Below are positions 1 through 64,000 of a DNA stretch of 64,000 bases, one piece after another. Position 1 is the first letter of the stretch. Each line of letters starts with the position of its first letter. The notes below the pieces were generated by a model, which saw only the letters and a list, made by a program, of their open reading frames with translations, did not search any database and was not told the origin of the DNA. Source of the DNA: Phytoactinopolyspora alkaliphila (lineage in GTDB: Bacteria > Actinomycetota > Actinomycetes > Jiangellales > Jiangellaceae); assembly GCF_010550695.1 (NCBI RefSeq), contig NZ_JAAGOB010000001.1:186001-250000 (forward strand), read 5' to 3'. The position numbers and the translations under genes were made by a program.

Positions 1-207
1 GAGGGGGGTCAGGACCGCGCCCCACTCCGCGGTGAGCTCCGGGTAAGTCTCGAGTCCGAGAACCGCCGCGTTGACCACGATGAGCGTGATGATCAGCCGC
101 TGGAATCCGGTGGACTCGACGAGGGCCTGTACTCGTCGGCGCAGAGTAGGGGGAGGGGGTGGCTGATGCTGGGCGCGGTCGAGCACGCCGGTCACCCGGT
201 CGGTCAT
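1..207 (-). CDS. Ion channel-like membrane protein, N-terminal fragment
   Basis: Starts at ATG 207 and is cut by the left edge, so only 69 residues are visible. A proline run (residues 16-20) and a basic segment lead into one hydrophobic helix, residues 35-54, reading FQRLIITLIVVNAAVLGLET. That pattern is characteristic of segment S1 of voltage-gated sodium/ion-transport family channels, where an N-A-x-x-L-G-x-E-T motif recurs. GAGG lies 8 nt upstream of the start. The voltage sensor and pore lie outside the window, so ion selectivity cannot be judged and the family call rests on S1 alone. Confidence 0.6.
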   Translation of the reverse strand, partial: MTDRVTGVLDRAQHQPPPPPTLRRRVQALVESTGFQRLIITLIVVNAAVLGLETYPELTAEWGAVLTPL

Positions 208-374
208 GCGGTCATCCTCGTCGTGCGGCGGCAGGCGTGTTCGCCAGTGTCCGGGCGGTGGCCGGCAACGCCGCAAATTATCTCAGACCGCTGCATTCAC
301 GCATTCCCAGACCACTGACGTCGCCCGCATCGGAGGTAGAGGTCCGTGCAGGCTGTGGTCGGGCAAAGGGGTGT

Positions 375-872
375 TCAGTCCGATCGGCCGATCGGCGCGG
401 TGGTCGCCGACGTGAGCTTCATCAAGTCCGCCGGTGCCAGCTCGAGGTCCAGGCCGCGCCGGCCGCCGGAGACGAAGACTGTCTCGTGCGCGGAAGCGGT
501 GGAGTCAAGCACGGTGGGCAGGGGCTTACGCTGACCCAGCGGGCTGATCCCGCCTACGACGTATCCGGTGGCTCGTTCCGCAGCCGTGACATCGGCCATG
601 ACCGCCCGCTTGCCGCTCACCGCGTGGGCCAGCGCCTTGAGGTCGAGCATGCCGGCGACGGGGACGATGCCGACGACGAGCTTGCCGTCGACCTCGGCCA
701 GCAGGGTCTTGAACACTCGGTCCGGCGCCACCCCCAGGGCCTCGGCCGCCTCCAGGCCGTAGGAGGCGGCAGCCGGATCGTGGTGATAGGGGTGCACCGT
801 GTACTCGACGCCGGCCCGGTCCAGGGCGACCGTGGCCGGCGTCCCCGCGCCGGTTCGCCTCTTCTTGCTCAC
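375..872 (-). CDS. ybaK: YbaK/EbsC-family Cys-tRNA(Pro) deacylase
   Basis: A 165-residue protein that fills the length of the YbaK family, which hydrolyses cysteine mischarged on tRNA-Pro (trans-editing in the cytoplasm). Family features visible are the N-terminal part after VALDRAGVEYTVHPYHHD, the FKTLLAEVDGKLVVGIVPV strand with its conserved lysine, the GYVVGGISPLGQRK turn and the VFVSGGRRGLDLEL end. The start is GTG 872, only 7 nt after the stop of the alpha-mannosidase gene, so the two are probably co-transcribed; the functional link is not obvious. Substrate specificity within the YbaK/ProX group is inferred from the family. Confidence 0.88.
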   Translation of the reverse strand: MSKKRRTGAGTPATVALDRAGVEYTVHPYHHDPAAASYGLEAAEALGVAPDRVFKTLLAEVDGKLVVGIVPVAGMLDLKALAHAVSGKRAVMADVTAAERATGYVVGGISPLGQRKPLPTVLDSTASAHETVFVSGGRRGLDLELAPADLMKLTSATTAPIGRSD

Positions 873-879
873 CCGGTGA

Positions 880-3800
880 TTATGCCGGGTTCTGTGCGGA
901 CCTCCCGAGCCGCAAGGTGACGACCTGGAAGGGGCGCAACCGGAGGCGTACGGCGCCGTCCTCGACCGTGAGCTCCTCGCCGGCGAACGGCCGCTCGAGC
1001 AGGTCTGTGACCGTGGCCGAGGTGACTGGGAAACCGGCGGTCAGGTTCGCGGTGGCGCGGCCGCCGGCGGCTTCGTAGATGCGCACGACGACGTCCCCGC
1101 TGCCGTCGTCGGCCAGCTTCACCGCTTCGGCGACGACGGCGTCGTTGTCCAGGGTGACGAGCGGTTCGACGTCGTTCGACCCGGTGACCTGCCGTTCGGG
1201 GAGGTTGATGCGGTAGCCCTCGACGGCGGCGTCGGTGATGTCCGCACCCACCGCCAGCGCATAGCCGAACCCGTGGGTGCCCTGGTCGGTCTCGGGGTCG
1301 GGGAACCGCGGCGCCCGCAGCAAGGTGAGCCGCAGCGTCGTCGTGGTCCCGCCGTCCTCGCGGACCGACCGGGTGACGTCGTGGCCGTAGGTGGAGTCGT
1401 TGACCACGGCGGCGCCCCAGCCCGGCTCGGCCACGTGAAGGTAACGGTGCGCACAGATCTCAAACTTCGCCGTCTCCCACGACGTGTTGGTGTGCGTGGC
1501 GCGTTTGACGTGGCCGAACTGGGTCTCCGCCGACGACGCGTCGGCCCGGACGTCGAGCGGGAACGCGGCCTTGAGCAGCGTCTCGCTCTCGTGCCAGTCC
1601 ACCTCGGTCCGGAAGTCCACCACCCGCGAGCCGGGACGCAGCGCGATGGACTGGGTGAGAGCCGACTGGCCGAACCGGCGGGTGACACGCACGGTCATGG
1701 CATCGCCCGTGACGAGCTCCAGCGACTCGACGCCGGTCAGATCCGTCACCGTGTTGCGGTAGTAGGACTCGATGTCCCACGCGTCGTACTCGATCGGGAG
1801 GTCCGGGTGCAGCTGCAGAAGGTTGGCCGCGCCTCCCGGGGCGATCGCCTCCCGTCCGGTGGCGTGCTCGACGACGGAGGTCACCAGCCCTCGGTCGTCG
1901 ACGACGACCCGCAGCGCGCCGTTGTCCAGGATCCAGCCGCCGTCACTGGGGTCCGCGCTCACCGCGTCGTCGCGCCCATCGACCGATCCCGTGATGCGTG
2001 CGCCACCGGCCGGGATGCCGCCGCGGGCGTGCGGAGCCGCGTTGAACACGACGGGGCGATCGCCGTCGCCGGCGAGGGCACTCTGCGCGGCGACGATGAT
2101 GCCGTGCAGCTCCTCCGCCACCTCGGCGTAGGTGTCGGCTGCCTGGCGGTGCACCCACGCGATCGACGAGCCGGGGAGGATGTCGTGGAACTGGTGGAGC
2201 AGAACCGTCTTCCACAGCCGGTCGAGCTGTTCGTACCGATAGACGTGCCCGGTGCGCACGGCGGCCGTCGTGGCCCACAGCTCGGCTTCCCGCAGCAGGT
2301 GCTCCGAGCGCCGGTTGCCCTGCTTGGTCTTGGTCTGGGAGGTGTAGGTGCCTCGATGGTACTCGAGGTACAGCTCGCCCACCCAGACGGGCGCGTTGCT
2401 GTACTCGGCTTCGGCCTTGGCGAAGAACTCCGCCGGCGCCTCGATGGTGACCTGGGGTGAGCCTTCGAGATCGCGCAGCCGGGCCGCACGCGCGAGCATT
2501 TCCCGGGTGGCACCGCCGCCGCCGTCCCCGTGACCGAACGGCACCATCGAACGCCGAGCGGCGCCCTTGTCCCGGAAGTTGCGCACCAGGTGCGCCATCT
2601 CCTTGCCGGTGAATTCGGCGTTGTAGGTGTCCACCGGCGGAAAATGGGTGAACACCCGGGTGCCGTCCAGGCCTTCCCACCAGAACGAGTGGTGGGGGAA
2701 CTTGTTGGTCTGCGACCAGGAGATCTTCTGGGTGAGAAACCACCGGGAACGGGACAGCTTGACCAGCTGAGGGAGCGCGGCGGAGTAGCCGAAGGAGTCC
2801 GGCAGCCACACCTCTTCGGTCTCGATGCCGAACTCCTCGGCGAAGAACCGCTTGCCATGTACGAACTGCCTGGCCATCGCCTCGCTGCCGGGCATGTTGG
2901 TGTCGGATTCGACCCACATCCCGCCCACGGGCACGAACTGGCCGTCGGCGATCTTCTCCTTGACGCGGTCGAAGACCTCGCCACGGTGCTCCTTGATCCA
3001 GGCGAGCTGCTGCGCCTGCGACATCGCGAAGACGAACTCGGGATGGTCGTCCATCAGGTCGACCGTGTTGGACGCGGTGCGGGCCACCTTGCGCACGGTC
3101 TCGCGCAGCGGCCAGAGCCAGGCGGAGTCGATGTGCGCGTGCCCGATGGCGGAGACCTGGTGTGCCGAGGCGTTCGCCGGCGCGGCCAGGGTCGGTGCGA
3201 GCCGTTCCCGGGCGGCCGAGGCCGTGCCGTTGACGTCGTGCAGGTTCAGGGCGTCCAACGCGGCGTTGATCGCGTGCAGGATCTCCCAGCGGCGGGGCTG
3301 GTCGAGGGGAAGCTCGTGCATCAGCTGCCCGAGCACCTCGAGATCGACGACGAGGTCCCAGACATTCTGGTCGAACACGGCGAGGTCAGCCTGAGCGAGC
3401 CGGTACAACGGCTCGTCGCCGGCGGTGCTCTTCTCACCGAGCATCGTGACCGGCCCCTTGATCAGCGGGTTGGCCGCCGCTTCGACGTGGAAGACGACCT
3501 CGTCGCCGCCCTTGGCCGGCTCTCCTATCCGCAGCCACCGGCTGCGCGGGTGCAGGCCCTTCACTGCCGTGCCGTCGGGCAGGTAGACCAGTCCTTCGGC
3601 GGTGAAACCGGGGCCGCCGCCGCTGAAGCCGAGGTCGATGACCGCTTCGACCGTCTGGCCCGCCCATTCCGCTGGTACGCGCCCGGTGAACTTGAACCAG
3701 CTGGTTCCCCAGGCAGGCCCCCACGGGTCACCGACCGCGGCCGGGACATAGCCGGCAGCCAGCCCCGCGGCCGGCGGTAGGGGCTCCCCGGGCGCATGCC

Positions 3801-3906
3801 ACACCTCGACTGTCAGCGGGACCGCGTGGGGGTACACAGCGGGTCGCACGCGCTCCCGCAGCACCCGATCTAGTCTGTTCTCGATCAGCTCGCGGTCGTG
3901 GTGCAT
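880..3906 (-). CDS. Alpha-mannosidase, glycoside hydrolase family 38
   Basis: A 1008-residue protein predicted to release alpha-linked mannose from oligosaccharides or glycans. GH38 signatures are in order: GHAHIDSAWLWPL (metal-binding His and Asp), GGMWVESDTNMPGSEAMARQ (catalytic region), WLPDSFGYSAALPQL, and FGHGDGGGGATREM, followed by the long beta-rich C-terminal half of bacterial alpha-mannosidases. There is no signal peptide, so it should act in the cytoplasm on imported sugars. AAAGGA precedes ATG 3906. It is divergent from the esterase gene at 4108 across a 201-bp gap, and ybaK follows 7 nt downstream. No transporter or regulator is adjacent. Confidence 0.93.
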   Translation of the reverse strand: MHHDRELIENRLDRVLRERVRPAVYPHAVPLTVEVWHAPGEPLPPAAGLAAGYVPAAVGDPWGPAWGTSWFKFTGRVPAEWAGQTVEAVIDLGFSGGGPGFTAEGLVYLPDGTAVKGLHPRSRWLRIGEPAKGGDEVVFHVEAAANPLIKGPVTMLGEKSTAGDEPLYRLAQADLAVFDQNVWDLVVDLEVLGQLMHELPLDQPRRWEILHAINAALDALNLHDVNGTASAARERLAPTLAAPANASAHQVSAIGHAHIDSAWLWPLRETVRKVARTASNTVDLMDDHPEFVFAMSQAQQLAWIKEHRGEVFDRVKEKIADGQFVPVGGMWVESDTNMPGSEAMARQFVHGKRFFAEEFGIETEEVWLPDSFGYSAALPQLVKLSRSRWFLTQKISWSQTNKFPHHSFWWEGLDGTRVFTHFPPVDTYNAEFTGKEMAHLVRNFRDKGAARRSMVPFGHGDGGGGATREMLARAARLRDLEGSPQVTIEAPAEFFAKAEAEYSNAPVWVGELYLEYHRGTYTSQTKTKQGNRRSEHLLREAELWATTAAVRTGHVYRYEQLDRLWKTVLLHQFHDILPGSSIAWVHRQAADTYAEVAEELHGIIVAAQSALAGDGDRPVVFNAAPHARGGIPAGGARITGSVDGRDDAVSADPSDGGWILDNGALRVVVDDRGLVTSVVEHATGREAIAPGGAANLLQLHPDLPIEYDAWDIESYYRNTVTDLTGVESLELVTGDAMTVRVTRRFGQSALTQSIALRPGSRVVDFRTEVDWHESETLLKAAFPLDVRADASSAETQFGHVKRATHTNTSWETAKFEICAHRYLHVAEPGWGAAVVNDSTYGHDVTRSVREDGGTTTTLRLTLLRAPRFPDPETDQGTHGFGYALAVGADITDAAVEGYRINLPERQVTGSNDVEPLVTLDNDAVVAEAVKLADDGSGDVVVRIYEAAGGRATANLTAGFPVTSATVTDLLERPFAGEELTVEDGAVRLRLRPFQVVTLRLGRSAQNPA

Positions 3907-4107
3907 GGCGCCGGAGTCCTTTCGTCATTGAAGCGAATGTCAGGTTGTCTCGTTGTTCCGTCATGCACGAGTCTGTCACCAACTCGGGCCGGTCGTCCTG
4001 GTGCCCCTCAACCGCGGCCGCGGCGGACCTGCCCGCGCAGCGTAGCCGTCGCCGCTCTAAGCTGCCACGTGACCGCCGCCCGAAGCCGAGTGTGAGGGAG
4101 CCCGCCC

Positions 4108-5094
4108 GTGCCGTTGTTCGACAAGCCGTTGTCCGAGCTGCGTGAGTACCGGCCCGAGAGAGTCGAGGAGCCGGACTTCGACACGTTCTGGGAGCGCACT
4201 CTTGACCAGGCGCGGGAGTTCCCCCTCGACGTCGTGTTCGAGGCCTACGATGCCGCGCTGAGCCTGGTCGACGTGTACGACGTGCGCTACTCCGGCTGGG
4301 GTGGTCACCGGATCGCGGGCTGGTTCATGGTGCCTTCCGGCGCCACGGAGCCCTTGCCGGCCGTGGTGCATTACATCGGCTACGGCGGCGGGCGTGGGCT
4401 TCCGCACGACTGGCTCGCCACAGCGGCGGCCGGGTACGCCACCTTCGTCATGGACACGCGGGGCCAGGGGTCCAACGGCTCTCCCGGCGACACGCCGGAC
4501 CCTGTGGGAGGGGCCAACCCGCAGACGCCGGGCTTCATGACCAGAGGTGTGCTGGATCCGGAGGACTACTACTACCGCCGGGTGTTCACCGACGCCGTGC
4601 GCGCGGTGGAGGCCGCCGCCTCGCACCCGCTCGTCGACAGCGAGCGGATCGTCATCGCCGGAGGCAGCCAGGGCGGCGGTATCACCCAGGCGGTGGCGGC
4701 GCTGGTGCCCGGCCTGGCCGGCGCGATGCTCGACGTGCCGTTCCTCACCGGCTACCGGCGAGCCACGGAAATCGTCGACACGATGCCCTACGGGGAGATC
4801 ACCAAGTACCTCTCCATCCATCGCGATCACGAGGAGACCGTTTTCCGCACGCTCTCCTACTTCGACGGAACCAACTTGGCGCCCAGGTGCACCGCGCCCG
4901 CGTTGTACAGCGTGGCCCTGATGGACACCACGTGCCCGCCGTCCACCATCTTCGGTGCCTACAACTATTACGCCGGGCCCAAGGAGATACGGGTCTGGGC
5001 CTACAACAAGCACGAGGGCGGCCAGACGTTCCAGACCCGGGAGCGGCTGCTCTGGTTGCGCGACCTGTTCAAAAACGAGGCTGCTGAGCGCTGA
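4108..5094 (+). CDS. Acetylxylan esterase/cephalosporin-C deacetylase-like hydrolase (CE7)
   Basis: A 328-residue alpha/beta hydrolase of the AXE1 (CE7) family, which removes acetyl groups from xylo-oligosaccharides and related substrates. The N-terminus ([19 protein letters not shown]) is typical of the family. The catalytic triad can be placed: Ser187 in GGSQGGG, Asp273 in DTTCPPST and His302 in NKHEGG; the RGQG motif sits at residues 118-121. There is no signal peptide, so it would act on imported acetylated sugars. It starts at GTG 4108 behind GAGGGAG. An aldolase and a sugar kinase follow in the same direction, suggesting a hemicellulose or uronate cluster. Confidence 0.9.
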
Positions 5095-5170
5095 CTCCGG
5101 CCGTGGGGCGACGGCCGCGAAGAGCGCGGGCGCTGGGTAATGTGTGCGAGACGAGAGGGAGCCATCAGCG

Positions 5171-5839
5171 ATGAACGAGGTCGAGATGCCAGGACGCCTT
5201 CAGCCCAGTTCGCAACTGCGGGACACCGGCGTGATGGCCATCCTGCGGGCGGGATCGGTGGACCGCTTCGGCGACATCTGTCACACCCTTGCCGACGCCG
5301 GCGTCACCTGCCTGGAGATCACCCTGACCTCGCCCGGCGCCCTGGAGGCGATCAAGGCGGCCCGAACCGCCCTGCCGGATAGCGTCAACGTCGGCGCCGG
5401 AACCGTCACCACGGCCGACGAGGTCCGGGCCGTGGTGGACGCGGGCGCCGAGTTCGTCGTGTCGCCGTCGGCCGAACTCGACGTGGTACGCGCGGCCAGG
5501 GAGGCGGGCGTGCAGTCCTATCCCGGGGCGTTCACCCCGACCGAGATCCTCGCGGCGTGGCAGGCCGGTGCCAGCGCCATCAAGGTCTTCCCGGCCTCGA
5601 CCCTGGGGCCGTCGTTCTTCAGGAACGTCGCCGGGCCCTTCCCGGACATCCCGCTGATGCCCACAGGCGGGGTGTCCCTGGACTCCATCGGTGACTGGAT
5701 CCGGGCGGGCGCCATCGGCGTGGGGCTGGGCGGGCCGCTTCAGGGCGACGCCGCCACCGGAGGAGACCTGGACGCGCTGGCCGAGCGTGCCCGCCGTGCC
5801 CTGGCGGAGGTTCGCGAGGCCCGGAAGACGCTCGCATGA
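5171..5839 (+). CDS. eda: 2-dehydro-3-deoxy-phosphogluconate (KDPG) aldolase
   Basis: Predicted to split KDPG into pyruvate and glyceraldehyde 3-phosphate, the last step of Entner-Doudoroff and uronate catabolism. The 222 residues contain the class I aldolase motifs: Glu in CLEITLTSPGAL, PGAFTPTEI, and the Schiff-base lysine in AIKVFPASTLGP, then a PTGGV phosphate loop. ATG 5171 is preferred because GAGGGAG lies 9 nt upstream; an in-frame GTG at 5144 would add nine residues without a better site. The stop overlaps the kinase start (ATGA), so the two are translationally coupled. Activity on KDPGal or KHG cannot be excluded. Confidence 0.9.
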   Translation: MNEVEMPGRLQPSSQLRDTGVMAILRAGSVDRFGDICHTLADAGVTCLEITLTSPGALEAIKAARTALPDSVNVGAGTVTTADEVRAVVDAGAEFVVSPSAELDVVRAAREAGVQSYPGAFTPTEILAAWQAGASAIKVFPASTLGPSFFRNVAGPFPDIPLMPTGGVSLDSIGDWIRAGAIGVGLGGPLQGDAATGGDLDALAERARRALAEVREARKTLA

Positions 5840-6780
5840 CCGGTTCGCTGGTCACTCTCGGCGAAACCATGGCGCTGATCTCCGCGGCCGGGATCGGCTC
5901 GCTCGCGGCGAATCGAGACATGAGGCTGTCCATCGCCGGGGCGGAAACCAATGTCGCCATCGGGGTAGCTCGTCTCGGCGCCAGCTCGGCATGGATAAGC
6001 CGGCTCGGCGCCGACACCTTCGGCGACCTCGTCACGCGCGAGCTGCGGGCCGAGGGCGTTGAGGCGATCGTGCGCACCGATCCCGAACGTCCCACCGGCT
6101 TGATCATCAAGGAACGCCCCAACGCCATGCGCACGCAGGTCCGCTATTACCGTGCCGGCAGCGCGGCGTCGGCAATGACGGCGTTCGACATCGACTCCGA
6201 CGCCATCGCCTCGGCCGATGTCCTGCACGTCACCGGCATCACTCCGGCGTTGGGCCCGGGGCCGGCCTCGGCGGTCCATCAGGCCGTGGAGACCGCCCGC
6301 GCACACAACACCCTGATCTCGCTCGACCTCAACTACCGGGCCACGCTATGGAGCCGGGAGGACGCCCGCGCCGCGCTGACCCACCTGGTGCACCGAGCCG
6401 ACGTCGTCTTCGCCGGGCCCGAGGAAGCTTCGCTGGTGGTGCCCGAGGGCTCCACCGAGGAGCTTGCGCTGGCGCTGGCCGAGATGGGCCCCGAGCAGGT
6501 GATCCTGAAGCTCGGCGCGGAGGGGGCGTATTCGGTGATCGCGGGGGAGGTGCGCAAGACGCCCGCGCTGGCGGTCCCGGTGGTCGATACGGTCGGCGCC
6601 GGAGACGCATTCGTCGCCGGTTACCTCGCCGAGTGGATGGCCGGTGAGGGTGCGGAACAGCGACTGCGCACGGCCGTCGCGGCGGGCGCCTTCGCCTGCA
6701 CTGTCCTGGGCGACTGGGAAGGCCTGCCCACCCGGGCCGACCTGGAGGCGCTGGGCGCCTCCGACGCTGTGCATCGCTAG
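5836..6780 (+). CDS. kdgK: PfkB-family sugar kinase, probable 2-keto-3-deoxygluconate kinase
   Basis: A 314-residue ribokinase-like kinase. It shows the N-terminal GETMALIS strand, the sugar-binding GAETNVAIGVARLG segment, and the C-terminal signature DTVGAGDAFVAGYLAEW, whose Asp is the catalytic base. The start codon overlaps the aldolase stop by 4 nt. Because its partner makes triose phosphate from KDPG, the most economical reading is that this enzyme phosphorylates 2-keto-3-deoxygluconate to KDPG. Family membership is certain; the substrate is inferred from the neighbour. Confidence 0.85.
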   Translation: MTGSLVTLGETMALISAAGIGSLAANRDMRLSIAGAETNVAIGVARLGASSAWISRLGADTFGDLVTRELRAEGVEAIVRTDPERPTGLIIKERPNAMRTQVRYYRAGSAASAMTAFDIDSDAIASADVLHVTGITPALGPGPASAVHQAVETARAHNTLISLDLNYRATLWSREDARAALTHLVHRADVVFAGPEEASLVVPEGSTEELALALAEMGPEQVILKLGAEGAYSVIAGEVRKTPALAVPVVDTVGAGDAFVAGYLAEWMAGEGAEQRLRTAVAAGAFACTVLGDWEGLPTRADLEALGASDAVHR

Positions 6781-6866
6781 CTGACCTGCGGCCTGCCCGG
6801 GCCTGGCCGCCGGTAGGTCGCAAGGGGGCGGGGTCGCGTCGCAGAACGGCTCGCAAGGGAGAAACC

Positions 6867-8054
6867 GTGGTCAACTGGTCCGAACTCGCGGCCGGGCGCA
6901 CCGCCCGGCTGAAGCCGTCGGCTATCCGCGAGATTCTCAAGCTCACCCAGCGCGGCGACGTCATCTCCTTCGCGGGCGGGCTCCCGGCGCCGGAGCTGTT
7001 TCCGGTGAACGCGATCCGATCGGCCGCCGAACGCGTTCTCCGTGACCACGGGTCCGCCGCGCTGCAGTACAGCACCACGGAGGGTCATCCGCCGCTGCGT
7101 GAGTGGGTCGCGTCGCGCTACGCCGGCGTCGGCGCCGAAGCGGTGCAGATCGTGTCCGGCTCGCAGCAGGGCCTCGATCTGGTGGCGAAGTGCTATCTCG
7201 ATCCGGGCGACGCGGTCGCCGTTGCCGCTCCCACCTACCCGGGCGCTCTGCGGGCGTTCGACGCCTACGAGGTGCGCTACCGGGAGGTCGAGATCGACGA
7301 TGACGGCTTGGTGCCGGCGTCGCTCCAGCATGCGCTGGACGACGGTGTGAAGCTGATCTACGTCATCGCCAACTTCGACAACCCGACCGGGGTGAGCTTG
7401 AGTCTGCCCCGGCGGCATGCCGTGGTTGATCTGGCTCGGCGCTACGGTGTCCCGATCTTCGAAGACAATCCGTATGGTGACCTGCGGTTCGAGGGCCACG
7501 ATCTCCCGCACCTGCTCGATCTCGCTCCCGAGCTGGTCATCCACGCGGGAACCTTCTCGAAGATCATGGTTCCCGGCTTCCGGCTGGCGTGGCTCGTCGC
7601 ACCTGCCGAGGCTATGGAGCCGATCCGGAAGGCCAAACAGGCTGCTGACCTCCACACATCCACCTTCGTCCAGTACGTCGCCCTGGAGGTGGCGCGGGAC
7701 GGGTTCCTGGATGAGCGGGTGACGGTGGTCCGCGAGCACTACCGGGGACGGCGCGACCTGATGCTCGGTGCCCTGGAACGCTGTCTGGGGGAGGGGTTCC
7801 GGTGGACTCGCCCCGCAGGAGGCATGTTCGTCTGGATCAGCGTTCCGGACGGCCTCGACACCACGGTGCTGGCGAAGGATGCCGTCCAGGCAGGCGTGGC
7901 CTACGTGCCGGGCGAGGCCTTCTACGGCACCGGACGCGGCACGGACGGTTTGCGGCTGAGCTATTCGGTGGCCACGCCGGAGCAGATCGACTCGGGCATC
8001 GCTCGACTCGCCGCCATCCTCAACGGCACCACCCCGCCGCCCGCTTCAGAATGA
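6867..8054 (+). CDS. PLP-dependent aminotransferase, 2-aminoadipate/aromatic type
   Basis: A 395-residue fold-type I aminotransferase resembling LysN/Aro8 and the catalytic half of MocR proteins, but without a GntR domain. Visible features are ISFAGGLPAPELFP at the N-terminus, the QYSTTEGHPPLREW segment, the NFDNPTG motif, and the PLP lysine in GTFSKIMVPGFRLAW. It starts at GTG 6867 after AAGGGAG. It likely transaminates a branched, aromatic or dicarboxylic amino acid; the exact substrate is unknown. The stop codon TGA (8052-8054) lies inside the left arm of a long palindrome, so insertion of that element may have set the C-terminus. Confidence 0.88.
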   Translation: MVNWSELAAGRTARLKPSAIREILKLTQRGDVISFAGGLPAPELFPVNAIRSAAERVLRDHGSAALQYSTTEGHPPLREWVASRYAGVGAEAVQIVSGSQQGLDLVAKCYLDPGDAVAVAAPTYPGALRAFDAYEVRYREVEIDDDGLVPASLQHALDDGVKLIYVIANFDNPTGVSLSLPRRHAVVDLARRYGVPIFEDNPYGDLRFEGHDLPHLLDLAPELVIHAGTFSKIMVPGFRLAWLVAPAEAMEPIRKAKQAADLHTSTFVQYVALEVARDGFLDERVTVVREHYRGRRDLMLGALERCLGEGFRWTRPAGGMFVWISVPDGLDTTVLAKDAVQAGVAYVPGEAFYGTGRGTDGLRLSYSVATPEQIDSGIARLAAILNGTTPPPASE

Positions 8055-8139
8055 TCATGTAAACCATGTTTTCTCGTGCTTCACCATGCCTGCAGACCTG
8101 GTGAAGCACGAGAAAACATGGTTTACATGATCATTCTGA
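8046..8139. repeat. Long palindromic element, copy 1
   Basis: Two perfect 41-nt inverted arms (8046-8086 and 8099-8139) flank a 12-nt centre containing CTGCAG. The arm carries the core GATCATGTAAACCATG, which recurs in a second copy at 28635-28722. It lies between two plus-strand genes and includes the stop codon of the upstream one. As RNA it would form a very long hairpin able to end or process transcripts; as DNA it is a dispersed repeat. There is no T-run after it. Confidence 0.9.
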
Positions 8140-8299
8140 GGGGCGCGCGTGGCTAGTCGGTGCGGAGAGGGTCAGGCGCGGTGACGGCGGCGTCGAGGGC
8201 GGACAGGCTCTCTCGCAACCCGAATCCGATTGTGCCGGCGCCGCCGGCTGACGGCGTCTTGGTATGCGGGCAGGGTGTCCGATAGGTGAACCGCGCTCC

Positions 8300-8305
8300 T
8301 ACACT
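8300..8305 (+). promoter_or_regulatory. Leaderless -10 box for hisD (TACACT)
   Basis: TACACT lies 7 nt before the GTG start of hisD and no Shine-Dalgarno sequence is present, so transcription probably begins at or next to the start codon. The same arrangement recurs at seven other genes here. No clear -35 box is seen. Confidence 0.5.
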
Positions 8306-8312
8306 TGGGTAG

Positions 8313-9638
8313 GTGATACGCCGCATCGACCTGCGTGGTCGCCTCGCCGACGGTGAGGAGCTCGATTACCGCGCTCTCGTCCCACGTGCATCGGCGGACG
8401 TCGAGTCCGCTCTGGAGGCTGTCCGGCCGATCTGTGCCGACGTCCGCCATCGTGGTGTCGAGGCGCTGCGCGAGCTCACCGCCCGATTCGACGGCGTGCA
8501 GATCAAGGATATCCGGGTGCCCGAATCCGCGCTGCGGGACGCGCTGTCCGAGCTCGACCCCGCTGTGCGCGCGGCCTTGGAGGAGTCGATCGCCCGCGCC
8601 CGGACCGTCCACGCCGACCAGCGGCGCTCGGACGTCACCACAGTGGTCGCGCCCGGCGGAACGGTCACGGAACGCTGGGTTCCCGTGCAGCGCGTCGGCC
8701 TGTACGTGCCGGGCGGTCTCGCGGTCTATCCCAGCAGCGTCGTCATGAACGTCGTTCCGGCCCAGGTGGCCGGCGTCGAGAACATCGCGGTGGCGAGCCC
8801 GCCCCAGAAGGGCTTCGGCGGCGCCCCGCACCCCACCATCCTGGCCGCGTGTGCGCTGCTCGGCATCACCGAGGTCTACGCGGTCGGAGGGGCACAGGCG
8901 ATCGCCATGTTCGCGTACGGTGCCCGCGACGACGCCGGAGCGCAGGTCTGCTCCCCGGTCGACCTGGTGACCGGGCCGGGCAACGTGTACGTCGCCGCGG
9001 CCAAGCGCCTGCTCAAGGGCCTGATCGGCATCGATGCCGAGGCAGGTCCCACCGAGATCGCGGTCCTCGCCGATGAGTCCGCCAACCCGGCGCACGTGGC
9101 GGCGGATCTGATCAGCCAGGCCGAGCATGACCCGCTCGCGGCGAGTGTCCTTGTCACCGACAGCACAGAACTGGCGGACGCGGTCGACGCTGAGCTGAAG
9201 CTGCAGGTCGCCGCAACCAAGCACGCTGATCGGGTGCTGAGCGCCCTCACCGGCGAGCAGTCCGGAACGGTTCTCGTGGACGACCTGGCACAAGGCGTCG
9301 CCGTCGCCGACGCCTACGCGGCCGAGCACCTGGAGATCCAGACCAGAGATGCCCCTGCCGTCGCGGCACGGATCCGCAACGCCGGCGCCGTCTTCGTCGG
9401 TCCATGGTCGCCGGTGAGTCTCGGCGACTACGCCGCCGGTTCCAACCACGTGCTGCCCACCGGGGGCTGCGCCCGGCACTCGTCGGGCCTGTCGGTGCAG
9501 ACCTTCCTGCGCGGCATCCACGTGGTGGAATACGGCCAGGAGGCCCTGCGCGCGGTCGCGAGCCACGTGGAGACGCTGGCCGACGCGGAAGACCTCCCGG
9601 CACACGGAGCGGCCGTCCGAGCGAGGTTCCCCTCATGA
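8313..9638 (+). CDS. hisD: Histidinol dehydrogenase
   Basis: Catalyses the last two steps of histidine synthesis, oxidising L-histidinol to histidine with NAD and zinc. The 441 residues match the usual length. Key segments are [19 protein letters not shown], the [16 protein letters not shown] and [20 protein letters not shown] stretches, QAEHDPLA (metal and substrate ligands), and AAEHLEIQ, which holds the catalytic Glu-His pair. The GTG start has no ribosome site and appears leaderless. hisC starts inside its stop codon (ATGA), so hisD opens the his operon. Confidence 0.97.
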
Positions 9639-10717
9639 CTGACCTGCCGATCCGCGACGAGCTGCGCGGTGTCGAACCGTACGGCGCGCCGCAACTCGAC
9701 GTGCCCGTGTGCCTCAATGTCAACGAGAATCCGTATCCACCCTCGGCGGAGCTGGCCGACGACGCGGGCAAAGCCGTCGCCCATGCGGTGTCCCGGCTGA
9801 ACCGGTATCCGGACCGGGAGGCCCTCGCCCTGCGGTCCGGTCTCGCCGGCTACCTGGGCGCGGAGGCTGGGGTCCGCCTGGTGCCGGAGCAGGTCTGGGC
9901 CGCGAACGGCTCGAACGAGGTGATGGTGCAGATCATGCAGGCGTTCGGCGGGCCGGGGCGAACCGCCCTGTCGTTCGCGCCGACCTACTCGATGTACCCG
10001 GAGTACGCCCGCAACACGTTCACCGCCTGGATCTCCGCCCCCAGGCGGGACGACTTCACCATCGACGCCGACGACGCGCTGGCCGCAGCCGCGGAACACG
10101 AGCCCTCGGTGATCTTCCTCGCCTCGCCGAACAACCCGACGGGCACGGCGGTCTCCCTGGACCTGGTCCGGGCGCTGCACGACGCGTCGTCGGCCGTCGT
10201 CGTCGTCGACGAGGCGTATGCCGAGTTCCGGCGAGCCGGAACCCCCAGCGCGCTCTCGTTGCTCGACAGTCATCCGAGACTCATCGTCACCCGGACCATG
10301 AGCAAGGCGTTCGCTTTCGCCGGCGCGCGGCTCGGATACGTGGCCGCGTCCACCGCGGTGATCGACACGCTGCGTATCGTCCGGCTGCCGTACCACCTGT
10401 CGTCCGTCACCCAGGCGGTGGCCAGAGTGGCACTCGCGCATGCGCCGGAGCTTCAACGCCGGGTCGAGCAGCTGCGCACTACGCGGGACGAGCTGGCGGC
10501 GTGGCTGCGTACACAGGGTTTACGGGTCCCGGAATCCGACGCCAACTTCGTCCTGTTCGGCACGTTCGCCGACCGGCATGCGGTCTGGCAAAGCCTGCTC
10601 GACCGGGGGGTGCTCATCCGCGAGACCGGACCGGACGGATGGCTGCGGGTATCCGTCGGCACGCCGGACGAGACCGAGGCGTTCACCGTGGCGCTACGAG
10701 AGGTGCTGAAGACATGA
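9635..10717 (+). CDS. hisC: Histidinol-phosphate aminotransferase
   Basis: Transfers an amino group from glutamate to imidazole-acetol phosphate. The start ATG 9635 overlaps the hisD stop by 4 nt, which settles the start against a much longer open frame beginning at 9404. The 360-residue product shows [11 protein letters not shown] near the N-terminus, [27 protein letters not shown] (cofactor ring contact), [10 protein letters not shown] and the PLP lysine in [17 protein letters not shown]. It ends in an ATGA overlap with hisB. Paralogues such as cobC-like or aromatic aminotransferases are unlikely in this operon position. Confidence 0.96.
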
Positions 10718-11340
10718 GCGACATCCGCACAGAGGACCGGGCCGGGCGGACGGCGAGGATAGAGCGCGCGACCAGCGAGAGCAAGGTCCTCGTCGAGCTG
10801 AACCTGGACGGCACCGGCAGCCATGACATCTCTACGACGGTTCCGTTCTATGACCACATGCTCACCGCCCTGGCTCGCCACTCCCTGATCGACCTGACGG
10901 TGGAGGCGAGCGGCGACACCCACATCGACGTCCACCACACCGTCGAGGACACCGCGATCGTCCTGGGGCAAGCGCTGCGCCAGGCGCTCGGCGACAAGTC
11001 CGGCATCGTCCGCTACGGTGACGCGCTGGTGCCTTTGGACGAGGCACTTGCCCAGGCCGTGGTCGACGTGTCGGGCCGGCCGTACTTCGTGCACTCCGGC
11101 GAGCCTGCCGGGCAGGAGTACGTGCTGATCGGCGGGCACTTCACGGGCTCGCTGACGGCGCACGTGCTGGAGAGCATCGCCCACCACGCGGGCATCACCT
11201 TGCACGTGCGCGTGCTCGGCGGGCGCGATCCGCATCACATCGTGGAAGCTCAGTTCAAGGCCGTGGCCCGGGCGCTGCGCTCCGCCGTCGCGCTCGACCC
11301 GCGCGAGCGGGGCATTCCATCCACTAAGGGTGCGCTGTGA
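10714..11340 (+). CDS. hisB: Imidazoleglycerol-phosphate dehydratase
   Basis: Monofunctional dehydratase of 208 residues that converts IGP to imidazole-acetol phosphate. The metal-binding motifs are all present: [28 protein letters not shown] and [19 protein letters not shown]. There is no phosphatase domain, as in other actinobacteria, so histidinol-phosphate phosphatase must be encoded elsewhere. It overlaps hisC by 4 nt. The operon is interrupted after this gene: a hydrolase on the opposite strand separates it from hisH by about 1.2 kb. Confidence 0.97.
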
Positions 11341-11384
11341 TCATGCGGCCTGTCACTCGCCGGCAGGCGATAGAGCGGCGAGGT

Positions 11385-12527
11385 TCAGGGAAGCTTGCGG
11401 ACGAAATCGGCCGCCGCCTCTTCGTAGCCGGCGGGGTCGTTGTTCCAGGCCTGGACATGGCCCACGCCGTCCGGCCGGACGAAGGTCACCAGGTCTGGCC
11501 GGGCGGCGGCGAAGTCGTCCGACGAGCTCACCGGGACGGTCGGGTCACCGCTGCCGTGAAAGAGCAGCACCGGGACGTCGAGGTCATCGGCATGGCGCAC
11601 CTGATCCATCGCTGCGAGGTTGATGGCGGTGCGCAGGCGGACCACCGTCGAGGCGACGGTGGCCGCGAAGGCCGGCAGGTTGCGGTTGCGCGACTCGTTG
11701 ACCAGGACGTCGTTCCAGGACAGCACCGGGGAGTCGTAGATGACTCCGGCCACTCCCGCGGAGCCGTGCACGCGGAGGTAGTTGCCAACTACGGCGCCGC
11801 CCATCGAGTAGCCGGCCAGGACGATGTCCTCCGCCCCGCGGGCGCGGGCGAACTCGACGGCGGCCGCCAGGTCGTCGGACTCGGTCCAGCCGAGCCCGTA
11901 CTCGCCGTCGGCGTCCGCCGGAGCGTCGTCGTCGTTGCGGTAGGTGATGGACAGCTGCGGGTAGTCCAGCGGCTGCAACGCGGTCAGCAGCCGGAACGAC
12001 TCCGCCCGGTTGCCGCCGCGGCCGTGCACATGGATGATCCAGCGGCTGCTCCCGCCGGCGACGAACGTCGCGGGGTAGGTGCCCAGTGGGCCGTCGTAGG
12101 TCACGTCCTCGGCGTCGAGCTCGCTCACGGCGCGGAAGCTCTCGATGGCCAGGGGGTAGGCGTAGAAGCTGGTCCGGGCCATGGTGCCGGGCGCCGGCAG
12201 GTCGGGGAACGGCGTGACCGAGCGAGTGACGTGCTCGCCGGAGCGCTCGATCTCCGGGCCGAGCCGGGCGTAGCCGCCCTCCCATTCGAGGCCGGTGACG
12301 CCGGGCTGGTCGGCGTCCTCGCCCACGAGCGTCACCGTCGAGCCGCTGACGTCCACGACCTCGATCGGGTATTCCGGCGGCGAGGTGTCCACCAGGAGCA
12401 ACTCGTCGGCGTAGTACCAGCCGCCCGCGGCTGTCGTGGCCGTCACCACGGCGGCGAGGGTGGCCGAGGCGACCGCCACCCGGACGGGCCAGCGGCGCGG
12501 GTGCGGATCGGTCATCGTGTCGGTCAC
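11385..12527 (-). CDS. Membrane-anchored alpha/beta hydrolase
   Basis: A 380-residue serine hydrolase with an N-terminal hydrophobic segment (about residues 15-40) that should anchor it in the membrane with the catalytic domain outside. The nucleophile lies in GYSMGG, preceded by the oxyanion-side [12 protein letters not shown] motif; the acid is probably in HGSGDPTVP and the base in GVGHVQAW near the C-terminus. Substrate is unknown; dipeptidyl peptidase-like and BEM46-like hydrolases share this layout. It runs against the his genes, converging on hisB with a 44-nt gap and diverging from hisH with only 29 nt, so any hisH promoter would lie within it. Confidence 0.75.
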
Positions 12528-12556
12528 GAAGGAAGTCTGCCACGGGGGAGGAACCG

Positions 12557-13195
12557 ATGAGTGCGGCGCGTCAGGTGGTCGTTCTCGACTACGGGTTCGG
12601 CAACGTTCGCTCCGCTGTCCGAGCGCTGGAGCGGGTCGGGGCGCAGGTGGAGCTGACCGCGGACACGGACGCCGCGGAGAACGCCGACGGCCTGGTCATT
12701 CCCGGCGTCGGGGCGTTCGCCGCCTGTGTCGACGGAGTGCGCGCGGTCAGTGGCGACCAGATCGTGGCCCGCCGGATCGACGCGGGTCGTCCCGTCCTCG
12801 GAATCTGCGTCGGGTTGCAGATCCTGTTCGGCACGGGAGTGGAGCACGGGGTCGAGACCGCAGGTCTGGGCCGGTGGCCCGGGACCGTCGAGAAGCTCGA
12901 CGCCGTACCTCTGCCACACATGGGATGGAACACCGTCGAGGTGCCGTACGGCTCCAGGCTGTTCGCCGGTGTGGAGCACGAGCGTTTCTACTTCGTCCAC
13001 TCCTACGGCGTTCGACGCTGGGAATCGCCGGCAGCGGGTAACGGTGCCCTGCCGCTCGTCATCTGGGCCGAGCACGGCCTGGATCGCTTCGTCGCGGCGG
13101 TGGAGGATGACGTCCTGGCCGCGACGCAGTTCCACCCCGAGAAGTCGGGCGATGCCGGACTGACTCTTCTGCAGAATTGGGTGAAAGGCATATGA
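12557..13195 (+). CDS. hisH: Imidazole glycerol phosphate synthase, glutaminase subunit
   Basis: Class I glutamine amidotransferase of 212 residues that supplies ammonia to HisF. The triad is visible: Cys in [11 protein letters not shown], and His and Glu in QFHPEKSG; the PGVGAF oxyanion loop and HMGWNTVE segment are typical of HisH. The start ATG 12557 follows GGAGG. It is separated from hisB by the antiparallel hydrolase gene and overlaps the next gene, a methyltransferase, by 4 nt (ATGA). Confidence 0.96.
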
Positions 13196-13941
13196 CTGTG
13201 ACCAAATGGGACGCGAGGGCATACGACCAGGACTTCGCCTTCGTCGCCGCGTACGGCGTCGAGCTGCTGGACTGGCTGAAGCCCCAGCCGGAGGAGTCGA
13301 TCGTCGACCTCGGCTGCGGCACCGGCGAGCTCACTGCCCGTATCGTCGACGCGGGCGCGTCGGTGATCGGTCTGGACGCCGACGCGGATATGGTCGCCGC
13401 CGCCCGGGAACGGCTCGGCGACGCGGCTGACCTGCAGGTGGCCGACGCCCACGACTTCAGCGTGGAGACACCTGCCGACGCTGTCGTCTCGAACGCGGCG
13501 CTGCATTGGATGCCGGCGCCCGTCGAGGTGCTGGGGTGCGTGTCGGACGCCCTGCGCATCGGCGGGCGGTTCGTGGCCGAGATGGGCTCCACGCGCAACG
13601 TCGCGACCATCACCGAGGCGGTGGACCAGGCGTGCCGGGAAGCCGGACTGGGCGAGCGCCGCTGGCCGTGGTACTTCCCGTCCCCAGCGCAGTACGCGGC
13701 CATCCTCGAAGACGCCGGCCTCGAAGTGCGCCAGCTCGACTTCTACGACCGTCCCACCCGGCTCACCGGACCGGACGGACTCAACCGGTGGCTGGACATG
13801 TTCGCCGGTGACGCGCTGGCGGACGTTCCTTCGGACGTGCTGGACCGGGCCGTGGAGATCGCCCGGCCGGCGTTGTGGCGCGAGGATGCCTGGTGGGCCG
13901 ACTACCGCCGGCTCCGGTTCCGGGCGGTCAAGATCGCATGA
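13192..13941 (+). CDS. Class I SAM-dependent methyltransferase
   Basis: A 249-residue methyltransferase resembling trans-aconitate 2-methyltransferase (Tam) and related small-molecule enzymes. Motif I is [14 protein letters not shown], followed by the acidic end of strand 2 ([11 protein letters not shown]) and the post-motif SNAALHWM, which is common in Tam-like proteins. The start ATG 13192 sits in the hisH stop codon behind GAAAGG, so it is translationally coupled. Its place between hisH and priA is unusual for a his operon; no histidine-pathway step needs SAM, so it is probably a passenger or acts on a toxic by-product. The substrate is unknown. Confidence 0.82.
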
Positions 13942-13973
13942 CGAGCAACGTGACAAGCAACGAGGAGACACGC

Positions 13974-14702
13974 ATGGTTGACGCAGGCCTCGAGTTGCTG
14001 CCGGCTGTGGACGTGGCCGACGGGCAGGCGGTGCGACTGGTCCAGGGCGAGGCGGGAACCGAGACGTCGTACGGTTCTCCGCTGGACGCGGCACTCGCCT
14101 GGCAGGCGGCCGGCGCGGAATGGGTGCACCTGGTCGATCTGGACGCCGCCTTCGGGCGCGGTTCGAACCGGTCACTGCTGGCAGAGGTCGTGGGCCGCCT
14201 CGACGTCGCGGTCGAGCTCTCCGGTGGAATCAGGGACGACGAGTCGCTGGAGAACGCCCTGAAGACCGGCTGCCGCCGGGTCAATCTCGGCACTGCGGCC
14301 CTGGAGGATCCGGAGTGGACCGCCGGCGCCATCGCGCGCCACGGTGATCGGATCGCTGTGGGGCTCGACGTCCGGGGAACCACCCTGGCCGCGCGCGGCT
14401 GGACCCGGGAGGGCGGTGACCTCTGGGAGGTGCTCGCCCGTCTCGACGCTGACGGTTGCGCGCGCTACGTCGTCACCGACGTGACCAAGGACGGCACCCT
14501 CCGCGGACCCAACCTGGAGCTGCTGCGCACGGTCTGCGAGCGTACTGATCGGCCGGTCGTGGCCAGCGGGGGTGTATCCAGCCTGGAGGACGTCGCCGCG
14601 CTGCGCAGCCTGGTGGGCGACGGCGTCGAGGGCGCCATCATCGGCAAGGCCCTCTACGCCGGTGCGTTCACGCTGGAGCAGGCGCTCGAGGTCGCTTCGT
14701 GA
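13974..14702 (+). CDS. priA: Bifunctional HisA/TrpF isomerase PriA
   Basis: A beta/alpha-barrel isomerase that in actinobacteria acts on both ProFAR (histidine) and phosphoribosyl anthranilate (tryptophan). The 242 residues begin [20 protein letters not shown] with the N-terminal catalytic Asp; the second Asp lies in [15 protein letters not shown], and the phosphate loops are [10 protein letters not shown] and [10 protein letters not shown]. Start ATG 13974 is favoured by GAGGAG 6 nt upstream; an ATG at 13938 overlapping the methyltransferase stop would add 12 residues. No trpF is present in the trp cluster nearby, consistent with the dual role. It overlaps hisF by 4 nt. Confidence 0.93.
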
Positions 14703-15460
14703 GTGTGGCCGTGCGGGTGATCCCGTGCCTGGACGTCGACGCCGGCCGGGTGGTGAAGGGCGTCAACTTCACCAACCTGCGGGATGCCGGGGATCCGGTG
14801 GAGCTGGCGGCCGCCTACGGAGCGGAGGGAGCCGACGAGCTCACCTTCCTCGACATCACGGCGTCGAGCGACGACCGTTCCACGGTCTACGACGTGGTCT
14901 CGCGCACCGCGGAAGAGGTGTTCATCCCGCTCACGGTCGGCGGTGGGGTGCGGTCGGTGGAGGACGTCGATCGCCTGTTGCGTGCCGGGGCCGACAAGGT
15001 GGGCGTCAACACCGGCGCTGTGGCGCGGCCGGAGCTGATCTCCGAGATCGCTGACCGGTTCGGCGCGCAGGTCCTGGTTCTCTCTGTGGACGCTCGGCGA
15101 GGTGGCGAGACCGGGTCGGGCTTCGAGGTCACCACACACGGGGGCCGGCGCGGCACCGGGATCGACGCGGTGGAGTGGGCGCGTCGCGCGGCCGAGTCGG
15201 GAGCCGGGGAGATCCTGCTCAACTCGATGGACGCCGACGGCACCAAGAACGGCTACGACCTCGAGATGATCGCCGCGGTGCGAGCGGTGGCCAGCGTGCC
15301 GGTGATCGCCAGCGGCGGGGCCGGAGCGCTGGACCATTTTGCGCCCGCGGTCACCGCCGGCGCGGACGCCGTGCTCGCCGCCAGCGTCTTTCACTTCGGT
15401 GAGCTGCGCATCGGTGCGGTGAAGTCCGCCGTTGCGGAGGCCGGCCACACGGTGCGCTGA
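14699..15460 (+). CDS. hisF: Imidazole glycerol phosphate synthase, cyclase subunit
   Basis: Partner of HisH: the barrel closes the imidazole ring, giving IGP and AICAR. The 253 residues carry the two catalytic aspartates in [17 protein letters not shown] and VLSVDARR, with phosphate sites [10 protein letters not shown] and [10 protein letters not shown]. It starts at GTG 14699, overlapping the priA stop (GTGA). The run of overlapping his genes ends here; the next gene begins 121 nt later and belongs to an ABC exporter. Confidence 0.97.
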
Positions 15461-15581
15461 GGCGGAAACCTGTTTCAGGAGTGTCGGGGGCGGTTGATAC
15501 CGTACAGAGACATTTCCCGGGCAGCCCTTCCTCGTCTTGTGCCGAACGTTTCTGCCTGGGCATTCGACGAAGGTAGTGATC

Positions 15582-17426
15582 GTGACTGATAGGCGGCCGG
15601 AGCGGCGGGCCACCCTCGGCGAAGGCATGCGCATTCTCGGGCGAGCGCTGCGTGAGGAACCGCTGATCCTGGGCATCTCCATCGCCGGCAGCGCGGTCTA
15701 CGGGCTCATGACCGTGGTCGCGGCCGAGGTGATCGGCCGGGTCACCGACCGCGCCATCGTTCCGGCGTTCGCAGATGGACGCACCACCGCCGGCACCATG
15801 GGGGTGGCGGCGCTGGCGATCATCGCCACGGCCGTGCTGAAGGCGGGCGGCATCGTGCTGCGGCGCTTCTTCGCGGGCCTCGGGCAGTACCGGCTCAACG
15901 CCACCTACCGCCGGCGGGTCACCCGCCAGTATCTGCGGTTGCCCCTGTCGTGGCACCATCGCCATCCGGCGGGCAAGCTGCTGTCCAACGCGAACGCCGA
16001 CGTCGAGGCCACGTTCTGGCCCATCGCGCCGCTGCCGTTCGCGCTGGGCGTGGTGATCATGCTGATCATCGCGCTGGTCTCGATGCTGCTGGTGGATCCG
16101 GTCCTGGCGCTGGTGGGCTTCCTCGTCTTCCCGTCCATTCTCGCCATCAACGTCGTCTATCAGCGGCGGCTGTCACCTCTGGCCACGCGGGCTCAGGCCC
16201 TGCGCGCCGATCTCTCCGGTGTCGCTCACGAGTCGTTCGAGGGTGCGGCCGTGGTGAAGGCGATGGGCCGGGAGTCGGACGAGACGGAGCGGTTCCGGCG
16301 CGTGGCCCACCAGCTGCGGGACGCCAACATCGGCGTGGGCCGCATCCGGGGCGCCTTCGACCCCGTATTGGAGGCCCTGCCCAATCTCGGCATCCTCGTG
16401 GTGCTGCTGATCGGATCCACCCGGATCGCCGACGGCTCACTCGAGGCGGGCGAACTCGTCCAGGTCGCGTACCTGTTTACGCTGACCGCGTTCCCCATCC
16501 GGGCCATCGGGTTCGTGCTCGGTGAGTTGCCGCGCGCGGTGGTGGGCTGGCGGCGGGTGTCCGCGGTCCTCGATGCCACCGGGTCGCTGCCGCATGGCGG
16601 CGGCAGGCTCGGCGGCGGAGGGATGGCTGCTGAACTGGGCCTGCGTGACGTCGAGTTCGCCTACGAAGGAACCACGCCGGACGGGGAGAACGCGTCGCCG
16701 CCGGCCAAGGCGCTCAGCGGCGTCACGCTCGACGTCCGCCCGGGCCGCACGGTCGCCGTCGTGGGGCCCACGGGATCCGGGAAGTCGACGCTGGCGAGCC
16801 TTCTCGTGCGGCTGGTGGACCCGGTGAGCGGGCGTGTGCTCGTGGACGGCACCGACCTGCGGGATCTTCGTCCCGGCGAGGTCGCCGAATCGGTCGCCCT
16901 GGTCTTCCAGCAGCCGTTCGTCTTCGAGGACACCATCCGCGACAACATCACCCTGGGCCGCGATGTCCCCGATGACGACGTGTGGGCCGCTCTGGAACTG
17001 GCGCAGGGCGATGGCTTCGTCCGCGAGCGAGACGAGGGCCTGCAAGCCCAAGTGGGCGAGCGAGGATCGACGCTCTCCGGTGGTCAGCGGCAGCGTCTGG
17101 CACTGGCCCGCGCTCTGGTCCGCCGGCCTCGGCTTCTGGTCCTCGACGACGCCACGAGCGCCGTCGATCCGGAGGTGGAGCGCCGCATCCTGGCCGGCCT
17201 GCGGGACGCGTCCCTGCCGTCAACGGTCGTCGTCGTCGCATACCGGCGAGCCACCATCGCGCTGGCCGACGAGGTCGTCTACGTCGAGGGCGGGCAGATT
17301 CGTGCCCGCGGCACTCACGAGCAGCTCAAGGCGAGCTCATCCGGATACGAACGGCTCATCACAGCCTACGAGCGGGACGCGGCCGAGCGGGCCGCCATCG
17401 AGGCGAAAGGCGGCGACAGTCCATGA
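15582..17426 (+). CDS. ABC exporter half-transporter with degenerate nucleotide site
   Basis: A 614-residue fusion of a six-helix membrane domain (about residues 25-330) and a nucleotide-binding domain (about 365-600). Walker A is GPTGSGKST and the signature is STLSGGQRQR, but the Walker B end reads LLVLDDATSAVD, with Asp instead of the catalytic Glu, and the H-loop reads VVAYRRAT, with Tyr instead of His. These changes mark the degenerate half of a heterodimeric exporter. GTG 15582 is chosen because CGAAGG sits 8 nt upstream. The partner gene overlaps its stop by 4 nt. The substrate is unknown; lipid, drug or peptide export are all possible. Confidence 0.88.
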   Translation: MTDRRPERRATLGEGMRILGRALREEPLILGISIAGSAVYGLMTVVAAEVIGRVTDRAIVPAFADGRTTAGTMGVAALAIIATAVLKAGGIVLRRFFAGLGQYRLNATYRRRVTRQYLRLPLSWHHRHPAGKLLSNANADVEATFWPIAPLPFALGVVIMLIIALVSMLLVDPVLALVGFLVFPSILAINVVYQRRLSPLATRAQALRADLSGVAHESFEGAAVVKAMGRESDETERFRRVAHQLRDANIGVGRIRGAFDPVLEALPNLGILVVLLIGSTRIADGSLEAGELVQVAYLFTLTAFPIRAIGFVLGELPRAVVGWRRVSAVLDATGSLPHGGGRLGGGGMAAELGLRDVEFAYEGTTPDGENASPPAKALSGVTLDVRPGRTVAVVGPTGSGKSTLASLLVRLVDPVSGRVLVDGTDLRDLRPGEVAESVALVFQQPFVFEDTIRDNITLGRDVPDDDVWAALELAQGDGFVRERDEGLQAQVGERGSTLSGGQRQRLALARALVRRPRLLVLDDATSAVDPEVERRILAGLRDASLPSTVVVVAYRRATIALADEVVYVEGGQIRARGTHEQLKASSSGYERLITAYERDAAERAAIEAKGGDSP

Positions 17427-19207
17427 GCGCGTCCTCCAGGCTGGGCGATGCCGGCCACGACGGCGCCCTGCGGACCATCCGGCGCGGCATCGCGCTGTCG
17501 CCGGAGATGGTCCGCGGCCTTCCGCTGACCCTGTCCATCGCCGCCGTGGCGACCGCCGGACGCGTGATCGTGCCGATCGCCGTGCAGCAGACCATCGACC
17601 GCGGCCTGAACGCTCGCGGCGGTACCGACCTCACGTTCGTGCGGTGGATGCTTCTCGTGGCGGCGCTGGGCATCGCCGTCACGGTGACGGCGGCCTTCTT
17701 CACCAACGTCCGTGTGTTCCGGGCCAGCGAGGCCGGCTTGGCGACCTTGCGAACCACCGGTTTCCGGCACGTGCACGACCTGTCAGTCCTGACGCAGAAC
17801 ACCGAGCGCCGTGGCGCCCTGGTGGCTCGCGTCACCACGGACGTCGACACCATTTCGCAGTTCGTGCAGTGGGGTGGGCTGTTCCTGCTGCTCAACATCG
17901 GCCAGCTGATGATCGCCACGGTCATCATGGCGTTCTACTCGTGGCAGCTGACCATCCTGGTCTGGGTCACATTCCTGCCGTTCTTTCTCGCCTTGCGCTG
18001 GTTCCAGCGGATGCTGTCGGCCGCGTTCATGAAGGTGCGCGAACGGGTCGGCATCATGCTGGGGGCCATCTCGGAATCGGTCGTCGGCGCGCAGGCTGTG
18101 CGGGCCTACTCGATCGAGGCCAGGACGCAGCAGCGCATCGACCACGCCGTCGAGCAGCACCGGGTGGCGGCCACCAAGGCGCAGCGGCTCGCCGCGATGA
18201 CGTTCTCCACCGGAGAGATCGTGGCGGGCATCGCCAACGCCGCCGTCGTGGTCGTAGGCGTCTACCTGGGCATCGCCGGCGACATCACCCTCGGCCAGCT
18301 GCTGGCCTTCATCTTTCTGGTCACGCTTTTCGTCGCCCCCGTCCAGGTCGGCACGGAGGTGCTCAGCGAGGCGCAGAACGCCATCGCGGGCTGGCGGCGC
18401 GTGCTGGAGGTCCTGGACACACCGGCCGATGTCGCGGATCCGGGTGACGCCGGCACCACGCTGCCGCGCGGACCCATCGACGTCAGCTTCGAGAACGTCT
18501 CGTACGCGTATCCGGACGGTCCCACCGTCCTCAAGGACGTGAACGTCGACATCCCGCCGCGTACCCGGCTGGCCGTCGTCGGCGAGACCGGATCCGGTAA
18601 GACCACCTTCGCCAAGCTGCTGACCCGGCTGATGGACCCGGCCACCGGGCGGGTGCTGATCGACGGCGTGGACCTGCGCCAGATCCGGTTCTCGTCGCTG
18701 CGCCGCAGGGTGGTGATGGTGCCCCAGGAGGGATTCTTGTTCGACGACACGCTGGCGGCCAACCTGCGCTTCGGCCGTCCCGAGGCCACGGACGACGATC
18801 TCTGGCTGGCCATCACCGAGCTAGGGCTGGCCGAATGGGTGGAGTCGCTGCCGGGCGGCCTGGACACACCCGTGGGGCAGCGTGGCGAGTCGCTCTCATC
18901 GGGGGAACGGCAGCTGGTGGCGCTGGCCCGGGCCTACCTCACCGATCCCGACCTTCTGGTTCTCGACGAGGCCACCAGTGCCGTCGACCCGGCCACAGAG
19001 GTCCGTCTGGCTCGTGCCCTCGAGGGCATCTCCCGCGGGCGTACGTCGGTGACCATCGCCCACCGCCTGTCCACCGCGGAAGCCGCCGACGAGGTGTTCG
19101 TCTTCGACGCCGGGCGCCTCGTCGAACGCGGCCGGCACGCCACTCTGGTGCAGTCCGGCGGGGTGTACAGCAAGCTGCACTCCGCCTGGATGACCCAGTC
19201 CCGGTGA
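17423..19207 (+). CDS. ABC exporter half-transporter, catalytic partner
   Basis: A 594-residue membrane/NBD fusion that should pair with the preceding protein. Here Walker A (GETGSGKTT), Walker B (LLVLDEATSAVD) and H-loop (TIAHRLST) are intact, but the signature is SLSSGERQ instead of LSGGQ. In a head-to-tail dimer this weak signature would face the degenerate Walker site of the partner, leaving one good and one poor ATP site, as described for TM287/288 and BmrCD. It starts at ATG 17423 overlapping the upstream stop. A stem-loop overlaps its own stop codon, and a convergent lipoprotein gene follows. Confidence 0.88.
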   Translation: MSASSRLGDAGHDGALRTIRRGIALSPEMVRGLPLTLSIAAVATAGRVIVPIAVQQTIDRGLNARGGTDLTFVRWMLLVAALGIAVTVTAAFFTNVRVFRASEAGLATLRTTGFRHVHDLSVLTQNTERRGALVARVTTDVDTISQFVQWGGLFLLLNIGQLMIATVIMAFYSWQLTILVWVTFLPFFLALRWFQRMLSAAFMKVRERVGIMLGAISESVVGAQAVRAYSIEARTQQRIDHAVEQHRVAATKAQRLAAMTFSTGEIVAGIANAAVVVVGVYLGIAGDITLGQLLAFIFLVTLFVAPVQVGTEVLSEAQNAIAGWRRVLEVLDTPADVADPGDAGTTLPRGPIDVSFENVSYAYPDGPTVLKDVNVDIPPRTRLAVVGETGSGKTTFAKLLTRLMDPATGRVLIDGVDLRQIRFSSLRRRVVMVPQEGFLFDDTLAANLRFGRPEATDDDLWLAITELGLAEWVESLPGGLDTPVGQRGESLSSGERQLVALARAYLTDPDLLVLDEATSAVDPATEVRLARALEGISRGRTSVTIAHRLSTAEAADEVFVFDAGRLVERGRHATLVQSGGVYSKLHSAWMTQSR

Positions 19208-19232
19208 TCACTCGAACGGCGTGATCACCGGG
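19200..19232. terminator. Stem-loop between convergent genes
   Basis: Eleven-nt arms CCCGGTGATCA and TGATCACCGGG with an 11-nt loop. The left arm contains the TGA stop of the ABC exporter; the minus-strand lipoprotein gene ends at 19262. There is no U-run, so it would be an actinobacterial-type terminator serving both strands. Confidence 0.6.
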
Positions 19233-19261
19233 TCACGTCCCCGGCGAGGGGATTGGTCCGC

Positions 19262-19786
19262 TCAGCGGTTGGCGCCCTCAAGGCTGCCGGTCACGGCGCC
19301 CGAGGGGTCGTACACGAGGCAGACGAGGTCGCGGTCCTCCTCGGACTCCCAGCCTTCCTGCGAGGGTGAGAGGTAGTAGATGGCCAGGTCGGATTCCTCG
19401 TAGGCCATGCCGACGAAGTCCTCGAACGCCGGCACACAAGTCTCCTCGGCCTGAGCTTCCACCGTCTCCTGGTCGGGGAACTCGTCGGAGACGATCTCCT
19501 GGATGAGGTAGACCTGCTGCTGGTACTCCTGATCACAGGGGATGATGTCGACTTCCTGGACTTCCTCGGCGGACGAGATCTCCCCGATGCAGTCGCCTTC
19601 CTGGATGTCGAAGATGCTCGCACCCTCGACGATTTCGCTCACCTCTCCGGTCTCCTGGTCCCGTTCCGGCTCGTCGTCCCCACCGAATAGGTCTTCGACG
19701 GCCGAACAGCCGGTGACCGTGAGAACCACCGCGGCGCCGAGTGCCACGGCGCGGACGGCATGGGCGGTTCGGGTAGTGCGTGCCAC
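19262..19786 (-). CDS. Septum formation-like lipoprotein
   Basis: A 174-residue secreted lipoprotein. A hydrophobic signal ends in the lipobox LTVTGC with Cys27; a short acidic linker (GGDDEPERDQETGEVSE) leads into a domain with the GDCI, IPCDQEYQQQVY and CLVYDP segments, resembling the actinobacterial septum formation family. Four cysteines after the lipobox could form two disulfides. GTG 19786 is preferred over ATG 19813 because AAGGAG lies 7 nt before it and the signal peptide is then of normal length. It is monocistronic, divergent from hisI. A role in division is a family name only. Confidence 0.65.
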   Translation of the reverse strand: MARTTRTAHAVRAVALGAAVVLTVTGCSAVEDLFGGDDEPERDQETGEVSEIVEGASIFDIQEGDCIGEISSAEEVQEVDIIPCDQEYQQQVYLIQEIVSDEFPDQETVEAQAEETCVPAFEDFVGMAYEESDLAIYYLSPSQEGWESEEDRDLVCLVYDPSGAVTGSLEGANR

Positions 19787-19826
19787 AGAAGCGCTCCTTG
19801 TCAGATCAATCATTCGAACCCCGGAA

Positions 19827-19846
19827 CGGTACCGGATCCGTTACCG
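19827..19846. promoter_or_regulatory. Operator-like palindrome upstream of lipoprotein gene and hisI
   Basis: The 20-nt sequence CGGTACCGGATCCGTTACCG is symmetric about GATC with one mismatched pair. It sits in the 220-bp divergent gap, 41 nt upstream of the lipoprotein start. No known regulator motif was matched. Confidence 0.3.
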
Positions 19847-20006
19847 GACCGGCCGGGAAACAGCATCGCGAGCCTGAACAGGCCACCCGCCGGACAGCGT
19901 TTCCCGGCCCGGTGACGGGCCACAGCCTATCCGGTGAGGGTTGCCGGCGACTCCCGGTAGACCGGGGTGGGGGCGGCGTATCCGGTCGTCGGGCAGAATG
20001 GGCGTC

Positions 20007-20372
20007 ATGCCTGGTCTCTCATCCGCTGTCACCGATCGGCTGTCACGCACGCCGGACGGGCTCGTACCGGCTGTCGTGCAGCAGCATGACACCGGCGAGG
20101 TGCTCATGCTCGCCTGGATGGACGACGAGGCGCTGCGCCGCACCCTTGCCACCGGGCAGGCGACGTACTGGAGCCGAAGCCGTCGCGAGTACTGGGTGAA
20201 AGGCGAGACCTCAGGGCACCGGCAGGCCGTCCGGGAGGTCCGGCTGGACTGTGACGGCGACACCATCCTGCTGAAGGTCGACCAGACGGGGCCCGCGTGT
20301 CACACCGGGACCCGGACGTGCTTCGACGACGGACTGATCACACCGAACGCCGCTACCGAGGAGGCGTCGTGA
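20007..20372 (+). CDS. hisI: Phosphoribosyl-AMP cyclohydrolase
   Basis: Opens the purine ring of PR-AMP in histidine synthesis. The 121-residue, monofunctional protein (no HisE domain) shows [38 protein letters not shown], the metal-binding [11 protein letters not shown] and the zinc cysteines in [15 protein letters not shown] 20007 is chosen to fit family length; CAGAAT lies 7 nt upstream, resembling the leaderless promoters seen elsewhere. Its stop overlaps the trpE start, joining histidine and tryptophan genes in one transcription unit, as is common in actinobacteria. Confidence 0.95.
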
Positions 20373-21919
20373 CCACCGCGGGCACGGACGGGCTGGCCGT
20401 CACACCAGATCTTGAGGCGTTCCGGGTGCTGGCCAAGGAACGCCGTGTCGTCCCGGTGGTGCGCCGGTTGCTCGCAGACGCGGAGACGCCGGTGGGCGTA
20501 TACCGCAAGCTCGCCGGAGACCGTCCCGGCACGTTCCTGCTCGAGTCGGCCGAACACGGCGGCGTGTGGTCGCGTTACTCGTTCATCGGCGCCGACTCGG
20601 CGGCCATCCTCACCGAGCGCGACGGTGAAGCCGTGTGGCACGGCAACCCGCCCGTGGGGCTGCCGTCGGGAGGTAACCCCTGGGAGGCCCTGGCCGGCAC
20701 GTTGGAGGCGCTGCGGACCGCGCACCTGCCGGATCTGCCGCCGCTCACCGGTGGCCTGGTCGGGTTCGTCTCCTACGACGCCGTCCGCAGGCTTGAGCGG
20801 CTTCCGGATGACACGGTCGATGACCTCGGGCTGCCCGAGATGTCCTTTCTGCTGGCTACCGACATCGCGGTGCTGGACCACGAACAGGGCACCGTGCTGC
20901 TGGTCGCCAACGCGGTGAACTGGGACAACCGCGACGAGCGGGTCGACGAGGCCTGGCGCGACGCCGTGGCACGGCTCGAGCGGATGACCGCGCGGCTGGC
21001 CGAGCCCACGCCGTCGTCGGTGAATCCGTACGTGCCGGACATGCTTCCGGCGCATCACAGCCGTACGCCCAAGGCGGAGTTCCTGGCCGCGGTGGAGCAC
21101 GCCAAGGAGGAGATCCACGCCGGTGAGGCGTTCCAGGTGGTGGTGTCCCAGCGGTTCGAGGCGGAGACACGCGCTGAGCCTCTTGATGTCTACCGGGTGC
21201 TGCGGCGAGACAACCCGAGCCCGTACATGTACCTTCTCCGGTTCCCCGGTCGCAACGGCGACGACGACGGCGCCTTCTCGGTGGTCGGCTCGAGCCCTGA
21301 AGCCCTGGTCAAGGTGGAAGGCGACCGGGTGATGACCCACCCCATCGCCGGGACCCGGTGGCGCGGCGAGACGCCCGAGGCCGACGCCGCGCTCGCCGCT
21401 GAGCTGCTGGCTGATCCGAAGGAACGTGCCGAGCACCTGATGCTCGTGGACCTGTCCCGCAACGACCTCGGCCGGGTGTGCGCCCCCGGCAGCGTCGAGG
21501 TGGTGGACTTCATGTCCGTGCGCCGCTACAGCCACGTGATGCACATCGAATCGACCGTGGTCGGCCGGCTTCAGGAGGAGCGGACGTCGCTCGATGTCCT
21601 GGCCGCGTGTTTCCCGGCAGGGACGCTCTCCGGCGCGCCGAAAGTGCGGGCGATGGAGATCATCGAGAAGCTGGAACCCACCAGGCGCGGTGTGTACGGC
21701 GGCGTGGTCGGCTACCTGGATTTCGCGGGCGACCTCGACGTCGCCATCGCCATCCGCACCGCTCTGATCCGCGCCGGCCGGGCGTATGTCCAGGCCGGTG
21801 GTGGCATCGTGGCCGACTCCGACGCAGAGGCGGAGTGGACCGAGTCCAGGAACAAGGCGGCTGCTGCCCTCCGGGCCGTCGCCATCGCCGACGCGATGCG
21901 CCCGCTCGCGGACTCATGA
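20369..21919 (+). CDS. trpE: Anthranilate synthase component I
   Basis: Converts chorismate to anthranilate with a glutaminase partner (TrpG, not in this window). The 516 residues include the N-terminal feedback motif [20 protein letters not shown], in which LLES is the tryptophan-sensing element, and the chorismate-binding core: [52 protein letters not shown] and [16 protein letters not shown] 20369 overlaps the hisI stop and follows a strong GAGGAGG. The pathway is probably feedback-inhibited by tryptophan. A membrane-protein gene overlaps its stop. Confidence 0.97.
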
Positions 21920-22524
21920 GCCGGCCGATGCGGCGCGAGTATCTGGGCACGCTGCTCCTCCTGGCGGCCGGTGGGGTTCTAGGACTGGTGTCGGCCGGAC
22001 GGTCGTGGGCGATGGTGCACCTCCGGACGTCGTTTGCCGAGTCGTCCACCGCGGTCTCCGGCAACGATCTCGCGCCCTTGGTATCCGCGGTGCCGCTGGT
22101 GGCGTTGGCCGCGGTGGTCCTGGTTCCGGCGGTGCGCGGAGCCGGCCGGCGCGTGGCAGGTGGCCTGCTGGTCCTCCTCGCCGGTGCCGCGATCGCCGCG
22201 ACGGTTGTTGTGGCGGCGGATTTGCGCGGACGGGTACGGCAGTGGGTACTCGACGCGCCCGGCCAGTCCGATTCGGTGGTCGAGGTCACCACGTATCCGG
22301 CCTGGCCGGCCCTGGTGATGCTCGGTTCCGTCATGGTCGCCGTGGCGGGCGGGCTGATCGCCTTACGCGGGCCGGCCTGGCCTGGGATGGGATCGCGGTA
22401 CGAACGTCCGGGCAGTGCGCGAGGCACGGGCCGGCAGCCGAAGGAGCTGGACACCACGCAATCCAAGCCGAATCCGGCCGAGGCGTGGGACGCTCTGGAC
22501 CGGGGCGACGACCCGACTGCGTAA
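21916..22524 (+). CDS. Trp biosynthesis-associated membrane protein (TIGR02234-like)
   Basis: A 202-residue integral membrane protein with about four hydrophobic segments (roughly residues 9-27, 50-67, 74-93 and 121-140) and a hydrophilic C-terminal tail. The position directly after trpE with an ATGA overlap, and the N-terminal [10 protein letters not shown] pattern followed by GRSW, match the actinobacterial family named for its place in the trp operon. The molecular role is unknown; tryptophan or precursor transport has been guessed for the family. Confidence 0.8.
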
Positions 22525-22620
22525 CGCACACGCCATCCGGCACAATAGGGGGAGACCGAACGCGCGCACGGATTGGCGGACATCGCGATCCGCTGCCGTC
22601 ACATCCTTCAAGGAGGCGGA

Positions 22621-22869
22621 ATGGCCAGCAACAGCCACGGCCACACCCCGGCGGCCTGGACAGCCGTCATCATCATCCTGGCCGGGTTCGTGGTGGCTGC
22701 CATTGGTGTCATGACGCTGACCTGGCAGGTGTTCTGGTTCGGTGGTGTCGGCCTGATCGTGCTCGGAGGCATCGTCGGCAAGGTGATGCAGATGATGGGA
22801 CTCGGGCAGACCACTCGCCCGGGCTCGTCGGAGGACGCGTCGGTGCCGGCTGAGGGCAGAAGCGGGTAA
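22621..22869 (+). CDS. HGxxPAAW-motif small membrane protein
   Basis: An 82-residue protein with two closely spaced hydrophobic helices (about residues 14-32 and 36-54) and the family-naming motif HGHTPAAW at residues 7-14. The start ATG 22621 has a near-perfect Shine-Dalgarno site, AAGGAGG, 5 nt upstream. Such proteins occur in actinobacterial trp operons between trpE and trpC; the function is unknown. The glycine-rich hairpin GGVGLIVLGGIVGKV suggests helix packing or oligomerisation. Confidence 0.8.
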   Translation: MASNSHGHTPAAWTAVIIILAGFVVAAIGVMTLTWQVFWFGGVGLIVLGGIVGKVMQMMGLGQTTRPGSSEDASVPAEGRSG

Positions 22870-22871
22870 CC

Positions 22872-23249
22872 GTGATCGGCGGCCGCGGTGCCGTGGCGGC
22901 GGGTCGGCCCACTGGGCGCCCGGCGTCGATCTCCGTTGCCGGGGTCACGCTGGACACGTCGCAACGCCGTGTCGTCGGTGACGCGTTGCGCCATGACGTG
23001 CCGCTTACGCCGTTGCAGACGGCCGTGCTCGCCCATCTGATGAGCCGCGCGGGCGAGGTGTGCTCGCGGCAGGACCTGATGCGAGACGCGCTCGGGTATC
23101 CGAATGCCGTGGGGTCGAGGACCATCGACGTTCATGTGGCGACGCTGCGCAGCAAGCTTGACGGAGCGCTGCGGATCCGGGCCGTGCGCGGCGTGGGCTA
23201 CGCCCTGGAACGCCCCGCGGTCACCGAACGCTCCGATGACGGAGAGTGA
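22872..23249 (+). CDS. Stand-alone winged-helix (OmpR/PhoB C-terminal type) DNA-binding protein
   Basis: A 125-residue protein with an unstructured N-terminus (about 20 residues) and one winged-helix domain of the response-regulator output type: GVTLDTSQRRVV, LTPLQTAVLAHLMSRAGEVCSRQDLM, the recognition helix SRTIDVHVATLRSKL and the wing RAVRGVGYAL. No receiver domain precedes it. It starts at GTG 22872, two nt after the stop of the HGxxPAAW gene, so it belongs to the trp operon. It could regulate trp or his genes without phosphorylation; targets are unknown. Confidence 0.8.
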   Translation: MIGGRGAVAAGRPTGRPASISVAGVTLDTSQRRVVGDALRHDVPLTPLQTAVLAHLMSRAGEVCSRQDLMRDALGYPNAVGSRTIDVHVATLRSKLDGALRIRAVRGVGYALERPAVTERSDDGE

Positions 23250-23456
23250 GGGAGCACCGGTCGGCTGCCGGGCTTCGGGTACCCTCCGTCCCGTCTGCAC
23301 CCGGGCCGAGCAGTGCCGCTGGCCTGCGGATCTTCGTCACGCCGTGGGCCGAGGCAGGGGGTGCGGGGGAGCGCCCCAGCGCCCCTGGCTACTCTGGAGC
23401 AGCCGGAGCACGACCCACAGATGTCGCCATGCAGGCACAACCAGCGGAGGGCAAGG

Positions 23457-24263
23457 GTGAGCGTACTCGAGGAGATCCTCGACGGTGTCCGCGCCGACCT
23501 CGCCGCACGGCAGGAACGGACGCCGCTGGACGAGCTGAAGGCGCTCGCGTCGAAGCAGCCAGCAGCGCACGACCCGTTGCCGAGACTGCGGTCCTCGGGG
23601 GTGGCGGTGATCGCGGAGGTGAAACGCTCGAGCCCTTCCAGAGGTTCTCTCGCCGAGATCTCGGATCCGGCCGCGCTGGCCGGTGACTACGAGTCCGGCG
23701 GAGCCGCCGCCATCAGCGTGCTGACCGAGGAGCGACGCTTCGGCGGCACCCTGGACGATTTGCGGGCCGTGCGGGCGTCGGTCGATGTTCCAGTGCTGCG
23801 TAAGGATTTCATCGTCAGCAGCTACCAGCTGTGGGAGGCACGCGCCTACGGTGCTGACCTCGCCCTGCTGATCGTGGCGGCCCTGGAGCAGAACGCGCTG
23901 ATCAGCCTGATCGAGCGCGCCGAGTCGATCGGCCTCACCCCGCTGGTCGAGGCGCACACCGAGGACGAGGTCAAACGCGCTGCCGACGCCGGCGCACGGA
24001 TCATCGGCGTCAACGCCCGCGACCTCGCCACGCTCGAAGTGGACACGCGGACATTCCACCGGCTTTCCCCGCTGATCCCGGACGGCGTCGTCCGGATCGC
24101 CGAGTCCGGCGTGCGCGGGCCGCACGACGTCATCGAGCTGGGTCAGGACGGCGCCGACGCGGTTCTCGTCGGCGAGACCCTGGTCACCGGCAGGGATCCC
24201 CGCAGCGCCGTCGCGGATCTGGTGGCGGCCGGAGCGCACCCGGCGTTGAACAACCGCCAGTAG
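23457..24263 (+). CDS. trpC: Indole-3-glycerol phosphate synthase
   Basis: Cyclises CdRP to indoleglycerol phosphate. The 268 residues carry the catalytic elements [11 protein letters not shown] (Lys), [12 protein letters not shown] (Lys), [13 protein letters not shown] (Glu), [13 protein letters not shown] (Asn) and [10 protein letters not shown], with a terminal phosphate loop at [13 protein letters not shown] 23457 follows GGAGG at 6 nt. TACTCT at 23390-23395 could be a -10 box for a separate transcript. Downstream lies a stem-loop and then trpB. TrpD is not found between trpE and trpC. Confidence 0.95.
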
Positions 24264-24271
24264 TGAGGAAC

Positions 24272-24309
24272 GTCGCCCAGGAAAAGGAGTAGCACTCCTC
24301 CCGGGCGAC
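24272..24309 (+). promoter_or_regulatory. Stem-loop between trpC and trpB
   Basis: Nested pairing: GTCGCCC (24272-24278) with GGGCGAC (24303-24309), and GGAGT with ACTCC around an AGC loop. It ends 1 nt before ATG 24311 and hides a GGAG that could otherwise act as a ribosome site. It may be an intercistronic processing or attenuation structure. Confidence 0.4.
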
Positions 24310-24337
24310 TATGAAGACCACCTCGAGGGAGTCAGTG

Positions 24338-25603
24338 GTGAGCTCGACCAGACATCCGCAACAGGATTCGCCGGCCGGCCGGCCGGGGCGGTTCGGGCCG
24401 TACGGCGGCCGGTACGTTCCTGAGGCACTCATCGCGGCGCTCGACGAGCTTGACCGGGAGTACCAGTCGGCCGCTGTCGATCCAGCGTTCCAGTCGGAGC
24501 TCGACGGCCTGCTGAAGTCCTACAGCGGGCGTCCCACGCCGGTCACCGAGGTAGCCAGGTTCAGTGCCGAAGCGGCCTCCGGTGCCCGGGTGCTCCTGAA
24601 ACGGGAAGACCTCAACCACACCGGGTCGCACAAGATCAACAACGTGCTTGGGCAAGCGCTGCTGACCAGACGCATCGGCAAGAAGCGGGTGATCGCTGAG
24701 ACCGGCGCCGGCCAGCACGGCGTAGCCACCGCCACGGCGGCCGCGCTGATGGGGCTGGAGTGCGTCATCTACATGGGCGAGGAGGACACCCGTAGGCAGG
24801 CGCTCAACGTCGCCCGGATGGAGCTCCTCGGCGCCACGGTGGTGCCTGTCTCCACCGGATCCAAGACGTTGAAGGACGCCATCAACGAGGCCCTGCGGGA
24901 CTGGGTGACCAACGTCGACACCACGAACTACGTCTTCGGCACGGTCGCCGGGCCGCACCCGTTTCCCACGCTCGTCCGTGACCTTCAGCGCATCATCGGC
25001 GTCGAAGCGCGCCAGCAGGTTCTGGAGCTCACCGGGGCGCTGCCGGACGCGGTCGCGGCGTGTGTCGGCGGGGGTTCCAACGCGATCGGGATCTTCCACG
25101 CCTTCGTCGAGGACACCGACGTCGCGCTCTACGGCTTCGAGGCAGGCGGCGACGGCGTGGCCAGCGGACGGCACGCCTCCACCATCAGCGCGGGGTCACC
25201 GGGCGTGCTCCACGGCGCTCGCTCGTACCTGCTGCAGGACGAGTTCGGCCAGACGATCGAGTCGCACTCCATCTCGGCCGGGCTGGACTACCCCGGCGTG
25301 GGACCGGAGCACTCCTGGCTCAGTGACATCGGCCGCGCCGTCTACGAGCCCATCGACGACGCCGAGGCGATGGAGGCGTTCCGGCTGCTCTGCCGCACCG
25401 AGGGGATCATCCCCGCCATCGAGAGCGCGCATGCGCTGGCCGGCGCGCGCAAGCTCGGCGCCCGGCTCGGAGAGGGCGCCGTGATCCTGGTCAACCTGTC
25501 CGGGCGTGGTGACAAGGACGTGGACACCGCGGCGCGGTGGTTCGGCTTACTGGACTCCGGCGGGGCACCGGGATCCGACAGCGGGACGGGAGACGAGAAG
25601 TGA
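24338..25603 (+). CDS. trpB: Tryptophan synthase beta chain
   Basis: PLP enzyme that joins indole and serine to make tryptophan. Clear motifs: [13 protein letters not shown] at the N-terminus, [16 protein letters not shown] with the PLP lysine, [20 protein letters not shown], the GGGSNAIG phosphate loop, and LSGRGDKD at the end. The start is uncertain: GTG 24338 has GAGGGAG 6 nt upstream and is preferred, while ATG 24311 would add nine residues right after the stem-loop. The stop overlaps the trpA start (GTGA), coupling alpha and beta subunits. Confidence 0.96.
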
Positions 25604-26397
25604 GTGCGTCGGTAGCGTTCGAGAGGGCGCGCTCGGAGGAGCGTGCGGCCCTGGTCGGTTATCTCCCGGCCGGGTATCCGAGTGTCGCGGGCGCGGTGGA
25701 CGTGCTGAAGGCGATGGTCGACGCGGGTGTGGACGTGGTCGAGGTGGGGCTTCCGTACAGCGATCCGCTCATGGACGGGCCGGTGATCCAGACCGCCGTC
25801 GAGGCTGCCTTGCGTGCCGGCGCCAACACGACGGACGTCCTGCGCACCGTCGAGGCGGTGGCGGCGACGGGCACGCCCACGCTGGTGATGTCGTACTGGA
25901 ACCCGATCGACCGGTACGGGCCTGAGCGGTTCAGCCGTGACCTGGCCGCGGCGGGTGGGGCGGGCGTCATCACCCCGGACATCATCCCGGACGACGCCGA
26001 GGAGTGGCTTCCGGTGGCCCGTTCCCAGGACCTCGACACCGTCTTCCTGGTCGCGCCGTCGTCCACGGACAAGCGCATCGCGCTGACCACGGAGGCGTGC
26101 CGCGGTTTTGTCTACGCCGCCTCGACGATGGGTGTCACCGGCACCCGTGACCAGGTCGGCGACGCGGCCGCGGACCTCGTCGCTCGCACCCGGAAGACGA
26201 CGGCCTTGCCGGTGGCGGTGGGGCTCGGCGTATCCAATGCGGACCAGGCGGCCGAGGTGGCGAATTTCGCGGACGGTGTCATCGTCGGTTCGGCTTTCGT
26301 GCGATGCCTCCTCGACGCGGACAGTCCCGCGGACGGGGTGCGCGCGGCCGGGGAGCTGGCCGGCCAGCTGTCTTCCGGCGTTCGCCGGCAAGCGTGA
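25600..26397 (+). CDS. trpA: Tryptophan synthase alpha chain
   Basis: Cleaves indoleglycerol phosphate to indole, which is channelled to TrpB. The 265-residue barrel shows the catalytic Glu and Asp in [18 protein letters not shown], the [10 protein letters not shown] segment, the flexible loop at [11 protein letters not shown] and the phosphate site [10 protein letters not shown] and [14 protein letters not shown] 25600 overlaps the trpB stop by 4 nt. This ends the trp operon; a thiol-disulfide protein follows after 122 nt. Confidence 0.96.
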
Positions 26398-26519
26398 CCG
26401 ATCTGTGATTTTCGGCGGGGAACTCGCCTGCGTCGCGTGAAAGTTGTACCGTCGTCGACGGCTTTCGTTGCGGCAGCGCAACGCGCACGGTCAATCATGT
26501 CATCCGAAAGAGGCAGCTG

Positions 26520-27350
26520 ATGAGCACCAAGAAGGCGGAGGCCCGGGAACGGGTCAAGGCGATGCGTGAGGAGCAGGCGCGCAAGGACCGCGCCAGGGAG
26601 CGCACCATGCGTCTGGGCATCGCGGCCGCGGTGCTGGTGGGCGTGGCGATCATCGCTATCGCGGTGATCAGTAGCCGCGGAGGCGACGAGGACGGGACTG
26701 TGGCCGTTCCCGAGAACGCCTCCCAGGTGGAGGGCGACAACGGGATCGTCGTGGGCGATGCGGACGCGCCGGTGACGATTGAGAACTGGATGGACTTCCG
26801 CTGCCCCCACTGCCAGACCTTCGAGCAGGCTAACGGAGCCCAGATCGACCAGTGGGTCGAGGCGGGTGAGGCCAGGGTGATCTATCACCCGGTGACCTAC
26901 ACCGGCGGTGTCCAGTCGACCCGGGCCAACAACGCGCTCGCGTGCGCCGCTGATGAGGGCATGGCGAAGGAGTTCATAAGCGAGGCCTTCGCCAGGTTCC
27001 AGGCATGGTCCAACAACCAGCTGGTCAGCCTCGGTGACGACATCGGCATCGGAGGCGACTACGCCAGCTGCGTGCGTGATGGCACCTACGACGCGTGGTC
27101 CACATCGGTGACCGACTCTGCCCGTGAGGCCCAGATCGGTGGCACGCCGACGATCTTCGTCAACGGTGAGCTGGTGGACAACCCCACGCCGGACATGCTC
27201 GCCGCCGCCGTGGAAGCCGCCGCGAGCGGCGAGCCGGCCGACGAGGGCGCCTCCGAGGAGGATGGCGCCGAGGATGAAGAAGCCGCCGACGAGGGAAGCG
27301 GCGCCGAGGAGAACACGGACGAAGAAGACACCGGGGCCGATGAGGACTAG
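26520..27350 (+). CDS. Membrane-anchored DsbA-like thiol-disulfide oxidoreductase
   Basis: A 276-residue protein with a charged N-terminus predicted to be cytoplasmic (residues 1-31), one membrane helix (about 32-51) and an extracytoplasmic thioredoxin-fold domain with the active site C95-P-H-C98 (FRCPHCQTF) and the cis-proline loop GGTPTIFVNG. The last 45 residues are almost all Glu, Asp, Ala and Gly, an unusually acidic tail. The layout matches actinobacterial DsbA/MdbA-like proteins that oxidise secreted proteins. A GAGG site precedes ATG 26520. lgt follows 27 nt later but has its own leaderless promoter. Confidence 0.85.
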   Translation: MSTKKAEARERVKAMREEQARKDRARERTMRLGIAAAVLVGVAIIAIAVISSRGGDEDGTVAVPENASQVEGDNGIVVGDADAPVTIENWMDFRCPHCQTFEQANGAQIDQWVEAGEARVIYHPVTYTGGVQSTRANNALACAADEGMAKEFISEAFARFQAWSNNQLVSLGDDIGIGGDYASCVRDGTYDAWSTSVTDSAREAQIGGTPTIFVNGELVDNPTPDMLAAAVEAAASGEPADEGASEEDGAEDEEAADEGSGAEENTDEEDTGADED

Positions 27351-27365
27351 CCCGGGCTCACCCGC

Positions 27366-27371
27366 TACTGT
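27366..27371 (+). promoter_or_regulatory. Leaderless -10 box for lgt (TACTGT)
   Basis: TACTGT is followed by 6 nt and the GTG start of lgt; no ribosome-binding site is present. The box overlaps the end of the 27-nt gap after the DsbA-like gene. Confidence 0.5.
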
Positions 27372-27377
27372 CTCCGC

Positions 27378-28601
27378 GTGAGCGCCAACGTGCCTGCCGC
27401 CGTCTCGTCCCTTCTCCCGACGTCGTTTCCCAGCCCTGACGTGCTAGACGTGGGGGATTGGTACGACGACGGCGTCTGGCACCTCGGGCCGGTTCCCATC
27501 CGGGCCTACGCCCTGTGCATCGTCATCGGGATCATTTTCGCCATCTGGCTCGGCACCCGCCGGTGGGCGGCTCGGGGTGGAGCGCCGGAAGCGGTCAGCG
27601 ACGTCGCGATCTGGGCGGTGCCGTTCGGTATCGTCGGCGCCCGGATCTACCACGTCATCACGGACAACCAGCTGTACTTCGGTGAGGGCAGCAGGCCGTG
27701 GTATGAGGCGTTCTGGATCTGGGAAGGCGGCATCGGCATCTGGGGCGCCGTCGCCGGTGGCGCGCTCGGTGTGTGGATCGCCTGCCGGCGGCGGAACATC
27801 CCGTTCCTGGCGATGGCCGACGCGCTGGCACCGGGTGTGCTGATCGCGCAGGCGATCGGCCGCTGGGGAAACTGGTTCAACCAGGAGCTCTACGGCAAGC
27901 CCACCGACCTGCCCTGGGCGCTGGAGGTGGCACCGCGAAAGCGGCCGGCCGAGTACCTGGACGTCGAGACGTTCCATCCCACCTTCCTGTATGAGTCCTT
28001 GTGGGCGCTCGGAGTGGCCCTGCTGCTGATGTGGGCGGATCGCCGCTTCAAGCTCGGCCACGGCCGGGTGCTGGCCCTCTACGTCGCCGGATATACGCTC
28101 GGCCGGAGCCTGTTCGAGTACCTGCGCATCGACCCGGCCAACGAGATCCTCGGCCTGCGGGTCAACCAGTGGGTGTCGGGCCTGCTCTTCGTCGTCGCCA
28201 TCGGGTTCTTCGTCTGGTCGGCGCGGCGGCACCCAGGCCGGGAGACACCCGAAGAGGTGCGCGGCGACTACGCGCCCGCCGACGCTGACGCGCCCGCCGA
28301 CGCTGACGCGCCCGCCGAGGCTGACGCGCCCGCCGACGCTGACGCGCCCGCCGACGCTGACGCGCCCGCCGACGCCGACGAGGCCGGCACGGAGACGTCC
28401 CGGGACGCCGGAACGGACACCACCGTCGAGGCCGGCACGCCGACCGGCGCAGACGATCCGGCAAGCGCGGACACGACGGCAGACACCGGCGCATCCGCGG
28501 GAGCCGGCGCCGCGACGGAGAAACCGGGGGACGGCGACGCGCCCACGGACCCCGCGAAGGCCGCCGACACGCCCGGGAGCCCGACCTCCACGGATCGGTG
28601 A
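27378..28601 (+). CDS. lgt: Prolipoprotein diacylglyceryl transferase with repeat tail
   Basis: Transfers diacylglycerol from phosphatidylglycerol to the lipobox cysteine of prolipoproteins in the membrane. The core (about residues 1-290) has seven hydrophobic segments, the Lgt signature AQAIGRWGNWFNQELYG, an HPTFLYES motif and GRSLFEYLRID. The last 115 residues are not part of the enzyme: they are a low-complexity Ala/Asp/Pro/Thr tail that includes six tandem APADAD-type units encoded by an 18-bp repeat. Several lipoproteins in this window would be its substrates. Confidence 0.96.
   Translation: MSANVPAAVSSLLPTSFPSPDVLDVGDWYDDGVWHLGPVPIRAYALCIVIGIIFAIWLGTRRWAARGGAPEAVSDVAIWAVPFGIVGARIYHVITDNQLYFGEGSRPWYEAFWIWEGGIGIWGAVAGGALGVWIACRRRNIPFLAMADALAPGVLIAQAIGRWGNWFNQELYGKPTDLPWALEVAPRKRPAEYLDVETFHPTFLYESLWALGVALLLMWADRRFKLGHGRVLALYVAGYTLGRSLFEYLRIDPANEILGLRVNQWVSGLLFVVAIGFFVWSARRHPGRETPEEVRGDYAPADADAPADADAPAEADAPADADAPADADAPADADEAGTETSRDAGTDTTVEAGTPTGADDPASADTTADTGASAGAGAATEKPGDGDAPTDPAKAADTPGSPTSTDR
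28272..28379 (+). repeat. Six tandem 18-bp repeats inside lgt
   Basis: The unit GCGCCCGCCGACGCTGAC occurs six times in a row with two single-base changes, encoding APADAD hexapeptides in the C-terminal tail of Lgt. Near-identity of the units suggests recent expansion by slippage or recombination. Confidence 0.95.
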
Positions 28602-28634
28602 GCGACTGCCTGTCCACCTGGACGACCGCAGCCT

Positions 28635-28722
28635 AAATGATCATGTAAACCATGTTTCTTCGTGCTTCACCATGCCTGCAGGCCTGGTATCGCACGAAGA
28701 AACATGGTTTACATGATCATTT
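28635..28722. repeat. Long palindromic element, copy 2
   Basis: Left arm 28635-28665 pairs perfectly over 31 nt with the right end (28692-28722); three mismatched positions and a short paired segment then lead to a centre with CTGCAG. The core GATCATGTAAACCATG is identical to copy 1 at 8046-8139. It lies 34 nt after the lgt stop. The rest of the gap from here to gltB (28723-29066) has no gene I can support; it holds the GlnR-like box. Confidence 0.9.
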
Positions 28723-28978
28723 GGCACCGCCGAGGGGTGCTCACCGCCGCGCGAGGATGCCCCTCCAGGGGCATCGCACATGAGCACCACGACGGAATTC
28801 GGCGCGGCATATCGCCGTAACATTGGTTGATGCGGTAGAGTCGCGCCTGGCGCAGTGCCTGTAGATCCACGTTCTGTGGCTCAGGTAGGTCGCGCGCGGC
28901 ACTGGCGCCGTCGCAACCAGGATGTTGTTTTTGTCTAACTTTTGGTGAGACGGCACAACAATTCGCTGCTCTGATGAT

Positions 28979-28994
28979 GTAACCTCCACGAAAC
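28979..28994 (+). promoter_or_regulatory. GlnR-like box upstream of gltB
   Basis: GTAAC, six nt, then GAAAC, matching the actinobacterial GlnR half-site pair gTnAC-n6-GaAAc. It lies 72 nt before the gltB start, in the right place for nitrogen control of glutamate synthase. The second half of the full four-part site is weak. Confidence 0.5.
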
Positions 28995-29066
28995 TCGAAA
29001 TGCGAGCTCCAGGGCCAGCGCTGTCCCGATCCACCCGCCGCCACTTCGACGACGACGGGAGTGCCG

Positions 29067-32000
29067 ATGCGCCTCACGCCTGCCCCTCAGGGTTTGTACG
29101 ACCCCCGGTTCGAGCATGACGCCTGCGGTGTGGCCTTCGTGGCCACGCTCGACGGTGTGGCCAGCCACCAGATCGTCCGGCATGGGCTCACCGCCTTGGC
29201 CAATCTCGACCATAGGGGAGCATCGGGCTCCGAGCCCGATTCCGGCGATGGCGCGGGGATTCTGGTGCAGGTGCCCGACGCGTTCCTGCGGGACGTGGTC
29301 CCCTTCGAGCTGCCCGAGCAGGGCTCGTACGCCGTTGGTCTGGCCTTCCTGCCCGACGACGACGAACTCGCGCAGAAGACGGTCGACGCCATCGAGCGCA
29401 TGGCCGCCGAGGAAGAGCTTCAGGTCCTGGGCTGGCGTGCTGTGCCCACCACGACGTCGCTGGTGGGCGCCACCGCCAGGTCCACGATGCCGCGCTTCCG
29501 CCAGCTCTTCGTGGGCGGTGCCGAGGGCATGGACCTCGAGCGGCGCGCCTTCGCGCTGCGCAAGCGGGCCGAGCACGAGACCGACGCCTACTTCCCGAGC
29601 CTGTCGGCGCGCACCATCGTCTACAAGGGCATGCTGACCACCGGTCAGCTGGAGCCGTTCTTCCCGGATCTCTCCGACCACCGGTTCGCCTCCGCCCTCG
29701 CCGTGGTGCACTCCAGGTTCTCCACCAACACGTTCCCCAGCTGGCCGCTGGCGCACCCGTACCGCTACGTGGCGCACAACGGCGAGATCAATACCGTCCA
29801 GGGAAACCGGAACTGGATGCGCGCCCGCGAGTCGCTACTGTCCAGCAGCCTTATCCCCGGCGACCTGTCCCGGTTGTACCCGATCGTCGACCCCACCGGC
29901 AGCGACTCCGCGAGCTTCGACGAGGTCCTCGAACTGCTGCACCTCGGTGGGCGCAGCCTGCCGCACGCGGTGCGGATGATGATCCCGGAGGCCTGGGAGA
30001 ATCACGCCGGCCTGTCGGAGGAGCGCCGGGCGTTCTTCCAGTTCCACAGCGCCGTCATGGAGCCGTGGGACGGCCCGGCGTGTGTGGTGTTCACCGACGG
30101 CACGCAGGTCGGCGCCGTGCTCGACCGCAACGGCCTTCGTCCAGGCCGCTGGTGGGTCACCGACGACGGCCTCGTGGTTCTCGCCTCGGAGGCTGGCGTG
30201 CTCGACATCGAGCCGTCGAAGGTCGTGCGCAAGGGCCGTCTCGAACCCGGCCGGATGTTCCTGGCCGATCTGGCCGAGCACCGGCTGATCAACGACGACG
30301 AGGTCATGAACGAGCTCGCCACCGCGCACCCGTACAGCGAGTGGCTGCATGCCGGCCTGATCCATCTCAACGACCTGCCTGAGCGCGAGCACGTGGTGCA
30401 CACCCACGCCAGCGTCGCTCGTCGTCAGCAGACCTTCGGCTACACCGAGGAAGAGCTGCGCATCCTGCTGACGCCGATGGCGATGAAGGGTGCCGAGCCG
30501 ATCGGCTCGATGGGCACCGACACGCCCATCGCCACCCTGTCCGAGCGGCCGCGGATGCTGTTCGACTACTTTTCCCAGCTGTTCGCTCAGGTCACCAACC
30601 CGCCGCTGGACGCGATCCGCGAAGAGCTGGTCACGTCGCTCGCCAGCACCATCGGCCCGGAGAGCAATCTGCTGGAGCCGGGCCCGGCGGCCTGCCGTCA
30701 GCTCGTCGTCCCGTTCCCCGTGATCGACAACGACGACCTCGCCCGCATCATCCACATCAACCGGGACGGCAACCTGCCCGGGTATGCCACGCACGTGATC
30801 CGCGGCCTGTTCGATGTGGCTGCCGGAGCGTCCGGTCTGGCCCGCCGGCTCGACGAGATCTGCAACGAGGTGTCCAAGGCGATCGACGCGGGGGCGCGGA
30901 TCGTCGTTCTCTCCGACCGGCACTCGGACGCCACCCAGGCACCGATTCCGTCGTTGCTCCTCACCAGTGCCGTTCATCACCATCTCATCCGGGAGAAGAC
31001 GCGTACGTCTGTCGGGCTGGTCGTCGAGGCAGGCGACGTGCGCGAGGTTCACCACGTCGCGCTTCTCATCGGCTACGGCGCCGCCGCCATCAACCCGTAT
31101 CTGGCGATGGAGAGCGTCGAGGACCTCGCCCGGCGGGGAACGTTCCTGAGCGGTGTCGAGCCCGAGAAGGCCGTCGCCAATCTGATCAAGGCGCTCGGCA
31201 AGGGCGTGCTCAAGGTGATGAGCAAGATGGGGGTGTCGACCGTCGCGTCGTACACCGGCGCGCAGATCTATGAAGCGCTAGGGCTGTCGGCCGATGTTGT
31301 TGACAAGTACTTCACCGGGACCGCGTCCCGGCTGGGCGGCGTCGGCCTGGACGTCATCGCCGAGGAGGTTCGCCGCCGGCACGTGCGGGCCTACCCGCCG
31401 GGCGGCGTGGCCCCGGCGCACCGCACCCTCGATGTGGGCGGCGAATACCAGTGGCGGCGCGAGGGCGAGCATCACCTGTTCGACCCCGAGACCGTGTTCC
31501 GCCTGCAGCACTCCACCCGAGCCGGACGCTACGACGTCTTCAAGCAGTACACGAGCCGGGTTGACGAGCAGACCAAGCGGCTGATGACGCTGCGTGGGCT
31601 GTTCGCTTTCAAGGAAGGCGCACGGCCGCCGGTGCCGATCGAGGAAGTCGAGCCGGTCGAGTCGATCGTGCGGCGGTTCAACACGGGCGCGATGTCCTAC
31701 GGCTCCATCAGCAAGGAGTCGCACGAGACGCTGGCCATCGCCATGAACCGGCTGGGCGCCCGGTCCAACACCGGTGAGGGCGGCGAGGACACTGACCGGC
31801 TCTACGACCCGGAGCGGCGTAGCGCGGTCAAGCAGGTCGCCAGTGGGCGCTTCGGCGTCACCTCGGAGTACCTGACCAACGCCGACGACATCCAGATCAA
31901 GATGGCGCAGGGCGCGAAGCCCGGCGAGGGCGGTCAGCTTCCCGGAAACAAGGTGTACCCGTGGGTGGCCAAGACCCGGCACTCCACGCCGGGCGTGGGG

Positions 32001-33572
32001 CTGATCTCTCCGCCGCCGCACCATGACATCTACTCCATCGAGGATCTCGCGCAGCTGATCCACGACCTGAAGAACTCCAACCCGGCGGCACGTATCCACG
32101 TGAAGCTGGTGGCCGAGGTGGGTGTCGGTACGGTCGCAGCGGGTGTGTCGAAGGCGCACGCCGACGTGGTGCTCATTTCGGGACACGACGGCGGTACGGG
32201 CGCCTCGCCGCTGACCAGCCTCAAGCACGCGGGCGGCCCATGGGAGCTCGGGCTGGCCGAGACACAGCAGACGTTGCTGCTCAACGGCCTCCGGGACCGG
32301 ATCGTGGTGCAGACCGACGGCCAGCTCAAGACCGGTCGTGACGTCGTCATCGCCGCGCTGCTCGGAGCGGAGGAGTATGGCTTCGCCACCGCTCCGCTGG
32401 TGGTGTCCGGCTGCGTCATGATGCGGGTCTGTCATCTGGACACCTGCCCCGTGGGAATCGCGACCCAGAACCCGGAGCTGCGCAAGCGCTACACCGGCAA
32501 GGCGGAGTTCGTCGTCACCTTCTTCGAGTACATCGCCGAGGAGGTCCGCGAGTACCTCGCACAGCTGGGCTTCCGCAGCCTGGACGAGGCCATCGGCCAC
32601 GCCGAAGTGCTCGACACCACCGAGGCTGTGGACCACTGGAAGGCCACGGGACTGGACTTGTCTCCGCTGCTGCACGTGCCGGAGCTGCCCGAGGGTGCTG
32701 CCCGGCGTCAGGTAGTGGGGCAGGATCACGGCCTGGAGAAGGCGCTGGACAATCAGCTCATCGTGCTCGCCACCGACGCTTTGGAGCACGGCGAGCCAGT
32801 ACGGGCACAGGTCGCGGTGCGCAACGTGAACCGGACCGTCGGCACGATGCTTGGTCACGAGGTGACGAAGAAGTACGGCACCGACGGGCTGCCGGACGGA
32901 ACCATCGACATCACCCTGGTCGGCTCGGCCGGACAGTCGTTCGGCGCATTCGTTCCCCGCGGCGTCACGCTGCGCCTGGAGGGCGATGCCAACGATTACC
33001 TCGGCAAGGGCTTGTCGGGAGGCCGGATCATCCTCCGGCCGGACCGGTCGGCGAACCTCGTCGCAGAAGACAACGTCATCACCGGCAACGTGACAGCGTA
33101 CGGCGCCACCAGCGGCGAGCTGTTCATCCGCGGCGTGGCCGGCGAACGCTTCTGCGTGCGCAACTCCGGCGTGACGGCCGTCGTCGAGGGTGTCGGTGAC
33201 CACGCCTGCGAGTACATGACCGGCGGTGTGGCGGTGATTCTCGGCAAGACCGGACGCAACGTCGCCGCTGGCATGTCGGGCGGCACGGCGTACGTGCTGG
33301 ACCTCGACCCAGCACTGGCCAACAGCGAGATGGTGGAACTCGAGGAGCCGTCCGGCGAGGCGGTGGAGATGCTGCGCGGGCTGATCACCCGCCACCGCGA
33401 GGAGACCGGTTCGACGGTGGCGGAGCGGCTGCTGGCGGACTGGGAGACGACCGTGACGCGGTTCACCACGGTGATGCCGCGTGACTTCAAGCGAGTGCTC
33501 GCCGCCAAGGCCGCCGCCGAGCGCGATGGACGAGATGTAGACGTAGCTGTGATGGAGGTGGCCGGTGGCTGA
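29067..33572 (+). CDS. gltB: Glutamate synthase (NADPH), large subunit
   Basis: Makes two glutamates from glutamine and 2-oxoglutarate. At 1501 residues it has full length: class II amidotransferase domain (the catalytic Cys20 in HDACGVAF becomes the N-terminus after removal of a short propeptide), central domain, FMN/synthase domain, the 3Fe-4S cysteines in [15 protein letters not shown] from residue 1116, and the C-terminal beta-helix with repeated glycine-rich turns. ATG 29067 has GGGAG 5 nt upstream; GTG 29061 would add two residues. gltD overlaps its end by 8 nt. A GlnR-like box suggests nitrogen control. Confidence 0.98.
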
Positions 33573-35037
33573 TCCACGTGGATTCCTGACGACTGGGCGG
33601 CAGGGCGCCACCCCGCGACCGGTGCCCGAGCGGGTCAAGGACTGGGACGAGGTCTACCCGAAGCCCGGAATCGGCAAGACGTTGCTGCCGATCATCACCA
33701 AGCAGGCCGGGCGCTGCATGGACTGCGGCATCCCGTTCTGCCACCAGGGCTGCCCGCTGGGGAACCTGATCCCGGAATGGAACGACCTTGTCTGGCGGGA
33801 CGACTGGCACGAGGCGGCCGAGCGGCTGCACGCGACCAACAATTTCCCGGAGTTCACCGGGCGGCTGTGCCCGGCGCCATGCGAGGCGGCGTGCGTTGTC
33901 GCTATCGCCGACGACGCCGTGACCATTAAGAATGTCGAGGTCGCCATCATCGACCGGGCGTTCGAGGAAGGCTGGGTGGCTCCGCAGCCTCCGGAGCGGC
34001 TGACCGACCGCACCATCGCGGTGATCGGATCCGGCCCGGCAGGCCTCGCGGTGGCACAGCAGCTGACCCGCGCCGGCCACACGGTGGCGGTGTACGAGCG
34101 GGCGGATCGCATCGGTGGTCTGCTGCGCTACGGCATTCCCGAGTTCAAGATGGAGAAGCGCCACCTGGACCGTCGCCTGGAACAGATGCGCGCCGAGGGC
34201 ACCATCTTCCGTGCCGGCGTCGAGGTGGGGGAGACCCTGACCGGCCAGGAGCTCAAGGCCCGGTACGACGCCGTCGTGCTCGCCGTAGGCGCCACGGAGG
34301 CTCGTGACCTCCCGATTCCGGGCCGGGAGCTGGACGGGATCCACCAGGCGATGGATTACCTGCCGCAGGCCAACCGGGTGGCGCTCGGCGAGTCCGTGCC
34401 GGAGCAGATCACCGCCGAAGGCAAGCACGTGGTCATTATCGGTGGTGGCGACACGGGCGCCGACTGTCTCGGCACAGCGCACCGGCAGGGCGCCGCGTCC
34501 GTCACGCAGCTGGAGATCATGCCGGAACCACCGGACACCCGGCACGAGTCCACCCCGTGGCCCACCTGGCCGCTGATGCTGCGTACGTCGAGCGCCCACG
34601 AGGAAGGTGGCGAGCGGGTCTACTCGGTCTCCACCACGGAATTCGTCGGGGACGACGCGGGCAACGTGCGCGCATTGCGGCTTGTCGAAGTGCAGCGGGC
34701 GGTTACCGGCGGGTTCGAGCCGGTGGAGGGCACCGAGCGCGATTTGCCGGCTGACCTCGTGCTGTTCGCGATGGGCTTCGTCGGGCCGGAGCGCTCGCCG
34801 CTGCTCGAGCAGCTGGCCGTTGAACTGGACGGGCGCGGCAACATCGTACGGGACAGCGCCTACGAGACCAGCGTTCCCGGGGTCTTCGTGGCCGGCGACG
34901 CGGGCCGTGGCCAGTCGCTCATCGTCTGGGCGATCGCGGAAGGCAGGGCGTGCGCGTCGGCCGTGGACCACTGGCTGACCGGAGCTGACCGGCTCCCGGC
35001 TCCAGTGGCGCCGACCGACCGCCCGCTCGTCGTGTGA
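33565..35037 (+). CDS. gltD: Glutamate synthase, small subunit
   Basis: The NADPH-oxidising partner of GltB, 490 residues. The N-terminus holds the cysteine clusters [16 protein letters not shown] and CPAPCEAAC that bind 4Fe-4S centres; an FAD fold begins at [16 protein letters not shown] and the NADPH fold at [13 protein letters not shown]; a final FAD contact is [20 protein letters not shown] 33565 lies inside the end of gltB. A 308-bp gap with inverted repeats follows before pyk. Confidence 0.98.
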
Positions 35038-35054
35038 CCCCCACCCCTGTTGGT

Positions 35055-35278
35055 CACCTGATCGTCGAAATGTCGGCTGATCCACGTCGACGGGAAGATC
35101 AGGTGACGAACAGCGCGGGGGAGCTGGTGTGCCTCCAAAGTTGTGTCACCTGATCATCTCCACGATGTGGACAGCTGTGGATCAGATGGCACATCAACGC
35201 AGTACAACGCTGATCTGTCAGCTGATCGTTAGCGCTCTCGCCGCGCACGCGATCAGATGACATTTCGACGATCAGGTG
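35055..35278. repeat. MITE-like inverted-repeat block between gltD and pyk
   Basis: The ends CACCTGATCGTCGAAATGTC (35055-35074) and its perfect complement (35259-35278) bound a 224-bp non-coding block; pairing continues inward with CTGATC/GATCAG after a 2-nt mismatch. Inside, GATCAGGTGAC-like motifs recur in both orientations at 35097, 35145, 35180 and 35251. No ORF is convincing, so it looks like a small non-autonomous element or a cluster of binding sites. The whole gap 35038-35345 otherwise holds only the pyk promoter. Confidence 0.6.
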
Positions 35279-35331
35279 GTGAATAGCGGGTGCGAGTGGG
35301 CTTCCACTCGCCGGAACGAGTGGATTGGGTC

Positions 35332-35337
35332 TAGAGT
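35332..35337 (+). promoter_or_regulatory. Leaderless -10 box for pyk (TAGAGT)
   Basis: TAGAGT, then 8 nt, then GTG 35346. No Shine-Dalgarno sequence is seen. Confidence 0.4.
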
Positions 35338-35345
35338 TGATAGAC

Positions 35346-36785
35346 GTGCGTAAAGCGAAGATAGTCTGCACCCTCGGTCCGGCGACCGATTCCCCTGAGC
35401 GACTGCAGGAACTGGTCGAGGCAGGCATGGACGTGGCCCGCTTCAACCTCAGCCACGGCAGCCATCTCGAGCACGAGGAACGGTACGCCCGGGTCCGCAA
35501 GGCTGCAGCCGAGCTGGGCCGCAATGTCGGCGTGCTTGTCGACCTGCAAGGCCCCAAGATCCGTCTGGGTACGTTCGAGCAGGGCTCTGTCGTCCTCGAG
35601 CCCGGTGCGACGTTCACCATCACCACTGATGACATCTCCGGCGACGTGGAGCGTAGCTCCACCACCTACACCGGGCTGCCGGGCGACGTGAAGCGCGGCG
35701 ACCAGGTACTCGTCGACGACGGCCGCCTCGCCCTCGAGGTCGAGGACGTGCAGGGCAGCGACGTCGTCACCCGGGTCGTCCTGGGTGGCCGGGTCTCCAA
35801 CAACAAGGGACTGAACCTCCCGGGCACGGCGGTGAGCGTTCCGGCTATGTCCGAGAAGGACATCGAGGACCTTCGCTGGGGCCTGCGCACCGGCGCCGAC
35901 ATGATTGCGTTGTCGTTCGTGCGCTCCGCGGCCGATATCGAGCCCGTTCACCAGATCATGCAGGAGGAGGGCATCCGCCTGCCGGTCATCGCCAAGGTGG
36001 AGAAGCCGCAGGCGGTGGAGAATCTGGAGGAGATCGTCGATGCGTTCGACGGCGTCATGGTCGCCCGCGGTGACCTCGGGGTCGAGTTGCCGCTGTGGGA
36101 CGTGCCGCTGGTTCAGAAGCAGGCCGTGTCGTTGTGTCGTCGTCGGGCCAAGCCGGTGATCGTCGCCACGCAGATGCTCGACTCGATGATCGGGAATCCG
36201 CGACCGACGCGGGCGGAGACCTCCGATGTCGCCAACGCGGTGCTCGACGGCGCGGACGCGGTGATGCTGTCCGGCGAGACCAGCGTCGGGAGCTACCCGA
36301 TCGAGACGGTCGCCACCATGAGCAAGATCGTGGAGACGGTGGAGGCGCATGGCCTGGACCGCATTCCGCCGCTCGGCACCAAGCCTCGCACCAAGGGTGG
36401 CGTGATCACCAAGGCCGCGGTTGAGGCCGCGGAGCTGCTCGATGCCAAGTACATCGTGGCGTTCACGCAGAGTGGCGACTCGGCTCGCCGCATGTCGCGG
36501 ATACGGACCTCCATCCCCTTGCTGGCGTTCAGCCCGCTGGAGACGACCCGCCATCAGCTGGCGCTGTCGTGGGGGATCGAAGCCTTCCCGGCTGACCATG
36601 TGGAGCACACCGACGAGATGGTCAAGCAGGTAGACCGGGTTCTGCTGGAGCAAGGACGATGCGAGCGGGGTGACCTGGTGGTCATCGTGGCCGGCTCCCC
36701 TCCAGGCATTCCCGGTTCCACCAACGCCATGCGCGTGCACCGTATCGGCGATGCCGTCGGCAACGTCGCACCCGCCTACAACTGA
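35346..36785 (+). CDS. pyk: Pyruvate kinase
   Basis: Final step of glycolysis: PEP + ADP to pyruvate + ATP. The 479 residues begin RKAKIVCTLGPATDSPERL and show ARFNLSHGSH, VDLQGPKIRLG, SEKDIEDLRWG, IAKVEKPQAVENL (catalytic Lys, metal Glu), VARGDLGVELP, ATQMLDSMI and RAETSDVANAVLDG with SGETSVG. A B domain lies at about residues 75-155. GTG 35346 fits the family N-terminus; a TTG at 35325 would add seven residues. Allosteric control cannot be read from the sequence. A stem-loop follows the stop. Confidence 0.97.
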   Translation: MRKAKIVCTLGPATDSPERLQELVEAGMDVARFNLSHGSHLEHEERYARVRKAAAELGRNVGVLVDLQGPKIRLGTFEQGSVVLEPGATFTITTDDISGDVERSSTTYTGLPGDVKRGDQVLVDDGRLALEVEDVQGSDVVTRVVLGGRVSNNKGLNLPGTAVSVPAMSEKDIEDLRWGLRTGADMIALSFVRSAADIEPVHQIMQEEGIRLPVIAKVEKPQAVENLEEIVDAFDGVMVARGDLGVELPLWDVPLVQKQAVSLCRRRAKPVIVATQMLDSMIGNPRPTRAETSDVANAVLDGADAVMLSGETSVGSYPIETVATMSKIVETVEAHGLDRIPPLGTKPRTKGGVITKAAVEAAELLDAKYIVAFTQSGDSARRMSRIRTSIPLLAFSPLETTRHQLALSWGIEAFPADHVEHTDEMVKQVDRVLLEQGRCERGDLVVIVAGSPPGIPGSTNAMRVHRIGDAVGNVAPAYN

Positions 36786-36802
36786 GTCACCTACCGCGTC
36801 TG

Positions 36803-36837
36803 GAATGCCCGGCCCGCCATGTGCTGGCCGGGCATTC
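36803..36837. terminator. Stem-loop after pyk
   Basis: Perfect 12-nt arms GAATGCCCGGCC and GGCCGGGCATTC around an 11-nt loop, starting 17 nt after the pyk stop. There is no U-run. It is the likely end of the pyk transcript. Confidence 0.7.
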
Positions 36838-36965
36838 GCGACTTCACGCTCGCCGCATGCGGTGATAGCCACTTCGCCTCCAGGAGCGCAAGAGAGCGCG
36901 GAACACGAGGACTTCGGCTACGCACCAGGGCCACCCTGTGCTCCGGCGGCGCAAGCATGTCGTGA

Positions 36966-37790
36966 TGTCCGCGCGCCCCCTCGACGCAGAACTGGGTCCG
37001 CCTGGGCCAGTACGACTTCCATGCTGATGGCACGGTCGACGAGCGACATTGGCATTGGAGTCAGCGGGTCCGGGTCACGCGCACATACACCGGATTCACG
37101 GCTCAGGGATGTCCCACTCGGTCCTGCAGCATCCAGACCGCCGGCGGCTACCAGTCGACCGGAGCGTCCAAGACGCTCACCGGCACCTACACCGTGACGG
37201 GCAATACGGTCCGGGTGACGTGGAGCGGAGACGGCGGCTGGGAGGAGTGGACGATAGCCTCGGCCGCCGACGGCGCGCTGGCCACCCTGGAATTCTCCGG
37301 TTCGAGCTTCGGCGCCACGCACGGATACGGCTACGGCAGCAACGCGGCGTGGAGCGCCCGAATGCCCATGTCCACCATCGCCGCGGCCGACCATTGGCAG
37401 TTCGAGCACTCCTACCGCCTGTGGAAGACCACGGCCACCAACCAGCCCCCGTTTATCGACAGCGGCGACGGCTCGCCGTTCTGGGTGCGGGACTGGTCGG
37501 TATGCAGCGGCGGCAGCTGTCTCGGTGCCCGCACCACGGGCGGGGGAGGCCCGGGAACGGACTACTACGTCTCGCCGGCCCGTAGCCCGATCGGGCATCG
37601 CCGGGACACGATGTGGAGCTGGCGGCTGGCGAACGCTGACGGCCGGGCGAGTACTGCTACACCGGGCACTCGCACGTCAAGCCCATGCTGCAGATCGTCG
37701 ACGACAATGGCGGCTTCCATGGGTGGGTGGGCGTCGAGGCGTCGTTGAACGAGACCGTGCCAGCCCAAGGCGCCTACGCGGACGACATCG
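36966..37790 (+). pseudogene. Remnant of a secreted-type hypothetical protein (frameshifted)
   Basis: A readable protein begins after an in-frame TGA at 36963 with CPRAPSTQNWVRLGQYDF and continues through Trp/Gly/Tyr-rich sequence such as YGYGSNAAWSARMP and FWVRDWSVCSGGSC. At about 37645-37647 the frame breaks: the sensible continuation GEYCYTGHSHVKPMLQIVDD lies one frame over, as if one G had been lost from a run. It goes on to GWVGVEASLNETVPAQGAYADDIG. The start is missing; upstream codons hint at a signal peptide but are interrupted. I do not recognise the family. The break could also be a sequencing error. Confidence 0.6.
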
Positions 37791-38245
37791 GCTCCGCACC
37801 GACCTGGAACCCGGCGCTGCTGGGCTCTCCGGCCGGGGAGGCGCCGACCGTCGCATACACGAACGTCGCCCCGTGGGAGGGCATCGACGGCGAGTCGGCC
37901 GGACATGACGCCCTGCGTGAGTCGCTGGGCGGCGCATTGCCGGACAACGACGGCTACATCTTCGGCTGGGTGTGGTCGTATCCGATCAAGGCAGCGCTGG
38001 AGGCGGCGGCCGCCAGCGGCGATCTGACCCGGTCGGGCGTGCGCGGCGTCGTCGACGGCCTCGACGTCGACTACGAGGGGATGCTGCCGACCGCGACGTT
38101 CGGCGGCGACCCGAACGAGGTGGCGGTGCGCACCGCCGTCATCAACAAGCCGGACGCCGAGGGATCGCTCGGGCTGTCGACCGTCGAGTCCGGCGTGACC
38201 GGCCCGACGGCCGACGCCTACGAGTACACGTCGGCCTGTTCCTGA
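37791..38245 (+). pseudogene. C-terminal fragment of a branched-chain amino acid-type substrate-binding protein
   Basis: In frame with the preceding remnant, about 150 codons read as the C-terminal lobe of a Leu/Ile/Val-binding-type ABC receptor: APTWNPALLGSPAGEA, APWEGIDGESAGHDALRE, NDGYIFGWVWSYPIKAALE, and VDYEGMLPTATFGGDPNEVA, ending in EYTSACS. The lipobox and N-terminal lobe are absent. It therefore appears to be a truncated gene fused to an unrelated remnant, probably by deletion. The exact junction (about 37775-37800) is estimated. Intact relatives lie at 40069 and 41579. Confidence 0.65.
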
Positions 38246-38258
38246 CCGTACGACGCGC

Positions 38259-38296
38259 ATCGGGGCGCCGGACCTTTGGAGGTCCGGCGCCCCGAT
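38259..38296. terminator. Strong stem-loop between remnant gene and tRNA
   Basis: Perfect 17-nt arms (ATCGGGGCGCCGGACCT and complement) with a TTGG loop. It lies between the plus-strand remnant and the 3' end of the minus-strand tRNA, so it could end transcripts from both sides. Confidence 0.75.
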
Positions 38297-38322
38297 CTCA
38301 CGTACCAGCACATCTAGCGCTG

Positions 38323-38396
38323 TAGCCCGGGTGGGAGTCGAACCCACAAACACGGCATTTTGAGTGCCGCGGCTTTGCCAGTTTGCCTACCGGGCC
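38323..38396 (-). tRNA. tRNA-Leu (anticodon CAA), short variable arm
   Basis: A 74-nt cloverleaf on the minus strand: acceptor GGCCCGG/CCGGGCT (first pair G-U), D-arm with G18G19, anticodon stem CGGCA/TGCCG with loop CTCAAAA (anticodon CAA), a 5-nt variable region TGTTT, and T-arm GTGGG-TTCGACT-CCCAC. CCA is not encoded. The anticodon reads UUG leucine codons, but leucine tRNAs normally have a long variable arm, which is absent here. Confidence 0.85.
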
Positions 38397-38598
38397 CACG
38401 GAAAGAAGCTACCTGCGCGCGGACGCAGCCAAGTCTACCGGGTCTGGCGATGTGGTCGGAGGCGCCCCATGGGCGTTTGACGTACAGGACATGAATCCTG
38501 ACAACTCTGTCGGTGTCGGCCGATAGCTTCTGCTTGTGAGTACATGGGCCTTCTTGGCCCGTATCGATGATATCTGTCACGCGATGAGGAGTGCTGGC

Positions 38599-39366
38599 AT
38601 GCGCACCTTAGAGGAAGTCGCGCTTGTGAAGAAGCTCTGGGCCGACGGCCTGAACAAGTCTGAGATCGCCCGGGCTACCGGCATCTCGCGCTGGACGATT
38701 CGGGAGTGGCTTCTGGGAAATGTTCCGGACTTCGAGGGTCATCGCGCTGGTACGTCCGGATACACCCGGTACGCATGCCCCGTTTGCATGAGCCGGCTAG
38801 ACCGTATTCCCAGGGAAGAGTATGTCTACCTCCTCGGCCTCTACCTTGGCGATGGGTGCCTGTCGCTGGACAAGAAGGGGGTGTACAAGCTGCGCATCAT
38901 TTGTTGTGATGACTATCCCCAGCTCATGCAGTGGTGCGAGCAAGCCATCGGCGCAGTGCTTCCAGTCAAGGTGGGGCGGGTTCAGAAAGTGGGATGCACC
39001 GAAATATACGCAAACTCGAAACACTGGGCATGTCTGTTCCCGCAGCACGGGCCTGGGCGCAAGCATGAGCGAAAGATCGAGCTGGCGCCATGGCAGCAGG
39101 AGCTCGTCGAGGCGGATCCGGGGCCCCTCCTTCGCGGGCTGATTCACTCCGACGGCTGCCGGGCGCTCAACCGGGCATACGGCACTCATTACGCGCCCTA
39201 TCCGCGCTACGAGTTCACGAACGCCTCGGTCGACATCCGGGACATCTTCACAGCCGCGTGTGACCTGCTTGGCATCGAGTGGCGGCAGAGCAGGCCGCGA
39301 GTGATCTCGGTGGCGAAGCGGGCGAGCGTCGCCGTCCTCGACTCCTTCATCGGGCCGAAGACCTGA
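38599..39366 (+). CDS. LAGLIDADG homing-endonuclease-like protein with HTH domain
   Basis: A 255-residue protein with an N-terminal helix-turn-helix (SEIARATGISRWTIREWL, residues 21-38), a single CPVC pair at 60-63, and two LAGLIDADG-type helices: LLGLYLGDG (78-86) and LLRGLIHSDG (177-186), spaced as in two-repeat monomers. Each keeps the acidic residue expected at the active site. ATG 38599 is chosen for GAGGAG 7 nt upstream; GTG 38536, with TAGCTT 6 nt before it, would add 21 residues as a leaderless start. It lies 200 nt from the tRNA. It may be a free-standing homing enzyme or a regulator derived from one, like WhiA. Confidence 0.75.
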   Translation: MRTLEEVALVKKLWADGLNKSEIARATGISRWTIREWLLGNVPDFEGHRAGTSGYTRYACPVCMSRLDRIPREEYVYLLGLYLGDGCLSLDKKGVYKLRIICCDDYPQLMQWCEQAIGAVLPVKVGRVQKVGCTEIYANSKHWACLFPQHGPGRKHERKIELAPWQQELVEADPGPLLRGLIHSDGCRALNRAYGTHYAPYPRYEFTNASVDIRDIFTAACDLLGIEWRQSRPRVISVAKRASVAVLDSFIGPKT

Positions 39367-39405
39367 CACGCCCCAGCCAGGTGACGCGGCAGGGTCCATA
39401 GCCGC

Positions 39406-39411
39406 TAAGCT
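39406..39411 (+). promoter_or_regulatory. Leaderless -10 box for pdtaR (TAAGCT)
   Basis: TAAGCT, 6 nt, then GTG 39418; GTGACG at 39381-39386 is a possible -35 with a 19-nt spacer. No Shine-Dalgarno sequence. Confidence 0.5.
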
Positions 39412-39417
39412 GCCCGG

Positions 39418-40065
39418 GTGACCGATACGCCAGCTACCGACAGCCAGACCGCTCCCGCCCGACGCGTCCTTGTGGCCGAGGACGAGTCGCTGATCCGTCT
39501 CGATCTGATCGAGATGCTCCGGGAAGAGGGCTATGACGTGGTCGCCGAGGCGGCTGACGGCGAGACAGCGGTCCGCCTCGCCGAGGAGCACCGGCCGGAC
39601 CTGGTCGTGATGGACGTCAAGATGCCGGTGCTGGACGGAATCTCCGCCGCCGAGCGCATCGTGGGCCAGCGCATCGCGCCGGTCCTCTTCCTGACTGCAT
39701 TCTCCCAGCGTGACCTGGTGGAGAGGGCACGAGAGGCAGGCGCCATGGCGTACCTGGTCAAGCCGTTCTCCAAGAGTGACCTGGTGCCCGCTATCGAGAT
39801 GGCGTTCTCCCGGCACGAAGAGATCTCGCAGCTGGAGAAGGAGGTCGCCGACCTCGGCGAGCGCCTGGAGACCCGCAAGCTGGTCGACCGGGCGAAGGGA
39901 CTGTTGCAGACCAAGTACGGCCTCAGCGAACCGGACGCGTTCCGCTGGATCCAGAAGGCGGCGATGGACAAGCGCACCTCGATGCGCAACGTCGCCCAGG
40001 TGGTGCTGTCCGAAAGCACCGAGATGGCGGAGGACCCCGGAGCGCCGGAACCGCAGGACAGCTGA
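39418..40065 (+). CDS. pdtaR: ANTAR-domain response regulator, PdtaR-like
   Basis: A 215-residue response regulator. The receiver domain (about 15-130) has the acidic pocket AEDESLIR, the phospho-acceptor Asp66 in VVMDVKMP, Thr in FLTAFSQ and Lys in YLVKPFS. A coiled segment leads to an ANTAR RNA-binding domain (about 150-205: KLVDRAKGLLQTKYGLSEPDAFRWIQ). Such proteins bind paired hairpins in mRNA leaders to prevent termination after phosphorylation by a PdtaS-type kinase, whose gene is not here. Position before polA matches the mycobacterial locus. Confidence 0.92.
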   Translation: MTDTPATDSQTAPARRVLVAEDESLIRLDLIEMLREEGYDVVAEAADGETAVRLAEEHRPDLVVMDVKMPVLDGISAAERIVGQRIAPVLFLTAFSQRDLVERAREAGAMAYLVKPFSKSDLVPAIEMAFSRHEEISQLEKEVADLGERLETRKLVDRAKGLLQTKYGLSEPDAFRWIQKAAMDKRTSMRNVAQVVLSESTEMAEDPGAPEPQDS

Positions 40066-40068
40066 TCC

Positions 40069-41370
40069 GTGCGTGGCCGGTACGCGGCGGCCGTCGCCGC
40101 GGGCGCATCGCTGGTTCTCGCCTCATGCGGTGTTCTCGACCAGATAGGCGGAAGCGACGGTCCGATCCAGCAAGAAGCGACGGTGGTCGTGCTCGTGCCC
40201 GAGGGCACCGCGAGCGGAGAGGGCGTCGTCGCCGCCGTCGAGGCGGCTGTCGGCGAACGTACGGATGACATCGCGGGGTGGACCGTCACCGTCGAGACGG
40301 TGGGCGACGTCACGGAGGAGGACCAGCTCGCCGACGTGGCCGGGCAGATCGTGGCCGACGACGTGGTCGCCGTTGTCGGAGGACTCTCCACCGACGTTGT
40401 CCGCGCCGTTCAGCCCGTCTTCGACTCCGCGAATCTCCTCTTCGTCTCACCCGCGGACACCACGCCGGAGCATGTGCGTGGAGCCGATCCGGCGCAGCCG
40501 TTGCGGCCGTACTCGACGTACTTCCGCACCACCGTGGCGAGCGACGATCCGGTCCGGGAGCTCGCCCGGCACGCCGCCGGTGCCCTGGGCTTAGCCAAGA
40601 TCGCCGTGATCGACGCGGGAGACACCGGCGAAGCAGACCAGTTCGCGGAGGCCTTCCGGGAGACCGGTGGTGACGCGCTCCGGGTCGATGAACACGATCC
40701 GCCGGACGACGAGTCGAGCGACGACGAGGCCGGCGACGAGGCCGGCGACGAGGCCGGCGCCGACCAGGACCGCGATGGCGAGGAGGCCGGTGACGACGAC
40801 AGCAGTGGTGGAACCCGAAGCGCTCCGCCCGTCACGGTCGACGACGTCCCGGCGATGCTGGAGGAGGCGCGCGATGAGGACGCCGAAGCGGTCTTCGTGT
40901 CCGGCCGTGCGCAAGTCGCGGCCCGGGTCGCCGACGAGATCGCGAACCGCGGCCTCGATATGACGTTACTGGGCGGCTCGGTCCTGGCGACGGATGACTT
41001 CCTCGCGGAGGCAGGCTCCGCGGCCGAGGGCGCGCTGAGCGCTGGGAGCGGCGAGCTTTCCCGGACGGAGCCGGAACCACCTGCCGAGCTGGATGGCCTG
41101 TTCGATTCCGCGGGTTCCGCGCTCGGGCCTCACGGGGCCGCCGCGTTCGATGCGGGATATGCCGTGGGCGAGGTTCTCAGCCGGTGCCTGCCGTCCGCCG
41201 ACTCACCGTCCTCGGCACGGCGAGGTTGCGTAGGGGAGATGGCGGAGGTCTCGTTCGCCGGTGTCACGGGTGAGGTGGCGTTCGACGAGTTCGGTGACCG
41301 CCTGGGTGCGGCACCGGTCATCACAACGGTTCGCGGCGGCACTTTGGTGCCGGTTTCGGCCCAGGAATGA
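40069..41370 (+). CDS. ABC-type substrate-binding lipoprotein
   Basis: A 433-residue lipoprotein with lipobox VLASC (Cys20) and a type I periplasmic-binding fold like the Leu/Ile/Val family: VVVLVPEGTASGEG, VVAVVGGLSTDVVRAVQPVFDSANLLFVSPAD, and AAAFDAGYAVGEVL. An acidic insert of about 45 residues (Asp/Glu/Gly/Ala, around residues 205-245) interrupts the second lobe. It starts at GTG 40069, 3 nt after pdtaR, so they are co-transcribed. Ligand unknown; the match to LivJ is loose, and the insert may have changed its role. Confidence 0.7.
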   Translation: MRGRYAAAVAAGASLVLASCGVLDQIGGSDGPIQQEATVVVLVPEGTASGEGVVAAVEAAVGERTDDIAGWTVTVETVGDVTEEDQLADVAGQIVADDVVAVVGGLSTDVVRAVQPVFDSANLLFVSPADTTPEHVRGADPAQPLRPYSTYFRTTVASDDPVRELARHAAGALGLAKIAVIDAGDTGEADQFAEAFRETGGDALRVDEHDPPDDESSDDEAGDEAGDEAGADQDRDGEEAGDDDSSGGTRSAPPVTVDDVPAMLEEARDEDAEAVFVSGRAQVAARVADEIANRGLDMTLLGGSVLATDDFLAEAGSAAEGALSAGSGELSRTEPEPPAELDGLFDSAGSALGPHGAAAFDAGYAVGEVLSRCLPSADSPSSARRGCVGEMAEVSFAGVTGEVAFDEFGDRLGAAPVITTVRGGTLVPVSAQE

Positions 41371-41453
41371 CGTAGGTGGACGCTCGTGACACATCACAGT
41401 CCACTAACAACGTGTTGCAGGTCCATTTCGATGCGTGCGCTGCGCCGTTCTGT

Positions 41454-41464
41454 GAACTAAGTTC
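41454..41464. promoter_or_regulatory. Short inverted repeat in livJ leader
   Basis: GAACT-A-AGTTC, an 11-nt symmetric site 115 nt upstream of livJ in a 208-bp gap. Short enough to arise by chance; no regulator is assigned. Confidence 0.2.
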
Positions 41465-41578
41465 TGACGATCACATGGACTATTGGCACCGTTTTGCGAA
41501 GCCTGGTGGGGCCGGGTCGTGAAGGACCTCCCCGACACGGTTCGGCTGCGGACGGTGCCGCCCGAAGAAGGAGCACAG

Positions 41579-42931
41579 ATGAACCGCAGAATGCGACTCT
41601 GGCGGTCGCTCGCCGTGGTGGGTGTGGCCTCGCTCGTGCTGGCCGCATGCGGTGGAGACGACGCCGAAGAGCCTGGTGACGACGGCGGTGTCACCACCGA
41701 AGAGCCCGAAGGCGAGGGTGACGAGGGCGGCGAGGAACAGCCCCCGGCAGAGGGCGAGTTCGAGCCGGCCGAAGGCGACCCCGCTATGACCATCGGGACT
41801 CTCCTGCCGCAGAGCGGGAGCTTGTCGTTCCTCGGCCCGCCCATGGAGACCGGCGCCGCGGTCGCGGTCGAAGAGATCAACGAGAACGGCGGCATCGACG
41901 GAGCGCCGGTCGAGCTCGTGAACGCCGACGAGGGCGACGCCAACCTCAACATCGTCGGCCAGTCCGCCGACAGCCTGATCAACCAGGGCGTCGACGCCAT
42001 CCTCGGCGCCGCCGCCACGGGCATGTCGCAGCGCGTGTACAGCGAGATCACCGGCGCTGGCATTCTGCAGATCTCGCCGTCCAACACCGGCGTCGAGGTC
42101 ACCGACTGGGAGACTAACGGACTGTATTTCCGCACCGCGCCCTCCGACGTCCTGCAGGGTGAGATCCTCGGCGAGGTCATCCTTGAGGACGGGCACGAGA
42201 CGCTCGGCATCCTCTACATCGACTCGCCCTACGGCGAGGGGCTCGCGGAAGCGGTGGCCTCCACTGTCGAGAGCGCCGGTGTCGAGGTGGTCGTGCAGAC
42301 AGCGGTAGCCGAGAACGCGGAGAGCTACAGCGCCGAGGTCGCCGCGCTGGCGGCAGAGTCGCCCGACGCGATCGTCGTGGTCAGCTACGACCAGGTCTAC
42401 TCCATCATTCCCGAGCTGGAGTCGGCGTTCGATGACCTGTCCGGCCTCTATCTGGTGGACGGCAACACGAAGGACCTCAGCGTCGGCCCCACCGAGGATG
42501 AGCCCGGCCTTCCCGAAGGTGTCGTCGAAGGCGCCACCGGAACCATCCCGGGCCAGAGTGTGGAAGGAACGCCGTTCGCCGAGCGCCTGCTCGAGGTGAC
42601 CCCGGACCTGGACTCGTGGACGTACGCTGGCGAGGCCTACGACGCGATCATCCTGGTGGCGCTGTCCGCGATCCAGGCCGGCTCCACCGAGAGCGCCGAC
42701 ATCGCGGCCGAGATGGTCGACGTGTCCGGCACCGACGGGACGGAATGCTCCACGTTCGCGGAGTGCAAGACGCTCATCGAATCCGGTGAGTCGATCAACT
42801 ACGAGGGCATCTCCGGGCCCATCGAGTTCGACGAGAACGGTGACCCGCAGAGCGCCTTCATCGGCATCTACGATTTCGACGCCAGCAATGTTCCCGTCTA
42901 CCGTGAGGCCCGCACGCTCGACATCGAGTGA
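41579..42931 (+). CDS. livJ: Branched-chain amino acid ABC transporter substrate-binding lipoprotein
   Basis: A 450-residue lipoprotein: signal with lipobox VLAAC (Cys24), then a 45-residue acidic linker, then a type I binding fold (IGTLLPQSGSLSFLGPPMETG, GAAATGMSQRVYSEITGAGI, YIDSPYGEGLAE, YAGEAYDAIILVALSA, and INYEGISGPIEFDENGDP). It should capture leucine/isoleucine/valine or a related amino acid for the permease encoded by livHMGF. ATG 41579 has GAAGGAG 5 nt upstream. The transporter genes lie downstream on the opposite strand, so receptor and permease are expressed separately. Confidence 0.88.
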   Translation: MNRRMRLWRSLAVVGVASLVLAACGGDDAEEPGDDGGVTTEEPEGEGDEGGEEQPPAEGEFEPAEGDPAMTIGTLLPQSGSLSFLGPPMETGAAVAVEEINENGGIDGAPVELVNADEGDANLNIVGQSADSLINQGVDAILGAAATGMSQRVYSEITGAGILQISPSNTGVEVTDWETNGLYFRTAPSDVLQGEILGEVILEDGHETLGILYIDSPYGEGLAEAVASTVESAGVEVVVQTAVAENAESYSAEVAALAAESPDAIVVVSYDQVYSIIPELESAFDDLSGLYLVDGNTKDLSVGPTEDEPGLPEGVVEGATGTIPGQSVEGTPFAERLLEVTPDLDSWTYAGEAYDAIILVALSAIQAGSTESADIAAEMVDVSGTDGTECSTFAECKTLIESGESINYEGISGPIEFDENGDPQSAFIGIYDFDASNVPVYREARTLDIE

Positions 42932-42962
42932 GCGAGACTTCGCCGGCACGGCGAGCCGAATG

Positions 42963-43002
42963 ACGAGGGCCGCCTCACCCGTCGTGGTGAGGCGGCCCTC
43001 GT
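42963..43002. terminator. Bidirectional stem-loop between livJ and livF
   Basis: Perfect 17-nt arms (ACGAGGGCCGCCTCACC and complement) with a 6-nt loop, ending in TCGT on the plus side. It separates convergent livJ and livF. Confidence 0.85.
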
Positions 43003-43101
43003 CGTTCGTGTGCTGACCTGGCCGGAACACGCGCCGACAGGCGGGCCCGCGTCCGCGTCCGCCAGGAATGAATGCAATGAGCCGTCGAAGCGGCGTGTGG
43101 A

Positions 43102-43875
43102 TCAGACGCGGGCGAGTGTCCCGAGGTACAGCTCGATGACCTTGGGATCGTCGAGCAGGGCAGGACCGGTTCCCGTGTAGGCGTTACGGCCCTGGTCGAG
43201 CACATAGCCGCGGTCGCAGATCTGCAGGCACCGCCGGGCATTCTGCTCGACCATGATGATCGACACTCCCGCCCGGTTGATCTGCCGGGTACGGATGAAC
43301 ACTTCGTCCTGCATGGCGGGGGAGAGGCCGGCCGAGGGCTCGTCGAGCAGAAGCACCGACGGTTCCATCATCAGTGCGCGGCCCATGGCCACCATCTGCC
43401 GTTCTCCGCCGGAGAGGGAGCCGGCCCGCTGATGCCGACGGTCGGCGAGGGCGGGGAACAGGCCGACGACGAAGTCGAAACGCTCGGCGAACTTGCGCGG
43501 CGACTGGAACGCGCCCATCTGGAGGTTCTCGCTGATGGTCAGCGACGGGAAGACGTTGTTGGTCTGGGGGACGAAGCCGATTCCGCGGGAGACCAGCACG
43601 TTGGCCTTGTGGCCTGTGATGTCCTCACCGCGATAGACGACGCCGCCGGATGTGATCTTGACGAGACCGAACAGCGCCTTGAGCAGTGTTGACTTGCCGG
43701 CGCCGTTGGGGCCGATGATGCCCACGAGCTCACCGTCGGCGAGATAGAGGTCGCAGCCGTTGAGGATGTTGACGCCGGGAAAGTACCCAGCCACGATCTC
43801 GTCGGCGTGCAGGAGGGCCGTCTCCGACTGGGCGAGGTGCTCGCCCCGGTCCACAGTGGTGCCGTCAGTGCTCAT
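43102..43875 (-). CDS. livF: Branched-chain amino acid ABC transporter ATP-binding protein LivF
   Basis: A 257-residue ATPase with Walker A GPNGAGKST, Q-loop FVPQTNNVFPSLT, signature GSLSGGERQM, Walker B LLLDEPSAGLSP and H-loop region IIMVEQNARR; Gln-Asn in place of the usual His is normal for LivF. ATG 43875 is preferred over the adjacent GTG 43878 because GGGAG lies 6 nt upstream. It overlaps the end of livG by 11 nt. It is the last gene of the livHMGF operon. Confidence 0.95.
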   Translation of the reverse strand: MSTDGTTVDRGEHLAQSETALLHADEIVAGYFPGVNILNGCDLYLADGELVGIIGPNGAGKSTLLKALFGLVKITSGGVVYRGEDITGHKANVLVSRGIGFVPQTNNVFPSLTISENLQMGAFQSPRKFAERFDFVVGLFPALADRRHQRAGSLSGGERQMVAMGRALMMEPSVLLLDEPSAGLSPAMQDEVFIRTRQINRAGVSIIMVEQNARRCLQICDRGYVLDQGRNAYTGTGPALLDDPKVIELYLGTLARV

Positions 43876-44842
43876 CACGGGCTCCCAGCGCCGGCTCGGC
43901 GGCCTCGGAATCGTCGTCGGGTGAGGAGAACTCCTTCTCGAGCCGGGATTCGACCTCCGCGAGCTGTTGGCGCTCTTCGGCTTCGGTGGCCGGAGCGTCG
44001 TGATGGACGCCGAGGTAGGCGTCGATGACGACGGGATCGGCCATGACGACGTCCGGTGGCCCCTCGGCCACCACGGATCCCTGCGCCATCACAATCACCC
44101 AGTCCGCGATGTCGTGAACCATATCCATGTCATGTTCGACGAACAGCACGGTCATGCCCTGTTCTCGCAGGTCTTTGACGTGGCCGAGCAATGACTGGGT
44201 GAGCGCCGGATTGACCCCTGCCATCGGCTCGTCGAGCATCACCATGGTGGGCTCCGACATGAGCGCCCGTGCCATCTCCAGCAGTTTGCGCTGCCCGCCG
44301 GAGAGGGAGCCGGCGAAGTCGTCCCGGAGCGCATGGAGCTTGAACCGGTGCAGCAGCTCATCGGCGCGTTCGGTGATCGCCGCTTCCTGCGCCCGCCAGG
44401 TGAAGGGCAACATGGCTCGCCACAGGCTCTCTCCGCGCTGGCCGGTAGCTCCGAGACGCATGTTCTCGATGACCGGCAACCGCGACAGCGCCTTGGTGAG
44501 CTGGAAGGTACGCACCATGCCGGCGTGCGCGACCCGATACGCCGGTTTGCCGGCCAAGGGCGTGCCCTCGAATGTCCAACTCCCGGTGTCTGCCCGGTCA
44601 AAGCCGGTCAGCAGGTTGAACAACGTCGTCTTCCCGGCGCCGTTGGGACCGATCAGGGCAGTGATCACGCCACGCTGGATCTCGATGTGGTCGACGTCGA
44701 CTGCGGTCAGCCCGCCGAACCGGCGGCTGACCTTGTCGGCCACCAGGATCGGGTCGGGCTTGGGCGCTCCCGGGACCGTGGGGACGTCGTGGAGCCTGCG
44801 TGCCGTGGACGGCGCGGGTCCGGGGGCGGCGTCAGCGGACAT
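43865..44842 (-). CDS. livG: Branched-chain amino acid ABC transporter ATP-binding protein LivG
   Basis: A 325-residue ATPase with the LivG pattern: VSRRFGGLTAVD, Walker A GPNGAGKTT, RTFQLTKALSRLPVIENM, signature GSLSGGQRKLLEMARAL, Walker B VMLDEPMAGVNP and H-loop VEHDMDMV. It carries extra tails: about 30 Pro/Ala-rich residues in front and about 45 charged residues behind. It overlaps livM by 11 nt and livF by 11 nt, so the subunits are made in a coupled way. Confidence 0.95.
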   Translation of the reverse strand: MSADAAPGPAPSTARRLHDVPTVPGAPKPDPILVADKVSRRFGGLTAVDVDHIEIQRGVITALIGPNGAGKTTLFNLLTGFDRADTGSWTFEGTPLAGKPAYRVAHAGMVRTFQLTKALSRLPVIENMRLGATGQRGESLWRAMLPFTWRAQEAAITERADELLHRFKLHALRDDFAGSLSGGQRKLLEMARALMSEPTMVMLDEPMAGVNPALTQSLLGHVKDLREQGMTVLFVEHDMDMVHDIADWVIVMAQGSVVAEGPPDVVMADPVVIDAYLGVHHDAPATEAEERQQLAEVESRLEKEFSSPDDDSEAAEPALGARDEH

Positions 44843-45827
44843 CGAATGCCAGCTCCCTTCGGTCTCCCACGATGCCTTGTGGGCGGAAGATCATCAACAA
44901 CATGAGGCCCAGTCCCACTAGCATGACGCGGATCAGCCCGATCTGCGACTGGGAGACGAGGGCCTCGGGGACCCAGCCCGCGCTGGCCCCGGACCGGAGG
45001 ATGGATTCGGTGACCGCGAAGACCAGCCAGAGGATCACCGCGCCCAGAACGGGTCCCAGGACGCGCGCGACGCCACCGAGCAGCAGGAGTGTCCAGAAGA
45101 AGAAGGTCAGCTGTGTCCCGAAGACGTTGGGCAGGACGGCTCGTTCTCCGGTGACCAGGGCGATGCCCGCGATAGATCCGATGACGCCGCCGATGATCAG
45201 GGCCTGCATCTTGCGCGCGAAGACGTTCTTGCCGAGGCTGCGGACGGCGTCCTCGTCCTCACGGATCCCCTTGAGGATGCGTCCCCACGGGCTGCGCACG
45301 AGCAGCCACACCAACAATGCGATCACCGCGACCAGCGACCATCCGACGATCATGAACCAGGCCCGGTTCGGAGTCACCGACACAGGCCCGAAATGGAGGG
45401 TCTCGTTTGGGAGGGGATTCGCATTGTAGAACGCATTGGAGAAGGCACCGGAGAAGCCGGACGAGCCGCCCGTCCAGCGTGCGTAGACCGTTGAGCCGAT
45501 GACCAACCGGACTATCTCGGCGGCCGCGATGGTGGCCACGGCCAGATAGTCGGCTCTCAGGCGCAGGGTGGGCAGGCCCAGGAGCAGCGCGAGCAGCACG
45601 GCCATGGACATGCCGATCAGCGCGGCCAGAAAGTACGGGACGTCGAAGTGCACGATCGAGATCGCGGTGCCGTAGGCACCCACCGCGAGGAAACCTGCCT
45701 GCCCGAAGTTCAGCAGCCCGGTGTAGCCGAAGTGGATGTTGAGACCGATGGCGGCGATCGCGTACGCGATGGCGTTGACCCCAAATGCCGCGTGGAAGCT
45801 GTTGGCGACCAGCGAGTTCCAGTCCAT
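44832..45827 (-). CDS. livM: Branched-chain amino acid ABC transporter permease LivM
   Basis: A 331-residue membrane protein with eight to ten hydrophobic segments. LivM hallmarks are IHFGYTGLLNFGQAGFLAVGAYG near the N-terminus and the coupling-loop motif WGRILKGIREDEDAVRSLGKNV that touches the ATPases. ATG 45827 follows GGGAGGA. It overlaps livG by 11 nt and sits 12 nt after livH. No fused ATPase domain is present. Confidence 0.94.
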   Translation of the reverse strand: MDWNSLVANSFHAAFGVNAIAYAIAAIGLNIHFGYTGLLNFGQAGFLAVGAYGTAISIVHFDVPYFLAALIGMSMAVLLALLLGLPTLRLRADYLAVATIAAAEIVRLVIGSTVYARWTGGSSGFSGAFSNAFYNANPLPNETLHFGPVSVTPNRAWFMIVGWSLVAVIALLVWLLVRSPWGRILKGIREDEDAVRSLGKNVFARKMQALIIGGVIGSIAGIALVTGERAVLPNVFGTQLTFFFWTLLLLGGVARVLGPVLGAVILWLVFAVTESILRSGASAGWVPEALVSQSQIGLIRVMLVGLGLMLLMIFRPQGIVGDRRELAFDVR

Positions 45828-45839
45828 GATCCTCCTCCC

Positions 45840-47138
45840 TTAACCGACCCGCTCGCGCCGGCCGAGCATGCCCTGGGGGCGAACCAGCAGGATGAGGATG
45901 AGAATGGCCAACGCACCCACGTTCTTGATCTCGGTGGGTATCACGATCGTGGACACCTCGATGAACACTCCCACGATCAAGGCGCCGGCCATCGCGCCGA
46001 ACGCCGTTCCGAGGCCACCGAGCACCACGGCGGCGAACATCAGGAGCAGCATGTTCACGCCCATCTGAGCGCTGACCTGCTGCGACAGGCCGAGGAACAT
46101 GCCGCCGAGCGCAGCCAGTGCGGCTCCGACGGTCCATACTCCACGCACGACGGCGTCGACGTTGATGCCCGACGCCGCTGCCAGTGCCGGATTGTCGGAC
46201 ACGGCCCTGGTGGCCTTCCCCCAGCGTGTGCGCAGGAGCACGTAGGCGACGGCGACGAGCAGGGCGGCCGCGACACCCATCGTCACGTAGTCGTAGACGG
46301 TCAGTCTCGTAGGTCCGAGATCCACCACCGGCGAGCGGTGTGGGAACGAGCGGGGCGACGAGCCGTAGAACGCCTGCACTACCGAACGCGCGAACAGGGA
46401 CAGCCCGATCGTCACGATCATCATCGGGATGATTCCGGTCCCGCGTCTTCGCAGCGGTTTCCACAATGCCGCATCTTGCGTCCAGCCGAACAGGGCGCCT
46501 GCGATCAGGACCATCACGGCGGCGAGAACCAGCGGGACGCCCATACCCGCTGCGAAGGTGTACCCCAGGAGGCCACCCAGCGTGACCTGTTCGGCGTGGG
46601 CGAAGTTGGTGAGCCCGGTGGTACCGAAGATGAGAGATAGCCCCACCGCGGCGAGGGCGAGCAGTAAGCCGAATCGCAGGCCCACAGAGCCGCGCTCGAG
46701 GATGCGGTCGAGGGTGCTGGCCGACCTGGCGACACCTTCGCCGAGGTTGAACCGGACCACCTGGCTCCGCCCGGTGCGAACCTCACCAGACCAGGGGTTG
46801 TCCTCGGCATCGCGCAGGACGACCTCGTCCGGCAGTGTGGACTCGTCCAGCGCGGCGGTGTAGGAACCCGGGCCCGGCAGCTCGACCAGCCAGTCGCCGT
46901 TCTCGTCGGTCACGCCTTCGCCCTCGAAGCCCTCGCCCTCGATGGCGATGCGCACGCCCGGCACCGGAATCCGCTCGTCGTCAGCGGTCCGCTCCTCGAG
47001 CGTGCCCCGGATGGACTCCGTGGAACCGCTCGCCTGTGCCAGGGGTGCGAATGCCGCACCGGCCAGCACAGCCACGAATAGGCCGGCCAGTACAAGGGCC
47101 AGAGTCCGCGCGACGCGCGGTACGACACCAATTGCCAC
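45840..47138 (-). CDS. livH: LivH-type permease with extracytoplasmic N-terminal domain
   Basis: A 432-residue protein. The C-terminal two thirds (from about residue 150) is a LivH permease: LSLIFGTTGLTNFAHAEQVTL, the coupling motif WGKATRAVSDNPALAAASGI and the end LLVRPQGMLGRRE. Before it come a signal-like hydrophobic segment (residues 10-33, ending APLAQA) and about 100 residues of soluble sequence with a carboxypeptidase-regulatory/Ig-like pattern (VPGVRIAIEGEGFEGEGVT, ENGDWLVELPGPGSYTAALD). Standard LivH lacks this part. GTG 47138 has GGGGAG 4 nt upstream. The added domain may contact the receptor LivJ. Confidence 0.9.
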   Translation of the reverse strand: MAIGVVPRVARTLALVLAGLFVAVLAGAAFAPLAQASGSTESIRGTLEERTADDERIPVPGVRIAIEGEGFEGEGVTDENGDWLVELPGPGSYTAALDESTLPDEVVLRDAEDNPWSGEVRTGRSQVVRFNLGEGVARSASTLDRILERGSVGLRFGLLLALAAVGLSLIFGTTGLTNFAHAEQVTLGGLLGYTFAAGMGVPLVLAAVMVLIAGALFGWTQDAALWKPLRRRGTGIIPMMIVTIGLSLFARSVVQAFYGSSPRSFPHRSPVVDLGPTRLTVYDYVTMGVAAALLVAVAYVLLRTRWGKATRAVSDNPALAAASGINVDAVVRGVWTVGAALAALGGMFLGLSQQVSAQMGVNMLLLMFAAVVLGGLGTAFGAMAGALIVGVFIEVSTIVIPTEIKNVGALAILILILLVRPQGMLGRRERVG

Positions 47139-47174
47139 CTGGCTCCCCGTGTTCTCCTTGGATTCGGTGCGGGG

Positions 47175-47204
47175 AGCATAGCCGGTATCGGCCGGAACAC
47201 CGAA
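47175..47204 (-). promoter_or_regulatory. Promoter of the livHMGF operon
   Basis: On the minus strand TTCGGT (47204-47199) and TATGCT (47180-47175) are 18 nt apart, placing the transcript start about 30 nt before the livH start codon. Confidence 0.45.
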
Positions 47205-47244
47205 GCCGAGTGCCCGATGTGTCCAGACCGATACCAGACGGTAA

Positions 47245-47679
47245 CTAGGTGTTATCGGTCGAAACAGGCCGGAGGAAACATGTGATCCGCGCAGTGCACA
47301 CGCGTTGACCTGCCTCATCGGTGATGACGATGTCGTAGGTCGCGAAGCTGCGACCGCGGTGCGCCGGTGTGGCCACGCCGGTGACGAGACCGGACCGGAC
47401 CGCCCGGTGGTGCGTGGCATTGATGTCGACACCCACCGGCATCCTGTCCGGCCCGCCGTGCAGCGTGGCCGCGATCGAGCCCAGGCTCTCGGCGAGCACG
47501 CACGACGCCCCGCCGTGCAGCAGGCCGACGGGCTGGGTGTTGCCCTCTACCGGCATGGTCGCCACCACTCGCTCGGCAGTCGCCTCAACGTAGGTGATGC
47601 CCATCCGCGTGTCGAGTTCGGAAACGGGCAGATCCGTGAGCATGGCCGTGGCCGCGGGTGTCTCGGGTGTGTCGTTCAC
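47245..47679 (-). CDS. PaaI-type hotdog-fold thioesterase
   Basis: A 144-residue acyl-CoA thioesterase of the hotdog fold. The active-site helix LLHGGASCVLAESLGSIAA has the HGG turn and the Glu expected in the 4-hydroxybenzoyl-CoA/PaaI group; the strand VGVDINATHHRAVRSG follows. Similar small thioesterases hydrolyse aromatic or menaquinone-pathway acyl-CoAs (for example DHNA-CoA). It runs in the same direction as the liv operon with a 106-nt gap, and is divergent from polA. The substrate is not determinable from the sequence. Confidence 0.85.
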   Translation of the reverse strand: MNDTPETPAATAMLTDLPVSELDTRMGITYVEATAERVVATMPVEGNTQPVGLLHGGASCVLAESLGSIAATLHGGPDRMPVGVDINATHHRAVRSGLVTGVATPAHRGRSFATYDIVITDEAGQRVCTARITCFLRPVSTDNT

Positions 47680-47732
47680 GATGCCGATTCTTCCTCACGG
47701 CAGGGCCGGGCGACATTGTCGGTGCCGCGGAC

Positions 47733-47738
47733 TAGGGT
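47733..47738 (+). promoter_or_regulatory. Leaderless -10 box for polA (TAGGGT)
   Basis: TAGGGT, then 6 nt, then GTG 47745, without a ribosome-binding site. Confidence 0.45.
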
Positions 47739-47744
47739 GGCGCC

Positions 47745-50438
47745 GTGGCTGATGTTGCTGAGACCCCCCGCTTGCTGCTCCTCGACGGTCATTCGCTGGC
47801 CTATCGGGCGTTCTACGCCCTGAAGGACGCGAACCTCGTGACCACCACCGGTCAGCACACCGAGGGCGTCTACGGCTTCACCTCGATGCTGATCAACGTC
47901 TTGCGCGACGAGGCCCCTACGCACGTGGCCGTCGCATTCGACGTCTCGCGGCAGACGTTCCGCAGTGAGACGTTTCCCGAATACAAGGCCAACCGCACCA
48001 GCTCTCCGGACGAGTTCAAGGGACAGGTCGGACTCGTCAAGGAGGTGCTGACCGCGCTGCGGATCCCGTATGTCGAGAAAGATGGATTCGAGGCCGACGA
48101 CGTCATCGCCACCCTGGCGACGCAAGCCGAGGCCCAGGGGGTGGACGTCTTCATCTGCACCGGAGACCGTGACGCCTTCCAGCTGGTGAGCGACCATGTC
48201 ACCGTGCTCTACCCGAAGCGAGGCGTTTCGGATCTGGCCCGGATGACCACCGCGGCGGTCCAGGAGAAGTACGGCCTGACACCTGCGCAGTATCCGGACT
48301 TCGCCGCGCTTCGCGGCGACCCGTCGGACAACCTGCCGAACATCCCGAGCGTCGGGGAGAAGACGGCCGCCAAGTGGGTCGTCCAGTTCGGCTCCCTGGA
48401 CGAGCTGGTCGCCCGCGCCGACGAGGTCAAGGGCAAGGTCGGCGACGCTCTGCGCGCTCACCTGGGCCAGATCATGACCAACCGCCAGCTCACCGAGCTG
48501 GTCCGCGACGTTCCGCTCGACGTCCGCATCGACGACCTGATCCGTCAGCCCTGGGATCGGGAGGCGGTACACCAGCTCTTCGACACCCTCCAGTTCCGCG
48601 TTCTCCGGGATCGCCTGTACGAGTACCTCGACGCGGGCGAGCCGGAGGCCGATGAAGGGTTCGAGATCGAGACCGTTCAGCTTCAGCCCGGAGCGGTTGC
48701 CGGTTGGCTGGCCGAGCACACGTCCGGCGCCGAGGGCAGCCTGGTGGGTGTGTCGGTTCGCGGCTCGTGGGGGCGCGGAACCGGCGAGATGACCGAGATC
48801 GCGATCGCCACGTCCACCGGTCTGGGCGCTTGGTTCGAGCCGGCGTCGCTCCCTCCCGAGGACGACGCCGCGGTCGCGGCCTGGCTGGCCGACCCGGATC
48901 GTCGCAAGGTCTTCCACGACGCCAAGGGGCCGCTGCACGCGCTTGCCGCTCGCGGGTGGCCGGTGCAGGGCATGGCCACAGACACCGCTCTCGTTGCCTT
49001 CCTGGCCCTGCCGGGGCAGCGCTCCTACGATCTTGCCGACCTCGTGCTCCGCTTTCTCGGGCGCGAGCTGCGCGCCGAGTCCGGGGGAGCCGCGGTGCAG
49101 CTCTCACTCGACGGCGGCGACGAGGAACAGCTGGGCCGGGACGAGGCCATCCGGGCGCGTGCCGTTCTCGACCTCTCGCACGCCCTCGACGCCGAGCTGG
49201 ACAAGCGGGGCGGGCGCACGCTTCTGGATGAGGTCGAGCTGCCGCTCGTCTCTGTTCTGGCCGGCATGGAGCGCACCGGCATCGCCGTCGACGTGGGTTA
49301 TCTGGAGGAGCTCGAGTCTTCGTTCGCCGGCGCGGTGTCCACGGCGGCCTCGGATGCCTACGCTTCCATCGGCCACGAGGTCAACCTCGGTTCCCCGAAA
49401 CAGCTGCAAGTGGTGCTGTTCGAGGAGCTCAACATGCCCAAGACCAAGCGCACCAAGACGGGCTACACCACCGACGCCGATGCGCTGGCCGAGCTCTACG
49501 CCAAGACTGAGCATCCGTTCCTGGAGGCGCTGCTGCGGCACCGCGACGCGTCGAAGCTGCGGGTCACCGTCGAGGGTCTGCTCAAGTCCGTCGCCGACGA
49601 CGGCCGCATCCACACCACGTTCCACCAGACCATCGCTGCCACCGGCCGGCTTTCGTCGACCGATCCCAACCTGCAGAACATCCCGATCCGCACGGCGGAG
49701 GGTCGCCGGATCCGCGAGGCATTCGTCGTGGGCCAGGGTTATGAGAGTCTCCTCACCGCTGACTACAGCCAGATCGAGATGCGCATCATGGCGCATCTGT
49801 CCGACGACGACGGCCTGATCGAGGCGTTCGCGTCCGGCATGGACTTCCACTCGGTGACCGCCGCCCGGGTCTTCAGCGTCCCGGCCGAGAACGTCACGGG
49901 TGAGATGCGGGCAAAGATCAAGGCCATGAATTACGGGCTGGCGTACGGGCTGTCCGCGTACGGCCTGTCCAAGCAGCTCACCATCGAGGTGGGCGAGGCC
50001 CAGAAGCTGATGGACGAGTACTTCGAGCGTTTCGGCGGTGTCCGCGACTACCTGCGCGAAGTTGTCAAACGGGCAGCGGGCGAAGGATGGACCGAGACCA
50101 TCCTCGGCCGGCGACGTTACCTTCCCGATCTCACCAGCGATAACCGGCAGCGCCGGGAGATGGCCGAGCGGATGGCGCTCAACGCGCCGATTCAGGGCTC
50201 GGCGGCAGACATCATCAAGGTGGCGATGCTCAACGTGGAACGAGCGCTTCGCAGCGAGGGCTTCCGCTCGCGGATGCTACTTCAGGTCCACGACGAGCTG
50301 GTCCTCGAGCTCGCGGCAGGGGAACGCGAGGCCGTGGAGGAGCTGGTACGGCGGGAAATGGGCGCGGCGTACCAGCTGCGAGTCCCGCTCGAGGTCTCGG
50401 TCGGCGCGGGTCGCACGTGGCAGGACGCGGCACACTGA
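47745..50438 (+). CDS. polA: DNA polymerase I
   Basis: An 897-residue repair and Okazaki-fragment polymerase. The 5' nuclease domain (about 1-300) begins LLLLDGHSLAYRAFYAL and keeps YKANRTSSPDEF, DGFEADDVIATLA and CTGDRDAFQLV with the metal-binding acids. The middle domain (about 310-490) lacks the Asp-x-Glu of a proofreading exonuclease, as known in actinobacterial Pol I. The polymerase domain has motif A LLTADYSQIEMRIMAH, the O-helix KIKAMNYGLAYGLSAYG and motif C LLQVHDELVLE. The GTG start appears leaderless. Confidence 0.98.
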   Translation: MADVAETPRLLLLDGHSLAYRAFYALKDANLVTTTGQHTEGVYGFTSMLINVLRDEAPTHVAVAFDVSRQTFRSETFPEYKANRTSSPDEFKGQVGLVKEVLTALRIPYVEKDGFEADDVIATLATQAEAQGVDVFICTGDRDAFQLVSDHVTVLYPKRGVSDLARMTTAAVQEKYGLTPAQYPDFAALRGDPSDNLPNIPSVGEKTAAKWVVQFGSLDELVARADEVKGKVGDALRAHLGQIMTNRQLTELVRDVPLDVRIDDLIRQPWDREAVHQLFDTLQFRVLRDRLYEYLDAGEPEADEGFEIETVQLQPGAVAGWLAEHTSGAEGSLVGVSVRGSWGRGTGEMTEIAIATSTGLGAWFEPASLPPEDDAAVAAWLADPDRRKVFHDAKGPLHALAARGWPVQGMATDTALVAFLALPGQRSYDLADLVLRFLGRELRAESGGAAVQLSLDGGDEEQLGRDEAIRARAVLDLSHALDAELDKRGGRTLLDEVELPLVSVLAGMERTGIAVDVGYLEELESSFAGAVSTAASDAYASIGHEVNLGSPKQLQVVLFEELNMPKTKRTKTGYTTDADALAELYAKTEHPFLEALLRHRDASKLRVTVEGLLKSVADDGRIHTTFHQTIAATGRLSSTDPNLQNIPIRTAEGRRIREAFVVGQGYESLLTADYSQIEMRIMAHLSDDDGLIEAFASGMDFHSVTAARVFSVPAENVTGEMRAKIKAMNYGLAYGLSAYGLSKQLTIEVGEAQKLMDEYFERFGGVRDYLREVVKRAAGEGWTETILGRRRYLPDLTSDNRQRREMAERMALNAPIQGSAADIIKVAMLNVERALRSEGFRSRMLLQVHDELVLELAAGEREAVEELVRREMGAAYQLRVPLEVSVGAGRTWQDAAH

Positions 50439-50575
50439 CCGCCGGCACGCGATCAAAGTTCTCGCGTGCGAAGTCCGGCGAACGGTAGCGAAATCTGCCC
50501 TTTTCGTGACAGGCTCGTGACTGGAGGTCCTGTGGGTGGGGCCAAGGCCTGGCGTGTGGTCGAGCGGAGGTCTGT

Positions 50576-52093
50576 GTGCGGCGTGCACTGCGTGTAGTCA
50601 TCGGTCTGGTCACCGCGGCCAGCCTGTTCTGTCTGGGCAGCTCAGCGGTGGAACCGGGTCCGAACGCGGGCTGGCTGACCGTGGCCGCGGGCGCCGCCGC
50701 TTACGGTGAGTCCGCCCCCGCGTCCATCCTTCAAACCGAGACCGCCGCACGTGATGTCGATCCACGCTCCGAATGGGGGACCGCAGAGGCGTCGGTCACC
50801 GCTTTGGAGGACGAGCCGGTGGATGGCGAACACCCGGAGTCCACTGCCGGTGGCCCGTCGGCCCTGACCGGCGGCACGGCAACCGGCGGAGGCGGCCTGG
50901 GGATTCCGGACGTCGTCCTGCGTGCTTACCAGCAAGCCGCCGATGAGTGGAACGATCGTCAGCCTGCCTGCCGGATCCGCTGGCAGATCCTTGCCGGCGT
51001 GGGCAAGGTCGAATCCAGCCACGCGCGCAACGGCCAGGTCACCGCGGCCGGTGTCACTCAGCCGCGCATCCTCGGGCCGGTGCTGAACGGTGGTCCCGGC
51101 ATCCGGGCCATCCGTGACTCCGACGGCGGCCGTTGGGATGGCGACACGGTGTGGGATCGCGCCGTCGGTCCCATGCAGTTCATCCCGGGTACGTGGCGGG
51201 CGTTCGGGACGGACGCCACCGGAGACGACGTCGCCGACCCGCACAACGTGTTCGACGCGACGCTCTCGGCGGCTCGCTACCTGTGCTTCGGCGGCGCGGA
51301 TCTCTCCACGGACGCGGGGCTGAGCGCCGCCCTGATGCGCTACAACCACTCGAGCGCCTATGTGGCGAAGGTCCGCGGGTGGATCGACGCCTACGACGAG
51401 GGAGCGGCCACGGTCATCGCCGCGGCCGGGCCGGGTGCCGCGTCATCCGGGCCAGCGGCGACTCACACCTCGCCAGGACGTGATGGACCGTCGGCGGGGT
51501 CTCCCCGGACCAGTCCGAGCCCGCAGCCGACAGATTCGCCCGACCCCACGGCCACGCCGACCGCCCGGCCGACGACGTCCCCGGATCCGACCAAGCCACC
51601 GAGGCCGACGAAGACGCCGGAGCCGACGAAGACGGCCACCGCCACCTCGACGCCGACCGCCGAGCCGACGACGTCCCCGGAACCGACCGAGACTCCGAAA
51701 CCCACCGAGTCCCCGGAACCGACGGACCCTCCGGAACCGACGGCCCCTCCGGAACCGACGGACCCTCCGGAACCGACGGCCCCTCCGGAACCGACGGACC
51801 CTCCGGAACCGACGGACCCTCCGGAGCCCCCGGACTGCCCGAAGCCGACCGAGACCGCCACGGACACACCGACGCCGACGCTGGACGCTGAGGACCGTTC
51901 GGAAACAGATACGGAGTCCGCCATCGCGGAATCCGAGGATGGCGACGAGGCACCGGATTCGGAGTGCTTAGAGGACCCGGACCAGGACGACAACGAGGAC
52001 GGCGAGCACGAACCCGAGCAGTCGCCGGAGCCCTCGATGACCGCGCCGTTGGCAAGCGAGACCCCGAGGCGTATACAGTCGCCGAGGTCGTGA
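50576..52093 (+). CDS. Secreted lytic murein transglycosylase with Pro/Thr-rich tail
   Basis: A 505-residue secreted protein: hydrophobic signal (about 5-24), low-complexity linker to about 105, an SLT-type domain (about 110-275) and a 230-residue tail rich in Pro, Thr and Glu, then Asp/Glu. The catalytic Glu146 lies in WQILAGVGKVESSHARNG; GPMQFIPGTWRAFG and DPHNVFDATLSAARYLC match MltB-like enzymes that cleave peptidoglycan with anhydro product formation. The tail contains six near-identical EPTDPP/EPTAPP units from an 18-bp DNA repeat and could span the cell wall. GTG 50576; the ribosome site is weak. Confidence 0.88.
   Translation: MRRALRVVIGLVTAASLFCLGSSAVEPGPNAGWLTVAAGAAAYGESAPASILQTETAARDVDPRSEWGTAEASVTALEDEPVDGEHPESTAGGPSALTGGTATGGGGLGIPDVVLRAYQQAADEWNDRQPACRIRWQILAGVGKVESSHARNGQVTAAGVTQPRILGPVLNGGPGIRAIRDSDGGRWDGDTVWDRAVGPMQFIPGTWRAFGTDATGDDVADPHNVFDATLSAARYLCFGGADLSTDAGLSAALMRYNHSSAYVAKVRGWIDAYDEGAATVIAAAGPGAASSGPAATHTSPGRDGPSAGSPRTSPSPQPTDSPDPTATPTARPTTSPDPTKPPRPTKTPEPTKTATATSTPTAEPTTSPEPTETPKPTESPEPTDPPEPTAPPEPTDPPEPTAPPEPTDPPEPTDPPEPPDCPKPTETATDTPTPTLDAEDRSETDTESAIAESEDGDEAPDSECLEDPDQDDNEDGEHEPEQSPEPSMTAPLASETPRRIQSPRS
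51713..51820 (+). repeat. Six tandem 18-bp repeats in the transglycosylase tail
   Basis: Unit CCGGAACCGACGGACCCT, six copies, two of them with A changed to C (Asp to Ala). It encodes PEPTDP/PEPTAP. The copies alternate, suggesting duplication of a 36-bp double unit. Confidence 0.95.
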
Positions 52094-52113
52094 CCTGATC
52101 GCGACATTGATCT

Positions 52114-52143
52114 AATTGACCGCTCGCCCCGCGGCCAGGTAGC
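52114..52143 (+). promoter_or_regulatory. Probable rpsA promoter
   Basis: TTGACC (52114-52119), 18-nt spacer, TAGCCT (52138-52143), a good vegetative-type promoter. It implies a leader of about 160 nt before rpsA, room for autoregulation by S1. Confidence 0.55.
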
Positions 52144-52308
52144 CTATCCTGTGCGCTGTGGGCTTGCGCGTCCTCGGACCGAGCAGGCTCGCGCTCGTTC
52201 TTGTCGGTCGGCCGGTGCTCTGCCAGATTCTCCGTCCCTCGGCTCGGCGATCAAAAGGGCCCGTGGCGTCACGTACCGCATACACAACTGTCCGGAGCCC
52301 GCTTCCAC

Positions 52309-53793
52309 ATGACGAGCAGCATCGAGGCTGAAACACCCACTGTTAAGACCCCTGCATCGCCGCAGGTGGCGGTCAATGACATCGGGTCCGCGGAGGCCTT
52401 CCTCGCCGCGATCGACGAGACCATCAAGTACTTCAACGACGGCGACATCGTGTCCGGAACCGTCGTCAAAGTCGACCGGGACGAGGTCCTGCTCGACATC
52501 GGCTACAAGACCGAAGGCGTCATCCCTTCGCGAGAGCTGTCGATCAAGCACGACGTCGATCCTCACGAGGTCGTCAGCGTCGGTGACGACGTCGAGGCGC
52601 TTGTTCTCCAGAAGGAGGACAAGGAGGGCCGGCTGATCCTGTCGAAGAAGCGCGCGCAGTATGAGCGGGCTTGGGGCAAGATCGAGGCCATCAAGGAGGC
52701 CGACGGCGTCGTGTCCGGCTCCGTCATCGAGGTCGTCAAGGGTGGTCTCATCCTCGACATCGGTCTGCGTGGCTTCCTTCCCGCATCGCTGGTCGAGATG
52801 CGCCGCGTCCGCGATCTTCAGCCGTACGTCGGCAAGGAGATCGAGGCCAAGATCATCGAGCTGGACAAGAACCGCAACAACGTGGTGTTGTCCCGCCGGG
52901 CATGGCTCGAGCAGACGCAGTCCGAGGTGCGCTCCACCTTCCTGCAGACGCTGCAGAAGGGTCAGATCCGCTCGGGCGTCGTCTCCTCGATCGTCAATTT
53001 CGGCGCGTTCGTCGATCTCGGCGGCGTCGACGGTCTGGTGCACGTCTCGGAGCTGTCCTGGAAGCACATCGACCACCCGTCGGAGGTTGTCGAGGTCGGC
53101 CAGGAGGTCACCGTCGAGGTGCTCGACGTGGACATGGACCGCGAGCGTGTCTCCCTGTCGCTCAAGGCGACGCTGGAGGACCCGTGGCAGCAGTTCGCCC
53201 GTACCCACCAGATCGGCCAGATCGTGCCCGGTAAGGTCACCAAGCTGGTGCCGTTCGGTGCCTTCGTCCGGGTGGACGACGGCATCGAGGGCCTGGTGCA
53301 CATCTCCGAGCTCGCCGAGCGCCACGTCGAGGTGCCGGAGCAGGTCGTCGAGGTCGGTGCGGACGCCATGGTCAAGGTCATCGACATCGACCTGGAGCGT
53401 CGTCGTATCTCGCTCTCGCTGAAGCAGGCGAATGAGGGAGACACCGCCGAGCACGTGTCGGAGCACTTCGACCCGACGCTCTACGGTATGGCCGCCGACT
53501 ACGACGAGCAGGGGAACTACAAGTACCCCGAGGGCTTCGACCCCGAGACCAACGACTGGCTCGAAGGTTACGAGAAGCAGCGCGAGGAGTGGGAGCGGCA
53601 GTACGCCGAGGCCCACGCGCGCTGGGAAGCTCACAAGAATCAGATCCAGACCGCTCAGGTCGCCGATGCCGAGGCGAAGGCGGACAACCCGTCCGAGTAC
53701 TCGTCGGCGCCTGCCGACCAGGTCGACGAAGGCGGCACGCTCGCTTCCGACGAGGCGCTCCAGGCGTTGCGGGAGAAGCTGACCGGCAACTGA
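52309..53793 (+). CDS. rpsA: Ribosomal protein S1
   Basis: A 494-residue RNA-binding protein of the small subunit. Four S1 domains can be laid out at about residues 46-110, 130-195, 215-285 and 300-370, each with the G-x-V, F-G-A-F-V-x-L and L-S-x-R/K patterns (GQIRSGVVSSIVNFGAFVDL, VPGKVTKLVPFGAFVRV). The C-terminal 120 residues are charged and not S1-like, as in actinobacterial homologues. ATG 52309 matches the usual MTSS start; GGAG lies 11 nt upstream. A large nested hairpin follows the stop. Confidence 0.97.
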   Translation: MTSSIEAETPTVKTPASPQVAVNDIGSAEAFLAAIDETIKYFNDGDIVSGTVVKVDRDEVLLDIGYKTEGVIPSRELSIKHDVDPHEVVSVGDDVEALVLQKEDKEGRLILSKKRAQYERAWGKIEAIKEADGVVSGSVIEVVKGGLILDIGLRGFLPASLVEMRRVRDLQPYVGKEIEAKIIELDKNRNNVVLSRRAWLEQTQSEVRSTFLQTLQKGQIRSGVVSSIVNFGAFVDLGGVDGLVHVSELSWKHIDHPSEVVEVGQEVTVEVLDVDMDRERVSLSLKATLEDPWQQFARTHQIGQIVPGKVTKLVPFGAFVRVDDGIEGLVHISELAERHVEVPEQVVEVGADAMVKVIDIDLERRRISLSLKQANEGDTAEHVSEHFDPTLYGMAADYDEQGNYKYPEGFDPETNDWLEGYEKQREEWERQYAEAHARWEAHKNQIQTAQVADAEAKADNPSEYSSAPADQVDEGGTLASDEALQALREKLTGN

Positions 53794-53810
53794 TCGCTGG
53801 CATCTGTTGA

Positions 53811-53912
53811 GGGCCGGGAGAGATGTCTCCTGCCGACAGGCCTACGGCCGTGAAGAAAGAGCATTTCACGGCCTCCGGCTTTAGCGTCGGCTGGAGACAT
53901 CTCTCCCGGCCC
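53811..53912. terminator. Large nested hairpin downstream of rpsA
   Basis: Perfect 20-nt arms GGGCCGGGAGAGATGTCTCC (53811-53830) and complement (53893-53912) enclose two further stems: GCCGAC/GTCGGC (53832, 53886) and GGCCGTGAA/TTCACGGCC (53846-53854, 53865-53873). It starts 18 nt after the rpsA stop and is likely its terminator, though it is far longer than needed. Confidence 0.75.
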
Positions 53913-54048
53913 TTGCCGTTCCCTCCTGTTGCGCAACTTCTCGGTGTTTTCGCTGGCGGGTGGTCTGGTAACGGGACGCGACCGATCGGTGGCCTGGATG
54001 TAGGAGAATCGTGACTGGTGATCATGAGGGTGGCCTCCGGCAAGCCGG

Positions 54049-54054
54049 TACGGT
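54049..54054 (+). promoter_or_regulatory. Leaderless -10 box for lipoprotein gene (TACGGT)
   Basis: TACGGT, then 6 nt, then GTG 54061. The same hexamer with similar spacing precedes uvrB. Confidence 0.45.
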
Positions 54055-54060
54055 TGTCTG

Positions 54061-54735
54061 GTGAATCGAGTACTACGTCGGTACGCCGCCCTTGCTGTCG
54101 TCCCGATGGCGCTGTCTCTCGCCGCCTGCACCGATCAGCAGGAGCCAGAGGTACCCGAGGTTCCCGGCGCCACCGAGACGCCTGAAGACGCCGTCGACAC
54201 CGCCGAGCCCACCGAACCCGCGGGCGATCCCACGGACGCCCTCGATGTGCCGTTCGAGTGTGGCGAGATGCTTACCGCGGGGCGGGTCGTGCAGATCCTG
54301 CAGACGCCTCTCGACGGCGAGTCTCAGCGGGTCTACAACGACGACTACCTGGCGGACTCTGGCCGCACAGGTAGATTGACCTGTCGGTATGGTGTGCCGA
54401 CCGGGGGTTCCTCTCCGTCTCCGTCTCCGTCGCCGTCGGCGGACGGGCCGGCCGTCGAGGTCGCCGTCAGCTCGTACGTGGACGAGGAGACCGCGGCCGG
54501 TCGGATCGACACCACGCTTGGGTCCACCTCGCGCGACGTCGAACCGCAGACCATCGGCGGCACGGAAGGCTATCTGCTGACCGATGACGACGAGGTGACC
54601 TACATTGTCGCCAGGGGAGTGCGCACATATGTGATCACCTTGCGACGCGGCCTGGTGCCCGACGCGGCGGAGGTGGTGGTCATCCTCGAGCTGGCGGCCG
54701 AGATCCTCGGCGATGAGGCACCCGAAGAGTCCTGA
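54061..54735 (+). CDS. Putative lipoprotein of unknown function
   Basis: A 224-residue lipoprotein with signal and lipobox LSLAAC (Cys23), a Pro/Glu/Thr linker, and a globular domain with two cysteines (FECGEMLT and LTCRYG) broken by a Ser-Pro repeat (five units, PSPSPSPS type, about residues 119-127). The pattern of a Cys, a helix and later LTCRY resembles DUF3558-like actinobacterial lipoproteins, but I cannot confirm it. GTG 54061 appears leaderless. Its last 56 nt overlap tail-to-tail with the surface-protein gene on the minus strand. Confidence 0.65.
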   Translation: MNRVLRRYAALAVVPMALSLAACTDQQEPEVPEVPGATETPEDAVDTAEPTEPAGDPTDALDVPFECGEMLTAGRVVQILQTPLDGESQRVYNDDYLADSGRTGRLTCRYGVPTGGSSPSPSPSPSADGPAVEVAVSSYVDEETAAGRIDTTLGSTSRDVEPQTIGGTEGYLLTDDDEVTYIVARGVRTYVITLRRGLVPDAAEVVVILELAAEILGDEAPEES

Positions 54736-55270
54736 GCGTCAGCCCGGCCGCCACGGCCAGGACTGCGAGGATCAGGAGAAGGCCCAGATCGGCCCCGGTA
54801 TCCGGGATGTCCGGGCCGTCCGTGCCCATGGTGCTGGTGAAGTTCAGGCGGATCTGGCCGTCCTGAGCTTGCAGATCGTTGCCCGTGTCAGCCGGCAGTG
54901 TGGCGCGGGCGAGGTATTCGCGGGTTTCACCGCTGCCGATGTCCGGTAGCGGGATCGCTTCGTCGCCGCCCACAGCGGACAGCGCGCGGACCGTACTCGT
55001 ATCCCCCGTGCATGAGTACGGTCCGCGCTGTTCCGGGGAGGAGATCCAGTCGCCGGGGCAGCTCTCGATCTCCAACTGGAGCCCGTCGATGCCCGTCAGG
55101 GGTGTGTCGTCGCCGATGACGGTGAGCGCCAGTGAGGCCCGTTCAGCGGCGGTGTTCGTGACGATGGCCAGCCACTCGACGGTCGAGCCGGGGGCGAGGC
55201 CGTCGAACTCGGGAGCCGACGGCTCCGATCTCACGTCCAGCCATTCGGGGGCGGTCATCTGATCAACCAC
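54680..55270 (-). CDS. Surface protein with sortase-like sorting signal, no signal peptide
   Basis: A 196-residue protein whose C-terminus is a classic wall-sorting layout: IPDTG (variant of LPxTG), a hydrophobic stretch LLLILAVLAVAAGLTL and a basic tail. The main part is beta-rich (VEWLAIVTNTAAERASLALTVIG, GQIRLNFTSTMG) with two cysteines that may form a disulfide. It starts at GTG 55270 within the end of the peptidase gene (8-nt overlap), and no signal peptide is visible, which is odd for a sortase substrate. Either secretion depends on a fused product made by frameshifting, or the N-terminus was lost. Confidence 0.6.
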   Translation of the reverse strand: MVDQMTAPEWLDVRSEPSAPEFDGLAPGSTVEWLAIVTNTAAERASLALTVIGDDTPLTGIDGLQLEIESCPGDWISSPEQRGPYSCTGDTSTVRALSAVGGDEAIPLPDIGSGETREYLARATLPADTGNDLQAQDGQIRLNFTSTMGTDGPDIPDTGADLGLLLILAVLAVAAGLTLRTLRVPHRRGSRPPARG

Positions 55271-56318
55271 ACCCCGAGGCGAGTCCGGTCAGCACGTTGA
55301 TCCGAACGAATGCCGGGATGGAAGGCTGCTGGGATCGCCAGCTCTGCCCGTACAGGCTGATCACGTAGACACGAAACGTTCCGAGAGCTAGAAGGTTCGG
55401 CTGAATTTGATACTGACGGGCCGAGGCGCCCATGGTGATCTGGGTGACCAGCGCGTTCGTGGTGTTGGTCCGTATTTCGACGCGATAGCCCGTCGGTGCC
55501 GGTCCCTCATCTGGCGCGTTCCACCGGATCTGCGCATGCTGGGTGAGACCCGGGTCGTTGCAGCGCAGGTTGGTGACTGGTCGCACTGTGGTCGTCGTGA
55601 CCTGAGACGACGTCTCGCCCAGGTCGGCGAAGGCGGCCATGGTTCCCGTGACGCGGGGGGCCACAGTGGACACCGCGAGAGCGGCGGCGAGCACACACAT
55701 GGCGGTTGTGCCCACGGCGCCGGTGGTCCGGCGACCGGGCGCCGTGTCGCCCCGCGTGTGCTCGTCTGCGGTGTCGCCCGTGCTACCAGCTGGCGGGTCC
55801 GCGGAGCCGTTCCCGCCTGAGCGCTGCGGACGTCGCCGGAACGACGTGACAAGCAGAGCGCCGACGACGACGCCCGCGGTGAATACCACGGGAGTCGACT
55901 GCGCCTCCCGGACCACCCGCCCCCAACCCGGCTGGGACCAGAAGACCCGGTCGGCCTCGTCCACCACGTAGGGGACGGCGTCTCGATCCGCGTTCGCATC
56001 GCCCTGCAGGACGAACCGGACGGCGGAACCACCGACCGGCTCTGCTGAGACGACGCGATGGGTCACCCTCGCGCCGTCGGCCCGGAAGACGCTGATCACA
56101 TCCCCGACGACGATCTCCTCCGCCGGCGTGCTCCGCGCCAGGGCGAGCGAGCCGACCGGGATCTCCGGCGCCATCGAACCGGACCGGAACACCAGGGGCC
56201 GGACCTCGAGCAGGACGGCCGCGAGCGCGGCGACGGCGCAGAGCACGCCGATCGCCGCCGCCACGGTCAACAGCGTCTCGTGTGCGGCCCGGCGCCAGAC
56301 GCGGATGCGGGTGGACAC
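55263..56318 (-). CDS. SipW-type signal peptidase I fused to a SipW-signal/Fn3-like module
   Basis: A 351-residue protein in two halves. Residues 1-165 form an S26B (SipW/ER-type) signal peptidase: membrane helix at 12-40, Ser48 in FRSGSMAPEIPVGS, His87 in VTHRVVS in place of the bacterial Lys, Asp107 in QGDANADRD, and a second helix at 143-160. After a Gly/Asp linker, residues 198-240 look like a SipW-dependent signal peptide (basic start, hydrophobic core, TGTMAAFADLGETSSQ), followed by an Fn3-like domain (about 246-340, WNAPDEGPAPTGYRVEIRT). GTG 56318, 9 nt after the TasA-like gene. Confidence 0.8.
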   Translation of the reverse strand: MSTRIRVWRRAAHETLLTVAAAIGVLCAVAALAAVLLEVRPLVFRSGSMAPEIPVGSLALARSTPAEEIVVGDVISVFRADGARVTHRVVSAEPVGGSAVRFVLQGDANADRDAVPYVVDEADRVFWSQPGWGRVVREAQSTPVVFTAGVVVGALLVTSFRRRPQRSGGNGSADPPAGSTGDTADEHTRGDTAPGRRTTGAVGTTAMCVLAAALAVSTVAPRVTGTMAAFADLGETSSQVTTTTVRPVTNLRCNDPGLTQHAQIRWNAPDEGPAPTGYRVEIRTNTTNALVTQITMGASARQYQIQPNLLALGTFRVYVISLYGQSWRSQQPSIPAFVRINVLTGLASGCG

Positions 56319-56327
56319 ACGCCCGCG

Positions 56328-56945
56328 CTACGAGGACTGGGTGGCCAGGAAACCGAAGACGGCCGTGGCGCCCGCTCCCTGCGGTGCCGCCTCGCCCACG
56401 TCCACCCGGAAGCAGAGGACTTCGGAGTCGCCCTCGGCGAGGAATCGGCCGGGTTCGGCGATTTCACCACCGGGCAGGGCGGCCGGTCCGAAGACGGGAT
56501 CACCCGGCGCGTCGAAGGCCGCCTCGTCGCAGGCAGCCGCCGAGCCGACGCCGACAATGGTGAGCTCCAGAGCTGCCGCGAGAGCGTCCGCCTCCGCTTG
56601 GTCGCCGTCACCGAGCGGTCCGACCTCGGTGTCCATCGCGTAGTCGAAGTCGAGACTACCGTTGTTGTTGACCTCGAGTGGGGCGACGACGGTGTCACCC
56701 GGGCCGGCGTTGTCCAGGGACAGCGACGTGAAGACGTAGGGCTCGGGATTGCCCTCGTTGTCTCCGTCGAATGCGATGTCGACGGAGCCTGTGGAGAATT
56801 CGGCGACCACGTCGCCGGAGTCGGTGAACTGGGCGAGTGTGACGGCGGTACCGATGCCGAGGACGGCACCGAGAGCGAGGAATGAGCGTACTCGGCCTCC
56901 ACCAGGGCCGGCGTGGTTCTTGTGAGCGTGCTCCGTTACGGACAC
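56328..56945 (-). CDS. TasA/CalY-like protein with SipW-dependent signal peptide
   Basis: A 205-residue secreted protein. Residues 18-45 match a SipW-type signal: RVRSFLALGAVLGIGTAVTL then AQFTDSGDV, followed by EFSTGSVDIAFDGD and a beta-rich domain with DNAGPGDTVVAPLEVNNNGSLDFDYAM, as in TasA and camelysin, which form fibres or surface layers. Two cysteines (AACDEA, VLCFRV) may pair. GTG 56945 is preferred for AGAAGGG 8 nt upstream; ATG 56969 lacks a site. The processing peptidase is encoded immediately downstream. Fibre formation is inferred from the family. Confidence 0.75.
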   Translation of the reverse strand: MSVTEHAHKNHAGPGGGRVRSFLALGAVLGIGTAVTLAQFTDSGDVVAEFSTGSVDIAFDGDNEGNPEPYVFTSLSLDNAGPGDTVVAPLEVNNNGSLDFDYAMDTEVGPLGDGDQAEADALAAALELTIVGVGSAAACDEAAFDAPGDPVFGPAALPGGEIAEPGRFLAEGDSEVLCFRVDVGEAAPQGAGATAVFGFLATQSS

Positions 56946-56985
56946 TGTGCCCACCCTTCTTGTTGACATGCGGACGCGAACAATG

Positions 56986-57046
56986 CCCCCAATGCCCCCC
57001 TCGCGAGCAACGCCCCCCGGCGAGTGCCCCCTGAACCGCGCCCCCC
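56986..57046 (-). promoter_or_regulatory. G-rich leader of the TasA-like gene
   Basis: On the minus strand five runs of five or six G (complements of C-runs at 56986, 56995, 57013, 57027 and 57041) are spaced 4-12 nt, a pattern able to form a G-quadruplex. It lies 41-101 nt upstream of the TasA-like start, in its presumed leader or promoter. Confidence 0.4.
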
Positions 57047-57146
57047 GGCGCGGCTTCTCGTGCCCGTGATTACCAACAATGGACGTCACTCTCTGTGATG
57101 TCAAGCGAGCCAGTTCGTCACGATTAGTGACCTCCGTGCAATCACC

Positions 57147-57152
57147 TAGAGT
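57147..57152 (+). promoter_or_regulatory. Leaderless -10 box for coaE (TAGAGT)
   Basis: TAGAGT, 7 nt, then GTG 57160, with no ribosome-binding site. The same hexamer precedes pyk. Confidence 0.5.
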
Positions 57153-57159
57153 TGTCTCC

Positions 57160-58347
57160 GTGTTGCGTGTGGGATTGACAGGAGGCATCGGTGCCGGAAA
57201 GTCAACCGTCGCCCGTCATCTCGGGTCGCTCGGAGCGGTGGTGATCGATGCTGATCACATCGCCCGTGAGGTGGTAGCGCCGGGAACTGCAGGCTTCGAG
57301 GCCGTCGTCGCTCACTTCGGCCACGGCGTGGTGAAGCCCGACGGATCGCTCGACCGCCCCGCCCTCGGCCGGCTGGTGTTCGCCGACGACGAGCGCCGTT
57401 CGGAGCTGAACGCGATCGTCCATCCGCGCGTCCATGAGCGTCGTACGGAGCTGGTAGCCGCGGCTCCGGTGGACGCCGTCGTCGTCGAGGACATCCCGCT
57501 CCTCGTCGAGAATGGCCTGGCGGTGGCATATCCACTGGTGATCGTGGTCCACGCTGAGGAAGGCATTCGCATCGAGAGGCTGGTGTCGCGAGGGCTGAGT
57601 GCCGACGACGCACGCGCCAGGATCCGGGCTCAGGCGACCGTCGAGGAACGCCGGGCCGCGGCCGACGTGTGGCTCGACAACTCCGGTCCGGTCGAGCGCC
57701 TCCTCGCCGATGTCGGCGCGCTCTGGGCGGACCGGCTGGTGGACTTCGAGGCGAACTGCCGCCAGGCGCGCCCGGCGCCGCGGCCGAGCCAGCCGGTCAT
57801 CGAGAAGGCGGATGCCTCGTGGGCGGCGACTGGGAACCGGCTGGTCGCGCGTATCGAGCACAGTGCCGGTGACCGCGCGCGGCGGGTGGACCACGTCGGC
57901 TCTACCGCTGTTCCCGGCCTGCCGGCGAAGGACGTCATCGACGTCCAGGTGGTGGCCGACGACCTGGCGACGGCGGTCGCACTGGCGGCCGAACTGTCCG
58001 ACGCGGGGTTCGCTCCGATGCCTGGCCGCTGGTTCGACACGCTGCGTGACGGCTCGCGGGAGGGGAAGTCCTTGGCGTGCAACGCCGATCCGGCGCGTGC
58101 GGTCAACGTCCACGTCCGCCCGGCCGGGTCGCCGGCGGTCCGGGATGTTCTGCTGTTCCGCGACTGGCTGCGGGATACACCGGAGGCAGTGCGCGAGTAC
58201 GCCGACCTCAAGCGTCGCCTCTCGCGGCACCGGTATGACCGCATGGACGACTACGCCGCCGCCAAGACTCCGTGGCTCAGAACCGCGCTGGCCCGCGCGG
58301 ATACGTGGGCGGAGCGTACCGGCTGGATCTCGCCCACAGGGCACTAG
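57160..58347 (+). CDS. coaE: Dephospho-CoA kinase fused to GrpB/UPF0157 domain
   Basis: A 395-residue fusion. Residues 1-200 are dephospho-CoA kinase (last step of CoA synthesis) with P-loop [26 protein letters not shown] and the lid-region [16 protein letters not shown]. Residues 215-395 form a GrpB-like domain of the nucleotidyltransferase-related type ([45 protein letters not shown]). The same fusion is known in mycobacteria, where the GrpB part helps folding or solubility. GTG 57160 appears leaderless. It overlaps the convergent PNPOx-like gene by 4 nt. Confidence 0.95.
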
Positions 58348-59066
58348 CGCCCTGCGGCATCCAGCGGCGCCCGCATCGCGACGCGTTCGGGTACCGGGGC
58401 CCCAGCGGGCAGAAGGGGACACGGCTCGGGCTCGCCCCAGGCCAGGTGCAACGGCAGCACACCCGCCCATTCCCGATGCGTGACAAGATCCTCGTCGTCG
58501 TCTCCGGGAGGTCCTGAGCGCATCTTCACCGCCGCTTCCCGGAGGGACACCGCGATGACGCTGGTGGCCGCGAGCTCCTTGCGGGTCGGCAGGCGCGTGT
58601 TCGACCAGGAGCCCGGCGCGATGTGCTCCGTGAGAAGCCGCAGGGCCTCGACCTTCTCATCCGGGTCATCGACCACCCGTGGAACGCCGTGGATGACGGC
58701 GCTGGCGTAGTTCATCGAATGATGGAACACCGACCGGGCGTAGACCACACCGTCCAGCCGGGTGACCGCGACGCTGATGGGCGCTCCGCCGGAAGCGGCG
58801 ACGAGGCTGGCCGAGCCGGTGGAACCGTGTAGGTAGAGCGTGTCCCCGGAGCGGCCGTATCCCGTTGGCAAGATTACCGGTGCTCCGTCGCGGACGATGC
58901 CGAAATGGCAGATCAGGCAGGAATCGAGCAGCTCGTACAGCTGGGCGCGCTCGGTCTGCGCCCGCTTGGCCCCGCGACGGACCGTGCTCCGGCTCGTCGG
59001 CGAGAGCGGAACGGCGGTGGCTGCGGAGCCACGAACGGTGTCTGGTGCCTGGCTGAGATCGGTCAT
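58344..59066 (-). CDS. Pyridoxamine 5'-phosphate oxidase-family (flavin-binding) protein
   Basis: A 240-residue split-barrel protein. After [19 protein letters not shown] it shows the [21 protein letters not shown] strand pair, [21 protein letters not shown] and a C-terminal [14 protein letters not shown] segment, all typical of the NimA/flavin-nucleotide-binding branch of the PNPOx superfamily. True PdxH activity is uncertain. It is divergent from a MocR regulator (76-nt gap), a pairing often seen where MocR proteins sense PLP and control vitamin B6 genes. Confidence 0.8.
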
Positions 59067-59142
59067 GCCCTTCAGTGTCGGGGCTGGTGTGGCATTCTTG
59101 AACGGCCAATCACTGACGATTCAGGAAGGCCACTTTCGAGCC

Positions 59143-60534
59143 ATGGTGCCTGAACTGCCGATGACGCTGGACCGGCGCGCGTCGCGGCCGCTGGCCCGGC
59201 AGGTGGCCGACCACCTGCGGGAAGCTGCCGCGCAGGGGCTGCTGCGCATCGGTGACCGGTTGCCGTCGACGCGGGCGTTGGCCGCCTCGCTCGGCGTCAG
59301 CAGGACCGTCACGGCAGCGGCGTACGAGCAGCTCGTCGCGGAAGGCTGGATCGAGGCCAAGCACGGCTCGGGATCGTTTCTCGCGGCTGAGCCACCGGTG
59401 CCCGGTGGGCTACGTCGTACCACCCGATCCGTACGCACGGATCCGCGTCGCGGCAGCAGCGCCCCTCCCGATGCCCAGGTGGACCTGCGTCCCGGGTCGC
59501 CGTGGGCGGCGGGTCTCGTGGAGTCCACGTGGCGCCGGGCGTGGCGACGCGCGGGTGACGCGGCGCCAGATCCGCGCCCTGTACGGGCCGGCCTGCCCGC
59601 TTATCGGGCGGCCGTCGCCGAACACCTGCTCAGGCATCGCGGTCTCGGCGTCTCCGGTGGCGCGGTCCTGGCCACCGGCGGCACCAGCGCTGCGCTGACC
59701 GAACTCGCGCTCGCGTGGCTCGAACCCGGTGACGCGGTCGCGGTGGAGGAGCCCGGCTATCCACGCGCGGTCGGCGCGCTGCGAGCGGCAGGGCTGCGGG
59801 TCCTGCCGGTGCGGGTCGACGGCGGGGGACTGGTGGTCGACGACCTGCCCGAGAACGCGCGCGCGGTGTACTGCACCCCCGCCCACCAGTTCCCGCTCGG
59901 AGCGCGGCTGAGTGCCAGCCGCCGGATGGCGCTCGTCCAGTGGGCGCGGGACACCGGGGCGACGATCATCGAGGACGACTACGACGGTGAGCTGCGCTAC
60001 GACGTCGCGCCCCTCCCCATGCTCGCCGCCGTCGGGCCCGACGTCGTCGTCCATCTCGGAACCAGCAGCAAGATCATGACGCCGACGCTCGGGGTGGGGT
60101 GGATGGTGGCGCCTCGCTCCATCATCGCCGCGGTGCTCGCGTACCGGAACTCGGCCGGTATCGGGCCTTCGCTCGCCGGGCAGCGGGTGGTGACCGCGAT
60201 GGCGGAGTCCGGAGACCTGTCCAGGCATCTGCGCCGGGTCCGGCGTGAGCTGGCCGTGCGGCGCGACATCGTCGCATCGAAGCTCGCCACGGCTGGTCGC
60301 GTCGTCGTCGGCGATCGAGCTGGGGCACACCTGGTGACGCTCGTCGACGGTCCGGACGACGAACGGTGGGCCATCGCGGCGGCCGCCGCCTCCGGTGTCG
60401 CCCTGGATGGGGTGGGGCGTTGTTTCGCCGGAGTCCCGGATATGGCCGGCATCACGCTCGGATACGCGGCGCCGGCTCGGCGCGATGACCTGGAGCGTGG
60501 CCTCGAAGTCTTCCTGAACCTCGCACGGGGGTAG
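59143..60534 (+). CDS. MocR-type regulator (GntR wHTH + aminotransferase-like domain), PdxR-like
   Basis: A 463-residue regulator. The GntR winged helix spans about residues 8-80 (RPLARQVADHLREAA, LPSTRALAASLGVSRTVTAAAYEQLVAEGWI); the rest is a fold-type I aminotransferase domain with EEPGYPRAV, YCTPAHQFPLG, IIEDDYDGELRYD and the PLP lysine in LGTSSKIMTPTLGVGWM. Such proteins sense PLP or amines and switch a neighbouring gene. The divergent PNPOx-like gene is the likely target; GGCCA direct repeats at 59104 and 59127 lie in the shared gap. ATG 59143 fits the domain start; ATG 59161 is possible. Confidence 0.9.
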   Translation: MVPELPMTLDRRASRPLARQVADHLREAAAQGLLRIGDRLPSTRALAASLGVSRTVTAAAYEQLVAEGWIEAKHGSGSFLAAEPPVPGGLRRTTRSVRTDPRRGSSAPPDAQVDLRPGSPWAAGLVESTWRRAWRRAGDAAPDPRPVRAGLPAYRAAVAEHLLRHRGLGVSGGAVLATGGTSAALTELALAWLEPGDAVAVEEPGYPRAVGALRAAGLRVLPVRVDGGGLVVDDLPENARAVYCTPAHQFPLGARLSASRRMALVQWARDTGATIIEDDYDGELRYDVAPLPMLAAVGPDVVVHLGTSSKIMTPTLGVGWMVAPRSIIAAVLAYRNSAGIGPSLAGQRVVTAMAESGDLSRHLRRVRRELAVRRDIVASKLATAGRVVVGDRAGAHLVTLVDGPDDERWAIAAAAASGVALDGVGRCFAGVPDMAGITLGYAAPARRDDLERGLEVFLNLARG

Positions 60535-60600
60535 CCGGCTGATACCGCCGAGTTCTCCTGCGGCACACCCAATGGTTGGAAAGAATTCTCTAATAGGGGT

Positions 60601-60629
60601 TCACGAGCCGAAGATTTGCGAATACATTC
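60601..60629 (+). promoter_or_regulatory. Promoter of the amidase gene
   Basis: TTCACG (60601-60606), 17-nt spacer, TACATT (60624-60629); the start codon follows 41 nt later behind AGGAGG. Confidence 0.45.
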
Positions 60630-60670
60630 CAGGCCTACGTGGAGATCCTTTCGATCCAGGAGGAAGTGCC

Positions 60671-62206
60671 ATGCCCCCTGTCCCCCCATCCGATCCCTCC
60701 CACCTCACCCGGCGCCGCGCCCTGGCACTCGGCGGCGGCGCCCTGCTGGGAGCTGCCGCCGGTGTGTCCGGATTCGCCCTGCCCGCGCAGGCACGTACCG
60801 ACAGCAGCCTGGCCCGGGCCTTCGAGATCGCCGCGGATGCCCACGGCGTGCCCCGCGATCTCCTGGTGGCCGTCGGGCATGCCGAAACGCGGCTGACCCA
60901 GCATGACGGCCCGAGCCAGGCCCGTGGCTACGGCATCATGCACCTGGTCAGCAATCCGCAACACCGGACCCTGGCCGAAGCCGCGTCGCTGACCGGCCGC
61001 GCACCGGGGAAGTTGCGCACCGACCCGGCGGCCAACATCGACGGTGCGGCCGCGGTGTTGCGCGCCTATGCCGATGACGCCGGCTTCTCCCGGGCCGCGC
61101 GCGCCGACCTCGGGGCCTGGTACCCCGTCGTCGCCCGGTACTCGGGCGCCGCCAACGGCTACGTGGCGCGGTTCTACGCGGACGGCGTGTACGAGTCGCT
61201 CTGGACGGGCGCGTCGGCATCCGGTGTCATCCTCGACCCGCAGCCGGTGGAGCCGGACCGGGGCGCGGTGCTGACGACCCGCAGCGACGTGGGTGTGCTG
61301 ACGGCCGACTATCCGCCCGCGCTGTGGGCCGCGGCGCATTCGAGCAACTACACCGTGTCCAACCGGCCGAGCAGCTACCCGATCAACTACGTGGTGATCC
61401 ACATGATGCAGGGCACCTACGCCGGCAGCATCTCGTGGTTCCAGAACCCGTCGTCGAACGTCTCGGCCCACTACTGCATCCGCTCGTCCGACGGGCAGGT
61501 CACCCAGATGGTGCGGCACAAGGACTACGCGTGGCATGCCGGCAACTCCACCTACAACCGGCAGTCGATCGGCATCGAACACGAGGGCTACTTCGACCAG
61601 GCCTCCTGGTACACGGAGGCGATGTACCGCTCGTCGGCGGCACTGACCCGGCACGTCTGTGATATGTACGGGATCCCGAAGACGCGGTCGCGGATTATCG
61701 GGCACAACCAGGCGTCGTCGACCCCGTGCCCGGGCCAGATCTGGGACTGGACCCGGTACATGAACTACGTGACCGGAGACGGCGGTGGGGAGGTGGTATG
61801 GAGCACCATCGTGGACAACGGTTCGGCGGGCTTCAGTGCGGGCCCGAGCTGGGAGACGTCGTCGTACTCGTCGCAGCGCTACGGCGACAACTACCACTTC
61901 AACACGCCGGAGCCGGTGTCGGACGCGGCCTGGTTCTCCGCCACCCTGCCCGAGGCGGGAACGCATCGGGTCGAGGTCTGGTACCCGGCCAACTCCGGCT
62001 ACAACGACCGCACTCCCTACGTGGTGGCGACCTCGAGCGGGAACCAGACGGTCCAAGTGAATCAGCGCACGGGTGGTGGGGCGTGGCGTTCGGTCGGCAC
62101 CTTCTCCATGACAGCCGGCGCGAAGCAGGTGGTGGGCGTCAGCAGGTGGACCTCCGGCGGCGGCTACGTGATCGCCGACGCCGTCCGAATCTCCCGTCTC
62201 GCCTGA
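60671..62206 (+). CDS. Secreted N-acetylmuramoyl-L-alanine amidase, three-module
   Basis: A 511-residue Tat-exported wall hydrolase. TRRRALALGGGALL (residues 13-26) is a twin-arginine signal with cleavage near PAQA40. Residues 48-165 resemble an SLT-like domain (AADAHGVPRDLLVAVGHAETR); residues 215-370 are an Amidase_2/PGRP zinc amidase (NYVVIHMMQGTYAGSISWFQ, WHAGNSTYNRQSIGIEHEGY, GHNQASSTPCPG); residues 378-510 form a golvesin C-terminal-like beta domain (SAGPSWETSSYSSQRYGDNY, YVIADAVRIS). ATG 60671 with AGGAGG 7 nt upstream. Confidence 0.88.
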   Translation: MPPVPPSDPSHLTRRRALALGGGALLGAAAGVSGFALPAQARTDSSLARAFEIAADAHGVPRDLLVAVGHAETRLTQHDGPSQARGYGIMHLVSNPQHRTLAEAASLTGRAPGKLRTDPAANIDGAAAVLRAYADDAGFSRAARADLGAWYPVVARYSGAANGYVARFYADGVYESLWTGASASGVILDPQPVEPDRGAVLTTRSDVGVLTADYPPALWAAAHSSNYTVSNRPSSYPINYVVIHMMQGTYAGSISWFQNPSSNVSAHYCIRSSDGQVTQMVRHKDYAWHAGNSTYNRQSIGIEHEGYFDQASWYTEAMYRSSAALTRHVCDMYGIPKTRSRIIGHNQASSTPCPGQIWDWTRYMNYVTGDGGGEVVWSTIVDNGSAGFSAGPSWETSSYSSQRYGDNYHFNTPEPVSDAAWFSATLPEAGTHRVEVWYPANSGYNDRTPYVVATSSGNQTVQVNQRTGGGAWRSVGTFSMTAGAKQVVGVSRWTSGGGYVIADAVRISRLA

Positions 62207-62211
62207 CGCCG

Positions 62212-62283
62212 CCCCTGGCATGGGTTAAGGTCGTTGGAAACGGACATTTCGCCCACGATTGCGACCCTAACCCATGCCAGGGG
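62212..62283. terminator. Long palindrome between amidase gene and uvrB
   Basis: Arms 62212-62233 and 62262-62283 pair over 22 nt with one mismatch (core CCCCTGGCATGGGTTA), around a 28-nt loop. It begins 6 nt after the amidase stop and ends just before the uvrB promoter. There is no U-run; either a terminator or another palindromic insertion. Confidence 0.65.
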
Positions 62284-62294
62284 TCGGTAGTGAG

Positions 62295-62323
62295 GTGACG
62301 TTGTCGGTGGGTGAGCATACGGT
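62295..62323 (+). promoter_or_regulatory. uvrB promoter, leaderless type
   Basis: GTGACG (62295-62300), 17-nt spacer, TACGGT (62318-62323), 7 nt, then ATG 62331. The word GTTGTCGGT is repeated on both sides of the -10 box. No typical SOS (LexA) box was seen. Confidence 0.5.
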
Positions 62324-62330
62324 TGTCGGT

Positions 62331-64000
62331 ATGCGCGCAAGTACCGACATCGTCCGACGTGACGCACCGTTCAAGGTCGTCAGTGACTGGGATCCCTCCG
62401 GTGACCAGCCGCAGGCCATCGACGAGCTGGAGCGGCGCGTCCGCGCCGGTGAGGAGGACGTCGTCCTGCTCGGTGCCACCGGTACGGGAAAGAGCGCGAC
62501 GACGGCCTGGCTGATCGAGCGGCTCCAGCGGCCCACCCTGGTGATGGCACCGAACAAAACGCTGGCGGCACAGCTGGCGAACGAGTTCCGCGATCTGCTG
62601 CCCAACAACGCGGTCGAGTACTTCGTCTCGTACTACGACTACTACCAGCCCGAGGCCTACGTGCCGCAGACTGACACCTACATCGAGAAGGACTCGTCGA
62701 TCAACGACGAGGTAGAGCGCCTTCGCCACTCCACCACCGGATCGTTGATGACCAGGCGGGACGTCGTCGTCGTCGCTACCGTTTCTTGCATCTACGGGCT
62801 GGGAAATCCCCAGGAGTACGCCGACCGGATGGTGTGGCTACGGGTGGGGGAGGAGCGCAACCGCGAGGCGTTGTTGCGCCGGCTGGTGGAGATCCAGTAC
62901 ACCCGCAATGATCAGAACTTCACGCGGGGTACGTTCCGGGTGCGCGGTGACACTCTGGAGATCATTCCCCAGTACGGGGAGCTCGCCGTGCGCGTCGAGT
63001 TCTTCGGCGACGAGGTCGAGAAGATCACCACGCTGCACCCGCTCACCGGCGAGGTCATCAGCGAAGAAGACCTGATGTACGTCTTCCCTGCCTCTCACTA
63101 TGTGGCGGCGCCGGAGACGCAGGAGCGCGCGTTGCACGGCATCGAGGAAGAGCTCGCGCAACGGCTCGCGGAGCTGGAGAAACAGAACAAGCTGCTGGAG
63201 GCGCAGCGGCTGCGGATGCGCACCACCTATGACCTGGAGATGATCCGCGAGGTCGGATTCACCTCCGGCATCGAGAATTACTCACGGCACTTCGACGGAC
63301 GCGCTCCGGGTTCGCCGCCCAACTGCCTGCTCGACTACTTCCCGGAAGACTTCCTGCTCGTCATCGACGAGTCCCACGTCACGGTTCCACAGATCGGCGG
63401 CATGTTCGAGGGCGACATGAGCCGGAAGCGCACCCTGGTGGAACACGGGTTCCGGCTGCCCAGCGCCATGGACAACCGGCCGCTGAAATGGGACGAGTTC
63501 CTCGAGCGGGTGGGCCAGAAGGTCTACCTGTCCGCCACACCGGGACCCTATGAGCTGGGTAAGGGCGACGGCGTGGTCGAGCAGATCATCCGGCCTACCG
63601 GCCTGATCGACCCGGAGGTCGTCGTCAAGCCGACCAAGGGCCAGATCGACGATCTCATGCACGAGATCAACTCCCGCTCCGCTCGCCACGAGCGCGTGCT
63701 GGTCACCACCCTGACGAAGAAGATGGCCGAAGATCTCACCGACTACCTGCTCGAGCACGGCGTGCGGGTCCGGTATCTCCACAGCGAGGTAGACACGCTG
63801 CGCCGGGTGGAGCTGCTGCGCGAGCTGCGGCTGGGTGAGTTCGACGTCCTCGTGGGGATCAACCTGCTTCGTGAGGGCCTCGACCTGCCCGAGGTATCAC
63901 TGGTCAGCATCCTGGACGCGGACAAGGAAGGCTTCCTGCGTTCAGGCACGTCGCTCATCCAGACCATCGGCCGGGCGGCGCGTAACGTCTCCGGCCAGGT
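62331..64000 (+). CDS. uvrB: Excinuclease ABC subunit B, C-terminally cut by window edge
   Basis: The damage-verifying helicase-like subunit of nucleotide excision repair; 556 codons are visible and the frame stays open to the right edge. Motifs: [20 protein letters not shown], Walker [13 protein letters not shown], the beta-hairpin [12 protein letters not shown] that clamps [18 protein letters not shown], the DEAD-like [13 protein letters not shown], and motifs [17 protein letters not shown] and QTIGRAARN. The UvrC-binding C-terminus lies outside. ATG 62331 appears leaderless. Confidence 0.98.

Follow-up and report, generated by a model that had tools for sequence, protein, structure and literature searches.

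The window analysed here is a 64,000-nucleotide stretch of Phytoactinopolyspora alkaliphila DNA, and the locus of interest consists of three genes on its minus strand, in the order gene 1 (56945-56328), gene 2 (56318-55263) and gene 3 (55270-54680). By ORF reading, the cluster is flanked by a dephospho-CoA-kinase-like gene on one side and a lipoprotein-like gene on the other. Gene 1 starts with GTG and encodes a 205-residue TasA/camelysin-like, predicted exported protein with a SipW-type signal. Gene 2 encodes 351 residues that combine an S26B signal peptidase with a third transmembrane helix, a predicted SipW-type cleavage box and an Fn3 domain, and gene 3 encodes 196 residues with a TasA-fold domain, an IPDTG motif, a C-terminal transmembrane segment and an Arg-rich tail. 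A preliminary description of this DNA had reported three neighbouring genes at 54680-56945, and they are all in place; it missed, however, that gene 3 begins with a GTG codon that overlaps the gene 2 stop by 8 nt (55263-55270). The same overlap occurs in the sister species discussed below, and translational coupling of the two genes is possible.

An Rfam scan of the three-gene region returned no RNA family above threshold, and no match to a sigma-70-like promoter was found in the region. The leader of gene 1 (56975-57055) contains several GGGGGC or GGGGGGC blocks in both species (positions 9390-9475, minus strand, in sister locus L011), which are perhaps a G-quadruplex-like or attenuation element. 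Elsewhere in the window, a long near-perfect inverted repeat (AGATGTCTCC...GGAGACATCT) lies just 3' of an rpsA-like gene, at 53811-53911; against Rfam it gave only a sub-threshold, chance-like match.

Gene 1 (56328-56945) belongs by profile search to the Pfam family PF12389 (Peptidase_M73/camelysin), with 23.8 bits against a cut-off of 22.5, and just reaches the cut-off of 19 for the NCBIfam model of SipW-dependent signals, TIGR04088 (19.0 bits). A family profile built from 16 relatives matches the TasA structures 8aur (9.5e-8) and 5of1 (1.9e-7) in the PDB. The predicted cut, TLA^QFTD, falls after Ala38 as P1, a residue that is invariant in the 16 relatives. These matches identify gene 1 as a predicted TasA/camelysin relative, the sole TasA-like protein detected in a search of the genome, and they bear out both the SipW-type signal that had been read in its N-terminus and its description as a TasA-like gene adjoining a SipW-type peptidase.

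The catalytic half of gene 2 (55824-56318) comprises a first transmembrane helix, the S26B domain with Ser48, His87 and Asp107, and a second helix at residues 142-160. Its score against the S26B signal peptidase model TIGR02228 is marginal, at 52.1 bits for a cut-off of 51.85, while related fusion proteins score up to 74. The peptidase assignment and the three catalytic residues had been proposed from the sequence, and in an alignment of 14 gene 2 homologues all three are invariant, as is Asp113. The closest solved structures to this half are human SEC11A and SEC11C. Since the protein scores 34.6 bits against the B. subtilis SipW equivalog model NF046067, for which 190 are needed, it is not the Bacillus equivalog, yet it may act like SipW. 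A genome-wide search found no second S26B peptidase; searches of genome contigs with the raw gene 2 protein match mainly the peptidase domain.

The preliminary description had suggested structure prediction for the 351-residue protein, and the AlphaFold model (mean pLDDT 75.5) shows, in order, helix 1, a beta domain, the helix at 142-160, a disordered linker, a helix at 201-219, a low-confidence, disordered stretch at 226-243 and a beta-sandwich. The third transmembrane helix was assigned to residues 200-219 (55662-55721); by the positive-inside rule it is predicted to run from the cytoplasm to the outside. Basic residues precede it and a box with Ala at P1 and an aromatic residue at P2' follows it: the predicted cleavage box TMA^AFAD spans residues 226-232 (55623-55643), with Ala228 as P1 and Phe230 as P2', lies within TGTMAAFADLGETSS (residues 223-237) and has a pLDDT below 50 in the model. 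The SipW site of TasA is TWA-AFND, in which Phe at P2' is a characteristic feature, and P2' aromatics are handled badly by E. coli LepB (PMC10269814). The second SipW-like signal that had been claimed for this protein holds as regards the box behind the third helix, but the C-terminal half has no match to the curated TIGR04088 model.

The remainder of the protein, residues 243-351 (55266-55592), carries two conserved cysteines, at 253 and 350, of which C253 is nearly invariant among the gene 2 homologues. Against Pfam fn3 it scores 21.5 bits, below the cut-off of 25, and the assignment comes from the predicted structure, with a Foldseek E-value of 1.8e-4 and a VIA Z-score of about 12 over residues 243-346. 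In the model the beta-sandwich is a complete Fn3 domain, in agreement with the Fn3-like domain that had been recognized in the second half of the protein.

The distribution of this fusion across actinobacteria, which the preliminary description had also proposed to search, was examined in 394 genomes of the class and 396 of the phylum, followed by reading of the fetched loci. In Actinomycetota, 37 S26B proteins carry a third helix and a C-terminal ectodomain, and the ectodomains are Fn3-like, Ig-like, LamG-like or RCC1 (the LamG and Ig-like calls being made partly by eye). In 30 of the 37, from 11 families, a box of the form A.[FWY][STANV][DGSATNE] lies directly behind the third helix; three of these 30 helices were missed by the automatic call and assigned by hand. 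In 5000 shuffles of the segments the box occurred 5.3 +/- 2.0 times, with a maximum of 13, and the automatic count alone gives 27 of 42 against 5.6 +/- 2.1 in shuffles. Behind other helices in the same loci the box is found in 56 of 679 cases (8%; Fisher p 8e-24, the rows not being phylogenetically independent), and behind the second helices of the same proteins in 3 of 42. The rate in the fusions is near that behind the true TasA-like signals (26/29). Homologues with a plain helix and no box at residues 198-240 had been named as an observation that would count against the fused signal; most homologues are not of this kind, but the sister species has lost both helix and box.

Across the 37 aligned C-terminal halves a single column is invariant, that of the predicted P1, Ala228, and the alignments conserve the catalytic residues and Ala228 and not the linkers. 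A chance origin of the box was rejected on the motif statistics together with this conservation, and an assembly artefact or frameshifted neighbours were ruled out because the 37 fusions come from many genomes. Lysine and arginine average 3.1 in the 12 residues before the third helix versus 0.7 in the 25 residues after it, a pattern that, with the two conserved cysteines, fits a C-terminal half placed outside the cell. TIGR04088 matches 4 of the 37 fused C-terminal halves versus 18 of 22 TasA-like proteins and is too strict as a detector of fused signals; what these signals have in common is the cleavage box and not the whole TasA-like start. In a phylogenetic tree the window protein falls in a clade made up almost wholly of fusions, apart from the standalone SipW-type enzymes, and box-bearing fusions appear in several parts of the S26B tree, in which few deep forks are resolved. 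Our survey shows that the fusion of enzyme and substrate-like module is real and recurrent, in at least eleven bacterial families.

Other arrangements were seen during the reading of these loci. In four of them (L064, L065, L068 and L072), two to four S26B peptidases, standalone and fused, stand in tandem beside several TasA-like genes. Four more (L149, L156, L160 and L161) encode S26B fusions that lack the SipW-type box; behind their third helix stands a Y-x-x-x-G-x-F-x-Y-like segment (such as YTHVGKFSYGAP), and they may represent another fused system. In L027, L029 and L033 a TasA-like domain is fused straight onto the third helix of the peptidase (a weak similarity, clearest for two of them) and bears a LARTG/AATG-type, LPXTG-like tail; in these three the aromatic box is absent and an ordinary AxA site closes the third helix.

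The locus was further compared with that of a congener (genome G020, locus L011), where the same gene order lies between the same neighbours. In this sister species the peptidase (62% identical), gene 3 and the last part of the Fn3 domain are retained, but a deletion has taken away the third helix together with the box and the opening strands of the Fn3 fold. Unless the deletion reflects an assembly error, this species can do without release of the Fn3 piece, and the loss weakens any claim that release is essential. Three other congeners gave no match whatever to the gene 2 protein. Between the window species and the sister species dN/dS is about 0.23 for gene 1, 0.22 for gene 2 and 0.44 for gene 3, which suggests purifying selection on each of them.

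Gene 3 (54680-55270) had been described as ending in IPDTG and a membrane stretch. The model (pLDDT 85) agrees with this, with IPDTG at residues 155-159 (54794-54808; the motif is conserved in the sister species), a helix at 162-181 and the Arg-rich tail, but the TasA fold and the missing signal peptide had been overlooked. A TasA-family profile built without gene 3 scores it at E 3.7e-6, and the top VIA match of its model is the TasA fibre 8aur (Z 9.0 over 128 residues, model residues 8-151 against TasA 43-235), a score tied with that of an unrelated hexosaminidase jellyroll. Because other jellyrolls tie, the fold alone would not decide kinship with TasA; the sequence profile does, and gene 3 is a TasA-fold protein. 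The donor strand of TasA comprises residues 28-38 (PMC9674648), and its counterpart is absent from gene 3.

No signal peptide that would account for export of gene 3 is found in its reading frame in either the window species or the sister species. Motif, transmembrane segment and basic tail are those of a sortase substrate and the genome encodes three sortases, but the missing signal peptide keeps gene 3 from classification as one. Equivalents of gene 3 in other loci have LARTG, LPQTG or LPGTG tails and normal signal peptides, and one of them passes the cut-off of the LAVTG sortase-substrate model. Gene 3 is apparently extracellular, and its dN/dS of about 0.44 suggests that it is in use. Gene 3 could acquire a signal through a programmed frameshift from gene 2, but this is unlikely: in the window both frames are open for only a few codons, and no slippery sequence common to the two species was seen. 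A further argument against such a frameshift is that in relatives, too, a Cys close to the C-terminus marks the end of the Fn3-like domain.

With the architecture of the locus, its conservation and its predicted folds established, we give about an even chance to the following reading: a compact TasA-type fibre system that unites SipW and a TapA-like initiator on one polypeptide, cut by itself or by a neighbouring copy, with gene 3 as an anchor. The S26B half would remain in the membrane and remove the SipW-type signal of gene 1, the putative fibre subunit. Export of the Fn3 domain would fall to the third helix, acting as an internal SipW-type signal-anchor, and the same peptidase, in the same chain or a neighbouring one, would cut between Ala228 and Ala229. 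The N-terminal residues of the freed piece, AFADLGETSS, would form an extended strand like the donor strands of TasA and TapA and would precede a complete beta-sandwich, and the piece might serve, like TapA, to nucleate or cap the fibre. Gene 3, with its TasA fold, no donor strand and a membrane/IPDTG tail, could hold the fibre on the envelope, a tentative placement given its missing signal peptide. We infer the cleavage at Ala228, its cis or trans nature, the TapA-like role and the anchor role from the features described above.

The comparison with TapA underlies much of this reading. TapA has a complete Ig fold and the N-terminus AFHDI, and it donates that strand to TasA (AFNDI), which starts the fibres; the stop of tapA overlaps the start of sipW (PMC10151520). 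Since this layout of AFHDI plus Ig fold matches AFAD plus Fn3, a sipW and a tapA-like initiator on one chain would be the simplest reading of gene 2. We counted in its favour the complete Fn3 domain with a disordered strand before it in the model, and also the detection of one S26B peptidase and one TasA-like protein in the genome. A cut by a second SipW-type peptidase encoded elsewhere was rejected, as none was found in the genome. A matrix- or fibre-type surface system had been suspected from the outset, and the TasA fold found for genes 1 and 3 supports that suspicion.

Whether the Fn3 part is cut free is the point on which the main rival turns. It may instead be exported and never cut, with the third helix as a permanent anchor and AFAD as a tethered donor strand or stalk by which the first fibre subunit is kept at the peptidase. 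Conservation of the box need not mean cleavage, because the same residues act as the donor strand in TasA (PMC9674648), and AFxD conservation could stem from that interface; an anchor would also allow the wide variation of the ectodomains behind the helix. We consider the uncut initiator unlikely, though a serious contender, since no position of the C-terminal half is more conserved than the predicted P1, Ala228, a pattern that fits a peptidase site better than a strand, and the box with its aromatic P2' agrees with the signals that genuine TasA-like proteins carry in these loci.

Cleavage by a different enzyme, be it the general P-type signal peptidase I or some other protease, would make the fusion a by-product of gene order, arising where sipW and its substrates are neighbours. 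The three loci with an ordinary AxA site, a TasA-like domain and an LPXTG-like tail would suit such an origin; the poor cutting of P2' aromatics by E. coli LepB (PMC10269814) and the presence of box-bearing fusions at several places in the S26B tree, where they group separately from the standalone enzymes, make it improbable. Slightly less probable still is that the C-terminal half is a decaying leftover without function in this lineage and that the peptidase and genes 1 and 3 alone matter, as the sister species, which kept the rest of the locus after losing helix, box and part of the Fn3 domain, and the three congeners without a match might suggest. In the window species the helix, the box, the Cys pair and a complete Fn3 fold have all been preserved and match relatives in other families, which argues against decay.

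The survey raises a broader possibility, which we advance tentatively and with somewhat less confidence than the reading of the locus itself. Self-processing signal peptidases may be widespread: a precursor would carry its own SipW-type signal and a fibre-initiating domain and cut its own chain, yielding one initiator per peptidase molecule, and Actinomycetota would have evolved the arrangement on more than one occasion, the cargos being Fn3, LamG-like, RCC1 and Ig-like domains. Signal peptidases are usually regarded as general enzymes, separate from their cargo. An enzyme joined on one chain to a cargo with a box of its own type would, if the reading is true, be a polyprotein-like start of a surface fibre, and it would extend the TasA/SipW fibre principle to many actinobacteria. 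The literature searched, to which subscription papers mostly did not belong, yielded no description of such a one-chain fusion, with an internal box of the enzyme's own type, spread over many families.

Among known systems that come close, the tapA-sipW-tasA operon of B. subtilis likewise places a SipW-type S26B peptidase beside a TasA-like fibre subunit and has AFxD-type mature N-termini, with a beta-sandwich accessory domain behind one of them (PMC9674648, PMC10151520). The window differs in that its accessory beta-sandwich sits on the peptidase chain, is an Fn3 domain likened to TapA by layout from the published description alone, and is accompanied by an extra TasA-fold protein with a membrane tail and no signal peptide. 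The sipW-calY (camelysin) operon of B. cereus also has a peptidase and two TasA-fold proteins and no tapA gene (PMC10151520), but no peptidase fusion is described there, and it is the window's gene 3 that lacks a signal peptide. SipW-dependent exported proteins are covered by TIGR04088, which gene 1 matches, and by TIGR04089, which matches 20 of 22 TasA-like proteins in the related loci; these models describe substrates, and a peptidase-substrate fusion lies outside their description. The archaeal bundling pili and threads (AbpX, the Pyrobaculum bundling pili and the Sulfolobus 0406 filament) share a TasA-like filament fold, with weak profile and fold matches, but they are archaeal, the similarity is weak, and we know of no peptidase fusion among them. 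The standalone actinobacterial SipW-type peptidases (TIGR02228) have the same catalytic domain and occur in the same loci in other genera, but they form a separate group without the C-terminal module, and none was found in the window genome. The S26B peptidase and the SipW-type substrate are both of known kinds, and what appears new, against the literature searched, is their fusion on one chain.
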